NCBI RefSeq assembly: GCF_036287235.1
Contig: NZ_CP142850.1
Coordinates: forward strand, 2,633,336 to 2,697,335
From: Exiguobacterium sp. 9-2
GTDB taxonomy: Bacteria; Bacillota; Bacilli; Exiguobacteriales; Exiguobacteriaceae
DNA length: 64,000 nucleotides
Reading direction: 5' to 3'
Shown: positions 1 to 64,000 of the stretch, piece after piece
How positions within the stretch are numbered: position 1 is the stretch's first letter
Layout: the number at the start of each line of letters is the position of its first letter
Program-made: the position numbers and the translations under genes
Notes under the pieces: generated by a model
The model's database searches: none
The model's input: the letters and a program-made list of their open reading frames with translations, nothing else
What the model was told of the DNA's origin: nothing

Positions 1-509
1 GCAATCGGATGGACAATTGATTTTAGGTGATCGATGTGATACAAGGACACAAGCAAGCGTCCGCTCGGTCGTAGCAACTGACGGATGTTTCGGAAGAACA
101 ACAGCAGTTCCCCACGCGTATAACGTAAAATCGTCGTTCCCGGTAAGATGATCCGGTCAAAATACTCAGGCCCGACGACGTCCGTCACGTCATGACTCCA
201 GCCGTAAATCTTATGCTGATACTTCTCCGCGATCTGTTTCGTCCGCGAAGCTTCCGGTTCAATCAGATAAAGGTCATACCCCTCGTCCGACAAAAGATTA
301 AAGAGCGATGGATCAAACGTTCCGTAAAATAGGATCTGCTCTCCTTTTTGTAGATAACGTCGATAGAGCATCAACTCATCGACTTCATTTAACTGTTGTG
401 CTTCTTGGTACAATCGACCAAATCGTTCATCTCCCTGTACATGATCGAGCACTTGGACGCGGGAGTAGCTACCTTTACGCAAAAACGGACCAAATAAGAC
501 CTCACCCAT
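1..509 (-). CDS. methyltransferase-like protein, 3' end cut by window edge
   Basis: The frame is open from an ATG at 509 to the window edge (169 codons), so the C-terminus is not visible. Residues about 58-66 (QILFYGTFD) followed near 79-85 by YLIEPEA look like motif I and the acidic end of strand 2 of class I SAM-dependent methyltransferases, and LRPSGRLLVSL near 147-157 resembles their usual late strand (LKPGGRLLIS). The gene overlaps the end of the 401-residue gene by 8 bp, so the two are almost certainly co-translated in one operon whose later genes lie outside the window. In this context it may modify a peptide or a small molecule. The fold assignment is by eye; the glycine-rich loop is poor (GTFDPS), so another Rossmann enzyme is possible. 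Confidence 0.55.
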   Translation of the reverse strand, partial: MGEVLFGPFLRKGSYSRVQVLDHVQGDERFGRLYQEAQQLNEVDELMLYRRYLQKGEQILFYGTFDPSLFNLLSDEGYDLYLIEPEASRTKQIAEKYQHKIYGWSHDVTDVVGPEYFDRIILPGTTILRYTRGELLLFFRNIRQLLRPSGRLLVSLYHIDHLKSIVHPI

Positions 510-1707
510 GATACATCAACTCCTTGTAATGCTGAATCGCTTCCGCATAGTTTGCGCCGAGTCGCTCTGGCAACACGTCGAATTGTTCCTTTTGATCCGC
601 TTCTAAAATCCAGAGGAATGCTTCGTTCGTCTCGAACAGGCGTAACGTCGTTCGATCGAACGCAAAACACCCTTCCTCATTTTGAATGCCGATTAGTGTT
701 AACGGTCCAATCCGTCCAGACGTCCGGGGTAATTCAAGATCCGAGTAAGGGGTGATGAAACGGCTCGTCCCTTGAAACGATCCTGCCAGTTGATACAACA
801 ACGGAAACAACTCCAGTTCCGTTTGCGACGCGAGCGCCTCCGGTTGAAGTTGCTGTTCTCGAAGACATTCAATATCGCTTGAAATATCCGCACTCAACTG
901 AATCGTTTTTTGTCGATCAGCGTAAATCCCATCCGCAAAAAAGAACAAGCGATGCGAGACGCATAATCCGCTTACTGTCGCATAATCGAGAATCCCCATC
1001 GTTTGATCGTTTTGAATGCGCCCCGTTTGCTGCCAGTCTTGTAACCGCTCGGCAAGTGCGTCGCGAGATAAGACCGTCAGCTGTGACGCAAGTGACGGAG
1101 ATAAACGATCTGAGAATGTCAACAAAATCGGGGTCCGACTCATCAGCTCGATGATCGGCAGATCGTGCCGCATCGGATGATCAAAATAGATGACACTATT
1201 GATCGTCATCACTTGAAAACTGTCTACTGGAATCCGGTCCAACAATGAGCTGTCCTCGATGTAGACATGACGCAGCGGTTGCGGATGGTGTGGCACGGAT
1301 GCCGGATAGACACCCGTCATCAAAGAAAGGAGAGCATGATGAACAGCCGGAACGGATGCCGAAACCGGTATTTCTTCCTGCGGTAAGAAGAGACCGTTCA
1401 GGAAATCCGGTTGACCAAACAGAACCTCCCCGTTCTGCCGGATCAAATGAAACTGGACGTGTAGCATCTCGTGTTGCAAATAGGCAACGAGACGCAACGT
1501 ACGCTCCCCTTCTCCTTGAAGGACGAAGACGTAGTGCTCATATTCCTGAAAATTCATGTAATCGAGTAAATCATGAAACGTATGTGTATCATAATCAAAG
1601 GCATCAATTGATATACGGTGTGTCTCACAAAAAGTCTGCATCGCGATGGATGGCAAGGAACGTTGCAACCAACCGTCTTGTTCCGATATAAGTGATAATC
1701 CGATCAT
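502..1707 (-). CDS. unknown 401-residue protein, candidate peptide-maturation component
   Basis: I do not recognise the family. The ATG at 1707 is preceded by a strong AGGAGAGAGGAC ribosome site. The N-terminal 100 residues alternate strands and helices in a Rossmann-like manner and include a His-rich segment around HEMLHVQFH. The C-terminal 60 residues contain FAFDRTTLRLFETNEAFLWI then EADQKEQFDVLPERLG, a small-domain pattern that loosely recalls PqqD/RRE-type peptide-binding modules; this is a weak resemblance. No cysteine-rich radical SAM motif and no transmembrane segment are visible. It lies directly downstream of a 48-residue peptide gene and a terminator, and overlaps the methyltransferase-like gene by 8 bp. 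A role in processing the small peptide is inference from position only. Confidence 0.6.
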   Translation of the reverse strand: MIGLSLISEQDGWLQRSLPSIAMQTFCETHRISIDAFDYDTHTFHDLLDYMNFQEYEHYVFVLQGEGERTLRLVAYLQHEMLHVQFHLIRQNGEVLFGQPDFLNGLFLPQEEIPVSASVPAVHHALLSLMTGVYPASVPHHPQPLRHVYIEDSSLLDRIPVDSFQVMTINSVIYFDHPMRHDLPIIELMSRTPILLTFSDRLSPSLASQLTVLSRDALAERLQDWQQTGRIQNDQTMGILDYATVSGLCVSHRLFFFADGIYADRQKTIQLSADISSDIECLREQQLQPEALASQTELELFPLLYQLAGSFQGTSRFITPYSDLELPRTSGRIGPLTLIGIQNEEGCFAFDRTTLRLFETNEAFLWILEADQKEQFDVLPERLGANYAEAIQHYKELMYHG

Positions 1708-1736
1708 GTCCTCTCTCCTTTCTCTTCAAGTGATTG

Positions 1737-1779
1737 AAAAAAGGGCTTCATTCTCTACGATCCGAATGAAGTCCTTTTT
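1737..1779 (-). terminator. intrinsic terminator between peptide gene and 401-residue gene
   Basis: An 11-bp stem (1743-1753 with 1764-1774, one G-T style mismatch) is followed on the minus strand by six T residues. It lies after the stop codon of the 48-residue peptide gene and about 30 bp before the start of the next gene, so it would let most transcripts end after the peptide gene while some read on. This is the usual way RiPP operons make precursor in excess of enzyme. A T-run on the plus strand makes it formally bidirectional. Confidence 0.75.
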
Positions 1780-1786
1780 GTGTGTA

Positions 1787-1933
1787 TTAAGCCGATTTGA
1801 TAGTTGCTTTTGGTTTCGTATTAGTCCGGTCCATTTCCCGATGAGCGAGGGGGGCGACGGAGACGGTAGCAGGATTGAGACACCAAGCGCAAGAAGTCAT
1901 GTTACGTCGCGTTTCTTTTAATATGAGTGTCAT
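1787..1933 (-). CDS. 48-residue CxxC peptide, candidate RiPP precursor
   Basis: A short frame on the minus strand starts at ATG 1933 behind AAAGGGG (6 bp spacing) and ends TAA at 1787. The product has a charged first part (MTLILKETRRNMT), a CAWC motif at residues 15-18 followed by LNPATVSVAPLAH, and a Lys/Thr-rich tail. It has no hydrophobic signal peptide. The gene is first in the minus-strand operon, followed at once by an intrinsic terminator and then by the 401-residue and methyltransferase-like genes, an arrangement typical of ribosomally made, post-translationally modified peptides. It is divergent from the PlcR-like regulator gene. It could instead be a small zinc- or thiol-binding protein. 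I did not recognise a known precursor family. Confidence 0.6.
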   Translation of the reverse strand: MTLILKETRRNMTSCAWCLNPATVSVAPLAHREMDRTNTKPKATIKSA

Positions 1934-2000
1934 GGTTGTACCCCTTTCTGAATCAAGTGAGATGGTCGTTGAAACATTGATACGAAATCAAGTAAATCAG

Positions 2001-2015
2001 TGGTATCCCGTTCCA
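2001..2015. promoter_or_regulatory. imperfect inverted repeat, possible operator copy 1
   Basis: TGGTATCCCGTTCCA is an imperfect version of the perfect palindrome found 35 bp away at 2036-2050; both fit TGGTAyCCyGTwCCA. The two copies flank a TATAAT hexamer (2024-2029) in the 147-bp region between the divergent peptide operon and the PlcR-like gene. A repeated palindrome in a divergent promoter next to an HTH regulator suggests its binding site; which protein binds is inference. Confidence 0.5.
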
Positions 2016-2023
2016 TTCGCTTC

Positions 2024-2029
2024 TATAAT
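2024..2029 (+). promoter_or_regulatory. putative -10 element of the PlcR-like gene
   Basis: A perfect TATAAT lies 52 bp upstream of the ribosome site of the regulator gene, between two copies of a palindrome. No good -35 hexamer is seen at 16-18 bp upstream, as expected for a regulated promoter. The same site reads TATTAT on the minus strand and could serve the divergent operon. Confidence 0.45.
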
Positions 2030-2035
2030 AGAAAT

Positions 2036-2050
2036 TGGTACCCTGTACCA
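2036..2050. promoter_or_regulatory. perfect inverted repeat, possible operator copy 2
   Basis: TGGTACCCTGTACCA has perfect 6-bp half-sites separated by 3 bp, placed just downstream of the TATAAT at 2024-2029. With the imperfect copy at 2001-2015 it forms a pair around the promoter. The position downstream of the -10 would suit autorepression of the regulator gene, while for the divergent operon the site would be upstream of the promoter, as for an activator. Confidence 0.55.
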
Positions 2051-2080
2051 GTTCAATCTTTACGAAAGGACGAGGAGCCG

Positions 2081-2959
2081 ATGGATCAATTCATGTCACC
2101 GCAAATCGGCTTAGCATTACGCCGACTGCGAAAGAAACATAATCTGACACAAAAAGATTTAGCAAACGGAATTTGCAGTCAAGCTGAGATCAGTAAGATC
2201 GAGAGTGGCACCCATTCGCCAACGGTCGAGTTGCTCTATGCGTTATCACGTCGATTGCAAGTACCGATAACTGCATTTCTTAATAACAATAATTCTCATG
2301 TTGACTCTCTACGTTTGACGGATGATCGGTTATTGACCGCTTTTCAAAATCAAGAGTATGAAATAATCTATCGAGAAGCTCAAGAAAAAGTAAACTCAAT
2401 AAGTTTTGATGAAGAATTAAGATCACTTTACTCATACTATCTCCATATAAGTGCATATCGCATGAATAAAATAGATTACCGAACTTGTATAGTAGAATTG
2501 CAATTACTTGCAGAGAAATATTCAACCATCTATTTTTCACCTAAAATGTTGGTTCGATTAAAGTCAGCAATCGCTACTCTTTATTATGAAAAAAAGAACT
2601 ATTTGTATGGTCTTAAAGTATACGAAGAATTAATCAACTTAAAATTTGATAGCGACGAACTTTTAGTAGAAAAGATACGAATTTTATATAACACTTCAAA
2701 AGTATTAATTGATTTAAGACGACCAACAGATGCTTTAAAATATATCAATGATGGTATACTGCAATGCTTACGATTTAAAGATATGTCTTTATTAGGTCAA
2801 CTTTATTATCAAAAAGCTTATGCCTTAGAACTCATGGAAGAAGAATTAAGTTTGATAAAAGACTCTTATCAAAAAGCTTATCTTCTATTTGACATATTAC
2901 AAATGAATGAGTATAAGCAAATTCTTTCAAATGGAAAAAGTCAATTCCTTGAACAGTAA
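2081..2959 (+). CDS. PlcR-family peptide-responsive transcription regulator
   Basis: The 292-residue protein has an XRE-type helix-turn-helix at about residues 5-60 (LTQKDLANGICSQAEISKIE) followed by an all-helical TPR-like domain to the end. The C-terminal part contains LLGQLYYQKAYAL and AYLLFDILQMNEYKQIL, matching the PlcR pattern LIGQLYYQR and FFFDILEMHAYKEAL that I recall for Bacillus cereus PlcR, and the middle has IDYRTCIVEL like PlcR VDYEYCILEL. Length also fits PlcR (285). The start at 2081 is chosen because GGACGAGGAG precedes it; an upstream in-frame start at 2000 would overlap the operator region. PlcR-type regulators are cytoplasmic and are switched on by re-imported PapR peptides. 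Its stop lies 4 bp from that of the convergent repeat-peptide gene, its probable signal partner. Confidence 0.9.
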   Translation: MDQFMSPQIGLALRRLRKKHNLTQKDLANGICSQAEISKIESGTHSPTVELLYALSRRLQVPITAFLNNNNSHVDSLRLTDDRLLTAFQNQEYEIIYREAQEKVNSISFDEELRSLYSYYLHISAYRMNKIDYRTCIVELQLLAEKYSTIYFSPKMLVRLKSAIATLYYEKKNYLYGLKVYEELINLKFDSDELLVEKIRILYNTSKVLIDLRRPTDALKYINDGILQCLRFKDMSLLGQLYYQKAYALELMEEELSLIKDSYQKAYLLFDILQMNEYKQILSNGKSQFLEQ

Positions 2960-2963
2960 CTAA

Positions 2964-3398
2964 TCAAACAAGTGGTTTTACTAAGAACTCTGCTGGAAGA
3001 TCATTCTTCGCAACTTGTTTCACTGAAAACTCTGCTGGAAGGTCGTTCTTCGCAACTTGTTTCACTGAAAACTCTGCTGGAAGGTCGTTCTTCGCAACTT
3101 GTTTCACTGAAAATTCTGCTGGAAGGTCGTTCTTCGCAACTTGTTTCACTGAAAATTCTGCTGGAAGATCGTTCTTCGCAACTTGTTTTACTGAAAATTC
3201 TGCTGGAAGATCATTCTTCGCAACTTGTTTCACTGAAAATTCTGCTGGAAGATCGTTCTTCGCAACTTGTTTCACTGAAAATTCTGCTGGAAGATCGTTC
3301 TTCGCAACTTGTGTAGTGCTATTTGATACCGTTACACCAAGTCCTAATACTAATAAAGCACTTGTGCTTGCTACGACTAATTTCTTTTTCAAGTTCAT
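2964..3398 (-). CDS. secreted multi-copy signalling peptide precursor (PapR-like, eight repeats)
   Basis: The 144-residue product has a Sec signal peptide (MNLKKKLVVAS then a hydrophobic LLVLGLGVTV core, cleavage near residue 25-29), eight head-to-tail copies of QVAKNDLPAEFSVK (residues 30-141) and the tail PLV; only the last copy differs in sequence (EFLVK). Each copy holds NDLPAEF, close to PapR pheromones of the form SDLPFEF/ADLPFEF that bind PlcR. The gene starts at 3398 behind AATAGGAGG and is convergent with a PlcR-like gene, with 4 bp between stop codons. The reading that the protein is exported, cut into several identical peptides and re-imported to bind the regulator follows from the PlcR-PapR model; the multi-copy arrangement is unlike PapR, which carries one copy. 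A repetitive surface protein is the alternative. Confidence 0.85.
   Translation of the reverse strand: MNLKKKLVVASTSALLVLGLGVTVSNSTTQVAKNDLPAEFSVKQVAKNDLPAEFSVKQVAKNDLPAEFSVKQVAKNDLPAEFSVKQVAKNDLPAEFSVKQVAKNDLPAEFSVKQVAKNDLPAEFSVKQVAKNDLPAEFLVKPLV
2976..3311 (-). repeat. eight tandem 42-bp coding repeats
   Basis: Eight exact-length 42-bp units encode the 14-residue repeat of the signal precursor. Differences between units are few and sit at codon third positions (Asp GAT/GAC, Asn AAC/AAT, Glu GAA/GAG, Val GTG/GTA), so the peptide is unchanged except for one Ser-to-Leu change in the last unit. The repeats lack spacers and are coding, so they are not a CRISPR array. Confidence 0.95.
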
Positions 3399-3646
3399 TT
3401 AAATAACCTCCTATTATTTTTCGTATGGCTTCGTAACAACATCATATAACCTTAGACCCCCTCTGAATATTCGAATACGAATAATTATGGTATTTTACAC
3501 ATTTTTTTCATTTTCTATTACTTTTGGCTCGGGTCATATGTCCCTAAAAATGCGTTTTTCTTACAAATCATCCATCAATATGTAGAACTTGTGTATGAAA
3601 ATAGATTTTTCTGAATATTTAACTATGATAAAATTTTGTAACAGAC
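3399..3646. other. AT-rich intergenic region before the repeat-peptide gene
   Basis: This stretch holds the ribosome site AATAGGAGG at 3404-3412, a 10-bp palindrome TATTCGAATA near 3467-3478 and the PlcR-box-like site at 3486-3501. No convincing -35/-10 pair for the minus-strand gene was found and no small frame with a ribosome site was seen. Confidence 0.4.
3486..3501. promoter_or_regulatory. possible PlcR-box-like site upstream of the repeat-peptide gene
   Basis: TATGGTATTTTACACA matches 8 of the 10 fixed positions of the PlcR box TATGNAN4TNCATA and lies about 90 bp upstream of the precursor start codon. In Bacillus cereus such boxes sit at variable distance upstream of the -10 of activated genes, including papR. 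The region is AT-rich, so a chance match is possible. Confidence 0.35.
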
Positions 3647-3697
3647 AAAAAGAGAGCTAGTCCAACTCATACGAGTCGAACCAGCTCTCTTTATTTT
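3647..3697. terminator. strong bidirectional terminator
   Basis: A 10-bp stem AAAGAGAGCT/AGCTCTCTTT with an additional inner ACTC-GAGT pairing is followed by T-rich sequence on both strands. On the minus strand it ends the 57-residue membrane protein gene, whose stop codon lies inside the hairpin. Confidence 0.85.
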
Positions 3698-3864
3698 GAT
3701 GATTGTCGTAACGCGATGACATAAAATATACCGAGTATGAGAATCACACCTAGTAGTATCGAACTAATTGTCGTCCGAGTCGATGTATCCGGCATCCATA
3801 TCCCGAGTCCCAAATTGATTGCTGCGATAATTAGGACGAGCCAAACGATCGTACGTGGTCGCAT
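3691..3864 (-). CDS. 57-residue membrane protein
   Basis: ATG 3864 is preceded by GGAAGGAGATCGGT and the frame ends TAA at 3691 inside a terminator. The product has two hydrophobic helices (residues about 6-23 and 34-52) joined by a short polar loop with PDTSTRTT. No family is recognised; many Bacillales genomes have such two-helix proteins of unknown role. The good ribosome site and terminator argue that it is expressed. It is divergent from the LOG-family gene. Confidence 0.7.
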   Translation of the reverse strand: MRPRTIVWLVLIIAAINLGLGIWMPDTSTRTTISSILLGVILILGIFYVIALRQSSK

Positions 3865-3942
3865 ACCGATCTCCTTCCTGGTCTCCCCTGCCGTCCGATC
3901 ACCGAATATGCTATGGTGACACTAACAAAGGAGGTTCTGTTC

Positions 3943-4524
3943 ATGAATAGACTTGCAGTGTTTTGTGGTTCTAAAGATGGCGCGCATCCCGTCTTTCGCG
4001 AGGCAGCGGGCACACTTGGTCAAGCGCTCGCCGCACGCGACATCGGACTCGTATACGGCGGTTCCCGCGTTGGGACGATGGGGGCTGTCGCGGATGCTAC
4101 GCTTGCGGCTCAAGGTCAAGCGATCGGTGTCTTACCCCACTTTCTACAAGAAAAGGAATTAGCACACCCCGGACTGACTGAATTGCATCTCGTCCACTCG
4201 ATGCACGAGCGGAAAGCGAAGATGTCAGAGCTTGCCGATGGCTTCATTATTCTTCCTGGCGGACCCGGGACGATGGAAGAGTTTTTCGAAGTCTTTACGT
4301 GGACACAACTTGGTCTGCATGAAAAACCTTGTGGTGTACTCAACATTGACGGGTACTATGACTCCTTGATTACCCTGTTCGACACGATGGAACGTCAAGG
4401 ATTCTTGATTCCCGAACACCGAGCGATGCTGGTCGTCGAGTCGGATCCGGATCGTCTCTTAGAACGCTTCGCCACATATGAAGCACCACGCGTCAAAACG
4501 TATATGGATCGCTCACAAACCTGA
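3943..4524 (+). CDS. LOG-family nucleotide phosphoribohydrolase
   Basis: The 193-residue protein has the two family motifs: GGSRVGTM (residues 39-46) and PGGPGTMEE (105-113), with MHERKAKM between them (87-94) supplying the conserved Arg and Lys. Members of this lysine-decarboxylase-like superfamily (TIGR00730) cleave cytokinin riboside or other nucleoside 5'-monophosphates to base and ribose 5-phosphate; true lysine decarboxylase activity is not expected. The start at 3943 follows AAAGGAGGTTCTGTTC; a start ten codons upstream lacks this spacing. It is a single gene with its own terminator. Length is normal for the family. The natural substrate cannot be read from sequence. Confidence 0.92.
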   Translation: MNRLAVFCGSKDGAHPVFREAAGTLGQALAARDIGLVYGGSRVGTMGAVADATLAAQGQAIGVLPHFLQEKELAHPGLTELHLVHSMHERKAKMSELADGFIILPGGPGTMEEFFEVFTWTQLGLHEKPCGVLNIDGYYDSLITLFDTMERQGFLIPEHRAMLVVESDPDRLLERFATYEAPRVKTYMDRSQT

Positions 4525-4530
4525 TGAAAG

Positions 4531-4553
4531 CGGAGTCCTCGACTCCGTTTTTT
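4531..4553 (+). terminator. terminator of LOG-family gene
   Basis: A 6-bp GC-rich stem CGGAGT/ACTCCG with a short loop is followed by eight T residues, starting 7 bp after the stop codon. Confidence 0.9.
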
Positions 4554-4639
4554 TTGATGCATTCGCATACTCTTCCGATATTTCTTCTCTCACTTACTAG
4601 TTTTCTCCACTCCGTTTCAGGATTCCTACTCTTTTGGCA

Positions 4640-4670
4640 CAAAAAAACCAGATGCACAGAGGCATCTGGT
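4640..4670 (-). terminator. terminator of tagGH operon
   Basis: Stem ACCAGATGC/GCATCTGGT with a 6-base loop is followed on the minus strand by a run of T residues, just past the tagH stop codon. Confidence 0.9.
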
Positions 4671-4676
4671 AAAACG

Positions 4677-5630
4677 TTAGAAGAACTTCATGATTGCGTC
4701 GCTAAGATTCGTCAAAGACGGTGTCTCGTCAATGACCATCAAACTACCTGCTGCAATCGCGAGTAATCCGAGACCTGATAAAATCCAGCCAGGATGTTTT
4801 ACGTTGACGTCAGCATCGACGTTTTCTTTTCCGGACCGCGCATTTGCTGCTTGTTCCTTCAAGCGATCGCGACGGTACTGATGTTGTTCCTCTTTTGACC
4901 ATTTCTTATATTCTGCGAGGAACTTCTTATATTCTGGTAAGACATCCTTCGTCGTCCCGTCGAGTCGAACTTGACCGTATTCGAGCCAGACGACACGCTC
5001 ACAGAAACTCTTGATTTGCGAGAGCGAGTGACTGACGAAGATGATGGTCTTGCCTTCGTCCTTGAATTCGTTCATCTTATCGATACAACGGTTATAGAAG
5101 GTTTGGTCACCGACCGATAATGCTTCATCGACGATCAAGATGTCGGCATCGACATTGACAGCGATTGCGAAGCCAAGTCGTGACTTCATCCCACTCGAGT
5201 ATTTCTTGATTGGCTGATCAATGAAGTCACCGATATCCGCGAAATCGATGATTCCAGGCATCCGACGTTCGATTTCCGCATCGTCCATCCCAAGCAGGAG
5301 ACATTTTAAGCGAATGTTCTCGCGTCCTGTCAGCACGTTCTTCAATCCTTGGGATACGGCGATGATCGCGACTTCTCCGTTGATCGCGACGTTTCCTTCG
5401 TTCGCGTAGATGATCCCTGAAATCAGGTTCGAGAGCGTCGATTTACCCGAACCGTTGATTCCGACGAGACCGACGACTTCTCCTTTTCCGATCTCAAGTG
5501 AGATATCGCGTAAAGCTGTAAATGTTTTAACGCTCTTGCTTTGATTTTTGAACAAGAGCTTGAATTTTTCTTTCGTAGTCGTGACCATGTCGAAGCGTTT
5601 CGTGACATGGTCGAGTTTAATCATAGACAT
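4677..5630 (-). CDS. tagH: teichoic acid ABC exporter, ATP-binding subunit
   Basis: The 317-residue protein has Walker A GINGSGKS (about 57-64), signature YSSGM, Walker B ILIVDEAL and the H-loop FVSHS in normal order. As in TagH, the ATPase domain is followed by a charged linker and one C-terminal transmembrane helix (about 284-302, LSGLGLLAIAAGSLMVI); this tail is longer than in simple polysaccharide exporters but shorter than Bacillus subtilis TagH (527 residues). With TagG it moves undecaprenyl-linked wall teichoic acid across the membrane. ATG 5630 is preceded by GGAAGGAAATCGCC. It follows tagG with a 15-bp gap and ends at a terminator. Confidence 0.93.
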   Translation of the reverse strand: MSMIKLDHVTKRFDMVTTTKEKFKLLFKNQSKSVKTFTALRDISLEIGKGEVVGLVGINGSGKSTLSNLISGIIYANEGNVAINGEVAIIAVSQGLKNVLTGRENIRLKCLLLGMDDAEIERRMPGIIDFADIGDFIDQPIKKYSSGMKSRLGFAIAVNVDADILIVDEALSVGDQTFYNRCIDKMNEFKDEGKTIIFVSHSLSQIKSFCERVVWLEYGQVRLDGTTKDVLPEYKKFLAEYKKWSKEEQHQYRRDRLKEQAANARSGKENVDADVNVKHPGWILSGLGLLAIAAGSLMVIDETPSLTNLSDAIMKFF

Positions 5631-5645
5631 GGCGATTTCCTTCCC

Positions 5646-6455
5646 TTAAACGAGCTCAGTGAATGATTTACGGAACTTGATGTGCAAGAACGTTCCGGCT
5701 GAGAATAAGAGGAGCGTGACACTCCAGAAGTACAGACCCGTTGGCCATTCTTGCCAGACCCAATGTCCGCCGAGCAAGCTCGCCCGGTATCCCTCGACGA
5801 GATAGTAGACTGGATTCAAGCGGAGGACACCATGCAAGACGTCCGGGAACCGCTCGATGTTCCAAAGGATCGGTGTCATATAAAAGAGCATCCGCATCAT
5901 CGATTGCAAGAAGAGCTGGATGTCCTTGACGAGTGTGACGAGTGTCGAAAAGCAAAGCGAGAATGCATAGACGAAAATGTATGTGGCAATCATATAATAC
6001 GGCAATTGAAGCAGTTTCCATGTGATCGGGATGCCGTTTGCAATGATGACGACGATGACAATGGCAAGCATCGCAAAATGTTGATACATCCGTGACAAGA
6101 TGACATACGATGGAATCGCACTCATCGGGAAACGCATCTTTGTTACCATTGCGAGACGGCTGTTGATCGAATTCGATCCCCGAAGCAACGCATCGTTGAT
6201 GAAGAACCAGACGACGATTCCGCAAAGGAGCCAGACGATGAACGGAATGTTTCCATCGACGTCCTTATTTCCGCGAAGACCGACCCCGAAGACGAACCAG
6301 TAGATGAAGATTTGGAGACCGGGATTGAGGAGCTCCCATAAAAGGCCAAGGCGCTGCTCTGCATGCGCTGATTTGATTTCATATCGCGCCAACCGGCGAA
6401 TCAGGGGGAAATTATCGACCTGTTCCCGGATGATACTTCTCATTTCTTTCAGCAT
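5646..6455 (-). CDS. tagG: teichoic acid ABC exporter, permease subunit
   Basis: This is an ABC-2 type permease of about 269 residues with six hydrophobic segments and the family opening FPLIRRLARYEIKSAHAEQR followed by GLLWELLNPGLQ. It pairs with TagH to export wall teichoic acid. The start at ATG 6455 is preferred because CGGAAGGAA lies 9 bp upstream; an ATG eight codons earlier (6479) has no ribosome site. The gene is preceded by a long leader with a sigma-A promoter at 6661-6689 and a terminator-like hairpin at 6514-6540. Confidence 0.92.
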   Translation of the reverse strand: MLKEMRSIIREQVDNFPLIRRLARYEIKSAHAEQRLGLLWELLNPGLQIFIYWFVFGVGLRGNKDVDGNIPFIVWLLCGIVVWFFINDALLRGSNSINSRLAMVTKMRFPMSAIPSYVILSRMYQHFAMLAIVIVVIIANGIPITWKLLQLPYYMIATYIFVYAFSLCFSTLVTLVKDIQLFLQSMMRMLFYMTPILWNIERFPDVLHGVLRLNPVYYLVEGYRASLLGGHWVWQEWPTGLYFWSVTLLLFSAGTFLHIKFRKSFTELV

Positions 6456-6513
6456 AAGTGTAAGTTCCTTCCGATTCATGATACATGTATTTTATTTTCA
6501 TATTCGTTGATTC

Positions 6514-6540
6514 CACTCAAAAAAGACGGATGCCGTCCGC
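6514..6540 (-). terminator. terminator hairpin in the tagGH leader (possible attenuator)
   Basis: On the minus strand GGACGGCATCCGTC is followed by six T residues. It lies between the only good promoter (6661-6689) and tagG (start 6455), so transcripts must pass it to reach tagGH. No T-box core or familiar riboswitch was recognised in the preceding 100 bases. Confidence 0.65.
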
Positions 6541-6660
6541 GATTGCTCAAACGAACGCTCCCTCCGCGTGAACGGGACCTTGCCCGGTCGATTCTGACTC
6601 GCCTCCTTCTTTGTATACTCGTGCATAATAGAAGCAATACTTCCTATATACACTTAATCA

Positions 6661-6689
6661 ATTCTAGCCATCGGGAAAAAGCGTGTCAA
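6661..6689 (-). promoter_or_regulatory. sigma-A promoter of the tagGH leader
   Basis: TTGACA (6684-6689) and TAGAAT (6661-6666) are separated by exactly 17 bp on the minus strand, a near-consensus vegetative promoter. Transcription would start near 6654 and give a leader of about 200 bases before tagG. Confidence 0.8.
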
Positions 6690-6732
6690 TGTATTGGACG
6701 AACCGACACCAAACTGTAGTTTTTCAGACACG

Positions 6733-6757
6733 AAAAAACCGGCGGGTAACCACCGGT
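6733..6757 (-). terminator. terminator of 40-residue membrane protein gene
   Basis: Stem ACCGG/CCGGT with an internal GGTTACCC loop region is followed by six T residues on the minus strand, about 20 bp after the stop codon of the small gene. Confidence 0.75.
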
Positions 6758-6777
6758 CATCTCCTAGTTTGTTTCCT

Positions 6778-6900
6778 TTAAGCATGATTAAAATGTGGAA
6801 ATTCAATCGTCGTCGGTGGAGAAGCGAGTCCCCATACGAGGAGAACCGTAATCACAAAAATAATGCCGACAAGAACGCCTCCTCGAACCTTATCATTCAT
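6778..6900 (-). CDS. 40-residue single-pass membrane protein
   Basis: ATG 6900 is preceded by AAAAGGGGCAACGCTGG. The product is MNDKVRGG, one hydrophobic helix (VLVGIIFVITVLLVWGLA, residues 9-26) and a short outside tail. It has its own downstream terminator, which supports it as a gene. No family recognised. Confidence 0.6.
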   Translation of the reverse strand: MNDKVRGGVLVGIIFVITVLLVWGLASPPTTIEFPHFNHA

Positions 6901-7271
6901 CCAGCGTTGCCCCTTTTCATCCGAACTACTTGTATACTGACATCATACAATATTTAGCAATTTCGGACCACTAAAAAATCGACATTTAATGGGAATGTTT
7001 AACGATTGTTCATATTATTTCGTTTCATTTTTATTCAAGACAAGATATAATGAAAGCGTTATCATTTGGTTGAGAAAGCGAACGTTCGGATTTAAATTAC
7101 ATCGAACGAACGACTCCCGTAGGTTGTCATGTTGTCGGACCTAAGAATTTACGTTATTTACAAAAGGTTCATCCCACGAAGCTTTCCGAACCCTTTATAG
7201 TAGAAGAAGAGGTCAACGATCGCAGCTCGACCTTGCATTCATACCCCACTCTTGAAGGAGGATTTTTACGT
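6901..7271 (+). other. 5' region of the 5'-nucleotidase gene with a long leader
   Basis: After the promoter and cre site (7023-7064) about 210 bases precede the start codon. They can form several short hairpins: CGAACG repeats at 7080-7112, TAGGT with ACCTA at 7121-7144, GGTTC with GAACC near 7167-7194 and GGTC with GACC near 7212-7233. No known riboswitch was recognised and no terminator with a T-run is present. Confidence 0.4.
7023..7064 (+). promoter_or_regulatory. promoter with overlapping CcpA cre site
   Basis: TATAAT (7046-7051) lies 17 bp after a weak TTCATT -35. TGAAAGCGTTATCA (7051-7064) matches the cre consensus TGWAANCGNTNWCA at every position and overlaps the -10 and start point, the classic place for catabolite repression. 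Confidence 0.75.
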
Positions 7272-9368
7272 ATGTACAAATCAAAACCGCTTTACGCGGC
7301 AGCTGTGGCTGTCGCCCTGACGACATCGGCAATCGTGCCGGTTGCCCAAACGACAGTTTCGGCTGCAACGCATGTCAAAGTCAAAACGGTCAAACTCAAG
7401 TCACTCGTCTTCACGAAAGGTGCTCCGGTCAAACTCCCTGCTACATATAAAGGTGAGAAGATCACATGGAAATCTTACGATCGCCATGCGTTCAACCGTT
7501 ACCAAACGGTCAAAGGCACATACGGTAAGAAAAAGAATCCAATCGAAGTCAAGATCTACATCCAGAACTATGCAGTGAAGTTCGTCGAGAAAGTCGCGGA
7601 TCAAACGATTTACGTTGATCAAAAGCCAGAATTGCCAAAAACATTGGCTGTTCTCTACGCGACAGGTCGTATCTATGACAAACCAGTCCGTTGGTCGAAG
7701 GTCGATACGAGCGAAGCGGGTGTAAAATATGCGGTCGCAAGTTATACACGCCTCGGAAAGACAATTACATTAAAAGCAAAAATCACAGTTCTCGACGTCA
7801 ACACGGATGACTTCTCGATCGGTTTGATGCACACGAACGATACGCACGCGAACCTCGATAAGACACCAAAACGTGCGACAGTCATCAAAGAACTTCGCGC
7901 AGCTTACCGTGCAGAAGGTAAACCATCGCTTCTCTTAGATGCAGGTGACGTCTTCTCTGGAACACTCTACTTCAACAAGTTCCTCGGTCAAGCAGATCTT
8001 GAACTGATGAACTACATGAAATACGACATGATGACATTCGGTAACCACGAGTTCGATCTTGGGGATACTGACAATAACATCGCCTTGAAAAACTTCGTCA
8101 CGGCTGCAAAATTCCCGTTCATCACGGCGAACGTCGATTTCAGCAAAAATAAGTCGTTCAATGGTCTACAAAAGAAAACAATCACTGCAGGACCGGAGCG
8201 TGGCAAGATTTATCAAGGCATCATCAAGGAATACAAAGGTCAAAAAATCGGTTTCTTCGGTCTGACGACAGAAGAGACGAAAGATATCGCAAGCCCAGGT
8301 ACGGTTGCGTTTGCAAACTATATTGATAGTGCTAAAGCTGCTGTCAAAAAGCTTGAAGATCGTGGCGTTAATAAAATCGTTGCGTTGACACACATCGGTT
8401 TTGATGACAATGAAGCAATCGATAACGATCAATTGCTTGCACGTAATGTTGACGGGATTGATGTTATCGTCGGCGGTCACTCGCACACGAAACTTGAAAA
8501 ACCGGTCGTCGTTGATGAGACGGTCGTTCCAGGCAAAGCAGAACCGACAATCATCGCTCAAGCCTACCAATACGGTGATTTCCTCGGAAATCTTGACTTG
8601 ACGTTCGACTACAAAGGAAAATTGACTGAGTATAACGGTTCATTGATTGATGTTTCTACAGCAAAAGAAGATGTGCGTGCGGCTGAAATCCTTAAGCCAT
8701 ATGCGGATCAAATCGCTGAGTTGAAAAACGAAGAAGTCGGTGCGAATATCGTTAATGCCCTTCCAAACCCACGCGGCGAAATCAGTGTCCGCAACAGTGA
8801 AACGGCTCTTGGAAACTTGATCACGGATGGTATGCTCAAAAAAGCTAAAGAATACAATAAGGACACAGTCATCGCGATGCAAAACGGTGGAGGGATCCGT
8901 GCTGCCATCGATGCCGGACCACTTACTGTCGGTGAAGTCTTAACGACGCTTCCATTCGGTAACACGCTCGCGACAGCGAAGATGACCGGTGAAGAAATCA
9001 AGAATCTTCTTGAAATCAGTGTTGGGGTTGCGCCAAAAGAAAACGGTGGTTTCCTCCACGTCTCGGGTATGAAGTTCGAATACGACAGCACGAAAACAGC
9101 TGGAGAGCGCGTCACGAAGATCGAAGTCAACAACAATGGTACATTCGAAGTCATCGATCCAGCGAAGACATATGTCATCGCAACGAATGCCTTCACGGCT
9201 AAAGGCGGCGATGGTCTCACACCATTCGCGACGGCTTATAAAGAAGGTCGTGTCACGGACCTCGGTCTCTCTGACTGGGAAAACCTACGTGATTTCACGA
9301 AATCACTCGGCGAAGTCAATTACAAGATCGAAGGTCGTATCGTCGACACATCAAAATTACCAAACTAA
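7272..9368 (+). CDS. secreted 5'-nucleotidase / bifunctional UshA-type phosphatase
   Basis: The 698-residue protein starts at ATG 7272 behind GAAGGAGG and has a signal peptide ending near VSAATH. Residues about 40-185 form two Ig-like segments of the kind found in surface proteins. A metallophosphatase domain follows with LMHTNDTHAN (about 195), DAGDVF, GNHEFD and GGHSHT, then a 5'-nucleotidase C-terminal domain with RNSETALGNLITDGM and QNGGGIRA. Such enzymes hydrolyse extracellular nucleotides and nucleotide sugars to nucleoside plus phosphate. No LPXTG or SLH anchor is visible, so it is probably released or held by the Ig-like part. The cre site at its promoter suggests repression by CcpA in good carbon supply. 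Confidence 0.92.
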   Translation: MYKSKPLYAAAVAVALTTSAIVPVAQTTVSAATHVKVKTVKLKSLVFTKGAPVKLPATYKGEKITWKSYDRHAFNRYQTVKGTYGKKKNPIEVKIYIQNYAVKFVEKVADQTIYVDQKPELPKTLAVLYATGRIYDKPVRWSKVDTSEAGVKYAVASYTRLGKTITLKAKITVLDVNTDDFSIGLMHTNDTHANLDKTPKRATVIKELRAAYRAEGKPSLLLDAGDVFSGTLYFNKFLGQADLELMNYMKYDMMTFGNHEFDLGDTDNNIALKNFVTAAKFPFITANVDFSKNKSFNGLQKKTITAGPERGKIYQGIIKEYKGQKIGFFGLTTEETKDIASPGTVAFANYIDSAKAAVKKLEDRGVNKIVALTHIGFDDNEAIDNDQLLARNVDGIDVIVGGHSHTKLEKPVVVDETVVPGKAEPTIIAQAYQYGDFLGNLDLTFDYKGKLTEYNGSLIDVSTAKEDVRAAEILKPYADQIAELKNEEVGANIVNALPNPRGEISVRNSETALGNLITDGMLKKAKEYNKDTVIAMQNGGGIRAAIDAGPLTVGEVLTTLPFGNTLATAKMTGEEIKNLLEISVGVAPKENGGFLHVSGMKFEYDSTKTAGERVTKIEVNNNGTFEVIDPAKTYVIATNAFTAKGGDGLTPFATAYKEGRVTDLGLSDWENLRDFTKSLGEVNYKIEGRIVDTSKLPN

Positions 9369-9379
9369 TTCAATACAAC

Positions 9380-9433
9380 ACACAACCGCAGGTCTTCTCG
9401 ATCCATTCGAGAGAGCCTGCGGTTGTTGTTTTA
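9380..9433. terminator. bidirectional terminator
   Basis: An 11-bp stem ACAACCGCAGG/CCTGCGGTTGT is followed by T-rich sequence and separates the 5'-nucleotidase gene from the convergent ankyrin gene, whose stop codon touches it. Confidence 0.88.
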
Positions 9434-10864
9434 TAACGTTTGCGCGGAGTGTTGTTTCAACAGATCAATGATTTCATCGAGTTCATACTCCTGTGCCATC
9501 ATCAGCGGCGTGAAGCCATCCGCATTTTTGATCGACGGGTCGGCACCGCGCTCGAGCAATAGCTTGACTGTCTGTTTCCCCTCACCCTCGACAGCATGAT
9601 GAAGCGGCGTGAACTGATCGTCATCTTGTTGGTTGATTTTCTCGCCTCGTTTCAAATACAGATCGACGAGTTCATCGTTATTGCTGAAGACAGCTGTAAT
9701 GAATGGTCGCTCGCCAAAGTCATTGACGGCATCGACATCACTCCCTGCTTCTAGCAGTTCCTTGAAGATCGATTCAAGTCCCTTGCTCGACTTCCGGTAA
9801 CCGAGATAATGCAATGCCGTATCCCCATCTGCATCGACTGCTTTCATATCACTTTCCGGAATCAAGCGATGGATATCTTCGAGCTTTCCTTTTTGAATCG
9901 CTGCCATCAATTCCGTCTCATTTAAATCCTTATCGTTCGTTTTTGCCGTCGCCGTGTCGTTACTGGCTGCCATTTGCGTTCCCGCTTCGTTGAGCAAGAT
10001 CCCTGCGCCTGCACTGACGAAGAACATGACCGTCAGAACACTAAGCGTGATGATGATTCCTTGACTATAACGTAGGAAAGGACGGGGTTGATCGAGCGGT
10101 TCACCCGTCAAGCGAAGCCGTTCCAGCATGGATAGATTGGTCTGTAGCTTCTCATACAATAAGACAGAAAACGTCCGTTGCTGACGCTTCTCCGCTGTAT
10201 AGGAAACGATATCCGTCGTCGCAAGAAGTGTTGGTCCGAGAATATCCTCAAAGATCGCTTGCCGGGCACACTGGTTGGATACAAGCGGTAGAACCATCTG
10301 ATAACGAGTCCGTTCGCATGCCCGCGTGTAAGCCGGACGTAAAAATGGAACCCAGCTTCCGATCCAAAGCAACACCTGCTTTTCTTGATGATTTCGTTTA
10401 ATGCGTGCAAGTTCAAGCAGTAACTGGAACCGTCGTACCTCTGTCAATTCCAAATATGACGTCGGAAGGACGATCAAATATTTTTGAAATAATCCGATGA
10501 CATATGGTCGTTTCACATCGTTCTGGAAATAGATTTCTGGAATCCGCCACAGCTGCAATTGTTCTGTATGCATGCCGATTTGCTCGAATAACTCCGGGAA
10601 CTGCTTCGCACTCAAGCGAACCCCTTCACTTCGAATCCGCGATACTCGTCGCCATTGACGTAACCAGAGTAATAACAGCAGGATCACTAGCGTGAACATA
10701 GCATAAATACCGCTCTCGCCTGTTTCAAATACTAAGCCGATGATGCCACCCACTGTCAAAATAGCGACGCCTAATAACAAACTGAAATAAGCGGTCTCTT
10801 TTCGTGTCACTGCTTTCCTGATCCGTTGTGCGGGATCGATTCGTTCATTCGTCTCCTGCTCCAT
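9431..10864 (-). CDS. membrane protein with degenerate M48 peptidase-like domain and ankyrin repeats
   Basis: Of 477 residues, 25-70 hold two transmembrane helices, 85-235 resemble the HtpX/M48 peptidase layout (IYFQNDVKRPYVIGLFQKYL then the helix that should carry HExxH), 270-300 hold another helix, and 330-475 carry four ankyrin repeats (DGDTALHYLGY, TPLHHAVEGEG, DGFTPLMMA). Where active enzymes read HELGHIKNRH this protein reads LELARIKRNH (about 149-158), so both zinc-binding histidines and the glutamate are lost and proteolysis is unlikely. It may be a binding or scaffold protein. ATG 10864 follows AAGGAGATGACGT. The M48 resemblance is by pattern, not by search. Confidence 0.75.
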   Translation of the reverse strand: MEQETNERIDPAQRIRKAVTRKETAYFSLLLGVAILTVGGIIGLVFETGESGIYAMFTLVILLLLLWLRQWRRVSRIRSEGVRLSAKQFPELFEQIGMHTEQLQLWRIPEIYFQNDVKRPYVIGLFQKYLIVLPTSYLELTEVRRFQLLLELARIKRNHQEKQVLLWIGSWVPFLRPAYTRACERTRYQMVLPLVSNQCARQAIFEDILGPTLLATTDIVSYTAEKRQQRTFSVLLYEKLQTNLSMLERLRLTGEPLDQPRPFLRYSQGIIITLSVLTVMFFVSAGAGILLNEAGTQMAASNDTATAKTNDKDLNETELMAAIQKGKLEDIHRLIPESDMKAVDADGDTALHYLGYRKSSKGLESIFKELLEAGSDVDAVNDFGERPFITAVFSNNDELVDLYLKRGEKINQQDDDQFTPLHHAVEGEGKQTVKLLLERGADPSIKNADGFTPLMMAQEYELDEIIDLLKQHSAQTL

Positions 10865-11188
10865 ACGTCATCTCCTTCATTTATCGTTTGGTTCATTGTA
10901 TTTTTTTATCCCTTCTTATCTTAACGGTTATTCCATCAAAGTTCCAAGGGAATCCTTTCCTGACATACCAAAAGAATATTCAGACAACTTATATTTTCAA
11001 ACATATCTTGATAACGTAACTTTTTTTCCTGAATATTCATTATTTATGTAATGAAATTTCTAAAATTCTATTTTAGAGTGATTTTTGTTGATTTTTCAGC
11101 ATTTATACGCAATTCACACAATAAAGCAACCTGTCATTCGAACCACTAACTATTTATTGATAGGTGGTACAATAGTCACTCTTTTATA
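10865..11188. other. AT-rich intergenic region, nothing recognised
   Basis: Between the divergent ankyrin gene and the 69-residue gene lies AT-rich sequence with the ribosome site of the former. No RNA motif, small gene or repeat was recognised apart from the promoter at 11189-11217. Confidence 0.4.
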
Positions 11189-11217
11189 TTGCAGAAAAAT
11201 TTGGAATCCCATATAAT
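11189..11217 (+). promoter_or_regulatory. sigma-A promoter of the 69-residue gene
   Basis: TTGCAG (11189-11194) and TATAAT (11212-11217) are separated by 17 bp. The predicted start near 11224 leaves only a few bases before the ribosome site, consistent with the ATG at 11237. Confidence 0.75.
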
Positions 11218-11236
11218 AACTAACAGGAAGAAGAAT

Positions 11237-11446
11237 ATGGGAGTGAAGAACTTGGGATTATTTAATTTTATGAAAAAGGACTATACCGTCCAGTATCACG
11301 TATTACGCGGAGATGAGATCATCGACACGGATCGATTGAATGTTCGAGCAGGCGATCATACGACAGCACGAAAAAAAGCCGACAACATGTTAAGAAGAGA
11401 ATACGGACGCACTCAGTACAAAATCGAGTGGGTACAACGGTTCTAA
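11237..11446 (+). CDS. small cytoplasmic protein of unknown function
   Basis: The 69-residue product is basic and reads like a single small alpha/beta domain (DYTVQYHVLRGDEIIDTD, then ARKKADNMLRREYG). ATG 11237 follows AGGAAGAAG; an in-frame TTG at 11252 behind GGGAGTGA is an alternative start giving MGLFNFMKKD. It has its own near-consensus promoter and terminator. No family is recognised. Confidence 0.75.
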   Translation: MGVKNLGLFNFMKKDYTVQYHVLRGDEIIDTDRLNVRAGDHTTARKKADNMLRREYGRTQYKIEWVQRF

Positions 11447-11451
11447 TCGCT

Positions 11452-11498
11452 AAAATAACCCATCGCCTCAATCCTAGGATTGGGACGATGGGTTATTT
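11452..11498. terminator. bidirectional terminator
   Basis: Stem AAAATAACCCATCG/CGATGGGTTATTTT (14 bp) lies between the 69-residue gene and the convergent VanZ gene. Confidence 0.92.
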
Positions 11499-12014
11499 TC
11501 ATGCGTGCTGTTGTTCTTGTTCGCGAACGATCCGATCAGCTTTCAAATAGAGACGGATGACAGTGTATAAGACGATTCCGACGAGTGCACCACTACCATC
11601 GATCAGTACGTCTCCAACGAGTGGTGTACGTCCGCCCGTCAACAATTGATGAAACTCATCCAACACACCGATCGTCATCGCCGTCGTGAAAGCAAAGAAG
11701 GCAGCTGGGAATGTTGCATATCCTCGACCGCGCAAAAAATGAACGAGACTGATCCCGAGGATGAAGAACAGACTGGCATGCATGCCTTTCCGAATGAAGA
11801 ATTCAAGGAAGGCAGCAGGTCCGAGTGACGCGACGCTGATCGGGACTTCGTAATGGAACGACACGAACGAAAACGCATAGACCCAGTCGAGCGGCATATG
11901 TTGCGTCAAAAATGGAATCAGGGATTGTTGCTGGTACGTCATCGAACTGAAGACGAATAAGGAAAGTAAGATGGCTCCTCCTACATAAGCAGCAATGGGT
12001 ATACGGCGCATCAT
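11499..12014 (-). CDS. VanZ-family membrane protein
   Basis: The 171-residue protein has four to five hydrophobic segments and the VanZ signatures FFIRKGMHASLFFILG and DEFHQLLTGGRTPLVGDVLID. VanZ-like proteins are widespread in Bacillota; in the VanA element VanZ gives low-level teicoplanin resistance by an unknown route. The start at ATG 12014 follows AAAGGAGCGTGC; a longer frame to 12083 lacks this. Single-gene unit with a terminator on each side. Confidence 0.9.
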   Translation of the reverse strand: MMRRIPIAAYVGGAILLSLFVFSSMTYQQQSLIPFLTQHMPLDWVYAFSFVSFHYEVPISVASLGPAAFLEFFIRKGMHASLFFILGISLVHFLRGRGYATFPAAFFAFTTAMTIGVLDEFHQLLTGGRTPLVGDVLIDGSGALVGIVLYTVIRLYLKADRIVREQEQQHA

Positions 12015-12130
12015 GCACGCTCCTTTCTCTTTGTACATCCTACCATGGATGCTTATCGTGAACATACGCCAAAAGACGGACATACACTGCTCTCATTTAC
12101 TCTTCATTCCCTCTTTTACAACTGATACAA

Positions 12131-12163
12131 CAAAAACACCCCATCCATATGGATGAGGTGAAA
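12131..12163 (-). terminator. terminator of desaturase gene
   Basis: Stem CACCTCATCC/GGATGGGGTG with a 4-base loop is followed by TTTTTG on the minus strand. Confidence 0.88.
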
Positions 12164-12166
12164 AGC

Positions 12167-13186
12167 TTACAACGATGACGGTTTCGGCTCGCGTAAGAGG
12201 TGTTTGATATCTTGGAACGTCACGAACGTTTTGTTTTTCGCATCGTATAGCTTATACCGAAGCGATTTCAGACTTGAGAAGAGACCGATCTTCGTCGCCT
12301 TCTGAAGTGGTGGCGTCGAGACATGTGCTTTTTCAAGATGATAATTCGGGACACGTGGACTGAGATGGTGAACATGATGGAATCCAATGTTTCCGGTTAC
12401 CCATTGTAAGACCTTCGGTAATTCGTAATACGAACTACCTTCAATTGCTGCCTTGACGTAATCCCATTCGCTCTCATCCTCAAAGTACGAATCTTCGAAC
12501 GTATGCTGGACGTAGAATAACCAGATTCCGAGGACACCTGCTGTGAACATCGTCGTGCCTTGGATGATCAGGAAGGCTTGCCAGCCGATGAAGTAGATCA
12601 GGATACCGTATAAGACGACGAGCGACGCATTGATGACATGTGTGTTGATTCGTTCTTTTTTCCGAGCATCCTTCCGGTTGAAGCGGCTCGAGACAAGAAT
12701 CAACAAGAGTGGTCCAAGACCAAACATGACGAGTGGATTCCGGTACAGACGATACTTGAGACGTGTAAAGCGTGATGCTTCGATATACTCCTCAATCGTC
12801 ATGACCCAGATGTCACCGACACCGCGCTTATCGAGATTCCCACTTGATGCGTGGTGGATCGAGTGCTCCCGTTTCCATTTCTCATACGGGAATAACGTCA
12901 AAATCCCAGTGATCGTTCCGACGATGGCGTTCGCCTTCTTATTTTTAAAGAATGAACCATGGGTACAATCATGGAAGATGATGAACATCCGGACGACGAA
13001 TCCTGCAGCGAGAATCGCAAGTGGGATCGCGAGAAACACAGATAGCTTCAGGGCCTCATATGCCAGAAACCATAGGACGAGAAATGGCAGAATCGTGTTG
13101 ATCATCTGCCGGACGCTGGCTTTAATGTCCGCCTTCTCAAACGGCGATACATGTTTGCGCAGCTGGGCAATCTTTTCTTTACTCAT
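12167..13186 (-). CDS. membrane fatty acid desaturase
   Basis: The 339-residue protein has the three histidine boxes of membrane di-iron desaturases: HDCTH (72-76), HSIHH (108-112) and HHVHH (about 278-282), spaced by paired transmembrane helices. It introduces a double bond into membrane acyl chains, as Bacillus Des does, and helps keep membranes fluid in the cold. The start at ATG 13186 follows GAGGAGGAAGC; a frame extending to 13222 has a poorer site. It is a single gene with its own terminator. The double-bond position cannot be told from sequence. No des-type regulator is adjacent in the window. Confidence 0.92.
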   Translation of the reverse strand: MSKEKIAQLRKHVSPFEKADIKASVRQMINTILPFLVLWFLAYEALKLSVFLAIPLAILAAGFVVRMFIIFHDCTHGSFFKNKKANAIVGTITGILTLFPYEKWKREHSIHHASSGNLDKRGVGDIWVMTIEEYIEASRFTRLKYRLYRNPLVMFGLGPLLLILVSSRFNRKDARKKERINTHVINASLVVLYGILIYFIGWQAFLIIQGTTMFTAGVLGIWLFYVQHTFEDSYFEDESEWDYVKAAIEGSSYYELPKVLQWVTGNIGFHHVHHLSPRVPNYHLEKAHVSTPPLQKATKIGLFSSLKSLRYKLYDAKNKTFVTFQDIKHLLREPKPSSL

Positions 13187-13391
13187 AGTGGTGCTTCCTC
13201 CTCGGGTTGTTTCAGCGTTCACGACGCTAAGTAAAATAGTGAAACTAAAATATGAAACCAGTGAGCGGTGGTCGTGACGGTGCCTCTACAACACGATTCA
13301 AAAGCGGCACTCTAATTGTTTAGCGCTAAAATATTTTTGTTACCAGGTAATTATATCACATATCATAAATCGTCCACGGTTTATTTTTAAA

Positions 13392-13420
13392 ATTAAAAAA
13401 GCAGAGACAAGCGTCTCTGC
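13392..13420 (-). terminator. terminator of DAO-Rieske gene
   Basis: Stem AGCAGAGAC/GTCTCTGCT followed by TTTTTTAATTTT on the minus strand, directly after the stop codon. Confidence 0.9.
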
Positions 13421-14950
13421 TTACTCGATCGATTTGAGTGGGTTGACGGCTGGTCCTTCTAGCACCTCTCCTGTTGGACCGAATCGTGAACCATGACACG
13501 GACAATCCCACGACCGTTCCGCCTCATTCCATTTCGTATCACACCCCATGTGGGTACAGGTCGTCGAGACGAGATGAAGCTTTCCTTCCGGATCCCGGTA
13601 ACCACCGACCGTTTTCCCGTGATGCGTGACGAGTCCACCTTCGTCCGGTTGTAGCTCGTCAGCACGACGACGCGCTTTCGTCAGCTTTCCTTTAACGAGT
13701 TCAATCGCAACATCCGCATTGTTCTTGACGAACTGCGTCGCATCCTTTGTTTTTAGCTTCGAACGATTCGGATCGAACAGATGCCGAAAACGGTTGGGTG
13801 TTCCCGTCAATAAGTCGCTGAGTAACAGTCCGGCCGCGATACCATTCGTCATCCCCCACTTCGCAAAACCGGTCGCGACGAACACGTTCGGATCATTTGC
13901 CGTCATCTGTCCGATGTACGGGATCTTGTCGAGCGTGATCAAGTCTTGTGCTGACCAAAACTGTCCAAACGACTCGACGTGGAATTCACGCTTTGCAAAA
14001 TCTGCAAGATGCTGATACCGCTGCATCGTCTCTGTCTCGTGACCAGATAGATGATTCTCACCGCCGAAGAGACCAAGCAGACGACCGTCTTCTGTCCGCG
14101 TGTGACGCAGAGAACGACTCGGTTGATCGGCACTCATGAACATCCCGTCCGGAAACGTCTCATCGACCTGACCCGATACGATATACGAGCGATGGACTTC
14201 AAGTTTTGAGAAGTACAACCCTTTAAAATCATGGAACGGAAAATGGGTCGCGATGACGACCTTCTTCGCCTCAATCCGGTGACCGTTCTCAAGGATGACT
14301 GTCGGAGTCCGGTTCGATTCGAGCGATACGGCACGTGTCTGTTCGTATAAGGCTCCCCCTTGGTGGACGATTTGTCGGGCGAGTCCTTGAAGATATTTGA
14401 CGGGATGGAACTGCGCTTGATCGCGCAAGACGACAGCTTTTTTTATATCATACGGCAACTTACTTCGAACTTCTTCCGTCGCTTCGCCACCGTTCAATCT
14501 CAATCGTTCGTAGGCTTTTACTTCTCGTTCCATCGCTTGCTCTTTTGATGTCGCAGCGTAGAGATACGCGTCCTGCGTTTCAAGTTCACAAGCTATGTCG
14601 AGTCGTTCCACCTGATGACGTAAAAATATGATGGCTTCTTCATTTGCTTCATAATACAGTCTCGCCGATTCTTCACCGACCGTTTTGATTAACATGTCGT
14701 AAATTAAACCGTGCTGCGAGGAAACTTTCGCCGTCGTATAACCCGTCGTGCCAGCAGCGACGTTACCTGCTTCGATCACAGCGACATCATATCCCCGTTC
14801 AGTCAGTTGTATGGCCGTGACGAGCCCCGCAATACCAGCCCCGATGATGACGACATCATGCTTCGCATCTTGATCCAAAGTGGGATAAGAAGTGGCAGGT
14901 GTACTTTCCTTCCAATAAGATGACGGAAATCCGGATAAGTAAGACATCAT
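13421..14950 (-). CDS. FAD-dependent oxidoreductase with C-terminal Rieske domain
   Basis: The 509-residue protein begins with a DAO-type FAD domain (VVIIGAGIAGLVTAIQLTERG near 33-53, GYTTAKVSSQHG near 70) and ends with a Rieske [2Fe-2S] domain with CTHMGC and CPCHGS ligands. This fusion is common in Bacillales and is usually annotated as gamma-glutamylputrescine-oxidase-like; the substrate is unknown. The ATG-ATG at 14950 is chosen because GAAAGGAGTTTT precedes it. It is a single gene with a terminator. Confidence 0.9.
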   Translation of the reverse strand: MMSYLSGFPSSYWKESTPATSYPTLDQDAKHDVVIIGAGIAGLVTAIQLTERGYDVAVIEAGNVAAGTTGYTTAKVSSQHGLIYDMLIKTVGEESARLYYEANEEAIIFLRHQVERLDIACELETQDAYLYAATSKEQAMEREVKAYERLRLNGGEATEEVRSKLPYDIKKAVVLRDQAQFHPVKYLQGLARQIVHQGGALYEQTRAVSLESNRTPTVILENGHRIEAKKVVIATHFPFHDFKGLYFSKLEVHRSYIVSGQVDETFPDGMFMSADQPSRSLRHTRTEDGRLLGLFGGENHLSGHETETMQRYQHLADFAKREFHVESFGQFWSAQDLITLDKIPYIGQMTANDPNVFVATGFAKWGMTNGIAAGLLLSDLLTGTPNRFRHLFDPNRSKLKTKDATQFVKNNADVAIELVKGKLTKARRRADELQPDEGGLVTHHGKTVGGYRDPEGKLHLVSTTCTHMGCDTKWNEAERSWDCPCHGSRFGPTGEVLEGPAVNPLKSIE

Positions 14951-15149
14951 AAAACTCCTTTCGGAAAACACGATAGGTCGACATGTTAAAAGTTCCCTGA
15001 ACGATGCGAAAACATGCGTGAATCGTATAGTTTTAAAAAGAAGCTCTAATTAAGAGGGATTAATTTACTTTAATAAAAAATAAAATGGAATAAATAGGTT
15101 TATAATCCTTTATACTAAGGTTAAGAATAACAAGAGAGGAGTCCATTTT

Positions 15150-15596
15150 ATGAAACTAGGCCGCCATATCATCGAAACCTTTCGTCGTTTTACCCTGGCA
15201 GCGAGTATGGATGAGTATGACTTAGCAAGCGTTCTAACAAAGGAGATTCCAGAGCTGACAGCTATCTGTGTCACGATTCGACCGACACATCTTCACCTTC
15301 AAGCCGCTGTACCGTTGACCCGTTATGGTTTAGAACGCGACTTACCGGTCGAGTTGACCCTCCAAATGCGATCCGTCGATAAACGCACCATCACGTTCGA
15401 AGTCTTTGACGTCTGTCCTCATGACACCGAATCCTTTAATGAAACCTACCTTATTCGTCCACCTTATCTGCGTTATGCAAATCGACTTCTGACCGTCGAT
15501 CTTTCCTTCTATTTTCCTTTCCGTCATGCCCGTTACCGTTCGATTCGTCACGTTAAACTGGAAGAAGGTTTTCTGCTTGCTTATTTGTCTCATTAA
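15150..15596 (+). CDS. unknown 148-residue protein, paralogue of 32130-32573
   Basis: ATG 15150 follows GAGAGGAGTCC. The product is soluble, rich in beta strands in its second half, with PVELTLQMRSVDKRTITFEVFD as its clearest segment written in parts: PVELTLQM, ITFEVFDVCP. The protein at 32130-32573 has the same layout, with PFTLTIAP and ISFHIYDISP at matching places and a similar C-terminal pattern ending in a hydrophobic strand. No family is recognised and neighbours give no hint. Confidence 0.75.
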   Translation: MKLGRHIIETFRRFTLAASMDEYDLASVLTKEIPELTAICVTIRPTHLHLQAAVPLTRYGLERDLPVELTLQMRSVDKRTITFEVFDVCPHDTESFNETYLIRPPYLRYANRLLTVDLSFYFPFRHARYRSIRHVKLEEGFLLAYLSH

Positions 15597-15633
15597 AAAA
15601 GGGCACCCTCTCCTAAATAAGGCGAGGGTGCTC
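15595..15633 (-). terminator. terminator of uhpT operon
   Basis: Stem GCACCCTC/GAGGGTGC with a 13-base loop is followed by CCTTTTTT on the minus strand, just after the transporter stop codon. Confidence 0.85.
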
Positions 15634-15640
15634 GTGTCTG

Positions 15641-17050
15641 TTACGAACTCAACTTATCCGCTTGACGCTCCAGCAGTCCGAGGCGACGAATCTTTTTCTC
15701 CTCGACGACAGCGACGATCGCAAGGGCGATCAAACCAAAGAGTAATGCTGCATTGAAGATGACAAACGTGTCGCTCCAGCCGTGCAAGGTGACCGAACCG
15801 ATCGTTAGACCGTTCGTTTCCGGGTCAGCGATTTTTGCTAGACCGACTTTTGCGATCGAATCACCGAACAAGTAACCAAATGTCCCGACCATGCCGTTCG
15901 TGACCGTCGTTGCTTGTTTTGGTGCGAAGCTGATGACCGAGACCCCGATCAAGAGTTGTGGTCCGTAGATGAGGGCACCGAGTGCAAACAATGATGCATA
16001 GATCATGACTTCACTCGTACCGTAACGATAACCGAGGACCGCGACTGCCGTCAGCAAGAGACAGATCGCTGCGACGAGCGCCCGGCGTCCTTTCAGTAAA
16101 TCGGACACGTAACCCCAAATCATACTGCCGCACAATGCGCCGATCTCAAAGAAGAAGATCGTATTGACAGCACTCTCCGTGCTGAAGTGTAAGTGTTCCG
16201 TGACGTAGAGCGGTGCCCAGTTATCGATTCCGATCCGGACGATATAGACGAAGACGTTCGCGATACAGAGCGTCCAGATCCAAGGGTTTGAGATGACATA
16301 CGTCTTGAAGACTTGCCATTTCGTCATGCTGTCAGCAGCGATGTTCTCCGGTTCGATCGGTTCCTCGAAAATCTCTTCACTTCGGTTCCATCCGAGTTCC
16401 TCCGGGTCATCCTTCCCGATGAACAGACCGACGATCCCGATGACAAGGGCGATCACAGCAGGGAAGATGAACATCCCGACGACACTCCCGTTGAAGAAGA
16501 CGTTCGCTCCCCACAGTGCGAGACCACCAGCAATCGCTCCACCGATGTTGTGCGAGACGTTCCAGAAGCCGAGGTAGCGTCCGCGTTTTTCAAACGGTGT
16601 CCAGCGGGCGATCGTCGAGTATGACGATGGTCCCCCGACCGATTGGAAGAACCCACTGAGTCCCCAAAGGACCATCAAGAGACCAACCGGACTTCCACCG
16701 GCACTCATCAAGAGTCCCATCGCGGTGACGATCAAGGACGAGAGAATCAATAAGAACGAGATGACACGTTTCGTATTTTTCCCGTCAACGAAGTAGCCGA
16801 GCAACGTTTTCCCGATTCCGTATGTAATCGAGAAGGCGAAGCCGATATAACCAAGTTCTGTCGTCGTGAAACCGAGCTCGTCCTTCAAGAGCGGTTGCGC
16901 CGCCTTGAAGTTGTTTCGGATGAGATACATCGCCATATATGAGAAGAAGACGACTAAGAAGGCCTTTAAGAATTGCTGTAACCATTGTTTCCGTTGTACT
17001 TCGATTGGTATGCCGGCATTCGGCAATTTTTTGATGCTGAAGAAGCCCAT
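15641..17050 (-). CDS. uhpT: hexose phosphate:phosphate antiporter
   Basis: The 469-residue MFS protein of the organophosphate:phosphate antiporter family has twelve hydrophobic segments and family segments MAMYLIRNNFKAAQPLLKDE, TYGIGKTLLGYFVDGKNTKR, GPSSYSTIARW and RGRYLGFWN. The overall match by memory to staphylococcal UhpT is strong (for example GKDDPEELGWNR). It imports glucose 6-phosphate and related esters in exchange for phosphate, and such carriers also admit fosfomycin. It is last in the operon, 35 bp after the binding-protein gene, and is followed by a terminator. PgtP or GlpT is the alternative reading. Confidence 0.9.
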   Translation of the reverse strand: MGFFSIKKLPNAGIPIEVQRKQWLQQFLKAFLVVFFSYMAMYLIRNNFKAAQPLLKDELGFTTTELGYIGFAFSITYGIGKTLLGYFVDGKNTKRVISFLLILSSLIVTAMGLLMSAGGSPVGLLMVLWGLSGFFQSVGGPSSYSTIARWTPFEKRGRYLGFWNVSHNIGGAIAGGLALWGANVFFNGSVVGMFIFPAVIALVIGIVGLFIGKDDPEELGWNRSEEIFEEPIEPENIAADSMTKWQVFKTYVISNPWIWTLCIANVFVYIVRIGIDNWAPLYVTEHLHFSTESAVNTIFFFEIGALCGSMIWGYVSDLLKGRRALVAAICLLLTAVAVLGYRYGTSEVMIYASLFALGALIYGPQLLIGVSVISFAPKQATTVTNGMVGTFGYLFGDSIAKVGLAKIADPETNGLTIGSVTLHGWSDTFVIFNAALLFGLIALAIVAVVEEKKIRRLGLLERQADKLSS

Positions 17051-17085
17051 CTTCCATTTCCCCTATCTGAATCAGAGTCTTCGCA

Positions 17086-18075
17086 TCATTTGTCCTGGAG
17101 CTGATTGAATCGACGGAGATAGTCCCGGTAATCGGCGACGATATCCTGCCCGACGTTTTGCTGGATCGGTTGTGTCTTCGCGATCGCATAGGTCGGCGTG
17201 CCGAACGAGACTTTCCGCAGGATCGCCTGACCGTCCGCTGAAAGCACGAAACGCATGAAGGCATTCGCCTGCTTCTGTTGCGTCCGTCCTTTCAGCTTTG
17301 AGATCGCGTTGATCGAGTACGTATCGAGCGGAATGCTTTTGACCGGGTAATACTTTTCGCGTAATGATTGTTGATCCCCGATGAAATTGACCCCAAGCAT
17401 CGCTTCCCCACTCGCGACATACGACGTCGGCGCAAAGCCGTTCGCCGTGAATAGCCGCGTTCGCTCGATCAGTTGTTGTAAGACACGTTCCGCCTTCATC
17501 CCGTATCCGTCAAAGACCGCTTGCAGGATCGTCGCACCGGTACCGGAATGGTTCGGATCCGGCAAAATTAACTCGTCCTGATACCGTTTCGCTGTCAAGT
17601 CAGCGAGCGTCTTCGGATACGGTGCCGCCCCGAATCGGTTGTTCCAGACGTCCGTATTGATGACGATTGCGAGGCGTTCGACTTCGTAGCCGATCCAGTA
17701 GCGATCCGGATCCTGTAGTTCTGCTTGATCCAGATCAGTCGGGAACGGTGTCGACAAGCCGCGTTGCTTGAGCGTCTGGTGGGCATCCCACGTTCCACCG
17801 ATGATGACGTCAGCGCGCGGATGATCCGCCTCCTTCGTCACACGCCGGACGAGTTCTTCTGTCGAGAGGCGAACGAACTCATACGTACAACCCGCTCGTT
17901 CACAGTACGATGACAGCAAGGCGCGACCGATATCCTCTTTCGCAGAGACATACGCCGTCAAATGCGGAACTGTTTCCCGCGCAGCTGTTCCCTGCTTCGT
18001 CTGTTCATTGTTGCGGACGATCCAAATGCTCATGAGACAAATGATACTCAGCAAGAAGAGCATTCCTTTTCTCAT
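17086..18075 (-). CDS. HptA-like extracellular solute-binding protein
   Basis: The 329-residue protein has an N-terminal hydrophobic segment (LFLLSIICLMSIWIV) without a lipobox, then a type 2 periplasmic-binding-protein fold with DVIIGGTWDAHQTL, PDPNHSGTGATILQAV and DTYSINAISKLKGR. It resembles the iron-family binding proteins that act as hexose-phosphate sensors (staphylococcal HptA, PgtC) rather than ABC import partners; no ABC genes are nearby. It overlaps the preceding gene by 4 bp (ATGA) and is followed by uhpT, so it probably feeds the kinase signal outside the cell. The sensing role is inferred from context. Confidence 0.8.
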   Translation of the reverse strand: MRKGMLFLLSIICLMSIWIVRNNEQTKQGTAARETVPHLTAYVSAKEDIGRALLSSYCERAGCTYEFVRLSTEELVRRVTKEADHPRADVIIGGTWDAHQTLKQRGLSTPFPTDLDQAELQDPDRYWIGYEVERLAIVINTDVWNNRFGAAPYPKTLADLTAKRYQDELILPDPNHSGTGATILQAVFDGYGMKAERVLQQLIERTRLFTANGFAPTSYVASGEAMLGVNFIGDQQSLREKYYPVKSIPLDTYSINAISKLKGRTQQKQANAFMRFVLSADGQAILRKVSFGTPTYAIAKTQPIQQNVGQDIVADYRDYLRRFNQLQDK

Positions 18076-18848
18076 CGATCTGCCTCCTTCCCGGTCGGCA
18101 GGAGTTGTCCTTTTAAATAGAAGGTGTTTCCATTGTCATCATCCATGTACTGGACGCTGAACAATGTCTCATACACAGTAATATTCATTAAGTTGGCACG
18201 CGTGTTCTGCTCATTCTTGAACCGCTGGAGCTTGAGAATGCGCGGCTGTCCCTGACTGGCATCGAGTGCTTGACCGACTTCTTCATAGTCCGTCATCGGC
18301 TCCGCTTGCGTCAGGCGACGCTTGACGTCTTCTCGCTCACGTGCAGTCAAAGAACGAGATCGCTCTCCCGCATACCACGTCACGACTTCCGCCTCGGCGA
18401 ACTGACGCGCGAGCTGTTCCGGTTCGTGATAGGCGTTCAAGAATCGTGCTTTCAGTGACGTCGTTTGGGTGCTGGGACGTTTCGCGACACATTGCCCGTT
18501 TAGTGTCATGCCTTCCCCGAGGGAGAACGTCCATGTCGTTCCGTTTAAGAAACGGAGCGTCCCGTTAAATGTCGCTGTACCTGCCGGACAGGTCCCCTTT
18601 GCCACCGTCTTCATTTGCTTCAAAAGAGTCGTGATGCGCTGGACTTCCGTTCCGTCTTCTACCGTCTGCTCACCCCATGCCCGGTGACGTAACGTCAACT
18701 CGGTCGGGAGCGAGTCATCGGAAGCATTCAGTCGTTTCGGTCCATCGAGGACGTGTAAGCGTCCGAAGACCGTCTGCTGAAGCAAAAGAAGACCGAGGGC
18801 AAACAAGATGCCCATCAAGAATAGATAAGCGATGGTCGATGCTTTCAT
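18072..18848 (-). CDS. membrane-anchored extracellular protein of the hexose-phosphate operon
   Basis: The 258-residue protein has one N-terminal transmembrane helix (residues about 6-28) and a soluble extracellular domain with two cysteines (in GTCPAG and NGQCVAK) that could form a disulfide. It is the first gene after the cre site and direct repeats, overlaps the binding-protein gene by 4 bp, and has no counterpart in the staphylococcal hptRSA-uhpT set as I know it. It may be an accessory part of the sensing complex. No family recognised. Confidence 0.75.
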   Translation of the reverse strand: MKASTIAYLFLMGILFALGLLLLQQTVFGRLHVLDGPKRLNASDDSLPTELTLRHRAWGEQTVEDGTEVQRITTLLKQMKTVAKGTCPAGTATFNGTLRFLNGTTWTFSLGEGMTLNGQCVAKRPSTQTTSLKARFLNAYHEPEQLARQFAEAEVVTWYAGERSRSLTAREREDVKRRLTQAEPMTDYEEVGQALDASQGQPRILKLQRFKNEQNTRANLMNITVYETLFSVQYMDDDNGNTFYLKGQLLPTGKEADR

Positions 18849-18884
18849 GATTCCTCTCCTTGCTTGATTCTTAGATTACGGGGC

Positions 18885-18921
18885 AATTGTTTCGTAAATC
18901 CGGTCGAATTGTTTCGTAAAT
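18885..18921 (-). promoter_or_regulatory. direct repeats, likely response-regulator operator
   Basis: AATTGTTTCGTAAAT occurs twice, at 18885-18899 and 18907-18921, exactly 22 bp apart (two helical turns). It lies just upstream of the structural genes of the hexose-phosphate operon. Direct repeats in phase on one face are typical for OmpR/PhoB-type regulators, and such a regulator is encoded in the same locus. Confidence 0.7.
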
Positions 18922-18929
18922 GTATCATT

Positions 18930-18943
18930 TGTAAGCGATTACA
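18930..18943. promoter_or_regulatory. CcpA cre site
   Basis: TGTAAGCGATTACA matches TGWAANCGNTNWCA at every position and is nearly palindromic. It sits between the kinase stop codon and the direct repeats, upstream of the uptake genes, suggesting carbon control of hexose-phosphate uptake. Confidence 0.8.
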
Positions 18944-20329
18944 TTAAGTCTGATTCGCTAATCGAAAAGTTAATGTGATACGTGTGCCGCTTACATCGCT
19001 TTCAAGTTCAAAATCGCCACCTTGTTCCTGCATCAGACGCCGGCAGAGCGGTAGACCGAGTCCATTCCCACTCGCCGTCGTCAGACTATGTTGCTCGTCC
19101 TCCCATTCGGTTAGGACGGCTGGATCCATACCAATTCCGTCATCCGTCATGAGGAGTCGGAGGGTCGTATCCGTACTGACGGTCGAAAATGTCACCGTCA
19201 TCGCGTCACTGTATTTGACGGCGTTCTCGAGAAGATTCAACAAGACTTGTTTCGTCTGGTCCGGTTGCCCGAGCACGTAGATTGACGGAACATCCTGCTT
19301 CACTTGAATCCCTTGTCCATCGAGACGCAACTGCATGATGAATAAGGTATCTTCGAGCAGGGCATCGAGCGCGAACATCGTCGACGTCACGTGGCGTTCG
19401 TTCCGTTGTTGTTTCGCCTGTTCGAGATTATGCGAGACGAGTCGTAACAAGCGCTGGCTCTCGACCTCGATGTAGTGATAACAATGTGCCGCTTCGTCCG
19501 GCGGCAGCTTGGGGATCAACTCGACATAGCCCATGATCGCCGTCATCGGCGTCCGGAGTTCATGGGTGATGTGATCGATGAACGTCTGCTGGTCGCTTCG
19601 TTGTTGTTCGAGCTGTCCGATGTTGTGCTGGATCGCGTCTGCAAGCGTCGAAAAGTCCGCTGCCAGTCGGTTCAATTCCTCATATGGATACGCCGGTAGC
19701 GCATGCGCATAGTGTCCTTTCGTCAAGGCGTGCGAAACGCTTCGTAAATCGTCGATCGGTCCGATCAACGTCTTTGCCATCCGCCGTGCTGTCCAAACGG
19801 CAATTACGATCAAGATCAGAAAGACGCCCGTGAAAACATAGGTGAATTGCCGTAGCAGTTCGGCTTCCGTCCGCAGATCAACAAGAAAACGGACCGAGCC
19901 GATGACGTCCGTCTTACCGTACAGTGGGCTTGAGAAGAACAGTACGGGAACATCGGTTTCTTTCAGAAAGAGATAACTCGAATTTCCTTTTAACGCTTGA
20001 TCGATGTCTCCTGCGAGAAGCGGCAATTGATCGCGTTCCGAATCAGCAAGTAGTTCTGCGTTTGGTCCAAACAGCTGGACGCGCGCGTCGAAGCGGTCTG
20101 CAAGATAGGAAGCGATCGGAACTGCCGTATCGGCGAGCGAGTCCGTCTCTTCACTTGCGAGGTAGTTCATCGTGTAGAGCTCCGCTTCCCGACTCAGTTT
20201 TTGGACGGAATCGACGGCGTTCTCATATAGATTCGATTGGATGAAGGCATAGAGAATCAAGAAGAGTACTAGCAGTGCCGGAACGAGGAGCAAGACGAAG
20301 TTTTCCGTGATGACCTGGCGTAACTTCAT
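18944..20329 (-). CDS. sensor histidine kinase for hexose phosphate uptake
   Basis: The 461-residue kinase has transmembrane helices at about 10-30 and 163-183 enclosing a 130-residue extracellular sensor domain, then a HAMP-like linker, a HisKA domain with the phosphorylated H256 in HELRTP and a HATPase_c domain (NLLENAVKYS, DDGIGMD, GNGLGLPLC). The start at ATG 20329 overlaps the regulator stop (ATGA); a GTG four codons upstream is possible. It likely works with the HptA-like protein to detect external sugar phosphate and phosphorylates the OmpR-type regulator encoded just before it. Confidence 0.9.
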   Translation of the reverse strand: MKLRQVITENFVLLLVPALLVLFLILYAFIQSNLYENAVDSVQKLSREAELYTMNYLASEETDSLADTAVPIASYLADRFDARVQLFGPNAELLADSERDQLPLLAGDIDQALKGNSSYLFLKETDVPVLFFSSPLYGKTDVIGSVRFLVDLRTEAELLRQFTYVFTGVFLILIVIAVWTARRMAKTLIGPIDDLRSVSHALTKGHYAHALPAYPYEELNRLAADFSTLADAIQHNIGQLEQQRSDQQTFIDHITHELRTPMTAIMGYVELIPKLPPDEAAHCYHYIEVESQRLLRLVSHNLEQAKQQRNERHVTSTMFALDALLEDTLFIMQLRLDGQGIQVKQDVPSIYVLGQPDQTKQVLLNLLENAVKYSDAMTVTFSTVSTDTTLRLLMTDDGIGMDPAVLTEWEDEQHSLTTASGNGLGLPLCRRLMQEQGGDFELESDVSGTRITLTFRLANQT

Positions 20330-20997
20330 GCGTCGACCCACTTGTAGCCGACACCGTAAATCGTCTTGATCCGTTCGCCTTGCACTCCGAGTTTCTTCCG
20401 CAAGCGCTGGACCATGATATCGACGGCACGGGTCTGACCGGAGAAGTCAAAACCCCAGACTTGTTCGAGCAGTTCATCTCGCTCGAAGACCCGTTTCGGA
20501 TGCGCTAAGAAGAGCGCAAGTAAGGCGTACTCCCGGTACGTCAGTGGTAACGGTTGTCCATCGAGTCGAATGACGCGTTCTTCGGGATCAACCGATAAGA
20601 AGGGATCAGTCACGACAGGCACGGGTGGTACGACCGCCTTCGTGCGTTTCAACAGATTTTTGACACGCAAGACGAGTTCCGTTCCGTTGAACGGTTTGGT
20701 CATATAGTCATCCGCTCCGAGCTGCAGCCCGATGATTTTATCGTTCATCTGATCACGCGCCGTCAGCATCAAGATCGGTAAGTCAGGTGTCGTCTGTCGA
20801 AGCTTAGGAATCAAGTCGAAACCGGTCGTATCCGGTAGCATCAAATCGAGGACGATCAAATCAAAGGGTTGTGTTGCCTGCAAGGCGAGTGCTGCTGCTC
20901 CGTCGGCTGCCGTCTCGACCGTCTGACCATCGAGCTCGAGTTGCAGTTTGACGAGATGCCGGATGCTCGCCTCATCATCGATGACAAGAATATGCAT
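20326..20997 (-). CDS. OmpR/PhoB-type response regulator
   Basis: The 223-residue protein has a receiver domain with D7/D8, the phosphoacceptor D51 (in LIVLDLMLPD), T and K (MTKPF) in place, and a winged-helix output domain (LTYREYALLALF, DIMVQRLRKKLG). It is first in the operon and overlaps the kinase gene by 4 bp. It probably activates the binding-protein/uhpT transcript through the 22-bp-spaced direct repeat downstream of the kinase gene. This differs from staphylococcal HptR, which is an AraC-type regulator. Confidence 0.93.
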   Translation of the reverse strand: MHILVIDDEASIRHLVKLQLELDGQTVETAADGAAALALQATQPFDLIVLDLMLPDTTGFDLIPKLRQTTPDLPILMLTARDQMNDKIIGLQLGADDYMTKPFNGTELVLRVKNLLKRTKAVVPPVPVVTDPFLSVDPEERVIRLDGQPLPLTYREYALLALFLAHPKRVFERDELLEQVWGFDFSGQTRAVDIMVQRLRKKLGVQGERIKTIYGVGYKWVDA

Positions 20998-21078
20998 AGG
21001 AATTCCTTCTTTCTGGACAGGTTTTTCTGTCCCCTAGCGTATCATGAAATCGTTTGCAATCACACCAGCAGGACAAAT

Positions 21079-21113
21079 GAAAAAACCAGATCCCGAAGTA
21101 ATCAGGAACTGGC
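21079..21113 (-). terminator. terminator of 21120-22025 gene
   Basis: Stem CCAGTTCC/GGGATCTGG (one mismatch) is followed by TTTTTT on the minus strand. Confidence 0.75.
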
Positions 21114-21119
21114 TTTTAC

Positions 21120-22025
21120 TTATTTCACCGTAAATTTCACTGTGACAGAATTACCGTATGCTTCTGGTTCGAAATGCCATTTCTCGACACCCGTCTTGAT
21201 TGCTTTGAAGCCATAGCCATCAAGTTTCAGTTTACTTTCTCCTGATGAGAGTGCCCGGTAGACATATGGATTCGTATCCTTCGTCGACTTACGGACGATT
21301 CCGAAACGTTGTCCTTTTTTGAGCGTCATCGACTTACTACTCGTAAGATGTGTAGTTCCGCCATATTCATCGAGCGTCATGTATTTCGAGACTTTTCCAA
21401 CAGCATCTCGATCATCCGCCCCCGTACCGATGCGATGTTTTAATGTCTTTCCTTTATAGGAATAGACATCATGAACGATCGTCATCGAACCAAGATAGAG
21501 TTTTTTATCTTTAATCAACGCGCGACCGAATGGGTACGCTTCTTTTGCTTCAAACACCTTCTTGATTGCCTTACCATCCGTTGATCCAATTAAAATTGGT
21601 GTTAGAAAGCTACCACTTCCCTCGACTGGTCCGATGACGAGTTGTTCTTTTTTCGCATCGACCAATTTTCCTTTAGCCCACACATCATAATAAGCTGTAT
21701 CTCGATCCGTATACGTATAGATCGTCGTCCATTTTTTCTTCTTCGCATCATACTTCTGCGCTTTACCGATGACATCATTCATATACGTCTTCGTATTGAA
21801 TCGTTCATACAGCGTAAACGTTTCAGGATACTTGCCACCAAGTAGATAGACGGACCGGACATCGATTGGTTTATAACCACCAGATAGTTTACTTTTCTTT
21901 AACGCAGCAATTTGACGATCAACGATTGATTTCTCTGTTTTACTGAGTGCTGCCGCCGAATCATTCACTACTGGTAATGTGCTGATGATGAGACCAAGTG
22001 CTGTTGCTGCCACTATTTTTTTCAT
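21120..22025 (-). CDS. secreted protein of unknown function
   Basis: The 301-residue protein has a signal peptide (MKKIVAATALGLIISTLPVV, cleavage near SAAAL) and a lysine- and tyrosine-rich mature part with repeated strand patterns, including LLGGKYPETFTLYERF and KLYLGSMTIVHDVYSYKG. No cysteine, anchor or catalytic motif is visible. It follows the 22044-23267 gene with an 18-bp gap on the same strand, so the two may be co-transcribed. Family not recognised. Confidence 0.75.
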   Translation of the reverse strand: MKKIVAATALGLIISTLPVVNDSAAALSKTEKSIVDRQIAALKKSKLSGGYKPIDVRSVYLLGGKYPETFTLYERFNTKTYMNDVIGKAQKYDAKKKKWTTIYTYTDRDTAYYDVWAKGKLVDAKKEQLVIGPVEGSGSFLTPILIGSTDGKAIKKVFEAKEAYPFGRALIKDKKLYLGSMTIVHDVYSYKGKTLKHRIGTGADDRDAVGKVSKYMTLDEYGGTTHLTSSKSMTLKKGQRFGIVRKSTKDTNPYVYRALSSGESKLKLDGYGFKAIKTGVEKWHFEPEAYGNSVTVKFTVK

Positions 22026-22043
22026 TGGAATTCCTCCTTATGA

Positions 22044-23267
22044 TTAGTACGTCGTCGTATCGTTATGACTAAAGGTTTTTAGTGCTTGTGAGTCAGTGAT
22101 GTACCAGCGTTCGTCATCTAAGTTGTACTTCAGGTAATATTTGAAAGGTACGTCTTTTCCAGGATTGCGTTCATCGAGTGAATCATCATCCTCTTTATAA
22201 TAGCTACCTTCGTAATAGCAAATCGCTTCGACGGTCGCAGTCAAATCAGTCGCGACTTCGCTGACGGTGATGGATGCTGGGGAATATTCGATTTCATTCA
22301 AATATCCATCCCAGTAAACGCCATTCTTGTCCATGCTTGCATAATAACTTTGTTGTTTATTCAAATACGCAGACGACGTGAACAATGTGAAGGCTGACGT
22401 GTCTTTATCCATGTACGCCTGTTCCCACTCCTTCGCATGCTGGTGCACGGTATCGATGATGTCGCCTTTGACCGATTCTCGAACCTCCATGCCTCTACCT
22501 GTCGCTGAATCCGAGAGCGACTTTCGTTGATCAACGAGCCAGTCTTGTCCCGATTTCACAAGATTTAGTTCCCAGACGATCGTGCTGCCATCCGGACGTT
22601 CGTGTAGATACGGCTGATAAGACCGTGAGGAATAGTCGACCTTTACTTCGACCGTCGCCTTATCTCCTTTAATCGTAATATCGTTTTGAGGAATATCGTT
22701 GACCGTCAGCTCACCATCAAAGATGTAACCTCCTGTAACGAGATCATTCAAACTACTTTGGAAGTTCTGATTGTAAGTGTTCGTACTGACAGACAATCCT
22801 TTGACGCTCCGCTCTGTAAGAGCGTCTTCGAGTTCTCGGAAAAAGAGCGTTGAAATATCTTGGATATTCTTATAATCCTGATCGGACACTTCCTTCGAAT
22901 CTGACTTTTTCGCCGCTTCCGTCGGTTTCGATTCCGATTTGTCCTGACTCGTCTTCTCTTCTTCACCAATGACGAATGAAGCATCCTGCTTCTTTTGTTC
23001 GACTGCTTGAGGCGTCTCTTCCTGGTTCAAAAAGAAATACGTCCCACCGCCCGCGGCGAGTAAGAGGAGCAGTGCGCTAATCCCGATCGTTCGCTTATTG
23101 CGTTTGTTCTTTTGTTTCTTTTCGTACTTGATGACGACGTATGCTCGTTCGATTTCTGTCCGTTCCTCGGATTCCTCCGGATGTGCTTCAAGCTTCTCAG
23201 CATACGCTCGCTCGAGCTCTTTCATCGATGAAGTACGCGATATCCCCAATCGTTCATATGGATCCAT
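22044..23267 (-). CDS. membrane protein with J-like N-terminus and TcaA-like C-terminal domain
   Basis: The first 50 residues (PYERLGISRTSSMKELERAY, then EAHPEES and IERAYVVIKYE) look like a shortened J-domain in which HPD has become HPE. A transmembrane helix follows (about 62-82), then a charged linker and a large extracellular region with two NTF2/TcaA-like domains. Its last 120 residues match the C-terminal domain of the 27006-28391 protein (AYLNKQQ/SYLAKQQ, VYWDGYLNEI/LEWDGEFMNA). ATG 23267 follows GAGAGGGAATC. The role is unknown; a TcaA-like envelope function is plausible. Confidence 0.75.
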   Translation of the reverse strand: MDPYERLGISRTSSMKELERAYAEKLEAHPEESEERTEIERAYVVIKYEKKQKNKRNKRTIGISALLLLLAAGGGTYFFLNQEETPQAVEQKKQDASFVIGEEEKTSQDKSESKPTEAAKKSDSKEVSDQDYKNIQDISTLFFRELEDALTERSVKGLSVSTNTYNQNFQSSLNDLVTGGYIFDGELTVNDIPQNDITIKGDKATVEVKVDYSSRSYQPYLHERPDGSTIVWELNLVKSGQDWLVDQRKSLSDSATGRGMEVRESVKGDIIDTVHQHAKEWEQAYMDKDTSAFTLFTSSAYLNKQQSYYASMDKNGVYWDGYLNEIEYSPASITVSEVATDLTATVEAICYYEGSYYKEDDDSLDERNPGKDVPFKYYLKYNLDDERWYITDSQALKTFSHNDTTTY

Positions 23268-23353
23268 GATTCCCTCTCCTTTTGTTCAAAAATTTGTTAT
23301 TTTTATCTTTATTTTACATTATAATGACGAAGTTAAGAAAGGAGTGCTTTTTA

Positions 23354-24109
23354 ATGTCACATTGTTCGAATTGTCGAACCCCGATGAATGATCAGATGAT
23401 CTATTGTCCGGTCTGTGGTCAAAAAAATCGTCCATCGCGATCCCGTTCCGCCAAAACATCATGGCTCATCGGATTGGTGATCGTAGTGCTTTGCATCGGT
23501 GGAGGTACGTTCGGTTATCTCAAATATCAAGCGGCACAACCGTTATTCAAGACGAGTCAACTGACACATGCAGCGGCTGATATCGATCAAGTTTTGCCGG
23601 AAGGTGCCTCAGCGATACAACGTAATCAACTGGCTGATGAAGACCTTAAGGATTACCTCATTTTTGATGCTGCCTCACCCGATTCCTTGTACGAGTTCCT
23701 CAATAGTTATGCCCAGCGCCTCCCCTTGCTCAACAACGGAGAAGATGGTGGTTGGGATTATTACGATCCTACCATCGAGGACTACAGCTCTTATGCTGAT
23801 CTATTCTACGGTGAAGACGATTTATCTGAAGATGAGCGAGACCGTTTCGGTGATCGACTGAAGGTGTCTGAAGAAGACCCCTATAGTTACCTCACATTAA
23901 AGGACATGACCTTTGATCAGATAGAAGCCATCAGCAAAAATGAATTCAGAGTCGAAACGACCGAGACATACGCTCGTGTTCATTTCAGTAATGATGAAGA
24001 CGAGAAACGATTCCATCGCGCCATCGTCGAATATGAGGTGACGTTCGATGACGACCGATACAGCATCACCTCTGTGAAACGAACCTTCAAGAAGGAGACG
24101 ACATCATGA
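23354..24109 (+). CDS. zinc-ribbon membrane protein
   Basis: The 251-residue protein begins with a CxxC...CxxC zinc ribbon (CSNCRTPMNDQMIYCPVCG), a basic linker, one transmembrane helix (about 33-53) and an acidic extracellular domain. This cytoplasmic ribbon, helix and outer domain layout is that of TcaA-like proteins. ATG 23354 follows AAAGGAGTG; a longer frame to 23282 has no such site. It is translationally coupled to the lipoprotein gene (ATGA). Function unknown. Confidence 0.8.
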   Translation: MSHCSNCRTPMNDQMIYCPVCGQKNRPSRSRSAKTSWLIGLVIVVLCIGGGTFGYLKYQAAQPLFKTSQLTHAAADIDQVLPEGASAIQRNQLADEDLKDYLIFDAASPDSLYEFLNSYAQRLPLLNNGEDGGWDYYDPTIEDYSSYADLFYGEDDLSEDERDRFGDRLKVSEEDPYSYLTLKDMTFDQIEAISKNEFRVETTETYARVHFSNDEDEKRFHRAIVEYEVTFDDDRYSITSVKRTFKKETTS

Positions 24110-24789
24110 TGCCACGCATACTTCCTTTTCTTTTAACAGCTAGCATACTAGGTGGTTGTAGTAACGACTCAGCGGATCTCTACTTGAAGCAAAGTGCTCA
24201 AAGCACGCTTGCTGGAGACCTTTTCGAAGAACAACAATGGCGCGAAAAAGCTCGGACGGAAGGTGCGACAGATAAGCGTCTGATCGCGCTGTCACAGCAG
24301 CAAGAGGCGTTTCACGATTTGAAAGCCGCCTTGTTCATGAATCAGACGACGGACGCCCTTCGTTACGCGGAACGAGTCATGAATCAGACGTTCGGTGACA
24401 AAGCACTCGCGGATGAAGCAGCTAGTTATCACCGCACTCTTGGTAAGGTCGAAAAAGCATTTCGTGACGTGGCAGGTACCTACACGTACTCGACGAGTGA
24501 TCAGGGCGAAAACGAACAAGATTATAGCGATGCGACGATTGATGTCGTGACGCATCCGAATCGTGAGGCGACACTGACAATCCATGATGCTCGAGATTAT
24601 GAAGGACAACCACTTGATGACTTTACGTATAGCGGACGTTTTAATTCCGATAATAGTCTGATGCTATATTTCTATGAGTCTTCTTTAGAAATCGAGTTTG
24701 ATGACGACGGCGGTCTGACCTTCCGCGATTCCGGGATTGAAAAAGACTCGACGATTGATTTTGAACAGACGACCAAACAATCCTTATGA
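24106..24789 (+). CDS. lipoprotein of unknown function
   Basis: The 227-residue product has a lipoprotein signal peptide (MMPRILPFLLTASILGGC, lipidated Cys18) and a mature part with a helical half and a C-terminal beta half (ATLTIHDARDYEG, LMLYFYESSLEIEF). It overlaps the zinc-ribbon gene by 4 bp, so both products are made together and may form a membrane pair. A terminator follows. Family not recognised. Confidence 0.8.
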   Translation: MMPRILPFLLTASILGGCSNDSADLYLKQSAQSTLAGDLFEEQQWREKARTEGATDKRLIALSQQQEAFHDLKAALFMNQTTDALRYAERVMNQTFGDKALADEAASYHRTLGKVEKAFRDVAGTYTYSTSDQGENEQDYSDATIDVVTHPNREATLTIHDARDYEGQPLDDFTYSGRFNSDNSLMLYFYESSLEIEFDDDGGLTFRDSGIEKDSTIDFEQTTKQSL

Positions 24790-24790
24790 T

Positions 24791-24827
24791 AAAACGCTTG
24801 TCTTCGAAAACGGAGACAAGCGTTTTT
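24791..24827. terminator. bidirectional terminator
   Basis: Stem AACGCTTGTCT/AGACAAGCGTT with flanking A and T runs lies between the lipoprotein gene and the convergent zinc-ribbon gene. Confidence 0.9.
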
Positions 24828-24835
24828 GTTTGGAA

Positions 24836-26566
24836 TCATCCTTTTGTATCTTTAAAGCGATTCAATCCATATCCCACTAATCCACCGAGGAATGGGAAAA
24901 AGAAAAGCATGAACGCATTCCACCATGTCAAAGTGGAAACAACGACACCGGCTAGGATATCGTTATCCCATTGCAGTTCAAACCGCGTTTGTGTGAAGTA
25001 CGCTAAAATGAGTCCACCGACCATAAAGACCCCGGCATAAATCGCAACATTCGGTAACGTCCGAATCCAGCGGAATCCGATTCCGATATGGATGACGAAC
25101 ATCAGAACAAGCACAATCAAGCCATACGGAGCAACACTTGAATTGAGCAGTTGTTCTTCTTCAAACGGAGTGGACGCATTCGCGATTTGTGCGAAGCGTG
25201 TCAGAAGCCCCACATCTACCGTCTCATCAAAGCGTGTCACTTTCGGATCAAGCGTTGGATCTTCTCCATTTTGAATCTGATTCCCGATGATTCCTTGGAT
25301 TCGATCCAGATTCGAAGCATCATCCGCTTCATCGATTCCTTGCTTTAAGTCGTTCAAACGATCTTCACCATATAAGGCCGCACCTAAATGGAAGTCTTCT
25401 GTTAAAACCGTCATCTTGAAATCGACTTGCCCAGCTTGAGACATCGCGTAAAGCGGAGATGCACCGCTCAAGAGAACGAGACTGGCCGATTCACCAAATT
25501 CGACTTCGTCCAGTTCATCGAGCTCGTTTAGGTAATATAGTTGTCCGAATGATGTCAGCAGGACACCGAACAAGTAGACACTCATCAATGTCGTCGCGGC
25601 GATCCGTCCGACCTGCCAAGAACCGCGCAGATCCGTTTGACCGATGAATTGGAACAAAAGAACACCAGCGAGCGCCAAAAGGAAAATCCGAATCATTCCT
25701 GTGATCAGATGTAGATCGAAAACGCCGAAATCCGTCGCAAACAATCCGACGACCAATGTGATCACCGATAATGTCAGGGCAAAGACGACCGCACGTTCAA
25801 TCCGTTCATTCCACGATGTCGCCTTGATTCCGATGACACCACCTCGTTCGAGCAACCATGCGCTCCCGATTAATAGGATCAATCCCGGCAAGGATAGTAA
25901 GAAATGCCCTGAAAAAATATGAAAATCAAGTTGATTGATTGCTTTTTGAATATCAGAGAACTGATCCGCATCGTTACCTATCACTTCGGTCAGGAAGCGT
26001 GATTTCAAGTCTTCACTTGATGTGAGATTTAGACCAGCAAGGGCGACGAAAGCAAGGAAGAAGAACATTCCGAACGTACTAAAGTCATTCCCTACGTTTT
26101 GTTGAACAGTCTTGATTCCATCTAATGCCGGGTTATCGCTGAGCAGACCGAGCATGATGAACAAGATGACGACGATCGCAGCAAAACAGATGACGGCGGC
26201 GATACTACCGATCGCAAGACTCGGATTCCCAAGCGAGAAATCGAATCGCGAGAAGAATGCGCGTCCGCGCTCTTTCCATGGAAGGTTCACGTTCCAATCC
26301 TGCGATTTCCACTTCTTACGAATGTCGTCCATACCCGGAAGACGGTCCACAAGTGAGCCTTCCGACGTCGCAGCGACGAGGCGCGAATGTCCACAATTCG
26401 GACAGTAGGACGCACGACCATCCATCTGTGTACCACACCCGACACAAAAATGCGCAGCTTGTTCGAAGCGGATCGGACGGGCTTGCTTATCAAGCGATGT
26501 TCCGTCTATCTCGCAATACTGGGCGTGTGGAGCATGTGCTTGACCACAGGTCGAACAATACTTCAT
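24836..26566 (-). CDS. zinc-ribbon polytopic membrane protein
   Basis: The 576-residue protein has two zinc ribbons (CSTCGQAH with YCEIDG, and CVGCGTQM with YCPNCGHSR) in its first 65 residues and then about nine to ten hydrophobic segments interrupted by an extracellular loop of about 130 residues (around 340-480). ATG 26566 overlaps the stop of the preceding gene (ATGA), so it is translated from the same message. It resembles the zinc-ribbon membrane proteins often annotated only as such. No transport motif was recognised. Confidence 0.8.
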   Translation of the reverse strand: MKYCSTCGQAHAPHAQYCEIDGTSLDKQARPIRFEQAAHFCVGCGTQMDGRASYCPNCGHSRLVAATSEGSLVDRLPGMDDIRKKWKSQDWNVNLPWKERGRAFFSRFDFSLGNPSLAIGSIAAVICFAAIVVILFIMLGLLSDNPALDGIKTVQQNVGNDFSTFGMFFFLAFVALAGLNLTSSEDLKSRFLTEVIGNDADQFSDIQKAINQLDFHIFSGHFLLSLPGLILLIGSAWLLERGGVIGIKATSWNERIERAVVFALTLSVITLVVGLFATDFGVFDLHLITGMIRIFLLALAGVLLFQFIGQTDLRGSWQVGRIAATTLMSVYLFGVLLTSFGQLYYLNELDELDEVEFGESASLVLLSGASPLYAMSQAGQVDFKMTVLTEDFHLGAALYGEDRLNDLKQGIDEADDASNLDRIQGIIGNQIQNGEDPTLDPKVTRFDETVDVGLLTRFAQIANASTPFEEEQLLNSSVAPYGLIVLVLMFVIHIGIGFRWIRTLPNVAIYAGVFMVGGLILAYFTQTRFELQWDNDILAGVVVSTLTWWNAFMLFFFPFLGGLVGYGLNRFKDTKG

Positions 26567-26985
26567 ACGCGTTGCCCCATTTCTGATCCACAGCATGTGC
26601 AAAAATGCTGATCATTACGTTGTGGCGTATGGCATGTCGTACATGCGACTTTCGCTTGTTCGTTCTCACGGGGAACAGACGTGCCGCATTTCCCACAGAA
26701 TTTCGCACCCGGCTCAAGAGGTGTCCGGCATGACTTACATTGTTTTTGTGCAGCTTCGACTTCCATCTCGTCGATCCGTGATAAGGCACCGAACACGAGT
26801 ACTTCCTGCGCGAGAATATCCTCAATTTCTTGACGACGACCTTCATTCCGCAGCTTCATATAATGACGCTCTCCGATTTCGTACAGTAAGCGTCCTTTTT
26901 CACGTCGCGCTTGCTCCGCCTGATCCTGTAATTCTTTTGCTGTCATCCCTTGAAAACGTGATTTGACTGATTGCCAATCCATCAT
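26563..26985 (-). CDS. soluble double zinc-ribbon protein
   Basis: The 140-residue protein has a helical, probably coiled-coil N-terminal 75 residues (QDQAEQARREKGRLLYEIGE) and two C-terminal zinc ribbons (CKSCRTPLEPGAKFCGKCG and CTTCHTPQRNDQHFCTCCG). It overlaps the next gene, itself a zinc-ribbon membrane protein, by 4 bp, so the two probably interact. ATG 26985 follows GGGAGGCTACACGG. The role is unknown. Confidence 0.8.
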   Translation of the reverse strand: MMDWQSVKSRFQGMTAKELQDQAEQARREKGRLLYEIGERHYMKLRNEGRRQEIEDILAQEVLVFGALSRIDEMEVEAAQKQCKSCRTPLEPGAKFCGKCGTSVPRENEQAKVACTTCHTPQRNDQHFCTCCGSEMGQRV

Positions 26986-27005
26986 CCGTGTAGCCTCCCT
27001 TTTTC

Positions 27006-28391
27006 TTATTTAATATTCGTCGCCTGTTGAATCCGAAACCCTTCCTCATAGCTATCTTCTGAACTGCCATATGTGAAGAGGTAGCGGAAAAGTGACTTCG
27101 ATGTTGACTTTCCTGGTGATTCACTCGCATACGTATACAGCTCACCTCGGATATATGTCGTCGCCATGACTTCAATACCGACCGTATCCCCGTACTCGAC
27201 GAATTTCGCTGACGAACGATCAATCGACGCATTCATGAACTCTCCGTCCCACTCCAAGTCCTTTCGACTCCAATCGTCATAGTTCTTTTGCTGTTTCGCA
27301 AGGTAGGACGCATCATCAACGAGCGAGAAATAACTCGTATCCTGATAGGTTGCCGCATCGACCCAGTCAGACGCGTGCTCCTCGACGACTCCTTGAAGTT
27401 GATTCAAAACGGCTTCTGACGGTGCGAACGTGAATGTCGCTTTTTTCGTATCTGGTTTGACGACGATCTCATCCGACGTTTCCTCTCCCCATGGGAATGA
27501 ATTCTTAATCGACAGTTTGATGCCGTTCTTCGAGATCGGTCCGTAGTTCTTCAAATCGGATACTTGTTTCGATGTCGATTTTCCGTCGACGATTAAAAAG
27601 GCATCCGGATACGTTTGATCAAGCTCGATCGCATTTCCTTTTAACGTGATTTCGAATTTTCGGTCCGCGGCGTCGAGTGTCAACGGATTGATCGTGACAT
27701 CACTCGACTCTTTACCGTATTCGCCATCGTAGGCAATCTTCGCATCCGTTAATCCCGGATAGACACCGTCCATCATGATCCCTTCCGCTGACGCTTTACT
27801 ACTTTCCGTTCCGACAGGATTCACGAGTGTGACCTTCGTTCCTTTAAAGTTACTGATGACTTCCGTTTTGACACTATCGAGGCGTAAACGGTAATCCTTG
27901 AAGATTCCGATTTGACGACCACTGGCGACGATTTGACCCGGAACATCACTATCGTTTTCTGCTTGAATCGACGCACCCGCCATCAATAAATAATCCATGA
28001 ATGATTTCTTTTGCTCCGGCGTCTCTTTCAAGGCATCTAAAAAGCGTTGCGCCATCTTCTGATCAATCGGTTTTCCGTTGAACTCTGTATGCTCAGCGAG
28101 TAGCGTAGCGTCACCAGATCGAATCGCATCGCGGACCTTATTCGTCGTCGCTTCGACCGTGAACCATTGTGTCGCGAGTCCATAGTAGGCACCACCAGCT
28201 ACGACCAATAATCCGACGGTCAACAGAATCGCTTTTGCAGACTTACTCGCTTTTTTAGAGTGCACGGGTCTACTATTGTGTTCTTTTTCTACAGGTTCCC
28301 GGTGTTCAATATCCTGCTTTAAGGCATCACCGCAACTCGGACAAAATTTTAATCCACGCTTCGCAGCATCCGAACATTTCACACATGCCAT
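27006..28391 (-). CDS. TcaA-like zinc-ribbon membrane protein
   Basis: The 461-residue protein has an N-terminal zinc ribbon (CVKCSDAAKRGLKFCPSCG), one transmembrane helix (about 50-72) and about 390 extracellular residues in several small beta domains, the order seen in TcaA, a membrane protein linked to teicoplanin susceptibility in staphylococci. Its C-terminal 120 residues resemble those of the 22044-23267 protein. The start at ATG 28391 follows AGAAGGGGATTAGG; the longer open frame is AT-rich and lacks a ribosome site. It ends 20 bp before the double zinc-ribbon gene, so the three genes probably form an operon. Confidence 0.82.
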   Translation of the reverse strand: MACVKCSDAAKRGLKFCPSCGDALKQDIEHREPVEKEHNSRPVHSKKASKSAKAILLTVGLLVVAGGAYYGLATQWFTVEATTNKVRDAIRSGDATLLAEHTEFNGKPIDQKMAQRFLDALKETPEQKKSFMDYLLMAGASIQAENDSDVPGQIVASGRQIGIFKDYRLRLDSVKTEVISNFKGTKVTLVNPVGTESSKASAEGIMMDGVYPGLTDAKIAYDGEYGKESSDVTINPLTLDAADRKFEITLKGNAIELDQTYPDAFLIVDGKSTSKQVSDLKNYGPISKNGIKLSIKNSFPWGEETSDEIVVKPDTKKATFTFAPSEAVLNQLQGVVEEHASDWVDAATYQDTSYFSLVDDASYLAKQQKNYDDWSRKDLEWDGEFMNASIDRSSAKFVEYGDTVGIEVMATTYIRGELYTYASESPGKSTSKSLFRYLFTYGSSEDSYEEGFRIQQATNIK

Positions 28392-28724
28392 ATATCCTAA
28401 TCCCCTTCTGTTTTTTAATTTCATTTGAGGTAAAAATAGCCATAAGAAATAATAACACAATAACCTATTATTTACTTTTTTTGTAAAAATAATTATGTTT
28501 TCTGAATGTTTATTGACCAAAAATTATTCTATGAAATTTATTTTATCTATAAAGATGGTGATTCATTCTGTCACATTGGCTCTTTTACGTCTGAATCAAA
28601 AAGAAATCAGATGTGATTAATATCTTATGATAATAATTAATTACCTATTTTATAAAATCAAAATTCCATTTTATAGTTATATATGATATTTTTTATCTAT
28701 AAAAAAGTGTAAGGGGATAAAAGA
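28392..28724. other. AT-rich divergent intergenic region
   Basis: TTTTATCTATAAA occurs twice (28541-28553 and 28691-28703), the second copy directly before the AAGGGG ribosome site of the Ltp-repeat gene. No clear promoter pair, RNA motif or small gene was recognised otherwise. Confidence 0.4.
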
Positions 28725-29495
28725 ATGCACGCATCTACTAAACCAAAACGTAAATTCTACAAGAAGTGGTGGTTTTGGGTAATCATACTTCTTATTTTTG
28801 CAGTAGCAGGAAATAATTCAGAAGATCAGGCGACTCCAACTAAAAAGGCAGAATCAACAAAATCAACTACAATAAAAGAGGACACGGAAATGACTGAGTC
28901 ATCGGATGCAGAAGAGACAGAAGTTGCCCTAAAAGAAGATGATGCTGTAGAAGAAGACACCGCAGAAGAAGATACAGTTGCGGTAGAAGATACTTCTACA
29001 GAAGAGACTGGAGCGGAAGAACCATCGACACCTGATGTCCCGACAGAATATCTGTCAGCACTCGACAAGGCGGGATCATACGCGGAAACGATGAACATGT
29101 CGAAAGCAGCTGTTTCAAATCAGTTGACATCGGATTATGGAGAGCAGTTTTCAAAGGAAGCGGCAGCGTATGCGATGGAAAATATGAGTTTCGATGATTG
29201 GAAATCAAACGCCCTCAAATCAGCTGAATCGTATTCTGAGACGATGAACATGTCTAAAAAAGGCATTTATGATCAACTGACATCTGACAGCGGTGAAAAA
29301 TTCACAAGCGAAGAAGCCCAGTATGCGATCGATACACTTGATGTCGATTACAACCAAAACGCTCTTCAAAAAGCGAAGGAATACCAAGAAACGATGAGCA
29401 TGTCACCTGAAGCGATTCGAGATCAACTCTCATCGGATTATGGAGAAAAATTCACACCAGAAGAAGCAAATTTTGCAGTCAGTCAACTAAAATAA
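28725..29495 (+). CDS. membrane-anchored protein with three Ltp repeats
   Basis: The 256-residue protein has a basic start, one transmembrane helix (residues about 14-28, WWFWVIILLIFAVAG), a Glu/Thr-rich stalk (about 40-105) and three copies of a 45-residue helical repeat, each with S-Y-x-E-T-M-x-M-S, a QLTSDYGE-type turn and an F..EEA.YA helix. This is the repeat of Host cell surface-exposed lipoprotein (Ltp, PF07553); the phage TP-J34 Ltp protein blocks DNA injection by other phages. Here a helix replaces the lipid anchor. Such repeats also occur in proteins of unknown role. ATG follows GTAAGGGGATAAAAG; a terminator follows. Confidence 0.8.
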   Translation: MHASTKPKRKFYKKWWFWVIILLIFAVAGNNSEDQATPTKKAESTKSTTIKEDTEMTESSDAEETEVALKEDDAVEEDTAEEDTVAVEDTSTEETGAEEPSTPDVPTEYLSALDKAGSYAETMNMSKAAVSNQLTSDYGEQFSKEAAAYAMENMSFDDWKSNALKSAESYSETMNMSKKGIYDQLTSDSGEKFTSEEAQYAIDTLDVDYNQNALQKAKEYQETMSMSPEAIRDQLSSDYGEKFTPEEANFAVSQLK

Positions 29496-29500
29496 GAGTT

Positions 29501-29535
29501 ATCACCCTATTTGAATTTTGAATAGGGTGTTTTGT
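29501..29535 (+). terminator. terminator of Ltp-repeat gene
   Basis: Stem CACCCTATT/AATAGGGTG with a 9-base loop followed by TTTTG, about 8 bp after the stop codon. Confidence 0.88.
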
Positions 29536-29614
29536 ATTTTCGAAGTTTAGAATCTTAGATGTCTCCTCTCCTGCCAATTCTCTATATCAGAATCTATCCC
29601 GAACACCCCAGCGG

Positions 29615-29779
29615 ATAAGTAGAGTTATCCGCCGGGCGCAACGTTTCATTTCTTCAATCATGCCAACGGTTTCTTTAACTTTTAAGTAGCGTAAGTGATG
29701 CGATTCCTCGTCAATCTACCAGTTCTCTTCAGTTAACCCCGCATTCTAAAGCGACTGTCTTCAGGATAACTCTACTTAT
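29615..29779. repeat. perfect 16-bp inverted repeats enclosing 133 bp (candidate invertible switch)
   Basis: ATAAGTAGAGTTATCC (29615-29630) and its exact reverse complement (29764-29779) flank 133 bp directly upstream of a sigma-like gene and two tyrosine recombinase genes. The layout resembles phase-variation switches such as fimS with FimB/FimE. No clear promoter was found inside the segment in either orientation. The segment is open in one minus-strand frame, so it could also be the remnant of a gene. Confidence 0.55.
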
Positions 29780-29804
29780 ACTAAAACTACCGCGGAATAC
29801 ATAA

Positions 29805-29820
29805 CAGATATGCATATCTG
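29805..29820. repeat. perfect 16-bp palindrome before the sigma-like gene
   Basis: CAGATATGCATATCTG is fully self-complementary and ends 15 bp before the ATG of the sigma-like gene. It could be an operator or, in RNA, a hairpin next to the weak ribosome site. Confidence 0.6.
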
Positions 29821-29835
29821 AAGAAACGGATACCC

Positions 29836-30270
29836 ATGAACGACTTACTACGTAACTGGATTCCCCTCGTCAACTCCCTCCTGTCCCGCCTCTCGATCCA
29901 CCCGAATGAACATGATGAATGCCGGCAAGCCGCCCTACTCCGACTTTGGAAATCAATTGAAGAAGGAAAGGTCATGACCGTCACCTTCGCCCGGATTCGA
30001 GCAAAAGGGGCGATGCTCGACTACTTAGCGACCCGTAACCGGACGCTTGCGACTGAAGTCGCAGTCGAGACGATGCCGGAGCTTCCTCGGACCCCGAACG
30101 TCTCCTTTCATTATCTCCTCAGCGAACTTAAACGGGATCTGTCGAATAAAGAGTACACGTTTCTCGAAGCCTTGATGCACGGTACGGAAGAGACACTCGG
30201 TTACTCCCCGGCGCGACTCCGTTCATTGAAGTCGGAACTCCGGCAGAAAGTCCAGTTCCTCCTCGGATGA
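29836..30270 (+). CDS. small sigma-70-like protein
   Basis: The 144-residue protein resembles sigma-70 region 2 (HDECRQAALLRLWKSIEEGK, then FARIRAKGAMLDYLATRNR, near residues 25-72) and ends in a helical region that may correspond to region 4 (LSNKEYTFLEALMHGTEETL, then SPARLRSLKSELRQKV). It is shorter than typical sigma factors and lacks a clear region 3. The gene overlaps the downstream recombinase gene by 4 bp, so the two are made together. It may direct transcription of local or remote genes, or be a sigma-derived regulator as often found on mobile elements. The ribosome site is weak and lies near a palindrome. Confidence 0.65.
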   Translation: MNDLLRNWIPLVNSLLSRLSIHPNEHDECRQAALLRLWKSIEEGKVMTVTFARIRAKGAMLDYLATRNRTLATEVAVETMPELPRTPNVSFHYLLSELKRDLSNKEYTFLEALMHGTEETLGYSPARLRSLKSELRQKVQFLLG

Positions 30271-31100
30271 TGACTTACTATCAAGAACGCCTACTTGCGA
30301 TCATCGAACAGGCGGACTATCGCCCCTTGACGAAAAAAGCCTATCGCTCCGACGTACGGCATCTCTGTCGCCACGTCGAACGGATCGACGTCCCGTCGCT
30401 CCAACGCTATGGTAAGCTCCTACGCGACACGTACGCTCCAGCAACTGCCGCTCGACGGCTACATGCGCTCTCCATCCTGTTCGATCAACTGGTCGCGGAA
30501 CGTTCGCTCCAGACGAACCCGTTGGCACGCGTTAAAAAACCAGTTCCCGCACCCTACCGGCGCCTTGCCTTCACGTATGACGACGTCCACCGTGTCCTCG
30601 AGACGATTCGTGATGAGACCGTCTACGCCTTTAGCTTTCTTCTCCTGCACACGGGACTGCGGTTTTCGGAAGCCCGTGACTTACAGCTCGCAGATGTCGA
30701 TTTTACACGCGATCAGTTATTCGTCCGAAGCGGTAAAGGCGATCAATCACGTCAAGTTCCGCTGCATCATACATTACGTGATGTACTGACGCGTTATATC
30801 GAGACGATTCGTCCTGATGTCCTGCCGCTGTTTTGCGAAGATAGTGGACGACCGGTCAATCCAGCAAAGCTTCGCCGTGTCTTAAAAGAAGCAAGCGAAC
30901 GATGTCTCGGACGGATCCTGCGACCGCATGACATCCGGGTCACGTTCGCAACGACACTTTATCACGTGCATCAGACGGACATTCTAACCATCATGCGCTT
31001 ACTCGGTCACAGCGATGTTCGGACGACTCAGCACTACGTCCTACCGTCGCACGACATTGCCCATACGTCAGTCAATCGACTCAAGCGGACAGACGATTAA
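30267..31100 (+). CDS. tyrosine recombinase 1
   Basis: The 277-residue protein has a SAM-like core-binding N-terminal domain and a phage-integrase catalytic domain with the full set of active residues: R132 (TGLRFSEA), K157 (SGKGD), H221 and R224 (RPHDIR), H248 (LLGHSD) and nucleophile Y257. It is coupled by ATGA overlap to the sigma-like gene and its 3' end overlaps the convergent second recombinase gene by 20 bp. Size and motifs resemble XerC/D-type enzymes. Likely targets are the inverted repeats at 29615-29779 or sites outside the window. Confidence 0.92.
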   Translation: MMTYYQERLLAIIEQADYRPLTKKAYRSDVRHLCRHVERIDVPSLQRYGKLLRDTYAPATAARRLHALSILFDQLVAERSLQTNPLARVKKPVPAPYRRLAFTYDDVHRVLETIRDETVYAFSFLLLHTGLRFSEARDLQLADVDFTRDQLFVRSGKGDQSRQVPLHHTLRDVLTRYIETIRPDVLPLFCEDSGRPVNPAKLRRVLKEASERCLGRILRPHDIRVTFATTLYHVHQTDILTIMRLLGHSDVRTTQHYVLPSHDIAHTSVNRLKRTDD

Positions 31101-31899
31101 GAACGTCCCGGACGTAATTCGTCTGGCTACGGATGTATCCTTCCGTCGTTGAGATGTTGGCGTGACCAAGCAGACGCTTTATATCGAGCAACTTCAACCC
31201 TGCCTGCTGATAGAGATAGGTCGCATAGGCGATCCGGAGCATATGCGGACGGACGTGACGCTTCAAGGACGTAAATCCGACCTCGCGCAATGCCTTTCTC
31301 GCCGCATGTTCGTTAACCATCCGCCCAGTAACGGACTGAAATAAGTAGCCGGTCGTGCGCTCCGCTAAAAATAGACTGATCTTATCGCGGAGTGCTTCCC
31401 CGATCGGAACGGTTCGTGTCCGCCCGCCTTTGCCGTAACGAATGTACAGTTCACCTTTTACTAAATCGAAATCCTGCACTGTCAACAAACGGGCCTCCAT
31501 GAAGCGGAGGCCCGTTTGGCTGAGCACCTCGAAGAAGAGGCGATAGGTTGGATTTTGAATCTGTCGGATTATTGGGATTAACTCTTCACTATCGTGATAC
31601 GTCTCATCCTGCAAACGTTGGTGGACAATCGGACGGATCTCAATCATCGGATTCTTTTTGATGCGTCTCTGCTCGACGAGAACATTACCAAGCCGACGCA
31701 AAACATGATATCGTCGCAAGATCGTCGATGGTTTATAGCGTGCCTTCATCAAGTGAAAATAACGCTGTAAGGACGCAACTGACCAATCGACGTGATGACT
31801 TCTCATTTGCCGAAGGTCGCTCCGATACGCCTTAATCGTGTGCGTTGCATATTTCGAATGCGTCAATAGATACTGATCGAGATAGTCATAGTGTGTCAT
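31081..31899 (-). CDS. tyrosine recombinase 2
   Basis: The 272-residue protein is a paralogue of the convergent recombinase and also keeps all catalytic residues: R132 (TGLRFMEA), K157 (YGKGG), H219 and R222 (RPHMLR), H245 (LLGHAN) and Y255. ATG 31899 follows GGAGGAGCCATCC. The last 20 bp overlap, in antisense, with the other recombinase gene. Two related recombinases side by side suggest either a heterodimeric XerCD-like pair or an on/off pair as in FimB/FimE. Confidence 0.92.
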   Translation of the reverse strand: MTHYDYLDQYLLTHSKYATHTIKAYRSDLRQMRSHHVDWSVASLQRYFHLMKARYKPSTILRRYHVLRRLGNVLVEQRRIKKNPMIEIRPIVHQRLQDETYHDSEELIPIIRQIQNPTYRLFFEVLSQTGLRFMEARLLTVQDFDLVKGELYIRYGKGGRTRTVPIGEALRDKISLFLAERTTGYLFQSVTGRMVNEHAARKALREVGFTSLKRHVRPHMLRIAYATYLYQQAGLKLLDIKRLLGHANISTTEGYIRSQTNYVRDVLNRLSA

Positions 31900-32129
31900 G
31901 GATGGCTCCTCCTTTAGATGGCGACTGACGCGATGAACAATAAAACCGCACGACCAATTTCCAATGGATTATCAAGAATCGCTTTCCCTAAACACTTAAT
32001 AAGCGAACAAAAAAATAAGGAAAAAAGTTACAATCTTATTGAATCCCTTTCCGTTTCGGATAGGAGAAACCACGTATATGTACTTACCCCGATTCACCCA
32101 TCATTGATTCCACCCAAAGGAGCCTACTT

Positions 32130-32573
32130 ATGAACACGGATAACGATTATCTCGGTAACCCCTCGGATATTCTCGTCACCACTCATGTCTTGGAAGAAGA
32201 TTTACGTGACGTCATTGCGATTGAATTTAAAGACTTTTGGCACCCGAAATTACGGATCACCCCAAACGAGCTCGTCATCACCGGTTCGACTGTTTCAACA
32301 GAACATCGATTCGCCCACCATAAACCGTTCACCCTCACGATCGCCCCGTTTCGCATCTGTCATAACATCATCTCTTTCCACATCTACGACATCAGCCCGG
32401 CATCGCAAGAGCAGACAATTCTGAACATACTAAAGGCGCATCCGAATGTGTCTTACAGCTACCACATGATTCATATTCAACTCTTACCGTGTGATTTCGG
32501 TAATGAATTCTTCCATACGCTCCAGTATACGAAACTACTCGATCATAAAATCCTCGTCGGTCTCCATCTGTAG
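32130..32573 (+). CDS. unknown 147-residue protein, paralogue of 15150-15596
   Basis: ATG 32130 follows AAAGGAGCC. The soluble product has the same arrangement as the 15150-15596 product, with matching segments PFTLTIAP and ISFHIYDISP and a hydrophobic final strand. It is somewhat richer in histidine. It lies beside the recombinase pair but has its own terminator, so the link may be accidental. Function unknown. Confidence 0.75.
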   Translation: MNTDNDYLGNPSDILVTTHVLEEDLRDVIAIEFKDFWHPKLRITPNELVITGSTVSTEHRFAHHKPFTLTIAPFRICHNIISFHIYDISPASQEQTILNILKAHPNVSYSYHMIHIQLLPCDFGNEFFHTLQYTKLLDHKILVGLHL

Positions 32574-32645
32574 CTCACTTCCAACACATTTTTTATTTGA
32601 AATTAAAGTACGATTAGGTGTTTTTCCCCAAAAAATCAACTTAAA

Positions 32646-32688
32646 AATAAAGGCGACACACCGATTACTCACTAGTGTGTCGCCTTTC
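32646..32688. terminator. terminator hairpin after 32130-32573
   Basis: Stem AAAGGCGACACAC/GTGTGTCGCCTTT (13 bp) lies 70 bp after the stop codon. The better T-run is on the minus strand, where it would stop transcripts from the 32.7-33 kb remnant. Confidence 0.75.
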
Positions 32689-32721
32689 AAGCATCATTCT
32701 TCGTTTTCATCTAAAACTGAT

Positions 32722-32901
32722 TTACTTGACTAACACATGAATCGTTTCCGTGTGAGCGGGTCGTTGAATATCCTCATGAAATATCGATTGTCATCTGATG
32801 TGATAAAAATAAGTACCGGGTGAAGTTGTTTGCGTTCTAATTCGTAAAGCTACCGGTTTATCACCATCTGTTCTTAGTGCGTTTAATATCCGCAATTTCA
32901 T
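32722..32901 (-). pseudogene. possible gene remnant with in-frame TGA
   Basis: Starting at ATG 32901 the frame reads MKLRILNALRTDGDKPVALR and on through TSPGTYFYHIR to a TGA at 32791-32793, then continues open for 22 codons (FHEDIQRPAHTETIHVLVK) to TAA at 32722. The second part reads as protein-like sequence in the same frame, suggesting that a stop codon has interrupted an older gene. There is no good ribosome site. It could be chance. Confidence 0.3.
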
Positions 32902-32963
32902 ATGATTTCATCAATCACATTCGTGTAAACATCGCTCTCTTTGCCATGTGACGTGCTGAAATA

Positions 32964-32992
32964 GTCGTCACCTACTTAAAAGGTGACGTCTA
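32964..32992 (-). terminator. weak terminator after the PLD-like gene
   Basis: An 8-bp stem around GTCACCT/AGGTGAC with a 7-base loop follows the stop codon on the minus strand; the T-run is poor. Confidence 0.4.
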
Positions 32993-32999
32993 CTTTATT

Positions 33000-34220
33000 T
33001 CAAAACGAAAAATGAATCTCTTTTAGTTGACGAATCCGTTCTGTATCTTCAGCATACTCGCCTGCCTCATGCCAAGATCCTGACTCTCCAAACTTTCCTT
33101 GATTCGACAAGAAATTATAGCTACCGATGACTAAATAAGTCTCATCACACATCAAGAGTTTGAAATGGGTATTCGAAACATGTAACTTTACTTTCCCTGG
33201 GTAGCCTTTTTTCAGCCACCTATTCTTCAAGTCTTTCGCGACCTTTTCAGACGTGACTGCTCGATCGTCCCGCATTCCTTTATCCATTCCAATACCATAG
33301 ACGATTTTGATATCCACGCCACGTTTGAGTGCCGCCTCTATTTTATTCTTCAGGTTTTTGTCTCTCAGTAGCCAATTCCCTAACCAGGGACTGACAATAC
33401 AGATATCAGAGTGTGCTTCATCAAAAGCGCGATAGAATAAATCCTTCATCTGTTGGTTTTCAACGTAGTGCCGATTCATGGGTTTCACATCCTTCAGTTG
33501 TAAATCCTGAATGATTTGCCGCATCGTCTCGACGTCTAATCCGTCAGACGATTTTTCTTTCAACAGTTCCAAGACTTCTTGTAATGTCTCATCTTTGCTC
33601 TCATGAAGACGAAGAGCCGTCTGTAAATCAGCCATCATGGCTTCCGACTGTTCAGCTGTCACGTCTGCAGTTCGATCAATCTTCCCATTCAATCCTTCAA
33701 GATCTTTCCTCATGTGCAGCGAATGATTTTCCATCATGGCGTGCAGTTCAGCCATTTTTTGATTGGATGACGATTCCGTTCTTTGCATGACGTTCTCCAT
33801 CGTTCGCAACACCTGCTCCATGTAATGATCCATCTGCATCATCAGTGCTCGTGTCAATTCGTGTTCTTGACGTGCCACGTCCATGGTAGGTGTTGATTTA
33901 TAAGCAACTATTTCTGTAGCCTCAGGAGCAACTTGTACTTGCTTTGACAAAAGATTGATTACGATAAAGCTCATACATAAAAGGACGACATAGAGTGCCG
34001 ACAGCAATTGATCAAATAAAAAGAAATGGAACATAGTCAAGAGTGTCATCACGGCAAGTGTCATATAGGCGGTTCGTTGATCATAGTCGCGCTGTATGTA
34101 CCAGGTATAGACACTGATTAGACCGAGGATCAGTAACATCACTAAACTGATTCCCGCAGGAAATACCCATGGTAAAAAAGATACCAATACATTGACGATG
34201 AGTAATTGTCGTTGTGTCAT
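33000..34220 (-). CDS. membrane protein with phospholipase D-like domain
   Basis: The 406-residue protein has about four transmembrane helices in its first 95 residues, a coiled-coil middle (about 120-240, rich in Met, Glu and Gln) and a C-terminal PLD-like domain with ICIVSPWLGNWL and a single HxK motif (NTHFKLLMCDETYLVIGSYN). One HKD motif per chain suggests a dimeric enzyme acting on phosphodiesters, as in Nuc-type nucleases and some cardiolipin-related enzymes. The start at ATG 34220 follows GAAGGAGACGCTC; the frame can be extended five codons to a TTG. It lies 11 bp after the OB-fold gene and is probably co-transcribed with it. Confidence 0.8.
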   Translation of the reverse strand: MTQRQLLIVNVLVSFLPWVFPAGISLVMLLILGLISVYTWYIQRDYDQRTAYMTLAVMTLLTMFHFFLFDQLLSALYVVLLCMSFIVINLLSKQVQVAPEATEIVAYKSTPTMDVARQEHELTRALMMQMDHYMEQVLRTMENVMQRTESSSNQKMAELHAMMENHSLHMRKDLEGLNGKIDRTADVTAEQSEAMMADLQTALRLHESKDETLQEVLELLKEKSSDGLDVETMRQIIQDLQLKDVKPMNRHYVENQQMKDLFYRAFDEAHSDICIVSPWLGNWLLRDKNLKNKIEAALKRGVDIKIVYGIGMDKGMRDDRAVTSEKVAKDLKNRWLKKGYPGKVKLHVSNTHFKLLMCDETYLVIGSYNFLSNQGKFGESGSWHEAGEYAEDTERIRQLKEIHFSF

Positions 34221-34231
34221 GAGCGTCTCCT

Positions 34232-35254
34232 TCAATCTACTAAAACTTTATCAATGATGAGTTCGAGTTCATCTTGATAGACATCGACGGTCGCTACGAC
34301 ACGAATCGGAAAACGAGAAGTCATCGCATTTTCAATGCGCTCTTTTCTTCCCTTGATCTCATCATTGTCGGCTTTGAATAAGACCGCTTTAATCTGTGAA
34401 TCGTCTTGCGTCAACTGCAAGAAGAGATGTCCTTTCTTCTCTGTTACTTGCTCGACCATTCCTTCGACGACGACTTGTGATCCACGGTCTGACGATTTAA
34501 TGGATGAAATCTGACGTGTTTGCACCGTCTCTGCTTTTTTATTTGTGACCTCCACATCACCTAACGTCTCCGGTACGAGCTCTAACTCACCTTTGTATTC
34601 GGTTACTTTTCCTGTGATTATAGCTGTAGCATGAACGGGGTACGACGTAGCATCTGGTTGTAATGTCGAAAATAACGGAATTTTCAGTGACTGTCCATTT
34701 TCACTCTCGACCGTCAAGAAAATATGCCCCTTCGGATGAACATATTTCGAAACAATTTCGGCAGAGATCGTCTTCGTTTGTCCGATGTCGTCATTTGTGA
34801 GACGCTCGCTTTCTTTTGTCTCCATCACGACGAGATCCTTTGGGGCTTGAGGAATGATTTCAATCTTTCCTTGGTATTCATTCACTTCCCCTGTAACAGC
34901 AATCTTCTGACCGACACTCATTTCTGTCGCATCAATCGCTTTGTCTTTAAAAATGGGCACACTGATCGTTCCAGTCGTATCTTTGACTTTTAGAAAGACA
35001 TGCCCTTTACTCATGGACCGATCTAGAATCGTTCCCGTAATGGTTTGTTGTTGCCCTTTCATCGAGGAATCAATCGTCGCAATCGTCGTCGTTTGATTCT
35101 CTTCCTTCGTTTCATCCGCTTTTACAGACGGGACGGGCTTTGTTGCGTTGTTTGAACTCGAATCAAACAGATTTAACTTATAGATCGCTCCCCCGACGAG
35201 TAATATCAGTATGCATGCAGTCACTACGATGAACGTTCCTTTTGATTGTTTCAC
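34232..35254 (-). CDS. membrane-anchored protein with three OB-fold domains
   Basis: The 340-residue protein has one N-terminal transmembrane helix (about 8-27), a Thr/Lys-rich linker and three tandem OB-fold units, each with a GHxFLxV strand (SKGHVFLKVKD near 83, PKGHIFLTVES near 173, KKGHLFLQLTQ near 270) and a GxVxxYxGxxE closing strand. This type of OB fold occurs in nucleic-acid-binding modules. The domains should be outside the cell, so a role in binding extracellular DNA is possible. It is first in an operon with the PLD-like gene. Confidence 0.78.
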   Translation of the reverse strand: MKQSKGTFIVVTACILILLVGGAIYKLNLFDSSSNNATKPVPSVKADETKEENQTTTIATIDSSMKGQQQTITGTILDRSMSKGHVFLKVKDTTGTISVPIFKDKAIDATEMSVGQKIAVTGEVNEYQGKIEIIPQAPKDLVVMETKESERLTNDDIGQTKTISAEIVSKYVHPKGHIFLTVESENGQSLKIPLFSTLQPDATSYPVHATAIITGKVTEYKGELELVPETLGDVEVTNKKAETVQTRQISSIKSSDRGSQVVVEGMVEQVTEKKGHLFLQLTQDDSQIKAVLFKADNDEIKGRKERIENAMTSRFPIRVVATVDVYQDELELIIDKVLVD

Positions 35255-35587
35255 CTAAATTCACTCCTTAAGAAATCTCTAGCTAATATTTATTTTTGTA
35301 TTATATTTCTAATTTTACACAACCATCCAAATCCTCATATTTATTTTCTGTACAAGTGGTCAATGTCTATTTTTTCAATACAGTAACTTTCAAAAGTTCA
35401 TTCTGCAGATGTTTTTTAGTCTAATACCTGTCCACATCTTTTATTATTAAGTAAGTCTATCTAGCGGAAGGTATCTTCGGTATCACTAGTATTATTTCCT
35501 TGGCAATGATTTCAGTAAAAGAAGACGAGTGATCGCTGCATACGAATGAACCTTACTCGACACACAGCACTTCACTTTTGGATGAAC
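35255..35587. other. intergenic region, nothing recognised
   Basis: AT-rich sequence upstream of the OB-fold gene. It contains no frame with a ribosome site and no recognised RNA or repeat. Confidence 0.4.
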
Positions 35588-35634
35588 AATAAAAAGACAT
35601 CATAATAAGCCTAAATCGGCTCGTTATGATGTCT
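35588..35634 (-). terminator. terminator of 35657-37905 operon
   Basis: Stem AGACATCATAA/TTATGATGTCT with a 20-base loop is followed by TTTTTATTG on the minus strand. Confidence 0.85.
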
Positions 35635-35656
35635 ACAGCATCCATGGGTACACTTC

Positions 35657-36229
35657 TTATCTTTTCTTTAATGAAATCATCACTGGAATGGTTAGAAAAA
35701 GAGCGCCTAACGCTACGTATATAATAGTCAAAGCTTGCATCGCCTCAACGACAATACTTCCTGAAATACCATAAGCTAGCTGCAATTGATCTAATTCTCG
35801 ATACATATTGAAAAAGACGAGTGCAGATAGCAATGTAATACTACACGGGATGATCCATACTTTTTTCTGATTCGTTTTAATCGATGTCGAGAGGAAAACA
35901 AACTGTATCACCACAATAAGAAGAATCGGCACGAATACCGACATCACGTTCTCTTCGCTTTGGAAGAAAAATCCTCGATTGTGTTGCTCTTTAAAGTATG
36001 CAGAATAGATCCACAAGCTGATCAAGTAAACAATCAGACTTCCCCACATCATAAGTCTAATCAACGGACCATCTGATGTTCTGGTCACGATGTTTTGCTG
36101 CTCATAAAAATTAACCGGCTTTTCTTCGTTCAATTTTTTGAGTTCTTCATATTGAACCTTGTTTCCGCACTTCGGACAATACTCATACTGTTTTTGAATA
36201 CTCGTTTGGCAACTCGAACATGTCGTCAT
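35657..36229 (-). CDS. zinc-ribbon membrane protein
   Basis: The 190-residue protein has an N-terminal zinc ribbon (CSSCQTSIQKQYEYCPKCG) and four hydrophobic helices. The start at ATG 36229 follows GAGGAGGACAGGAAG; another ATG at 36268 overlaps the stop of the preceding gene (TAATG) and would add 13 residues without a ribosome site. It is probably co-transcribed with the secreted protein gene upstream. No function is recognised. Confidence 0.8.
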   Translation of the reverse strand: MTTCSSCQTSIQKQYEYCPKCGNKVQYEELKKLNEEKPVNFYEQQNIVTRTSDGPLIRLMMWGSLIVYLISLWIYSAYFKEQHNRGFFFQSEENVMSVFVPILLIVVIQFVFLSTSIKTNQKKVWIIPCSITLLSALVFFNMYRELDQLQLAYGISGSIVVEAMQALTIIYVALGALFLTIPVMISLKKR

Positions 36230-36267
36230 CTTCCTGTCCTCCTCATCCTTATTAAAGATACGATTCA

Positions 36268-37905
36268 TTATTCAGGAGCTGACTCAAACAGATGCAAATA
36301 TCGGACATATCCTTTTTCATCGTAGACTACTTCTAAAGCATTCTTCTTTTTGACAGTATAGAGACTTATTTTTTTGATTTGATGTTGATCAAGCGCGCTG
36401 TTCCCTCGCATCAATTTCGAAGACAACGCCGGGTCGAATCGGTAAGACTTCTTCGGTTTTCCGAAAACATCCATTATTTGTTTTTCACTAATATCGTTCC
36501 GTTTTTCCGTACTCATCGGTAAAAGTATTTCGTCCACAGTTTTCTTATTGCGATATGTTCCGTACAACGCATTCCCTTTAAAAATACCACTCGTATAGAC
36601 TTTTCCTTGGTAATAGAACTTTCCATTCGTTCCTTTTACTTTAGAGTAAGAATCATACAACTTATGCGAAGCCTTCACGAACGTTCCGGTTTGATTCAAC
36701 ATATTCTTCTGAGACGTTAACCATTTCACGTTCGTTATGTTTGATGCTTTTTTGACGGTTAATGAAAGTGTGGCCGTGTACCCTTCATATGTCCCTTTGA
36801 TTGTTACTTTACCAGGCGATTTTCCGATTAACTTCCCATTTGAGAAGTAAGCGATTTGTGAATTATCCGAGCGCCACGCGACTTGATTCGTCAATTTCGT
36901 TTTCGTACCGTCTTTCGCTATTGCGACAAACGTCGGCGTCATATCATTTCGAACAATCAATGAATTAAAGTCTGTACTAATCTGTGCGTTCACAGTTCGC
37001 TTTTTTAAGTTTTTCGTATCGTAGACACGAACCGGGTCACCTGTCGTAATGATTCTAGACGAGTTTTCGTTAAAGGCAATCCGTGACTCGTCTAGATTTG
37101 TATAAATCCGCTTCGCTGTTTGCATATCATATAAGATTCCTTTAGAAGTACCAAGGAACATGCCACTCTCGTCTAAATCAATATCATCGTAGGTTTTCAG
37201 TGTCGAGAGGACCGACTTATTGTATGGACTCTTAGACTGATAGATACGGGAGCTATACGTATTAAAAACAAGCGTATTCGATCGTGTCAGATCGTATGAG
37301 ATGATATTTTCTGATGGTAACACTTCCGTTATCAAATCTAAGTTATGGTTCATGACACGAATCGAGGTGTTATCACCAATCATGATGTAATCATTCGATA
37401 CTTTTAGCGCACCATATGTGTCAATCCCGCGAGCAGCTAATACCTTTTCACTATTCAGGTCATATAAGAAAATATGGTCGTCTGATGCGATGACGAGTTT
37501 CGAGGAGTTCGGCAAAAAGTTCACTTTGATCCCGCTATTGAATCGATACGTCTCTCCATTGTATTCAAGACTGTCAATCGTACGAATTTCGTCTCCGAAC
37601 GCATCATAAATCGTAAAGTACGTGTGCCAAAATTCTTTGGCGATGAATTTCGACTCGTCCTTACTAACATCTAGCAATGTGTCCCCCGTAGGATTTTTCC
37701 GTAATAATATACCTGTTTTTAAATCAAAGAGCTTCGTTCCTTCGTAATCAGAGTGATACATCGTATTGCCTCGAATGATCATGTTATTTTCAGTCACATC
37801 GTTTTCTTTAATCTGAGCGACAGTTGGCAGACTGACACTTGCTGATGCTGACATTCCAGGGTACAACAGCGAAATCACTACAGCTCCTGCTATCATTTTT
37901 TTCAT
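36268..37905 (-). CDS. secreted propeller-like protein with Ig-like domain
   Basis: The 545-residue protein has a signal peptide ending ASASV near residue 23. Residues about 40-320 show repeated short segments (GTKLFDLKTG, DHIFLYDLNSEK, DPVRVYDTKN) typical of beta-propeller blades, and 345-390 hold an Ig-like BIG_2 domain (VAWRSDNSQIAYFSNGKLIG, KVTIKGTYEG). The C-terminal 120 residues are a separate domain. No lipobox or LPXTG motif. It overlaps the next gene at TAATG. Family function unknown. Confidence 0.75.
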   Translation of the reverse strand: MKKMIAGAVVISLLYPGMSASASVSLPTVAQIKENDVTENNMIIRGNTMYHSDYEGTKLFDLKTGILLRKNPTGDTLLDVSKDESKFIAKEFWHTYFTIYDAFGDEIRTIDSLEYNGETYRFNSGIKVNFLPNSSKLVIASDDHIFLYDLNSEKVLAARGIDTYGALKVSNDYIMIGDNTSIRVMNHNLDLITEVLPSENIISYDLTRSNTLVFNTYSSRIYQSKSPYNKSVLSTLKTYDDIDLDESGMFLGTSKGILYDMQTAKRIYTNLDESRIAFNENSSRIITTGDPVRVYDTKNLKKRTVNAQISTDFNSLIVRNDMTPTFVAIAKDGTKTKLTNQVAWRSDNSQIAYFSNGKLIGKSPGKVTIKGTYEGYTATLSLTVKKASNITNVKWLTSQKNMLNQTGTFVKASHKLYDSYSKVKGTNGKFYYQGKVYTSGIFKGNALYGTYRNKKTVDEILLPMSTEKRNDISEKQIMDVFGKPKKSYRFDPALSSKLMRGNSALDQHQIKKISLYTVKKKNALEVVYDEKGYVRYLHLFESAPE

Positions 37906-38150
37906 TTTTTCATCTCCTTATTCTTCAACGGCTATCCTACATATTATAGAAAAACTAATAAAAATAAAGGATTAATTTGAAATATAAGGAAATAATATTA
38001 TTGAGTGTAGATTTTATATACTTTAACCAAATAAAATTTAACAATAAATTGTAATAATGTTTTTTATTGTATAATATATAGGCGAGATACAATGTTTCGC
38101 ATGGATCAAAGGATTTATTTCGACACTTATTCTAATAGAGGAGGTCTTGT

Positions 38151-38420
38151 ATGAAAGGACTACACACAGTTCCATCGTTCAAAGAAATTTTGATGGAAAA
38201 ACGTAGAGAACTATTAGGTACATCTCTTGTCGTTCTTATCATTCTGATGCAAGTAACGACACAACTAGTAAACTTTTTAAAAAAGGATGAAGTACACGGT
38301 TTATATACCTGTGTAATGCAGAATAGGAGTGCAGACTTGTGTAACGAAAAAATTACACAGTTCTACACTCCTTTTGCAAAAAAGGAAACGGACTTTCCAG
38401 TATCCATAAATTCATTCTAA
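38151..38420 (+). CDS. small membrane protein
   Basis: The 89-residue product has one transmembrane helix (about 22-42, LLGTSLVVLIILMQVTTQLV) and a short outer part with two cysteines (YTCVMQ and DLCNEK). ATG follows AGAGGAGGTCTTGT, and a TATAAT hexamer is present about 75 bp upstream. The 3' part of the gene contains a long imperfect hairpin. Family not recognised. Confidence 0.7.
   Translation: MKGLHTVPSFKEILMEKRRELLGTSLVVLIILMQVTTQLVNFLKKDEVHGLYTCVMQNRSADLCNEKITQFYTPFAKKETDFPVSINSF
38326..38374 (+). other. imperfect hairpin inside the 3' end of the 89-residue gene
   Basis: AGGAGTG and TTGTGTAA pair with TTACACA and CACTCCT around an A-rich loop, followed by TTTT. It resembles a terminator but lies inside the reading frame. 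Confidence 0.45.
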
Positions 38421-38448
38421 CGTTTAAGTTGCGAAACAAGGAAATTAA

Positions 38449-38481
38449 GAATATTAAAAAATATAAATACTATTAATATTC
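38449..38481 (-). terminator. weak terminator at the end of the polysaccharide operon
   Basis: An AT-only 9-bp stem (GAATATTAA/TTAATATTC) followed by TTAATTT on the minus strand lies after the last gene of the locus. Confidence 0.4.
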
Positions 38482-38491
38482 CTAATTATTT

Positions 38492-39706
38492 TTAATTATC
38501 GAACAAATCGTAATTAATAAACAAGTTATTTTCAATAACAGTTTTAGTCGTTTCTATCATAATTATTTGGCGTGTTAATAAAACCAGCAATAAAAAGATA
38601 ATTATTATTATTTTTTTTCTAAGTTTGAAAATGTGTAAGTATGATGCTATCAAGGCATAATTTATCAACATGATTGGTCTAGTATATCTTTCAAAATCTA
38701 ACGTTATAAACATAAAAGGCATTAATAAAATATTAAAATAATTTAGCCAAAGTACTCTATTTACAATAAATTCATTAGTTTGAGAATTAATTAAGTTAAT
38801 TATCCAAATTAAAACAATTATAAAAAATATTGTTAATAGAGAAGTTGTAGAACTTATTTCGTATTTTATTTCATTACTTGTATAAGTTTCAAAACTCGAT
38901 ATATTTAGTTTACTATAAAAGAAATCAATTAAGTTTATTTTGGTAAACAAACTTAATATAGTGACTCCACTGAAAACAGAAAAGACTAATTGTAGTATCA
39001 GTTTAATTCGGAAAAAAACTAGATTGTATATTAAAAAAAATAATATAGCTTTATGAAATAGTGATGCAAATAAAATTAAAAGTGTATACTTAAAGCCATT
39101 ATTTTTTTTTGTAATAATATACTTTAACGCAAATATTACAATTGAGTATGCGAAAAAGTATCTTATTTGAAATACATCATAGAAAAATGGTGAAATCGAA
39201 TAGCAAAGCAGAATCAAGTTATAATTTTTAGTTAATTCTTTTATTGTAGAAAATATTAGAAAAAATGAAGTTAAAGAAACTAAAATTAAAAAACCGTTAT
39301 ACTCAATACCAGTTAATGAAATTAATTTCATTAACGCCATATAAAAATAATCTGTTGTATATCCAGCGATATTTCCAATTGATCCACCGTTGCTGAAATG
39401 CATATATAATCCTTCATAAGCTTTGTAGTCACCATTTAATCCGTTTTTATTTCCTGTATTAGTCATAAAAATAAACAAAACAATAAGATACATAACAGAA
39501 ATCAAGTTAGAATTTATTTTTTTAAATGAAAAATATGCATTAATAAAAAACAAAGAAATAGAGACAGGAAGTATTATGTTCTCTATTATACCAAATGCTA
39601 AACTTCCTCCAATTATTAAACTAGTTACTATCGAGAATACAATAATTGTTTCAATACGAATTATATCTGTAAATTTTTCTTTAGTATCCCCTTCTATGTT
39701 TTTCAT
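38492..39706 (-). CDS. wzy: EpsG/Wzy-type polysaccharide polymerase
   Basis: The 404-residue protein is almost wholly hydrophobic with about ten transmembrane helices, and its centre (DYKAYEGLYMHFSN, YTTDYFYMALMKLI, FQIRYFFAYSIVIFALKYI) fits EpsG-type polymerases with the conserved Arg in a helix after QIR. It joins lipid-linked repeat units into polymer on the outer face. Wzx, Wzz-like and dTDP-rhamnose genes in the same locus support this. The start at ATG 39706 follows GAATGAGGG; the longer frame overlaps ugd. AT-rich. Confidence 0.8.
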   Translation of the reverse strand: MKNIEGDTKEKFTDIIRIETIIVFSIVTSLIIGGSLAFGIIENIILPVSISLFFINAYFSFKKINSNLISVMYLIVLFIFMTNTGNKNGLNGDYKAYEGLYMHFSNGGSIGNIAGYTTDYFYMALMKLISLTGIEYNGFLILVSLTSFFLIFSTIKELTKNYNLILLCYSISPFFYDVFQIRYFFAYSIVIFALKYIITKKNNGFKYTLLILFASLFHKAILFFLIYNLVFFRIKLILQLVFSVFSGVTILSLFTKINLIDFFYSKLNISSFETYTSNEIKYEISSTTSLLTIFFIIVLIWIINLINSQTNEFIVNRVLWLNYFNILLMPFMFITLDFERYTRPIMLINYALIASYLHIFKLRKKIIIIIFLLLVLLTRQIIMIETTKTVIENNLFINYDLFDN

Positions 39707-39743
39707 ATTAAAGCCCTCATTCCATCTCCACAATAAATTTCTA

Positions 39744-40910
39744 TTAATCACGACTATATAAATCCCGTGTATAGACCTTCTCTTCCACATCACTTAACTC
39801 TGGATGCATACGATTCGAAATAATGATATCCGATTCTTGCTTGAACGCTTCAATGTCACGAATAACACGTGAGTTATAGAACGTATCTTCCGTCAACACT
39901 GGCTCAAAGACGGTCACTTCAATTCCTTTTGCCTTGATCCGTTTCATGATACCTTGGATCGATGACGCACGGAAGTTGTCCGAATCCGTCTTCATCGTCA
40001 AGCGATAGACGCCGACGACTTTCGGATTTTGTTTGATGATTGTATCCGCAATATAGTCTTTCCGTGTCCGGTTCGCTTCGACGATTGCACCGATGATGTT
40101 GTTCGGAACATCCTCATAGTTCGCAAGTAGCTGCTTCGTATCTTTCGGTAAGCAATATCCACCGTATCCAAACGAAGGATTATTATAGTGATTACCAATC
40201 CGACTATCAAGTCCAACACCTTCGATGATTTGCTTCGTATCTAAATTTCGCACTTCCGCATATGTATCAAGTTCATTAAAGAACGCAACACGCATCGCAA
40301 GATAAGTGTTCGAAAAGAGCTTGATCGCTTCTGCTTCCGTCGAATCAGTCAATAAGACAGGAACATCTTTCTTCACTGCCCCTTGTAGTAATAAATCAGC
40401 GAACTGTTGCGCGCGCTCTGAACGTTCTCCTACGACGATTCGTGATGGATAAAGGTTATCATGCAATGCCTGTCCTTCACGCAAGAACTCTGGTGAGAAG
40501 ACGATGTTCGGTGTATCGAATTTCTCTTTTAATTCTTCTGTATAACCAACGGGTACAGTCGATTTGATAACCATCGTGGCATCCGGATTAATCGCAAGTA
40601 CCGTTGCGACGACGCTTTCGACTGTCCGTGTATTGAAATAATTGCGTACTGGATCATAGTCTGTAGGAGTTGCGATGACGACAAACTCTGCTTCCTTATA
40701 GGCTTCGAAGTTGTCCGTCGTCGCGTGTAAGTTCAATTCCTTATGTTGAAGGAATTTTTCGATTTCTGCGTCAACAATTGGTGACTTACGATTGTTAACC
40801 ATTTCGACCCGTTCTTTAATGATATCAATCGATGTGACTTCATTATGTTGTGCGAGTAATACGGCCATCGATAGACCGACGTATCCTGTTCCTGCTACTG
40901 TGATTTTCAT
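39744..40910 (-). CDS. ugd: UDP-glucose 6-dehydrogenase family protein
   Basis: The 388-residue protein has an N-terminal NAD-binding GTGYVGLS (residues 7-14), the central PEFLREG and [14 protein letters not shown] segments, and the catalytic cysteine in [15 protein letters not shown]. It oxidises a UDP-sugar, usually UDP-glucose to UDP-glucuronate, giving an acidic unit to the polymer. ATG 40910 is chosen because it opens the family sequence [12 protein letters not shown]; a TTG five codons upstream is possible. GalU in the locus would supply UDP-glucose. UDP-ManNAc or UDP-GalNAc dehydrogenases are alternatives. Confidence 0.9.
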
Positions 40911-40917
40911 AGCACCA

Positions 40918-41781
40918 TCACTCAATTTCTTGTTTGATTTTTTGTTTCTGCTTAAAACGTTCTAAGGCATCCTGCCAAGTCGGAATTTTATAACCTGTAC
41001 TTTCAACAGAAGAGAGTGACAATATACTTTTCATCGGTCTTTTGGCTTTTTGCGGAAATGCATCAGAGTTACAAGCTAATACTTCCACAGCTTTCTCTTT
41101 AAGAATTTCTTGGGCAAAGGCGTGCCATGAACAAACACCTTCATTTGAGAATTGATAAATTCCGCCTACTACCTCTTGGTTTACGATAAACCACATGAAA
41201 CGTGCTAAGTCTTCTGAAAAAGTAGGTCTTCCCAATTGGTCAGATACTACATTTAATTCACTTATTGATTCCGATAGCTTTAACATCGTGTATACAAAAT
41301 TATGACCATGAATTCCAAACACCCACGATGTTCGAATAACAAGTCCATCTTCCGCTAAAATCTCTTGAACAGCTTTTTCTCCAGCTAATTTTGCTTTACC
41401 GTACTCATTTAGAGGATTAACAGCATCTGAAGTTTCATAAGACGTTTCTTTTGTACCATCAAAAACATAATCCGTACTTACATAAATCATTTTGGCATTG
41501 GCTTTTTTAGCAGCTTTTGCAATAATCTCAGTCCCTGTCTCGTTCACTAACCAGTTCTGTTTCTTGCCCTCATCTTCTGCCGCTTCAACATTCGTATATG
41601 CAGCAGCATGAAGAATCCAGTCTGGTTGAATCGAGTTCACGATGGTTTGGACTGCTCTTTCATTCGTGATATCAAGTTCTGATTTTGTAAAAGCAGTAAC
41701 CTCAAAAGCTGAAGCGTCGATTAACTCAACAAGATCTTTTCCTAATTGCCCATTGGCACCTGTTATAATGACTTTCTTCAT
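40918..41781 (-). CDS. rfbD: dTDP-4-dehydrorhamnose reductase
   Basis: The 287-residue SDR protein has [10 protein letters not shown] (8-17), the STDYVFDG segment (about 103-110), the YGKAKLAGE catalytic Tyr-Lys pair and RTSWVFG, all typical of RfbD/RmlD. It makes dTDP-L-rhamnose, the last step of the pathway. It overlaps rfbB by 4 bp. Confidence 0.95.
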
Positions 41782-42764
41782 TTAACTAGTGTCGCTTTTT
41801 CTTTGAGTGGACGCCACCAAGCTTCGTTTGCTAGATACCAGTCGATAGTTTCGATAATTCCTGTATCAAATGTATATTTTGGTTTCCAACCGAGTTCTGT
41901 TTCTAATTTAGCTGGATCAATCGCATAACGACGATCATGTCCTAAACGATCTTCTACATACTTCACTAGGTCAGAAGAAACATTCAAACGTTCCACAATC
42001 AAGTCTACGATTTGGTTGTTTGTTCGTTCGTTATGTCCACCCACATTGTAAACTTCACCCGATTTTCCGTTATGGAAAACTAAATCGATTGCCGCACAAT
42101 GATCGGTTACATGCAACCAATCACGGATATTTTCACCATCACCGTAAATCGGCAATTCTTTTTGATCCATTGCATTGGTAATCATCAATGGAATGAGTTT
42201 TTCAGGGAAATGGAATGGACCATAGTTATTCGAACAGCGTGTAATATTGACATCCATGCCGTATGTTTCAAAGTAAGACCGTACTAACATATCTGCTCCT
42301 GCTTTAGAGGCCGAGTAAGGGCTGTTTGGTGCAAGCGGCGTATCTTCAGTAAAGTATCCTTCTGCACCTAAAGAACCGTACACTTCGTCTGTCGATACTT
42401 GTACATATTTTTTTAGATTATGTTTCCGCGCAGCGTCGAGTAACGCAAGCGTTCCTTGAATATTTGTTTCAACAAAAACTTCTGGATTCAAAATACTGCG
42501 ATCAACGTGCGACTCAGCTGCAAAGTTGATGATTCCATCTATATCATGCTCTTGAATTAATTGATCTAATAATTGACGATCAGTGATGTTTCCTTCTACA
42601 AACACATAATTTGGATTGTCCATAACATCAGCTAGGCTGTCTTTATTGCCTGCATATGTAAGCAAATCTAGGTTAATGATTTTATAAGTAGGATATGTAT
42701 GTAACATATGACGGACAAAGTTACTTCCAATGAATCCAGCTCCACCTGTAACGATAATATTCAT
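41778..42764 (-). CDS. rfbB: dTDP-glucose 4,6-dehydratase
   Basis: The 328-residue protein has TGGAGFIGSNFVRHM at the start, the AESHVDRSI and STDEVYGSLG motifs, YSASKAG with the catalytic Tyr and Lys, and NNYGPFHFPEKLIPL. It converts dTDP-glucose to the 4-keto-6-deoxy sugar. ATG 42764 follows GGAGTGGG. It lies between rfbC and rfbD in the four-gene rhamnose set. Confidence 0.96.
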   Translation of the reverse strand: MNIIVTGGAGFIGSNFVRHMLHTYPTYKIINLDLLTYAGNKDSLADVMDNPNYVFVEGNITDRQLLDQLIQEHDIDGIINFAAESHVDRSILNPEVFVETNIQGTLALLDAARKHNLKKYVQVSTDEVYGSLGAEGYFTEDTPLAPNSPYSASKAGADMLVRSYFETYGMDVNITRCSNNYGPFHFPEKLIPLMITNAMDQKELPIYGDGENIRDWLHVTDHCAAIDLVFHNGKSGEVYNVGGHNERTNNQIVDLIVERLNVSSDLVKYVEDRLGHDRRYAIDPAKLETELGWKPKYTFDTGIIETIDWYLANEAWWRPLKEKATLVK

Positions 42765-42766
42765 GA

Positions 42767-43327
42767 TTATTTCCCACTCCATTCAAAGTTGTTTTCTGCT
42801 TGTTCAAACGTCGGATGTTTTGTATCTTTATCCGAAAGAATTGGATTAGAAATTGGCCAGTTAATATTTAGTGCTGGATCATTCCACTGAATTCCTCGGT
42901 CGTGTTCAGCTGAATATAATTCGTCAACTTTGTAGAAAACATTCACGTCCTCAGTCAACGTGCAAAAACCATGTGCAAATCCTTTCGGAACCAATAGTTG
43001 CCGTTTATTATGCTCGCTTAAAATAAAGCCTTCCCACTCGCCATAAGTAGGAGAATTTTTACGCATATCCACAACGACATCATAGATGGCCCCTGTACCT
43101 ACACGAACTAATTTTGTTTGTGCTTTTGGGTTTAATTGATAGTGCATACCTCGCAAAACACCAGCCTCTTTCGATAACGAATGGTTATCTTGAATGAAAT
43201 TATGTTTAATACCTGCCGCATGAAAAGTTTCTTCGTTATAACTTTCCATGAAAAAACCACGGTGATCACCAAATACTTTTGGTTCAAGTAATAATACGTC
43301 TTCTAATTTACTTTTAATTACTTTCAT
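42767..43327 (-). CDS. rfbC: dTDP-4-dehydrorhamnose 3,5-epimerase
   Basis: The 186-residue cupin protein has [11 protein letters not shown], the LRGMHYQ catalytic segment with its His, [13 protein letters not shown] and PKGFAHGF, all family hallmarks. It epimerises carbons 3 and 5 in dTDP-rhamnose synthesis. It overlaps rfbA by 4 bp. Confidence 0.96.
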
Positions 43328-44229
43328 AATTGAATACCTTCTTCCTGAGTAAATCGGTCTTTCACAGTGTTAGCGACATGCAAAAGGTATTGCCCATATG
43401 CATTTTTCTTTAAAGGTTGTGCTAAATCAATCAATTGTTCTTTTGAAATGTAACCCATGCGATACGAAATTTCTTCTAAACAAGCAATCTTTAATTTTTG
43501 TCTACGCTCAATAGTTTCGATAAAAGTAGACGCTTCAAGTAACGACTCATGAGTTCCTGTATCAAGCCATGCGAAACCTCGACCGAGAAGCTCAACACGT
43601 AATGAATTGTCTTCTAAATAGCACTTATTCAAATCAGTAATTTCAAGTTCTCCTCGAGGAGAAGGTTTCAAGGATTTTGCAAATTCGACCACCCGATTAT
43701 CATAGAAATAGAGCCCAGTAATGGCGTAATTACTTTTAGCGACTTTTGGCTTCTCTTCAATTGAAATAACATTTTGTTGCTGATCAAATTCAACAACACC
43801 AAAACGCTCTGGGTCGTGTACATGATATCCAAACACAGTAGATCCTGACTGTAAGGAAGAGGCTCTTTGTAGAAGTTCTGTGAAGCCATGACCATAATAA
43901 ATGTTGTCGCCTAAAACAAGCGCCACTGAGTCACTTCCAATAAACTCATCGCCTATAATAAATGCTTGTGCTAAACCGTCAGGAGATTCTTGAACTTTAT
44001 AAGATAGTGTTAACCCCAGTTCTTTCCCATCTCCAAGAAGTTGTTCAAATCGTGGAGTATCTTCTGGCGTAGATATAATCAAAATTTCTTTGATTCCAGC
44101 TAACATTAGTGTTGACATAGGATAGTAAATCATTGGCTTATCGTAAACAGGTAAAAGTTGTTTTGAAATTGATTTTGTTAACGGGTATAAACGAGTTCCA
44201 CTTCCACCAGCAAGAATAATACCTTTCAT
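43324..44229 (-). CDS. rfbA: glucose-1-phosphate thymidylyltransferase
   Basis: The 301-residue protein opens with [16 protein letters not shown] and has [30 protein letters not shown] and EEKPK, the RmlA signature set. It makes dTDP-glucose, the first step to dTDP-rhamnose. It follows the flippase gene by 6 bp and is less AT-rich than that gene. Confidence 0.96.
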
Positions 44230-44235
44230 TTCTAA

Positions 44236-45642
44236 TCACCTCATATAATTAATAATCAGATTTCTTTTATTTAATACAAAATAAAATATGAATAAACACA
44301 TCGCAATTATGATTATTTTAAATGTCATGCCAGTATAGAAAAGGTATAGTATCGAAATTAAAATTATTAACTCATAAAGATTCCTTTTCATCATGTTAAT
44401 ATTTAACATTATATCTAAATATACATCCGCAATTAATGATTTTAATATAACCGTCATACTTAAAGATAAAATTAATAACGTAATATTTGGATAAACAAAT
44501 GAAAATAAATATGCAAAAACAATATTAACGATACTAGTAAAAAAGTTTATTATAAATAAAATTTTTTCTCTTCTATAAACCTTTAAATATGTTGAATATA
44601 TTAAATTCATTTTTCCGTCATAAATTACAATTGGCAATAGCATGAGCAAAAAAGGAAGTCCATTTTTATATTGTGGTAACCATGAATTTACTAAACTATA
44701 AAATGGGATGTATAAAAATATAGAACTCAATAAAACTAAGCTTAACGTTTCTTTTAACTTCACAAAAATTTTTTTTGCATCTTCCTCTGCGACTCTTCTT
44801 AAAGCTGGAAATAACACTAAGCTAATTTGATTTATAAACATCAACAAAAAGCTTATAAAAACTAGTGAAAAAGAAATTATCCCAAATGTTTCTATACCCC
44901 ATTTTTTATCAATAAAATATCGACTTGAGCCAATTATCAAAAGACCTGATAAATTTGAAAATAGCAATGTTATACCTACTTTTATATTGTTTAAGATCTC
45001 TTTTGATAAAATATAGTTATTAATATGTTTAATTGATTTTATTCTTATTTTTTGTTTATAAATATATATTAAATATAGTAAATTAAATATTTTACTAACG
45101 AAAAAACTTGCAATATAAAACAAAAAATTTGAATTCCCTATAAAAACCAAAATTAATATAAGTAACATTAAGATAACTTTTTCAAAAATTACTGATTTAG
45201 AATACTCTTTTATCATATTTGCAGTCTGTAATATATAAGTGAAGAATGAAACACTGTTAATTATAGGAATACTTGCAGCTACCAAATATAATACAAAAAG
45301 TCGATTAGAATCAGATTCCATAAATTCGAAAATAAAGAATAGAAATGTACTTGAAATTAATATTTGAGTAAAAATCATAATCCCAAATTGACTTTCAATA
45401 TTTCTGGTATTTATCTGATTTATTTGTATTCCACCGTATCTCAAATAAATTCCATCAATTAATCCGAAATGAAATATTCCAACATAGCCTACGTAGAATA
45501 AAAACAATTGCCAATACCCAAAATTTTGAACATCAAGAAATTTTGGTAATAGTAAAATTAAAATCATATTTAGAATTAGAGAAAAGAGTTGAGAAGAAAA
45601 TATATGGATTATTCCTACTTTTATGTTTTTAACATCAATCAA
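44236..45642 (-). CDS. wzx: Wzx-type polysaccharide flippase
   Basis: The 468-residue protein has about twelve to fourteen hydrophobic helices and the MATE/PST-type opening (VGIIHIFSSQLFSLILNMI, LPKFLDVQNFGYWQLF). It moves lipid-linked repeat units across the membrane for assembly by the polymerase. It is very AT-rich and overlaps the preceding transferase gene by 8 bp. Confidence 0.85.
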   Translation of the reverse strand: MIDVKNIKVGIIHIFSSQLFSLILNMILILLLPKFLDVQNFGYWQLFLFYVGYVGIFHFGLIDGIYLRYGGIQINQINTRNIESQFGIMIFTQILISSTFLFFIFEFMESDSNRLFVLYLVAASIPIINSVSFFTYILQTANMIKEYSKSVIFEKVILMLLILILVFIGNSNFLFYIASFFVSKIFNLLYLIYIYKQKIRIKSIKHINNYILSKEILNNIKVGITLLFSNLSGLLIIGSSRYFIDKKWGIETFGIISFSLVFISFLLMFINQISLVLFPALRRVAEEDAKKIFVKLKETLSLVLLSSIFLYIPFYSLVNSWLPQYKNGLPFLLMLLPIVIYDGKMNLIYSTYLKVYRREKILFIINFFTSIVNIVFAYLFSFVYPNITLLILSLSMTVILKSLIADVYLDIMLNINMMKRNLYELIILISILYLFYTGMTFKIIIIAMCLFIFYFVLNKRNLIINYMR

Positions 45643-46516
45643 TGTTTTTCACCATTTCAAATTCGAATTTTATTTTTCCCATTCTTGATTTCTTGTAATC
45701 TTTATGAGCCTTAAAAATTAACTTTATTTTCTTTATTTTCTGGTCTTCTAAAAAGATTATTTTTTGTAAGTGATTTATTATGCCAGCTATTAGTTTTAAA
45801 TTTTCCAAGTTATTTTTTTTATTCTTCTTTTTATAAAAATATAATCTATTTCTATAAATATAATAATGCCTTAATGGCGAATGTTGAAAAAAAACCTTCC
45901 CCATTTTTTTCTTAGTTTCACCTAAATATTGATTCATTTTAGAATCACTAACTATTACAGTATCTATATTTTTATTTTTCAAACTAAAACAGTAATCAAA
46001 GTCTACTCTATCTATAAAATAGTTTATATCAAATCCACCTATAATTTTAAAAAACGATAGATTTATGAAACTTCCAGACGAAATTGTCCAATCTACCTTA
46101 CGTATTTCCAAAATGTCATTGCTATCTTCTTTATTAGTAACTACATGATCATAATGTATTTCGGGCGAATAAACCCCTATTTTTAAATTTTTATTTTTCT
46201 CTATAGTCTCCATAATAATTTTGATATTTTCCTTTTCAAAAAAACTATCTTGATCTAACAAACATATATAATCCATTTTTAAGTCAATAGATAATTTGCA
46301 CATTTCATTATACGCTTGAGATAATCCATCGTTACTCTGATTCCCTATATACTTCACGTTGTACAACATAATTTTGCTTTTTGTTTTTTTTATTGTTTCT
46401 AAGTCTTCTGTATTATCATATACAATAATTTCATCAAAAATCTGTTTATATATTTCTATCTTTTTATAATCCTCTTCTTTCGGATTATAAAAAACAACAC
46501 CTGCAGCGTATTTCAT
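45635..46516 (-). CDS. GT2 glycosyltransferase, rhamnosyltransferase-like
   Basis: The 293-residue protein is a GT-A enzyme beginning AAGVVFYNPKE, with DNTED, GLSQAYNEMC, LLDQDSFFEKENI (the metal-binding acidic motif) and ISSGSFINLSFFKIIGGFD. The GxxxAxN and DQDS forms are typical of RfbF-type rhamnosyltransferases. Rhamnose as donor sugar fits the rfb genes downstream but is inference. Very AT-rich. Confidence 0.85.
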   Translation of the reverse strand: MKYAAGVVFYNPKEEDYKKIEIYKQIFDEIIVYDNTEDLETIKKTKSKIMLYNVKYIGNQSNDGLSQAYNEMCKLSIDLKMDYICLLDQDSFFEKENIKIIMETIEKNKNLKIGVYSPEIHYDHVVTNKEDSNDILEIRKVDWTISSGSFINLSFFKIIGGFDINYFIDRVDFDYCFSLKNKNIDTVIVSDSKMNQYLGETKKKMGKVFFQHSPLRHYYIYRNRLYFYKKKNKKNNLENLKLIAGIINHLQKIIFLEDQKIKKIKLIFKAHKDYKKSRMGKIKFEFEMVKNID

Positions 46517-46530
46517 ATACTCATCCTTAA

Positions 46531-47448
46531 TCAGAAGTAAATTTTTGAAATATTATCATTATAAATATCTGGAGTTTTTTTTGAATGGTTATACCATTTG
46601 TATGGCGCTATTATCGTCTTTTCTTTATTGTAAGATAGATAAGATCCCCACCACGAAAATGAACTATTTGAAATAATAAAATGATCGCAATTATACATTA
46701 ATCTTAAATTTTCGTAATCGTTAAATCCTTCAACATATTCTACGTTCGAAGGAAGATTAAATTTCTCTTTTACTAAATTTACATCATCACTGAATATAAA
46801 TAGTTGAGCCTTTGGAAACTTTTCTTTCATAACTTCTATGCTCTTTAAATAATATTCCTCTGTACAAATATTTAATAATTTGGAATTAGTATAGTCTGAT
46901 CCGACTCTCATACTTACAGCTATAGATTGAGTTTTATTTATATTTTTTAAAACTTCCTCTTCTCTTTTAGACGGAGTTCTTTTAACCCTAAATGTTTCAA
47001 AAATTGTATCTTTCACTTCTTCAAAATACTTTTCACTTTGAAAATAACCGTATACCCACTTATTTTTTTCTTTATGAACTAGTTTAGATTCTTTATAAAA
47101 ATAGCTATCAAAATTGTATAATAGGTTGAATTTTCCTAATAAATAAAACATTGTTATACCAATTTCATCATTCTTCTTTATTAATTTTATAGCTCTTTGA
47201 ATATAACGATAAATATTTCTTGATAATACATATTTATATCGGTCTTTTTTAGGTATTAAATCCCAGTTTAAATTTTTAATGTATTTTGTAGCTTCAATAT
47301 TATCAAATGAGAATGAACGAACTTTATATTTTTCGTAAGAAGACAAATCTACATATATCTCTTCGTCATATTTTTTTGATAATTTTATTGCATATGCCAT
47401 TTGAAATAATTGATTTCCTAAACCACCTATTGATCTTAAAATGATCAA
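46531..47448 (-). CDS. GT11-family alpha-1,2-fucosyltransferase-like protein
   Basis: The 305-residue protein starts IILRSIGGLGNQLFQMAYA and ends with NSSFSWWGSYLS, the typical ends of GT11 enzymes, with SMRVGSDY in place of the HxRxGD motif near the middle. GT11 members transfer fucose in alpha-1,2 linkage, but no GDP-fucose genes lie in the window, so another deoxy sugar donor is possible. AT-rich. Confidence 0.85.
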   Translation of the reverse strand: MIILRSIGGLGNQLFQMAYAIKLSKKYDEEIYVDLSSYEKYKVRSFSFDNIEATKYIKNLNWDLIPKKDRYKYVLSRNIYRYIQRAIKLIKKNDEIGITMFYLLGKFNLLYNFDSYFYKESKLVHKEKNKWVYGYFQSEKYFEEVKDTIFETFRVKRTPSKREEEVLKNINKTQSIAVSMRVGSDYTNSKLLNICTEEYYLKSIEVMKEKFPKAQLFIFSDDVNLVKEKFNLPSNVEYVEGFNDYENLRLMYNCDHFIISNSSFSWWGSYLSYNKEKTIIAPYKWYNHSKKTPDIYNDNISKIYF

Positions 47449-47469
47449 TTAAAACACCTCAATACTGTT

Positions 47470-48753
47470 TTAAATTGTAGAAATAAAATCTTTAAATTTT
47501 TTACTGTAATCTCTTTTTAAAAGCTTTGAACTTATTTTAACTTCTATGTCTGTATTGAAATATTTAAATGCTTCTTTAATAACTAAATCTTTCTCAAAAT
47601 CTTTTAACTCTCGATCTATATAGAAGATAAGATGTCCTCGCTTATTTTGTATTGCTTGATAATTTAATGTAAGATCTGAATTTAAAGCTAAATTTTTAAA
47701 AATATAATAAAAAGTAAGACTAGGATATTTGTTCTTAAAACCACTAATAGACTTACCAACTCTCCCTTGTACATCATCAATAATTGGGTGACTGACTCCA
47801 CAGCTACATTTTTTTTCGTAATTTATTTTTACGCTATCACCCAATTTATATCTTATTATAGGAAAAGATTTAGAAAGTAAATTAGTTACTATAACTTCTC
47901 CTTTTTCCTCCTCTACTATTACATTTTCGCTAGTAATATGCATATTCCCATTTTTACATTCAAATGCAATTATTCCAGTTTCCGCTGCACCATACTCACT
48001 TATCATCTTTTTACCAAATGCTTTTTTTACTTCTTCTTGATAACTATCATAAATTTTTTCTGACGTTCCTTTTACCATCTTAAGATTAGTAACTTTAATA
48101 TTTAGCGAATTTAATGTTTTAGCTACTTCGTAAATCATTGAGGAGTATCCCTCAAGATATTTTGCTTTTTTTAGTTTCAAAGAAAAATCAATGATTTCTT
48201 CTTTTTTATAAGAGAAAATCCTGAATCTGTTTAATAAAAAATCTAATAATTTTATTTTTCTAATTGATTTCCCAGAAAAATCATAACCCCAAAAATATCC
48301 GTTTTTCTCCCATGGTTTTACTCCATGCCATGAATATCCTCTAAGTTGAGCTGCTCTATGCCTAGCATCCCACTCCTTAGTTCTATAGAAAATTAATGGT
48401 TCTCCAGTACTACCAGATGTTTCAGAAAATATTAATTTTCCTACTCCCTGAGTAATCTGAATATCAGAATTATGTTCGAGCAACTCTTTTTTAGTAATTG
48501 CAGGTATTTTATCCAAATCTTTAATACTTTTAATTCTTACATCTATATTTTTATATTTCTCATTTAAATAACTTGAATTATTAATTGCAAATTGTATCAA
48601 TTCATTGAATTTTTTTACCTGATATTCTTCTGTTTTTTTATTATCCCAGTATTGAGATTTTTTTAAAAAATCAAACGAATTAAACAGTAAGTTATTTCTA
48701 AAAGCCACACCCAATTTAAATATAATTTCATTTATTTTTCCCAAATAAATCAT
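47470..48753 (-). CDS. CapK/PaaK-like adenylate-forming protein
   Basis: The 427-residue protein belongs to the phenylacetate-CoA-ligase-like CapK group found in capsule loci: SETSGSTGEPLIFYRT is the AMP-binding P-loop, SEYGAAETG the second motif, and RYKLGDSV a later one. Its role in polysaccharide loci is unclear; acyl activation for polymer decoration is one idea. ATG 48753 overlaps the stop of the preceding GT2 gene (ATGA). AT-rich. Confidence 0.85.
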   Translation of the reverse strand: MIYLGKINEIIFKLGVAFRNNLLFNSFDFLKKSQYWDNKKTEEYQVKKFNELIQFAINNSSYLNEKYKNIDVRIKSIKDLDKIPAITKKELLEHNSDIQITQGVGKLIFSETSGSTGEPLIFYRTKEWDARHRAAQLRGYSWHGVKPWEKNGYFWGYDFSGKSIRKIKLLDFLLNRFRIFSYKKEEIIDFSLKLKKAKYLEGYSSMIYEVAKTLNSLNIKVTNLKMVKGTSEKIYDSYQEEVKKAFGKKMISEYGAAETGIIAFECKNGNMHITSENVIVEEEKGEVIVTNLLSKSFPIIRYKLGDSVKINYEKKCSCGVSHPIIDDVQGRVGKSISGFKNKYPSLTFYYIFKNLALNSDLTLNYQAIQNKRGHLIFYIDRELKDFEKDLVIKEAFKYFNTDIEVKISSKLLKRDYSKKFKDFISTI

Positions 48754-49520
48754 CCTTTTGTAAAAACTTTTTTTACAATCCAATAAAATGTTAGATAAAC
48801 TGATTTCATAAAATTCAAATCTTCAATTTTTCTATATACATACCAGTGGTATTTCACCAGATCAATTTTGTTGCTTGAAATTGATCCTGACCTAATTCTA
48901 TGGCTAGATAAAGTTTCTCCTACGTTGTGTAGTTTCCCTGATTTTTTAATGACTTTTAACCACATAACGTAATCATTTCTTTTTTTTATATCTTCAATAT
49001 ATGTTTTCCCTAAGGATTGACAGTCGTAGATTACAGTAGAATTACCACAATTGTTTTTTAATAGTTTTTCATAAGTCATAGAAGTTGGATAAAGAACTTC
49101 TTTATTTAAATCTATGTCATTTTCATCTATTTTATTATAGTTAGTACAAGTAAAAGTTAATTTATTCTCTCTCATATATTTCAATTGAATTTCTAGTTTG
49201 TCTTCAAACCAAACATCGTCACTATCTAAAAATGCTAAATATTTTCCTTCAGCTTTTTTTATTCCAGTATTGCGAGCAACGGCAGCACCGGAGTTCTTAT
49301 CCAATAAAATATACTTTATTTCACTAAATTTTTTTTGGTAATTTTCGACTATTTTTTTTGTTTCATCTTGCGAACAATCATCTATTATTATTATTTGAAA
49401 ATTTTGATATGTCTGTTTTAGTACAGAGTCAATTGTTCTTTTTAAGTATTTTGCTGAGTTATATGTTGGAATAATCACTGAAACCATTTCCTTGTTATTT
49501 GACAACTTTTTTTCACTCAA
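48750..49520 (-). CDS. GT2 glycosyltransferase
   Basis: A GT-A transferase of about 256 residues: MVSVIIPTYNSAKYLKRTID, IIIDDCSQDET, GAAVARNTGI and AFLDSDDVW give the full donor-binding set. The TTG at 49520 is chosen because GAAGGTGA lies 8 bp upstream and it overlaps the previous stop; an ATG at 49487 has no properly spaced ribosome site but opens the conserved domain. The sugar is unknown. Confidence 0.85.
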   Translation of the reverse strand: MSEKKLSNNKEMVSVIIPTYNSAKYLKRTIDSVLKQTYQNFQIIIIDDCSQDETKKIVENYQKKFSEIKYILLDKNSGAAVARNTGIKKAEGKYLAFLDSDDVWFEDKLEIQLKYMRENKLTFTCTNYNKIDENDIDLNKEVLYPTSMTYEKLLKNNCGNSTVIYDCQSLGKTYIEDIKKRNDYVMWLKVIKKSGKLHNVGETLSSHRIRSGSISSNKIDLVKYHWYVYRKIEDLNFMKSVYLTFYWIVKKVFTKG

Positions 49521-50370
49521 GACAGCTTTCACCTTCCGATTTATAAATTGATTGATCAAAATCTATAGTTTGATATTCAAAACTAACTTTCGAAAATTTT
49601 TTGTCATAAACTAAATCGCCAAATATTTTGTTGACAGTATTATTTTTTTTCATAATTTTAAATATTATCATATTAAAAATACTTGTTAAAATATATTTTT
49701 TCTTCTTAGATTTTCTTATTTTTTTATAAATATCTGTTGTACAAACATATTTAGTGTTTTGTGGATGGAAAATTCCACTGATTTCCTCTTCTACTATATT
49801 AAAAATAAAGTTATTCAAATTTTCTATATGAATCATACTTCTTTGGTTGTTTATATTTGGGAAAATAAATGTTTTACTAGATATTTTGGACAACTTAATG
49901 TAATTACCGCTGCAACCAAATCCATAAATCATAGGTGCTCTTATTATTGTAATTTTAAAATTTTCATCTTCCATATTACCTAGAACTTTTTCGGCATCAA
50001 GTTTTGATTTCCCATAATCATTAGTTGGATTCAAAGGAGTGTTACTATTAATTACACCTTGATCTACACCAAATACACTCATTGAACTAAAAAAAATAAA
50101 ATGTCTTACTCCGGATTGTTTTGCTAAAGTAGCTATGTCTCGAGTTAAATTTACATTCACTTTATAATATTCTTCATAATGAACTTTTCTTTTATGCACT
50201 ATTGCTGCTGTATGAATTACAGTATCGTATTTTCTAAAATCAATTTTTAAATATTCTTTATTTTTAATTGAAGCAGACTCTATATTTTTTTGCTTACTTT
50301 TAAAAAAACTCACTACCTCTTTAGATACATAGCCGTTTTTTCCAGTCACCAAAATATTTCTGTTTCTCAT
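49513..50370 (-). CDS. SDR-type NAD-dependent epimerase/4-reductase
   Basis: The 285-residue protein starts ILVTGKNGYVSKEV, a GxxGxxx nucleotide loop with an altered last glycine, and carries IHTAAIVH, FFSSMSVFG and the catalytic YGKSK. In priming-glycosyltransferase loci such WcfA/WbpK-like enzymes reduce the 4-keto sugar made by the CapD-like dehydratase (51019-52869), here before transfer by the adjacent sugar transferase. The exact product is unknown. It overlaps both neighbours. Confidence 0.8.
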   Translation of the reverse strand: MRNRNILVTGKNGYVSKEVVSFFKSKQKNIESASIKNKEYLKIDFRKYDTVIHTAAIVHKRKVHYEEYYKVNVNLTRDIATLAKQSGVRHFIFFSSMSVFGVDQGVINSNTPLNPTNDYGKSKLDAEKVLGNMEDENFKITIIRAPMIYGFGCSGNYIKLSKISSKTFIFPNINNQRSMIHIENLNNFIFNIVEEEISGIFHPQNTKYVCTTDIYKKIRKSKKKKYILTSIFNMIIFKIMKKNNTVNKIFGDLVYDKKFSKVSFEYQTIDFDQSIYKSEGESCLE

Positions 50371-50999
50371 CTATTTATCCTCTTACCATTTACTTCGTTT
50401 AACGTCATCTTATTTGGACCACCTTCAACTACTCCATCACTTTTTATTACACTGAATATAGTTTCAATAAAACAACGTGTATCCATCACAATCCCCATTC
50501 GGCTCACATAATCTCCATCAAGTTTTGCCTTCACTTCAATCGGTAATTCGTCACGACCATTGATTTGGGCCCATCCTGTCAAGCCTGGCAATGTATCATT
50601 CGCTTTATATTTATCACGTTCGTCTATTAAGTCATATTGATTCCATAAAGCAGGTCGGGGTCCAACAAAACTCATCTCACCTTTTAAGATGTTAAACAAT
50701 TGTGGTAATTCATCTAAGCTTGTTTTACGTAAGAACTTCCCGACGCGCGTAATATAAACATCCGGATCAGCAAGCAAATGAGTCGGTGTATCTTGTGGTG
50801 TTTCAATATACATAGTCCGGAACTTCAAAATGTTGAAATGACTTTTCTTCAACCCAACTCGTTTTTGTTTGAAGAAGACAGGTCCTCGTGATTCAATTTT
50901 TATCGCCCCCATGATGCATAAAAACACTGGTATCAATACGATACATGCCACAAGTGCTAGGATGAATCCTAACAATCGTTTCACTGTCATATAACTCAT
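50367..50999 (-). CDS. undecaprenyl-phosphate sugar-1-phosphate transferase (priming)
   Basis: The 210-residue protein is a PglC/WcaJ-type bacterial sugar transferase: one N-terminal membrane helix (about 8-30), then [45 protein letters not shown] with the catalytic Asp-Glu pair, FVGPRPAL and [14 protein letters not shown]. It loads the first sugar on undecaprenyl phosphate. The dehydratase and reductase next to it suggest a diNAcBac-, QuiNAc- or FucNAc-type primer. Confidence 0.93.
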
Positions 51000-51018
51000 T
51001 TGCTTTAGCTCCTTATGT

Positions 51019-52869
51019 TCATACTGTTTTTTGTTTTTTTAGCGCAACATCGTTTGCAATATCAAGTAACGTATTGCGTAGTTGCAATGGATTCAGTTGA
51101 TGATTTTCAACCATACGAAGTATTTCTTCAATCGGTTCAGCTTGCTTCGTTCGGCCTACAAAAATCTTTGGATAAATCGCTTCTGGATCGACTTCTCCAT
51201 CTTTTAATAATTCCTCATACATTTTTTCTCCTGGTCGAATCCCTGAGAATACGATTGGCATCTCGTCTTCCGTAAAGCCACTTAACTCAATCATGTTTTT
51301 CGCAAGATCAACGATTTTGACTGGTTCACCCATATCAAGGACGAAAACTTCTCCACCGTCTGCTAGAATGCCTGCTTGAATGACCAAACGACTGGCTTCC
51401 GGAATCGTCATGAAGAATCGCGTCATCTCTGGATGGGTCACCGTGACTGGTCCCCCCGCTTCAATTTGTGATTTAAAGAGTGGAATGACGGACCCACGAC
51501 TTCCAAGAACGTTTCCAAAACGAACGACAGCAAACTTTGTCTGACTCCGTTTCCCTAAGTCTTGAATGATCATCTCGGCAATTCGTTTCGTCGACCCCAT
51601 GACGTTCGTCGGATTGACCGCTTTATCCGTTGAGATCATGACAAACCGCTCAACTTGATGACGATCGGCTACTTCTGCGACGTTTTTCGTACCATAGATA
51701 TTGTTTTTTACCGACTCATACGGATTTACTTCCATTAACGGCACATGTTTATGAGCGGCTGCATGGAAGACAACATCCGGTCGGTGTTGTGCAAACACTT
51801 CGTCGAGACGCATTTGGTCTTGTACATCGGCAATGATTGGCACAAGATTGATTGCTGTCTGTAAACTGCGCAGTTCCCGTTCAATTAAATAGATACTGTT
51901 TTCGCCGTGACCGAGTAATATTAACGTCGTCGGATTAAATTGAATGATTTGGCGACAAATTTCTGATCCAATCGATCCACCGGCTCCTGTGACCAGGACC
52001 GTTCGTCCTTCAATTTCACTTCGAATCCCCGAGATGTTCAGTTCAACCGGTTCGCGTCCGAGTAAATCTTCAATCGATACATCGCGAATCGCGTTGACCG
52101 AGACTTTCCCCGTCACGAGTTCTTCAATCATCGGTAAGGTTTGAACGTTCTTACAGAGTGTCTTCGCTTCCGTGATCAGTTCGATTCGCCGTTGCTGTGA
52201 CAACGAAGGAATCGCTAAGACGATGGCTTCAATTTTATGTCGCTCGATGACTGCCTTTAAATCCTCCGTCGTTCCTGCAACTTCAATTCCTTGAATCACG
52301 AAATGCATGTTTTTCGGATCATCATCGACAAAAGCAACTGGCTTCAATTCATGAAACGGTGAGGCATAGAGTTGACGAACCAATGCCCGCCCTGCACGCC
52401 CCGCACCAATGACCAACGTTCGTTTTCGTGACTTGATCATACGCCGTGGCAGAGCATATTTCCGCCAGTGCTGTCCGATTCCAAGCAAACGTAATGCTAC
52501 GCGGATCGCTCCAAGTAACAGTAAAGAAATACAAAAACTTAATAGTGTGATACGTTCTAAGACTTGACCAAAGAATAGAACTTGGTACACTATTAAGCCG
52601 ATTGAGCTGAGTGCCAGAGACAATGATAATGTCATTGCCTCCTGTACACTCGCATATTTCCAGTTAACACGGTACAGTTTCATAAGAAACGCGACTGTGA
52701 TGAAGAGTAAAGCAAATACCGTCGCTGACTGAACTAAATCACGACTGTCGATCAATAAAAATAATTCCTTTGGATATAAGAAAAAATATGTAAAGCTCAT
52801 CGCAACCATTAATGCACAGGCATCCATACATGCCAGTAAAATCGTTCGGTAATAGTAATACTTCTTCAC
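51019..52869 (-). CDS. CapD/PglF-like nucleotide-sugar 4,6-dehydratase
   Basis: The protein of about 616 residues has four transmembrane helices (first 125 residues), a first Rossmann segment (LVIGAGRAGRALVRQL) and a C-terminal SDR domain with VTGAGGSIGSEICRQI and AAHKHVPLMEVNP. The catalytic serine-rich motif (MISTDKAVNPTNVMGSTKR) has Met where SDRs have Tyr, as in PglF-type membrane dehydratases. It acts on UDP-GlcNAc. GTG 52869 fits the AAAGGAGTGA site (9-bp spacing); an ATG two codons upstream is closer than ideal. Confidence 0.9.
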   Translation of the reverse strand: MKKYYYYRTILLACMDACALMVAMSFTYFFLYPKELFLLIDSRDLVQSATVFALLFITVAFLMKLYRVNWKYASVQEAMTLSLSLALSSIGLIVYQVLFFGQVLERITLLSFCISLLLLGAIRVALRLLGIGQHWRKYALPRRMIKSRKRTLVIGAGRAGRALVRQLYASPFHELKPVAFVDDDPKNMHFVIQGIEVAGTTEDLKAVIERHKIEAIVLAIPSLSQQRRIELITEAKTLCKNVQTLPMIEELVTGKVSVNAIRDVSIEDLLGREPVELNISGIRSEIEGRTVLVTGAGGSIGSEICRQIIQFNPTTLILLGHGENSIYLIERELRSLQTAINLVPIIADVQDQMRLDEVFAQHRPDVVFHAAAHKHVPLMEVNPYESVKNNIYGTKNVAEVADRHQVERFVMISTDKAVNPTNVMGSTKRIAEMIIQDLGKRSQTKFAVVRFGNVLGSRGSVIPLFKSQIEAGGPVTVTHPEMTRFFMTIPEASRLVIQAGILADGGEVFVLDMGEPVKIVDLAKNMIELSGFTEDEMPIVFSGIRPGEKMYEELLKDGEVDPEAIYPKIFVGRTKQAEPIEEILRMVENHQLNPLQLRNTLLDIANDVALKKQKTV

Positions 52870-52910
52870 GAACATTCACTCCTTTCAACTAATATTTGGA
52901 ATGCTGATTT

Positions 52911-53801
52911 TCAGACAAGCGATCGTGTTTTGCGTGCTTGCAACAGTTCTTCCATCATTTCTGCTACGTCTGCTCCTAGGTCTTCTCGATTTAACGCAAA
53001 TTCAAGTGTCGTTCGAATGAATCCTAATTTTTCACCAACATCATACCGTTTGCCATCAAATTCATAAGCAAAGACCCGTTGCATTTCATTGAGTCGCGTA
53101 ATCGCGTCCGTCAATTGAATTTCGCCACCTGAACCAACTTGTTGTGTTTCAAGATATTTAAAGATTTCTGGTGTGAGTAGATAACGACCTAAGATCGCCA
53201 AGTTCGACGGAGCTGTTCCAGGCACTGGTTTTTCGACGAATGATTTCACTTTATGTAATTGCTCTGAGATGCTCGAGCTTGGATCGACGATGCCGTATCG
53301 GTGCGTATCTTTTTCAGGAACTGGCTGCACACCGATGATTGAACTATTCGTGATTTCATACTGTTCGATTAACTGTCGCGTACACGGAACTTCAGCCTGC
53401 ACGATATCATCACCAAGCATGACAACGAATGGCTCATTGCCAACGAATGCTTTCGCTTGAAGAATCGCATCCCCAAGACCTTTTGGTTTCGATTGACGAA
53501 TGAAATGAATATTAATCTTCGTTGTCTCTTCGACTAAGTAAAGTAATTCTGATTTATTCTTCGAAATCAGGTTCGCTTCCAGTTCCGGTACGGAATCAAA
53601 GTGATCTTCGATCGCGCGTTTCCCTTTACCAGTGATAATCAAGATATCTTCGATTCCTGATTCAATGGCTTCTTCAATGATGTATTGGATTGTTGGTTTA
53701 TCAACGATCGGTAACATTTCCTTCGGCATCGCTTTTGTCGCTGGCAAGAAACGTGTTCCGAGTCCCGCTGCTGGAATAACTGCTTTTTTTACTTTAATCA
53801 C
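52911..53801 (-). CDS. galU: UTP-glucose-1-phosphate uridylyltransferase
   Basis: The 296-residue protein has [43 protein letters not shown] and KPVPGTAP, the standard GalU/GtaB set. It makes UDP-glucose for the polymer (with Ugd) and for teichoic acid and glycolipid. It starts with GTG 53801 behind ATAGGAGATG and is first in the long operon, under the promoter at 53837-53866. Confidence 0.95.
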
Positions 53802-53836
53802 ATAATCATCTCCTATATATAATTTCGGTTTCCCAA

Positions 53837-53866
53837 ATTATATCTAACATTCCATTCTTTATGTAA
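53837..53866 (-). promoter_or_regulatory. promoter of galU and the polysaccharide operon
   Basis: TATAAT (53837-53842) and TTACAT (53861-53866) are 18 bp apart on the minus strand, with a start point near 53830. Confidence 0.65.
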
Positions 53867-53891
53867 AATACAATAACACAGGAAACATGCT

Positions 53892-53936
53892 GTTTTCCAT
53901 AAAGTTTTCCATAATTTCATAATGTAAGCGTTAACA
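53892..53936 (-). promoter_or_regulatory. cre site and 12-bp-spaced direct repeats upstream of galU
   Basis: GTTTTCCATAA occurs at 53892-53902 and 53904-53914 (12-bp period). TGTAAGCGTTAACA at 53923-53936 matches the cre consensus TGWAANCGNTNWCA at every position. The cre lies about 95 bp upstream of the predicted start point, a distance at which CcpA can activate rather than repress. Confidence 0.65.
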
Positions 53937-53938
53937 CA

Positions 53939-53972
53939 GAAAAAAGAGAGTGCCAATTCACTCTCTTTTCCT
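53939..53972. terminator. bidirectional terminator after the PHP phosphatase gene
   Basis: Stem AAAGAGAGTG/CACTCTCTTT with a 6-base loop and flanking A and T runs separates the kinase/phosphatase operon from galU. Confidence 0.88.
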
Positions 53973-53989
53973 CACCCTGACAAAAAATG

Positions 53990-54754
53990 TTATACCCACT
54001 GCCCTTTCCAATTCTTCTCGACAGGACTCGGGGGATTGATTGTCACGAGTTGGTTCAAGAGAACGGCTTCATTGTTTTCATAAATTTCATCGATCAACCA
54101 ATCTTCGAATGTTTTCTCAAGCATCCGTTCGCATTGTTTCCAATAGAATGGACGTTTCTCGAGATGATGCGCATCACTTGCAACAAGATGGGCTAATCCA
54201 TTCTCAAGCAAGGCAATCGCAAACCGCTGGACATCCTTTCCGTATTTGCCGATCAGACTAGCACACGTCACCTGACTGATGGCACCGTTTGATATCAATT
54301 CAAACAGTAATGACGGATTCTGAATAATCGCCTTGTTCTTTTCCGGATGGGCAACAACGGGAATATAACCATCAGAAATCAATTCTGCAAAGACTTGGCG
54401 CGCATACGATGGAATCCCGCTTGACGGAAACTCGATCAAAATATAGCGTGAATCGTTGAGTGTCAGCGCTTGCCCTGCTTCTAACGCTTCCATCAACTCA
54501 CCGATCAACCGGATCTCATGACCTGGATAGACGGTTAACGGAATATCACGTTGTTTCAACAAGACATTGAACTCATCAACCGTCAACTGAACATCGACAT
54601 CTTCTGTTTCGAATTGTGGGTGATAGAGGTGTGGTGTCGCGATGATCCGCGACACCCCTTCTGCAACGGCTTGTTCGGCTAACTGTAACGCGTGTTCGAC
54701 ACTAGCCGGACCGTCATCGACGAGCGGCAAGATATGACAGTGGATATCAACCAT
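53990..54754 (-). CDS. PHP-type protein tyrosine phosphatase (YwqE/CpsB-like)
   Basis: The 254-residue protein has the PHP metal sites MVDIHCHILPLVDDG at the start, IIATPHLYHP, IPVVAHPEKNKAI and VASDAHH. These manganese-dependent enzymes remove phosphate from the tyrosine cluster of the partner kinase and thereby control polymer length and output. The start at ATG 54754 follows GAGTGAGGG; the longer frame to 54769 overlaps the kinase stop. Confidence 0.93.
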   Translation of the reverse strand: MVDIHCHILPLVDDGPASVEHALQLAEQAVAEGVSRIIATPHLYHPQFETEDVDVQLTVDEFNVLLKQRDIPLTVYPGHEIRLIGELMEALEAGQALTLNDSRYILIEFPSSGIPSYARQVFAELISDGYIPVVAHPEKNKAIIQNPSLLFELISNGAISQVTCASLIGKYGKDVQRFAIALLENGLAHLVASDAHHLEKRPFYWKQCERMLEKTFEDWLIDEIYENNEAVLLNQLVTINPPSPVEKNWKGQWV

Positions 54755-54765
54755 ATAAATGTCCC

Positions 54766-55461
54766 TCACTCATAGGAATAGTAGTATTGGTATGCTGAAT
54801 CATCCGTCAGTTCACGACGGTTCAAGACGACACCGAGAATTTTTGCTTCGGCCAGTTCAAGCTGTTCTTTCGCTTTTAAGACGCGTTGACGATCAGATGT
54901 CGTACAACCGACGACAAGGACAACACCATCCGTTAGTTTTGAAGTAATCCGACTATCGGCGACTTGTAGTAATGGTGGTGCATCAAAGATGATGATGTCG
55001 AATTCTTCGCGTAGTTGTTCCGTTAGATGCTCCATTGCCCGTGACGACAAAAGCTCCGCTGGGTTCGGTGGAATCGGACCCGCTGTCAAAATCGATAGGT
55101 TATCGACTTTCGTCGGCAAGATCGCTTTTTCTTTTTCCGCTTGGCGTGTCAACAGACTCGAAAGTCCGAGACCATTTGCTACACGGAACGTATAATGGAC
55201 CGTTGGACGACGCATATCGGTATCGATGATCAACACTTTTTTCCCTTGTTGCGCGTAAGCGACAGCCAAGTTTGATGACGTCGTTGATTTTCCTTCACCT
55301 TGTGTTGCTGACGTGACAAGAATCGCTTGAATCTCACGATCGACAGCCATGAATTCAATGTTCGTCCGAATAGTACGGTACTGCTCAGCGACAGGCGACT
55401 TCGGTTGCGTGACCGTAATCAGTTTTCGTGCGTCTTTATTCATTTTGCTCTTCTTAGCCAT
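54766..55461 (-). CDS. bacterial tyrosine kinase (YwqD/CpsD-like)
   Basis: The 231-residue protein has a Walker A GEGKSTTSSNLA, the A' motif VLIIDTDMRRP, a Walker B FDIIIFDAPP and a tyrosine-rich tail YQYYYSYE, the autophosphorylation cluster of BY-kinases of Gram-positive bacteria. It is activated by the separate membrane partner encoded by the next gene upstream, with which it overlaps by 8 bp. ATG 55461 follows GAGAGGCGG; the open frame beyond that runs into the partner gene. Confidence 0.94.
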   Translation of the reverse strand: MAKKSKMNKDARKLITVTQPKSPVAEQYRTIRTNIEFMAVDREIQAILVTSATQGEGKSTTSSNLAVAYAQQGKKVLIIDTDMRRPTVHYTFRVANGLGLSSLLTRQAEKEKAILPTKVDNLSILTAGPIPPNPAELLSSRAMEHLTEQLREEFDIIIFDAPPLLQVADSRITSKLTDGVVLVVGCTTSDRQRVLKAKEQLELAEAKILGVVLNRRELTDDSAYQYYYSYE

Positions 55462-56185
55462 GTTGTTGGACCGCCTCTCGTTTTGCTGCTTTTGACGATG
55501 ACTTGAATACTTTGCTATCGATATCCGGGATACTACCGAGAACTGGTAGATCAAGAATTTGTTGGACCTGGTCTTCTGTCCGGATGCGACGATCGAGTAC
55601 TTCACGTAAGAATGCAAGACCGACACCGAGTAAGAATCCGACGACTGCAGCGATCGCTGTATTTAAAATGATATTCGGACTAACGGGTGACGTCGGGATG
55701 CCTGATTTCGATAAAACAGTAACGTTATCAACGCTCATTAATTTTTGAACATCTGAACTAAAGACCTCTGCAATCGAGTTAGCCATGTTTGATGCAAGTG
55801 CTGCATCCGTACTTTGGACCGAGACGTTAATGACCTGTGAGTTTTGTTCACTTTCGACCGTGACCATATTATTTAATGCAGCTACATTTGTCGGTGCGTT
55901 CGGAACTTCCTTCTGAACCTGTTCTAAAATCGCTGGGCTTTTGATGATGACCCGATATGTATTAACCAATGTGACAGACGACTGGACGGACTGTGCATCG
56001 ATAACTTCGTTTTCTTGTTTTTTGGGAGTGACAAGAATCTGTGTTCCTGCTTGATACGTTGGCTTAATTAAAAAGCTACTGACGGCAAATGAGATGAGAG
56101 CGGCGACGATCGTCAACGCCAAGATGCGCCAGAACGATTTACGTAAAATCGAAAATAATTCCTGCAAGCTAATCGTTTCATTCAT
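55454..56185 (-). CDS. Wzz-type chain-length/kinase-activating protein (YwqC-like)
   Basis: The 243-residue protein has two transmembrane helices (about 20-40 and 172-194) enclosing an outer Wzz domain (PTYQAGTQILVTPKK), and a cytoplasmic tail rich in charged residues (FLREVLDRRIRTEDQVQQIL) that activates the tyrosine kinase. ATG 56185 follows AAAGGAG. It is the first gene of the kinase/phosphatase operon. Confidence 0.92.
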   Translation of the reverse strand: MNETISLQELFSILRKSFWRILALTIVAALISFAVSSFLIKPTYQAGTQILVTPKKQENEVIDAQSVQSSVTLVNTYRVIIKSPAILEQVQKEVPNAPTNVAALNNMVTVESEQNSQVINVSVQSTDAALASNMANSIAEVFSSDVQKLMSVDNVTVLSKSGIPTSPVSPNIILNTAIAAVVGFLLGVGLAFLREVLDRRIRTEDQVQQILDLPVLGSIPDIDSKVFKSSSKAAKREAVQQHG

Positions 56186-56384
56186 GGTCTAATTATTCTC
56201 CTTTATTTGTCTAATTCAGTGACTTTCCTACATCAACTAGGACTCAGTATAACAAATATTTGGGAAATGGTTGATGTTTTTTTAGGAAATGTCATACGTT
56301 TATTGAAAAACATTGCGTATAATAAAAGATGAATTGTTACTTTTTACATTCATTTCCGTATCTCGACATAGGAGGAATTTCTTT

Positions 56385-57536
56385 ATGCATCGCTCGTTAC
56401 AAGCGCTACAATTCTATACATCCCACTCGAAGGAGGATATCGCACGACTTCATGAACGAATTCGTTCGAGTCTGGCTTCGACCGAATCCTTGACGGATAC
56501 AATGATCCGAATCACCGGTCAACCGCCACTAATTCCTTATGACGAAGATATCGTCACGGTCGACGAATGGAATGCCTTCCTCGCCGGAAAACATCATGCG
56601 ACATTAGCTGACTTTTACGGTACATTAGTTGCTCGTCCAATTTTGGACGAAGATGGTCCACTTCCGAACAAGGAAGAAGAACCACTTCCAACTCTTTCAC
56701 GAAGTCAACGTGAACCGGAACCAAAACGCCGTAAAAAAGAGAAAGAAATCAAGCATGCTGGAACAAAACGACCATTACCTTGGGGCTGGATCGCGCTATT
56801 GATTCTTTGTTTCTTACTTGGCGCAAGTGGAACTTACGTCTACTCGACTTACTTTGCAGGTTCTGCAGATACGACACCAAAAGCCACTGTCGAAAAACCA
56901 ATCACAGTTGAGAAGACAAAGGAAAAGAAATCAAAAGTAACAAAAGAGACTGCCGCTGTTGATGATGTTCTATACGTCAAAACACGCTCGAGCAACATCT
57001 ACCGAGAAGAAGGAATGACGACATTACTCTACGAAGCGGACTTCGGTGATGGATATCGTATCGTCAAGAAAAATGACGGTGTGACTGAAATTGAATTATC
57101 GGATGATTTAACTGGTTATATTAAAACGTCCGATACAACAAAAAGACTCGAGGGTGAGCCACTCGCTGACGAAACACTTTTGACGTGGGCAAACGATAAC
57201 CTCGATACGAGTTTTGTGACGGGTACACTCATTGACCTTATCGGCAAAAGTGGTGAAGAACTGAATAGTCTTTATGGACCGGCTAATCGGACCTTCAACG
57301 ATGAATTGCATGACTACCTGTTTTACGGAAAGCATTTCTTTGTCTTGAAGGACAACAAAGTCATCGCGATTGATTGGACGGAGACGACTATTACGAATGA
57401 GCAATTAGCCTCACTCGCACCACTTCAACTAGAGACTGACACGACAGGACTCGTCACGAGTAACTCCTATCGTCTTCAGCGTTTTGCAAAAGATGGGACA
57501 ATCAGCCGGATTCGTCTAGCGGAACAATCGTTCTAA
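56385..57536 (+). CDS. membrane protein of unknown function
   Basis: The 383-residue protein has a cytoplasmic 130-residue N-terminal region (SLQALQFYTSHSKEDIARLH), a basic stretch, one transmembrane helix (about 132-155, WIALLILCFLLGASGTYVYS) and an extracellular domain with an SH3-like part (VKTRSSNIYREEGM) and a second alpha/beta part. ATG 56385 follows ATAGGAGG. It lies between the divergent polysaccharide operon and the convergent LCP gene. Function unknown. Confidence 0.75.
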   Translation: MHRSLQALQFYTSHSKEDIARLHERIRSSLASTESLTDTMIRITGQPPLIPYDEDIVTVDEWNAFLAGKHHATLADFYGTLVARPILDEDGPLPNKEEEPLPTLSRSQREPEPKRRKKEKEIKHAGTKRPLPWGWIALLILCFLLGASGTYVYSTYFAGSADTTPKATVEKPITVEKTKEKKSKVTKETAAVDDVLYVKTRSSNIYREEGMTTLLYEADFGDGYRIVKKNDGVTEIELSDDLTGYIKTSDTTKRLEGEPLADETLLTWANDNLDTSFVTGTLIDLIGKSGEELNSLYGPANRTFNDELHDYLFYGKHFFVLKDNKVIAIDWTETTITNEQLASLAPLQLETDTTGLVTSNSYRLQRFAKDGTISRIRLAEQSF

Positions 57537-57537
57537 A

Positions 57538-57576
57538 CAAAAGCACCGAATCTCACGGATTCGGTGCTTTTGTTCA
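57538..57576. terminator. bidirectional terminator
   Basis: Stem AAAAGCACCGAATC/GATTCGGTGCTTTT (14 bp, 5-base loop) between the membrane protein gene and the convergent LCP gene. Confidence 0.93.
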
Positions 57577-58500
57577 TTCCATATCAAGTGAATAACGTAA
57601 TGCCGTTTGTGTTTCTTTTAATGAATCTTCTGTCGGGTGCCAGTAATAAATTCCGTCGCCTTCTTTTCCACCCGTTCCTTCGAGTTTCAAGTTCTTTTGG
57701 TTACGGAAGGCATCCATGTAGTCAAAAGCAAGTGTCCGCATCGGCTTGAACGAAACGTTTGTTTGAGCGTTCTTCCCGACGACGTCCATGATCGCATTGA
57801 ATTTACTGACTGAAACGTCGGACGACAACTTGTTTGCGACTTGGGCGATGACTTCGCGTTGTCGCAACTGACGACCAAAGTCACCACGTGGATCTTCATA
57901 ACGCATCCGTGTGAACTTCAATGCTGATTTTCCATCTAAGTTGACTTTACCGACCGGGAAATGTGTCCCGCTGACCGTAAAGTCCAAATCATTATTGACC
58001 GTCACCCCACCGACAGCATCAACCAGCGACGTAAATCCTTCCATGTTAATTTCCGCATAATAGTTGATTGGGATATTGAGGAATTTTTCGACCGTCTTGA
58101 TTGTCATCTCTGGTCCACCAAATGCGTACGCGTGGTTGATTTTATCGTTCGTACCATGACCGACGATATCAACCTTCGTATCCCGGGGAATACTGATCAA
58201 GCGACTTTCATTTCGTGTCGGGTTCAGTGTCATGACCATGATTGAGTCACTGCGTCCGCGCTCGCCTGGTCGTTGATCGACACCGAGTAATAGTACCGAA
58301 ACCGGCTTTTGATCTTCGACGACTTTATCTCCCGTATTCTTGACGGGTGACTGAATTTTTTTGACCGTCTGGTCGACTTGATAATATGTATAGCCAATGA
58401 ATCCGCCGACACCGACGACGAGAACCAGTGCAATCAATAGCATGATTTTCAGTGGCGTCCAGCGTTTTTTCACCTTACGTTTTTTCTTTACTCGTTCCAA
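57574..58500 (-). CDS. LytR-CpsA-Psr family cell wall polymer ligase
   Basis: The 308-residue protein has a basic N-terminus, one transmembrane helix (about 18-40) and an outer LCP domain with VLLLGVDQRPGERGRSDSI, SIPRDTKVDI, NHAYAFGG, YYAEINMEGFTSLVDAVGGV and RMRYEDPRGDFGRQLRQREV. LCP proteins attach teichoic acid or capsule to peptidoglycan; both a teichoic exporter and a polysaccharide locus are in the window. The start is TTG 58500 behind AGAAGGGAATGGACGCAG. Confidence 0.93.
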   Translation of the reverse strand: MERVKKKRKVKKRWTPLKIMLLIALVLVVGVGGFIGYTYYQVDQTVKKIQSPVKNTGDKVVEDQKPVSVLLLGVDQRPGERGRSDSIMVMTLNPTRNESRLISIPRDTKVDIVGHGTNDKINHAYAFGGPEMTIKTVEKFLNIPINYYAEINMEGFTSLVDAVGGVTVNNDLDFTVSGTHFPVGKVNLDGKSALKFTRMRYEDPRGDFGRQLRQREVIAQVANKLSSDVSVSKFNAIMDVVGKNAQTNVSFKPMRTLAFDYMDAFRNQKNLKLEGTGGKEGDGIYYWHPTEDSLKETQTALRYSLDME

Positions 58501-58613
58501 CTGCGTCCATTCCCTTCTGTGTTTTGCTTCTCGTTAATATCGGTTGTGTATGACAAGACTTACAGCCTGAGTATAACGAAATTTGAGATCGATTTGTCAA
58601 AAACGGGAAAAGA

Positions 58614-58648
58614 TGAAAAAAAGAGCCTACTACAAAATAGACTCTTTA
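58614..58648 (-). terminator. terminator of the five-paralogue array
   Basis: Stem AAAGAG.CTA/TAG.CTCTTT with an 8-base loop followed by TTTTTTT on the minus strand, downstream of the last paralogue. Confidence 0.8.
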
Positions 58649-58661
58649 CCTCTGAAAAGAC

Positions 58662-59375
58662 TTAATAGAGTGGTGAATTAGCCGAAACCTTTTCAAAATC
58701 GAATACTTCAAAAACTTTTTTCTTACTGTTATAGTCGAGATTCACAACCATTCGTTTTTTAGGATCCGTTGTTTGGAAGACGTAGGCTTTTATCGATTCC
58801 GGACCCGCTATGCCGTCTTTAATTTCTTTCTTCGTAGCAATACTTGTGAAATCGAATGTCATCAAAGTCATCCAGTCTCCGAGACCCTTTCCTGTCAGAA
58901 CAGCATCTAACTGTTTTTCTGTCATGCCTTCTTTTAGTTTCGCGCCTTTTACAAGTTGCATCTTACTTTCACGAGCCTCAAGCTTTGTATCTGCCGTGAT
59001 ATTGATGATCTTCATCGTCAAGCGATAAACGGGATCCTTCTTTTTTGTCACAAACGTCAAATCCGTCGTCACTGGTGGCACTTTTGCTTTTGTATCAAAA
59101 AACTGATAGTTAGCGATTTTCTGTCCTTCTCCATTTGAACTCGTTGTTGCTTTTTTCTTCAGCATCGTGGAACCATTTTTTTTGATGAGTTGTTTTTTAT
59201 AACTTTTTCCATACAAGACCTTTGCTGCTTGCTCCATCGTCATACCCGTTTTAAGTGCTGTATATTGATTCGTTGCTGTTGTCTCGACTTTCGTTGCAGC
59301 TGATGCCGTTCCACTAAAAAGTGTCGATCCTGCGATGACTGCTGCTACAGCCAATTTCGTAAATGTCGTTTTCAT
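58662..59375 (-). CDS. secreted two-repeat protein, paralogue 1
   Basis: The 237-residue protein has a signal peptide ending GTASAATK (cleavage near 27) and a two-part mature chain. Each half carries the same motif: ALKTGMTMEQAAKVLYGK (first) and LKEGMTEKQLDAVLTGKGLG (second), a G-M-T-x-x-Q pattern typical of SmpA/OmlA/BLIP-like folds. No cysteine or membrane segment. Strongly similar to the next paralogue in signal peptide and first repeat. ATG 59375 follows AAAAAGGGGATAGG. Function unknown; binding of another protein is plausible from the fold. Confidence 0.85.
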   Translation of the reverse strand: MKTTFTKLAVAAVIAGSTLFSGTASAATKVETTATNQYTALKTGMTMEQAAKVLYGKSYKKQLIKKNGSTMLKKKATTSSNGEGQKIANYQFFDTKAKVPPVTTDLTFVTKKKDPVYRLTMKIINITADTKLEARESKMQLVKGAKLKEGMTEKQLDAVLTGKGLGDWMTLMTFDFTSIATKKEIKDGIAGPESIKAYVFQTTDPKKRMVVNLDYNSKKKVFEVFDFEKVSANSPLY

Positions 59376-59390
59376 CTTCCTATCCCCTTT

Positions 59391-60080
59391 TTAGAATGTC
59401 TCGTGATTTTCAATAACGTAGGTTTTCTTTTTCGTGTCATAGCTCATCTCAACGTAAACGCGTGATTTCGTCGATTTTTGGAAGACATACAGTTTTCCTT
59501 TAAACGCTTCAATCTCATAGGCTTTGATTTCTTTTGCACTGAAGGCGCTTCGTGCGTCTTCCTCAAGCAATCCAGCCCATTCACCAAGACCAGAACCCGA
59601 GAGCACACCATCGAGTTGTTTCTCCGTCATTCCCGTTTTGATTTTAGCGCCTGCGTTTAACTTCCGTGTACTCTCGCGATACTCGGAATATGTATTCCGT
59701 CCCATTTCGACTTGTTTTGAAATAAGACGATATACGGAATCATTCTTTTTCGTCATGAAACCGAGTGATATTACCGTCGGAGGAATTTTTGCCTTCCGAT
59801 CATAGATTTCGTAATAAATTTCCTTACGTTTATCTTCAACGTCTTTTAACTCTTCTTTTGTCTTCAATACTTGTGAACCATTTTTCGTCGTTAATTGCTT
59901 TTTGTAATCTTTACCGTATAAGACTTTTGCGACTTGCTCCATCGTCATACCCGCTTTGAGTGCTTTGTATTGATTCGTTGCCGCTGTCTCGACTTTCGAC
60001 GCAGCAGATGCTGTTCCACTAAAGAGTGTTGATCCCGCGATGATTGTCGCTACCGTGATTTTCATGAATGTCGTGTTCAT
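59391..60080 (-). CDS. secreted two-repeat protein, paralogue 2
   Basis: The 229-residue protein has a signal peptide ending GTASAASK and the repeats ALKAGMTMEQVAKVLYGK and IKTGMTEKQLDGVLSGSGLG. Its first 60 residues are nearly the same as in paralogue 1, pointing to a recent duplication. ATG 60080 follows AAAAAGGAGC. It lies 15 bp from the next gene. Confidence 0.85.
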   Translation of the reverse strand: MNTTFMKITVATIIAGSTLFSGTASAASKVETAATNQYKALKAGMTMEQVAKVLYGKDYKKQLTTKNGSQVLKTKEELKDVEDKRKEIYYEIYDRKAKIPPTVISLGFMTKKNDSVYRLISKQVEMGRNTYSEYRESTRKLNAGAKIKTGMTEKQLDGVLSGSGLGEWAGLLEEDARSAFSAKEIKAYEIEAFKGKLYVFQKSTKSRVYVEMSYDTKKKTYVIENHETF

Positions 60081-60095
60081 ATTCCAAGCTCCTTT

Positions 60096-60782
60096 TTAAT
60101 ACCGATCGTGACTTTCGACACGATACGTTTTCTTTTTGGCGTCATAGATGAAAAAGACATACTGCCACTGATTCGTTGCTGTTGGAAAAACGTATGATTT
60201 CGTATGAATGATTGTCGCTTTCCCTGCTTTAACTTCTGTTTTCCCAAGAACAGATGTCGTATCAGCTTGACCAAGTGTTCCGAATGCTCCGAGTCCTTTC
60301 CCAGTCAATAATCGATCCACTTGTTGTTCTGTCAATCCGTTCTTGATTTTCGCACCTTTGACCAGTTTACGATCACTCGTCCGGAAGCCTGCTGCCGTGT
60401 CACGTTTGAACTCCATCTGTTTCATCGTCAGCCGGTACTTTGTTCCACCCGTCTCCGTCATGAACATCAGGACACCGATTGCTGACGGGAATTCAACTTT
60501 TCGATTCACGAGATCATAGAGAAGAACGTTCCGATCCCATTCCTCCATTTCGATTTCTGTGTTCAATCGTAAAACTTGTGAACCGTTTTTCATCTTCAGT
60601 TGCTTTTTATACGTCTTGCCATAGAGGACTTTAGCGACTTGTTCTACCGTCATCCCCGGTTTTAAAGCACGATATTGTTTTGTCGCAATCGCCTCGGCTT
60701 TCGTCGCTGCGGATACTGTTCTTGGAACAAACAAACCAAGCAGTAATACTAAACAGAATGACCACGTGATGATGCGCTTCAT
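60096..60782 (-). CDS. secreted two-repeat protein, paralogue 3
   Basis: The 228-residue protein has a signal peptide ending VSAATK and the repeats ALKPGMTVEQVAKVLYGK and IKNGLTEQQVDRLLTGKGLG. The strand-rich stretch after the first repeat and the C-terminal YDAKKKTYRVES match paralogues 1 and 2. ATG 60782 follows AGAAGGAAGC. Confidence 0.83.
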   Translation of the reverse strand: MKRIITWSFCLVLLLGLFVPRTVSAATKAEAIATKQYRALKPGMTVEQVAKVLYGKTYKKQLKMKNGSQVLRLNTEIEMEEWDRNVLLYDLVNRKVEFPSAIGVLMFMTETGGTKYRLTMKQMEFKRDTAAGFRTSDRKLVKGAKIKNGLTEQQVDRLLTGKGLGAFGTLGQADTTSVLGKTEVKAGKATIIHTKSYVFPTATNQWQYVFFIYDAKKKTYRVESHDRY

Positions 60783-60826
60783 ACCTGCTTCCTTCTCTCT
60801 TTGATGACTCTATGAATCATCATTAT

Positions 60827-61516
60827 TCATTTTTCGTACTTCAATGAAATCCCGATTTCTGTGTCAACCTCATATCGCTTTTTCTTCGTGTTATATGACA
60901 AGGTGACGACCTGCATTTTTTTCGAATGTGGTCGATGGAATTGATAGATTTTATAGCGTCCATTCTTCATCGGACTTTTTTTTATGACGGATGAAACGTT
61001 CCAGCTCAGATACATCGACACCTGTCCGAGCTTTTTACCTGTCACCAGTTGATTAAGCTGTTTCTCTGTCATTCCATGGCGGAGTGCCGACGGTTTCACA
61101 ACGGTCCGGCTATTTTCGTACAAGCCATTCTCCGTATCGCCTTGATAGTACAGAGCTTTTTGTGTCAGGTAATATGTCTTCTGATGCTGTTTCGTACTAA
61201 ATTCAAGAAGTGTTGTTGTTGGAAGGTTTTTAGAGGGACGATCCAATACATATCCGAGGGACCGATAACCTTGTTCGTTACCGGTCGTGCCCGGTTTTTT
61301 CGTAAAGACGACTCTCCCATCTTTTTTCTTGATGTACTTTCGGTACTCTTTTCCGTACATCGTCTTCGCGACTTCCGTCAGCGTCATGCCGAATTTGAGT
61401 GTTTTGTACTCTTGCTTGATTTGCAGTGATTCTTTGGATGCTGCCGATGTCATATTCGGAATCAAGACCGACATCGGCATGATTACGAGAACGATCAGTT
61501 TTACGAGTACTTTCAT
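60827..61516 (-). CDS. secreted two-repeat protein, paralogue 4
   Basis: The 229-residue protein has a signal peptide ending TSAASK and the repeats TLKFGMTLTEVAKTMYGK and LRHGMTEKQLNQLVTGKKLG. It is more basic than the others and is more distant from paralogues 1-3. ATG 61516 follows AAAGGAAAC. Confidence 0.83.
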   Translation of the reverse strand: MKVLVKLIVLVIMPMSVLIPNMTSAASKESLQIKQEYKTLKFGMTLTEVAKTMYGKEYRKYIKKKDGRVVFTKKPGTTGNEQGYRSLGYVLDRPSKNLPTTTLLEFSTKQHQKTYYLTQKALYYQGDTENGLYENSRTVVKPSALRHGMTEKQLNQLVTGKKLGQVSMYLSWNVSSVIKKSPMKNGRYKIYQFHRPHSKKMQVVTLSYNTKKKRYEVDTEIGISLKYEK

Positions 61517-61573
61517 TTTGATGTTTCCTTTCTCCTTGTTCCTTCATGATGACTATTAGACATGATTGTCTGC

Positions 61574-62275
61574 TTATTTTGTTTTAGGGACTTCAATCGG
61601 AATGAGTCTATAGTTGTTGACCTTATATTGTTTCTGCTGATCATCGAACTTCATCGTCATATCGATTTGCTTCTTTGGATTAGAGCTTTGGAAGATATAA
61701 ATCTTGATCCGTCCCTTATACTTATACTCTTTTCGTTCCTGTTTCGTCTGAACGGATGTAAAGTCCCATGACCAGCGCATTCCAACCTGACCTAACCCTT
61801 TTCCTGACAACAGTGCGTCGAGCTCTTCTTCTGTCTCATCTCCCTGAACATACATCACATGCTTCAGTGTCCGCGTGCTCTCCCGAAGTCCTGTATTCGT
61901 ATCCGCTAAAAATTGAATCGTTTTTTGTGCGAGATAATACGTTTTTCCATTTTTCTTCGTATAGAACTCAAGTGTCGTCCGACTCGGAAGGGTCTTCGAC
62001 TGATCCACGAATGAATACGACCGGGACCGGTATCCTTTATCCTGCTTCGCCCAATTCGCTTTTTGCTTCAAGACCGTTGCACCATTCTTTTGTATTAGAT
62101 GTTCCTTGTATGATGAACCGTAGACGACTTTTGCGATTTGTGTCAGTGTCAGTCCGAACTTCAACTTCCGATAATCGTTTAATGTTTGCTGTTCTTCTTT
62201 TGATGCTGCCTGTCCTTCGAGTGTTCCGCTTATACAGAGGACACCAATCAGAAGGACACATAGGATACGTTTCAT
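61574..62275 (-). CDS. secreted two-repeat protein, paralogue 5
   Basis: The 233-residue protein has a signal peptide ending GQAASK and the repeats KLKFGLTLTQIAKVVYGS and a degenerate second copy (EELDALLSGKGLG). It follows the subtilisin-like gene by 17 bp on the same strand, so at least this copy is likely co-transcribed with the protease. ATG 62275 follows AAGGAAAG. Confidence 0.83.
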   Translation of the reverse strand: MKRILCVLLIGVLCISGTLEGQAASKEEQQTLNDYRKLKFGLTLTQIAKVVYGSSYKEHLIQKNGATVLKQKANWAKQDKGYRSRSYSFVDQSKTLPSRTTLEFYTKKNGKTYYLAQKTIQFLADTNTGLRESTRTLKHVMYVQGDETEEELDALLSGKGLGQVGMRWSWDFTSVQTKQERKEYKYKGRIKIYIFQSSNPKKQIDMTMKFDDQQKQYKVNNYRLIPIEVPKTK

Positions 62276-62292
62276 CGTTTAACCTACTTTCC

Positions 62293-63852
62293 TTATTTCA
62301 CGAGCTGGACGGCGCGATCGGCATTCAAGCGCCCATACCCGTACGTCGTATCGCGACCTTTTTTGCCGAGGTCCTTCGCTGACTTACGAAGAATCGATTC
62401 GACGTCCGTCACTTTGATACTTGGCTTCAAGCTATAGAGGACACTCGCTACACCCGCGACATGCGGTGTCGCCATCGATGTCCCGCTCCAGAAGATGGAT
62501 TCGCCGTCTTGTAAGTAGCTCGCGATGTCTTGCCCTGGTGCGACGAGATCCAGTCCTTCGCCGTAGTTCGAGAACGATGCTCGTTTATCGAATCGATTCG
62601 TCGCCCCGACTGAGAAAACATATTTCGAGCGTGCCGGATAGGACAGTTTTGGTGCACCTTCATTGCCAGTTGCTGCTGCGACGAAGATTCCTTTCTTACG
62701 CGCTTCCGCTAGAGCATCTTCAATCGCTAAGGAAACGCCGCCACCACCAAGACTCAAGTTGATGACTTTTGCTTTTTGTTTCACAGCAAACAGAATGCCT
62801 TTGGCGATATTCGAGTTCGAAGCGTAGTTATTGCGTGAGATGACTTTAATCGGAATAATGCTCGCCCGATCATTGATTCCCGTCATCCCGTAACCATTGT
62901 TCGATGCTGCGGCAATGACACCGGCGACGTGTGTACCGTGTCCATGATCGTCATAAGCGAGCTGGCGCTTATGAACGAAATCGTATCCGAGATCCATCCG
63001 GACACGTCCAGCGAAATCCGCATAGGTCGGATTGATGCCCGTGTCGACGACCGCCACGCGAACGGTTGAACGTGATTTGTTGGCAATCCGCTTGACCATC
63101 GCGTGATAACCGATGTCCGCTCCCTTAACTCCTCCACGCTGCCCGGTGTTTTTTAATGCCCACTGGACGGACTGGAACGGATCGGTACTGAGTAACTTCA
63201 TCGGTTGATCGAGTTCGACGTACCGGACGCCCTTCGTTTGTTCAAGTTGGCGTTTCGCAGCTACGGCTTGAATGAAGCTGTTGTAGGAGAACTTCTCGAT
63301 TTGTAGCGTACTGTCGATCGTTTCATGATGAGCGGCGCGCGACGTCCGTGATAACGTGCTCGCTTTCGTCGCCCCGTTCAGACGGACGACGAGACTCGTC
63401 GCTCGTCCAGTTGTTGCCGATTTTGTCGCATATTCCCGAATTGGTTCGAGGCGTTCGAGCTTATAGGGAATCGTGAACGCCTTATTCTTCGCTCCCGTCA
63501 CTTCGATGTATTGTCGCCCACTCCACGTCAGTGGGAAAAAGAGTGTCTTTTTACTGTTCGCATACCGCGCATACGGATCTTTTTGTTTGTATTCCGTCTG
63601 CGACGTATAAACGGTCGCTTTTTTGGAAGCATCAAAGGCGAACTTCAAGTGTGTTCCACCTGACAGATACGTCTTCGTATCAAAATAGAACAACGCTTTC
63701 CCACTCGCGTCGAACTTTCCTTTGATATAGCCTTTTTTCGTTTTTGCTTCGATGGCTGGCACTTTTTTAGCCGTTGTCACCGCTTCCGTTGTATCCAACG
63801 TATATGTATTAAACGCACTCACGAGGAGAGCGCTGACGATGATCTTTTTCAT
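62293..63852 (-). CDS. secreted subtilisin-like serine protease (S8)
   Basis: The 519-residue protein has a signal peptide, an N-terminal beta domain (about 30-130), a propeptide-like region (about 150-215) and a subtilase domain with the catalytic triad D270 (AVVDTGIN), H305 (HGHGTHVAG) and S459 (GTSMATPHVAG), plus oxyanion N397 (TGNEG). It should be a secreted endopeptidase that matures by self-cleavage. ATG 63852 follows AAGGAGTG and a TATAAT lies 34 bp upstream. Five secreted paralogues follow on the same strand. Confidence 0.95.
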   Translation of the reverse strand: MKKIIVSALLVSAFNTYTLDTTEAVTTAKKVPAIEAKTKKGYIKGKFDASGKALFYFDTKTYLSGGTHLKFAFDASKKATVYTSQTEYKQKDPYARYANSKKTLFFPLTWSGRQYIEVTGAKNKAFTIPYKLERLEPIREYATKSATTGRATSLVVRLNGATKASTLSRTSRAAHHETIDSTLQIEKFSYNSFIQAVAAKRQLEQTKGVRYVELDQPMKLLSTDPFQSVQWALKNTGQRGGVKGADIGYHAMVKRIANKSRSTVRVAVVDTGINPTYADFAGRVRMDLGYDFVHKRQLAYDDHGHGTHVAGVIAAASNNGYGMTGINDRASIIPIKVISRNNYASNSNIAKGILFAVKQKAKVINLSLGGGGVSLAIEDALAEARKKGIFVAAATGNEGAPKLSYPARSKYVFSVGATNRFDKRASFSNYGEGLDLVAPGQDIASYLQDGESIFWSGTSMATPHVAGVASVLYSLKPSIKVTDVESILRKSAKDLGKKGRDTTYGYGRLNADRAVQLVK

Positions 63853-63886
63853 ATGATTTCACTCCTTCATTCATGTATCCTTTTTC

Positions 63887-63892
63887 ATTATA
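63887..63892 (-). promoter_or_regulatory. putative -10 of the protease gene
   Basis: A perfect TATAAT on the minus strand 34 bp upstream of the start codon; the -35 hexamer at 17 bp (TAGAAA-like) is poor. Confidence 0.5.
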
Positions 63893-63949
63893 ATGGAAAA
63901 AATTGATTTTTCTAGTTCTTTTTACCTCCATCAATCAATGAATGGACCG

Positions 63950-63983
63950 AAAAAAAGAAGCCCTGTCAGCACAGGACTTCTTT
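63950..63983 (-). terminator. terminator of a minus-strand gene to the right of the window
   Basis: Stem AAGAAG.CCTGT/ACAGG.CTTCTT followed by TTTTTTTCGG on the minus strand. It would end a gene whose coding part lies beyond 64000. Confidence 0.8.
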
Positions 63984-64000
63984 AATGATTTAAGGAATCA

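Follow-up and report, generated by a model that had tools for sequence, protein, structure and literature searches.

A predicted PlcR-type receptor and multi-copy PapR-like precursor pair in Exiguobacterium, with sensor domain and peptide array in one mosaic block

Two convergent genes close to the start of a 64,000-nucleotide stretch of Exiguobacterium sp. 9-2 DNA (the window; host genome 3.06 Mb, labelled G000) raise the question of whether a regulator and a repeat-rich small protein, whose stop codons lie 4 bp apart, form a peptide-signaling pair, and of what many copies of one peptide in a single precursor would mean for such a pair. A preliminary description had proposed a PlcR-like regulator facing an eight-copy PapR-like pheromone precursor. 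Both open reading frames were recovered, as were 8.0 repeat units, and the following features were assigned (window position, strand, identity and basis).

2081..2959, plus strand: PlcR-like receptor/regulator, 292 aa (open reading frame, RNPP_C, PlcR as best PDB match, AlphaFold2 model)
2081..2269, plus strand: N-terminal HTH part of the receptor, aa 1-63 (HTH_3, E=3.4e-14)
2270..2956, plus strand: C-terminal TPR-type sensing part of the receptor, aa 64-292 (helices in the predicted model)
2964..3398, minus strand: putative multi-copy PapR-like pheromone precursor, 144 aa (open reading frame; same build across the genus)
3315..3398, minus strand: Sec-type leader, aa 1-28, MNLKKK followed by a hydrophobic stretch (by eye)
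2975..3312, minus strand: array of eight 42-bp units (Tandem Repeats Finder)
3279..3299, minus strand: heptapeptide copy 1, NDLPAEF (sequence; core set by the selection pattern)
3237..3257, minus strand: heptapeptide copy 2 (as copy 1)
3195..3215, minus strand: heptapeptide copy 3 (as copy 1)
3153..3173, minus strand: heptapeptide copy 4 (as copy 1)
3111..3131, minus strand: heptapeptide copy 5 (as copy 1)
3069..3089, minus strand: heptapeptide copy 6 (as copy 1)
3027..3047, minus strand: heptapeptide copy 7 (as copy 1)
2985..3005, minus strand: heptapeptide copy 8 (as copy 1)

In agreement with the earlier assignment, profile and structure searches placed the regulator inside the PlcR/RNPP group. 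The Pfam model RNPP_C (PF18768) matched at E=1.2e-34 (120.1 bits, cut-off 26.5), and the best PDB sequence match was PlcR (E=4.3e-36, residues 7-287 aligned), followed by 9sf2 (2.4e-5, HTH part only) and PrgX (0.02). An AlphaFold2 model built from 21 sequences (pLDDT 87.6) returned PlcR entries at Foldseek ranks 1-5 and then ComR, Rgg and PrgX. Whole-chain superposition on PlcR gave TM 0.59-0.69 and rmsd 8.6-13, suggesting that the receptor's domains are set differently from those of PlcR. With 292 aa the protein lies within the 250-500 aa range of RRNPPA receptors, and it has their arrangement of an N-terminal HTH and a C-terminal TPR-type domain. Additionally, mapping through the PDB sequence alignment equated PlcR residues N201, K204, Q237 and Y275 with receptor residues N204, K207, Q240 and Y278, all invariant in 19 of 19 orthologues. 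In the accessible part of PMC6568020, Q237 and Y275 of PlcR touch the PapR glutamate; N201 and K204 are taken here as presumed counterparts of PlcRa N205 and K208, whose contact roles come from a figure legend (PMC3519770). PlcR K87 and K89, which also contact the peptide glutamate, are not conserved in the 19 Exiguobacterium orthologues, a difference from the Bacillus system.

The neighbouring gene has the build of a small secreted precursor, with 144 aa and a leader that appears Sec-like by eye, although it is longer than the 10-100 aa propeptide size range of RRNPP_detector (PMC10075063, consulted in part). Tandem Repeats Finder gave a period of 42, 8.0 copies and 96% matches over 2975-3312, and the translation holds eight QVAKNDLPAEF cores, seven followed by SVK and the final one by LVK. 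A second frame, of 114 aa, runs uninterrupted along the opposite strand of the array (2972-3316) and is taken as a by-product of the repeat period. The heptapeptide form xxLPxEF fits the PapR-type peptides ADLPFEF and CSIPYEY quoted in the accessible text of PMC3519770. No library model labelled the precursor a pheromone in the profile search, and its Pfam match to Cytokin_check_N (8.5e-8), for which no single stretch passes, is taken as a repeat artefact. The absence of a pheromone label would also suit a secreted structural, adhesive or antimicrobial repeat protein, to which the receptor would be unrelated or merely the regulator; we consider this highly improbable given the match of the core to PapR-type heptapeptides and the agreement, described below, of receptor and peptide subtypes within one mosaic block. 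Against the pheromone reading itself, five to nine residues trail the last core in 17 precursors and no copy ends at the C-terminus, so that release would require a cut after E-F/Y/H, for which no protease is known.

The pair is a property of the genus. A receptor orthologue was found in 18 of 18 Exiguobacterium genomes, the own genome included (the others 56-79% identical), and in 0 of 19 genomes of the sister genus at 1e-10; a nineteenth genus member, G061, belongs to the same species as the window's genome. Receptor and precursor share a contig in 17 of these 19 genomes, that is, in 16 of the 18 besides the own genome, which is more than chance would give. In the remaining two the pair is split by contig ends: G006 carries receptor and precursor on separate contigs (four copies, the count uncertain), and in G015 the receptor contig stops inside the array, leaving only the last unit visible by eye beside the receptor. 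The precursor start MNLK(K/N)K was present in 16 of 16 genus precursors; the search pattern itself demanded MNLK(K/N), and pattern-free open reading frame lists gave the same starts. All 18 genus precursors that were read are repeated, with 2-9 copies (8, 3, 7, 6, 8, 9, 4, 2, 3, 6, 5, 7, 5, 5, 3 and 6 in 16 genomes, and 5 in G061). Their main cores are NDLPAEF, GHLPPEY, DLLPPEH, NNLPTEF, NGLPLEY, TELPYEY, ERIPLEY, ERLPLEY, KEIPFEF, QDLPYEY, KGLPLEY and KELPFEF.

Each genus genome also carries 1-6 further PlcR-like paralogues, mostly in one tandem cluster with no visible precursor. In the own genome this cluster (G000:C1:1786231-1789189) comprises three PlcR-like regulators and a broken remnant, and sits between PatB-like aminotransferase and GGDEF-EAL genes (both by eye). 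Inspection by eye of the small secreted-looking open reading frames in seven stretches (L036, L092-L094, L101-L103) yielded no precursor for the cluster, under a hydrophobicity filter by which a poor leader would be missed. The cluster paralogues are possibly orphan or eavesdropping receptors.

Since the copies inside one precursor can be compared with each other, the array itself indicates which residues matter. For 17 precursors, a codon-level comparison was made among the copies inside each, with the core defined as positions -3 to +3 about the proline and the linker as +4 to +8 and -8 to -6. Between copies, the core showed 4 amino-acid and 94 silent differences, as opposed to 30 amino-acid and 24 silent differences in the linker. 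Of the four core replacements, G008 and G009 have one each and the final copy of G016 has two. A minimum-event count for each precursor gave 4 replacement and 66 silent changes in the core, and 27 and 19 in the linker (Fisher p=2.7e-10, a value that is indicative only because the copies are related by duplication). These in silico counts indicate that selection holds the seven-residue core alike between copies while the linkers drift, and the contrast between core and linker suggests that selection acts on the heptapeptide of the internal copies as well. This bears on the alternative of an array produced incidentally by slippage, in which one copy gives the signal and the rest are ballast. Copy numbers ranging from 2 to 9 are what slippage would yield, and single-copy relatives do exist in other genera; the core codons, however, vary almost entirely silently, the linkers do not behave in this way, and single-copy precursors number 0 of 18 in the genus, leaving the slippage explanation improbable.

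Upstream of the precursor gene, three further elements were assigned.

3407..3412, minus strand: AGGAGG, Shine-Dalgarno sequence for the precursor (found in 16 of 16 upstream regions)
3441..3446, minus strand: putative -10 box TATGAT, with no recognisable -35 (TATATGATG in 16 of 16 upstream regions)
3468..3483, unstranded: putative operator TATTCGAATACGAATA, palindrome TATTCGN4CGAATA (TATTCGTATTCGAATA in 16 of 16 upstream regions)

A generic promoter scan, which gave 7 matches where 6.9 were expected, omits the TATGAT box and offers 3511-3484 (minus strand) instead. Exact TATTCGN4CGAATA sites occur twice in 17 of the 19 genus genomes and three times in the other 2, and the reversed control gave 0 in 19 of 19; in the sister genus, which has no receptor match, one site was found in 2 of 19 genomes, equal to the reversed control. 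The 20-bp form AATATTCGN4CGAATATT occurs in the own genome at 2 places with 0-1 mismatch, and at 9 places with 3 mismatches against 9 in the control. The 16-bp operator is less exclusive once mismatches are allowed: with up to 2 mismatches, the own genome has 191 matches to it and 108 to the reversed form, and at least three of the 191 differ at a single base. On the question of a large regulon of secreted factors like that of PlcR sensu stricto, the counts point both ways, exact sites being few while the relaxed 16-bp form outnumbers its reversed counterpart. The third exact sites (G017:C1:2246207 and G010:C23:67036) are possible extra targets. We infer that this receptor, and not a paralogue, binds the predicted operator. 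Just 5' of the receptor gene there is a different inverted repeat, TGGTAC-CCT-GTACCA (2036-2050), and the TATTCG palindrome is absent there. The canonical PlcR box (TATGnAnnnnTnCATA in the accessible text of PMC2464732, with 28 active boxes for 45 genes) was rejected as the operator, with 52 sites against 37 reversed over the 19 genomes and none at the precursor. In single-copy relatives the box does stand 5' of the precursor, exactly in Planococcus maritimus, P. versutus and genome G306, and one base off on the Exiguobacterium sp. Helios plasmid; by this comparison the Exiguobacterium palindrome keeps the geometry of the PlcR box but differs in its letters.

The second exact operator site lies 5' of a conserved gene for a 265-aa protein, present in 19 of 19 genomes, the spacing having been viewed in five of them. 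In the own genome this gene occupies G000:C1:1769027-1769821 (L081, 624-1421, minus strand) and its product has a very conserved C-terminus, LWIDDITTSKNGRSHQI. By eye, it adjoins a mannitol-phosphate dehydrogenase gene, found in 17 of the 19 genomes, the other two stretches ending early. The own-genome protein has no Pfam match at E<=1 and no PDB relative below E=0.4. When 14 orthologues were compared with Pfam, four gave weak SPDY matches (best 0.08) and one a MlrA_C match (0.062), all taken as chance and rejected as an identity. Among 200 Bacilli genomes the protein was found in the six of Exiguobacterium and in 1 of the 194 others, there weakly and with stops.

We consider it likely that receptor and precursor are a PlcR-type peptide quorum-sensing pair that activates at TATTCGN4CGAATA. 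The precursor would be exported by Sec and cut by extracellular proteases on both sides of each unit, freeing several identical heptapeptides per precursor; the heptapeptide would re-enter through an oligopeptide permease (the genome has nine OppA-type matches, PF00496) and bind the receptor, and the two together would activate transcription at the palindrome beside a promoter that has no good -35 box. The 265-aa protein is the second predicted output. With the operator at the precursor promoter, pheromone production is predicted to be self-amplifying, and more gain per transcript from a multi-copy precursor is plausible. The reverse logic, in which the unbound receptor sits on the palindromes as a repressor and is removed by the re-imported peptide, would be served by the same promoter, as the palindrome adjoins the -35 region, where a repressor could act too. 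We nevertheless regard repression as improbable, because the poor -35 region suits an activator and because PlcR, the nearest characterised relative, is activated by its peptide (PMC6568020, accessible part). Taken together, the profile, PDB and Foldseek matches, the operator and the selection pattern give good in silico support to a PlcR-like receptor with a multi-copy PapR-like precursor.

Comparison of the two same-species genomes exposed a further property of the locus, a block with sharp edges.

2221..3380, unstranded: exchangeable block, comprising the HTH end, the sensor domain and the peptide array up to the first precursor codons (identity to G061 falls inside and recovers at the edges)

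Against the window, G061 shows 96.3% identity over 453-2265 and 97.0% over 3377-5550; between 2251 and 3300, identity falls to 40-62% per 150-bp window, with the edges near 2221-2265 and 3380. Its precursor encodes four KGLPLEY and one DGIPLEY in place of the eight NDLPAEF of the window. Across the 18 other genus genomes, the HTH part of the receptor is 83-98% identical to that of the window and the sensor part 46-75%. Nine of 17 genomes form a supported clade A in the mtlD tree (99/100), the rest not being shown as one clade; in the sensor-domain tree the members of clade A are scattered among the other genomes, and keeping clade A together is rejected (AU p=0.00135). On that same tree the residue between P and E requires 5 changes, the minimum for six states, a count that 0 of 2000 shuffles over 15 rows reached. 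The final peptide residue follows the receptor tree less well, taking 4 changes where 2 would do. These in silico results indicate that receptor subtype and peptide subtype agree, and that a single mosaic block contains both sensor domain and array. With the genes tail to tail and their specificity halves adjacent, signal and receptor can change together in a single recombination event.

How peptide types came to be shared among species admits two accounts. In the first, which we put forward tentatively, the block would be a pherotype cassette: the constant HTH on one side and the constant promoter and leader start on the other would serve as homology arms, sensor and array would move as one piece from strain to strain and from species to species, copy number would tune dose, and the main target of the signal would be a single conserved gene from a new protein family. 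In the second, peptide types common to distant species are old alleles under balancing selection and not the result of recent exchange. LPAEF-type sensor domains are merely 72-75% identical between species, which implies that their split is not recent, and old balanced alleles are possible for the deeper sharing of peptide types. On the other hand, the alike flanks and unlike, sharp-edged blocks of G000 and G061 require a replacement in one of the two, whatever the age of the alleles, and as an alternative to exchange we think the second account rather unlikely.

To place the pair among known systems, the closest comparison is with PlcR-PapR and PlcRa-PapRa of the B. cereus group, with which it shares whole-length homology and fold of the receptor, a peptide of the form xx(L/I)PxE(F/Y), a precursor beside the receptor and, in front of the precursor gene, a promoter palindrome of 6+4+6 bp that begins with TAT and closes with ATA. 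The plcR and papR genes of B. cereus are in tandem order, unlike the convergent Exiguobacterium pair, and PapR has one C-terminal copy as opposed to eight internal copies in the window precursor. Several matched peptide types exist in both, four of them in B. cereus (PMC6568020, in the part available). The operators differ as well, TATTCGN4CGAATA replacing TATGnAnnnnTnCATA, and the two exact sites in Exiguobacterium stand against the B. cereus figures given above (PMC2464732, as excerpted).

The repetition of a peptide behind a leader also recalls the yeast alpha-factor precursor, in which a leader is followed by spacer-peptide repeats. KR occurs in several Exiguobacterium linkers as a further likeness, whereas the window linker SVKQVA is without KR and the yeast system is an unrelated eukaryotic one.

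Relatives of the receptor also occur outside the genus. At E<=1e-20 a receptor was found in 36 of 398 Bacilli genomes, 19 Exiguobacterium and 17 others. Among the 17, a candidate precursor was recognised by eye in 10 (nine single-copy, one two-copy) and none was found in the other seven under the filter. Some of the candidates are without E (LRLPYQH, FDLPFIN). The two-copy case, in genome G046, is a convergent 57-aa precursor (L095, 8936-9109, minus strand) with two AGTLPDIY copies beside a 29% identical receptor. In five genomes of one genus (L098, L166, L168, L169, L170) the precursor ends in LRLPYQH and lies divergently 5' of the receptor gene, representing another gene order and peptide type. 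A 27-33% identical receptor is carried on nine plasmid records, of which eight stretches were read. Plasmid pairs of P. maritimus, P. versutus and Exiguobacterium sp. Helios resemble the window pair in having a 28-31% identical receptor and a tail-to-tail precursor, and differ in having a single copy at the very C-terminus (IDIPFEH, TELPFEN and TELPFEH, respectively) and in their PlcR-type boxes. In Helios this is a second pair, single-copy and tail-to-tail, on plasmid NZ_CP053558.1, ending in KTELPFEH. These convergent single-copy pairs suggest that the array may have arisen later than the tail-to-tail layout. The P. glaciei plasmid stretch has a PlcR box and no recognised precursor, and no precursor was found in the L. 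fusiformis, E. alkaliphilum and S. horikoshii plasmid stretches. A phage origin was rejected, there being no match in phage records at 1e-5.

The preliminary description had held multi-copy precursors to be unusual in the RNPP family, and this stands only in part. According to the accessible text of PMC9765709, atypically large AimR, NprR, Rap and PlcR propeptides hold repeated mature peptides, with 'up to six copies', and duplicated Phr propeptides release active internal peptides, as demonstrated for Rap-Phr, with 'up to 8' copies mentioned (PMC11343458, in part); Phr105 carries two identical pheromone copies in one precursor with the spacer LKLA (PMC11343458). As multi-copy RRNPPA precursors, PlcR-type included, are thus published, the multi-copy layout itself is not new. 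Repetition appears sporadic there (3 of 15 large propeptides for PlcR in the portion of PMC9765709 available), whereas in Exiguobacterium 18 of 18 precursors are repeated. Our search of the accessible literature returned no report of genus-wide fixation with up to 9 copies, of the altered operator, of the second target or of the sensor-plus-array block. In the parts accessible, the mentions of Exiguobacterium and PlcR in one paper are unrelated to each other (PMC3171730), and one paper mentioning Exiguobacterium and RNPP names NprR (PMC5521131).

These results suggest that multi-copy RRNPPA precursors can persist stably throughout a genus. The small number of exact operator sites makes the predicted output, the 265-aa protein of Exiguobacterium, open to direct test. 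The locus further offers a natural experiment on the joint change of a peptide signal and its receptor: copies within one precursor reveal, via selection, which seven residues would be the signal; sorted by the residue that separates P from E, the 19 genomes fall into six matched classes; and a same-species pair differs sharply just in the block. With that block differing wholesale between near-identical strains, close Exiguobacterium relatives may use different peptide 'languages'.
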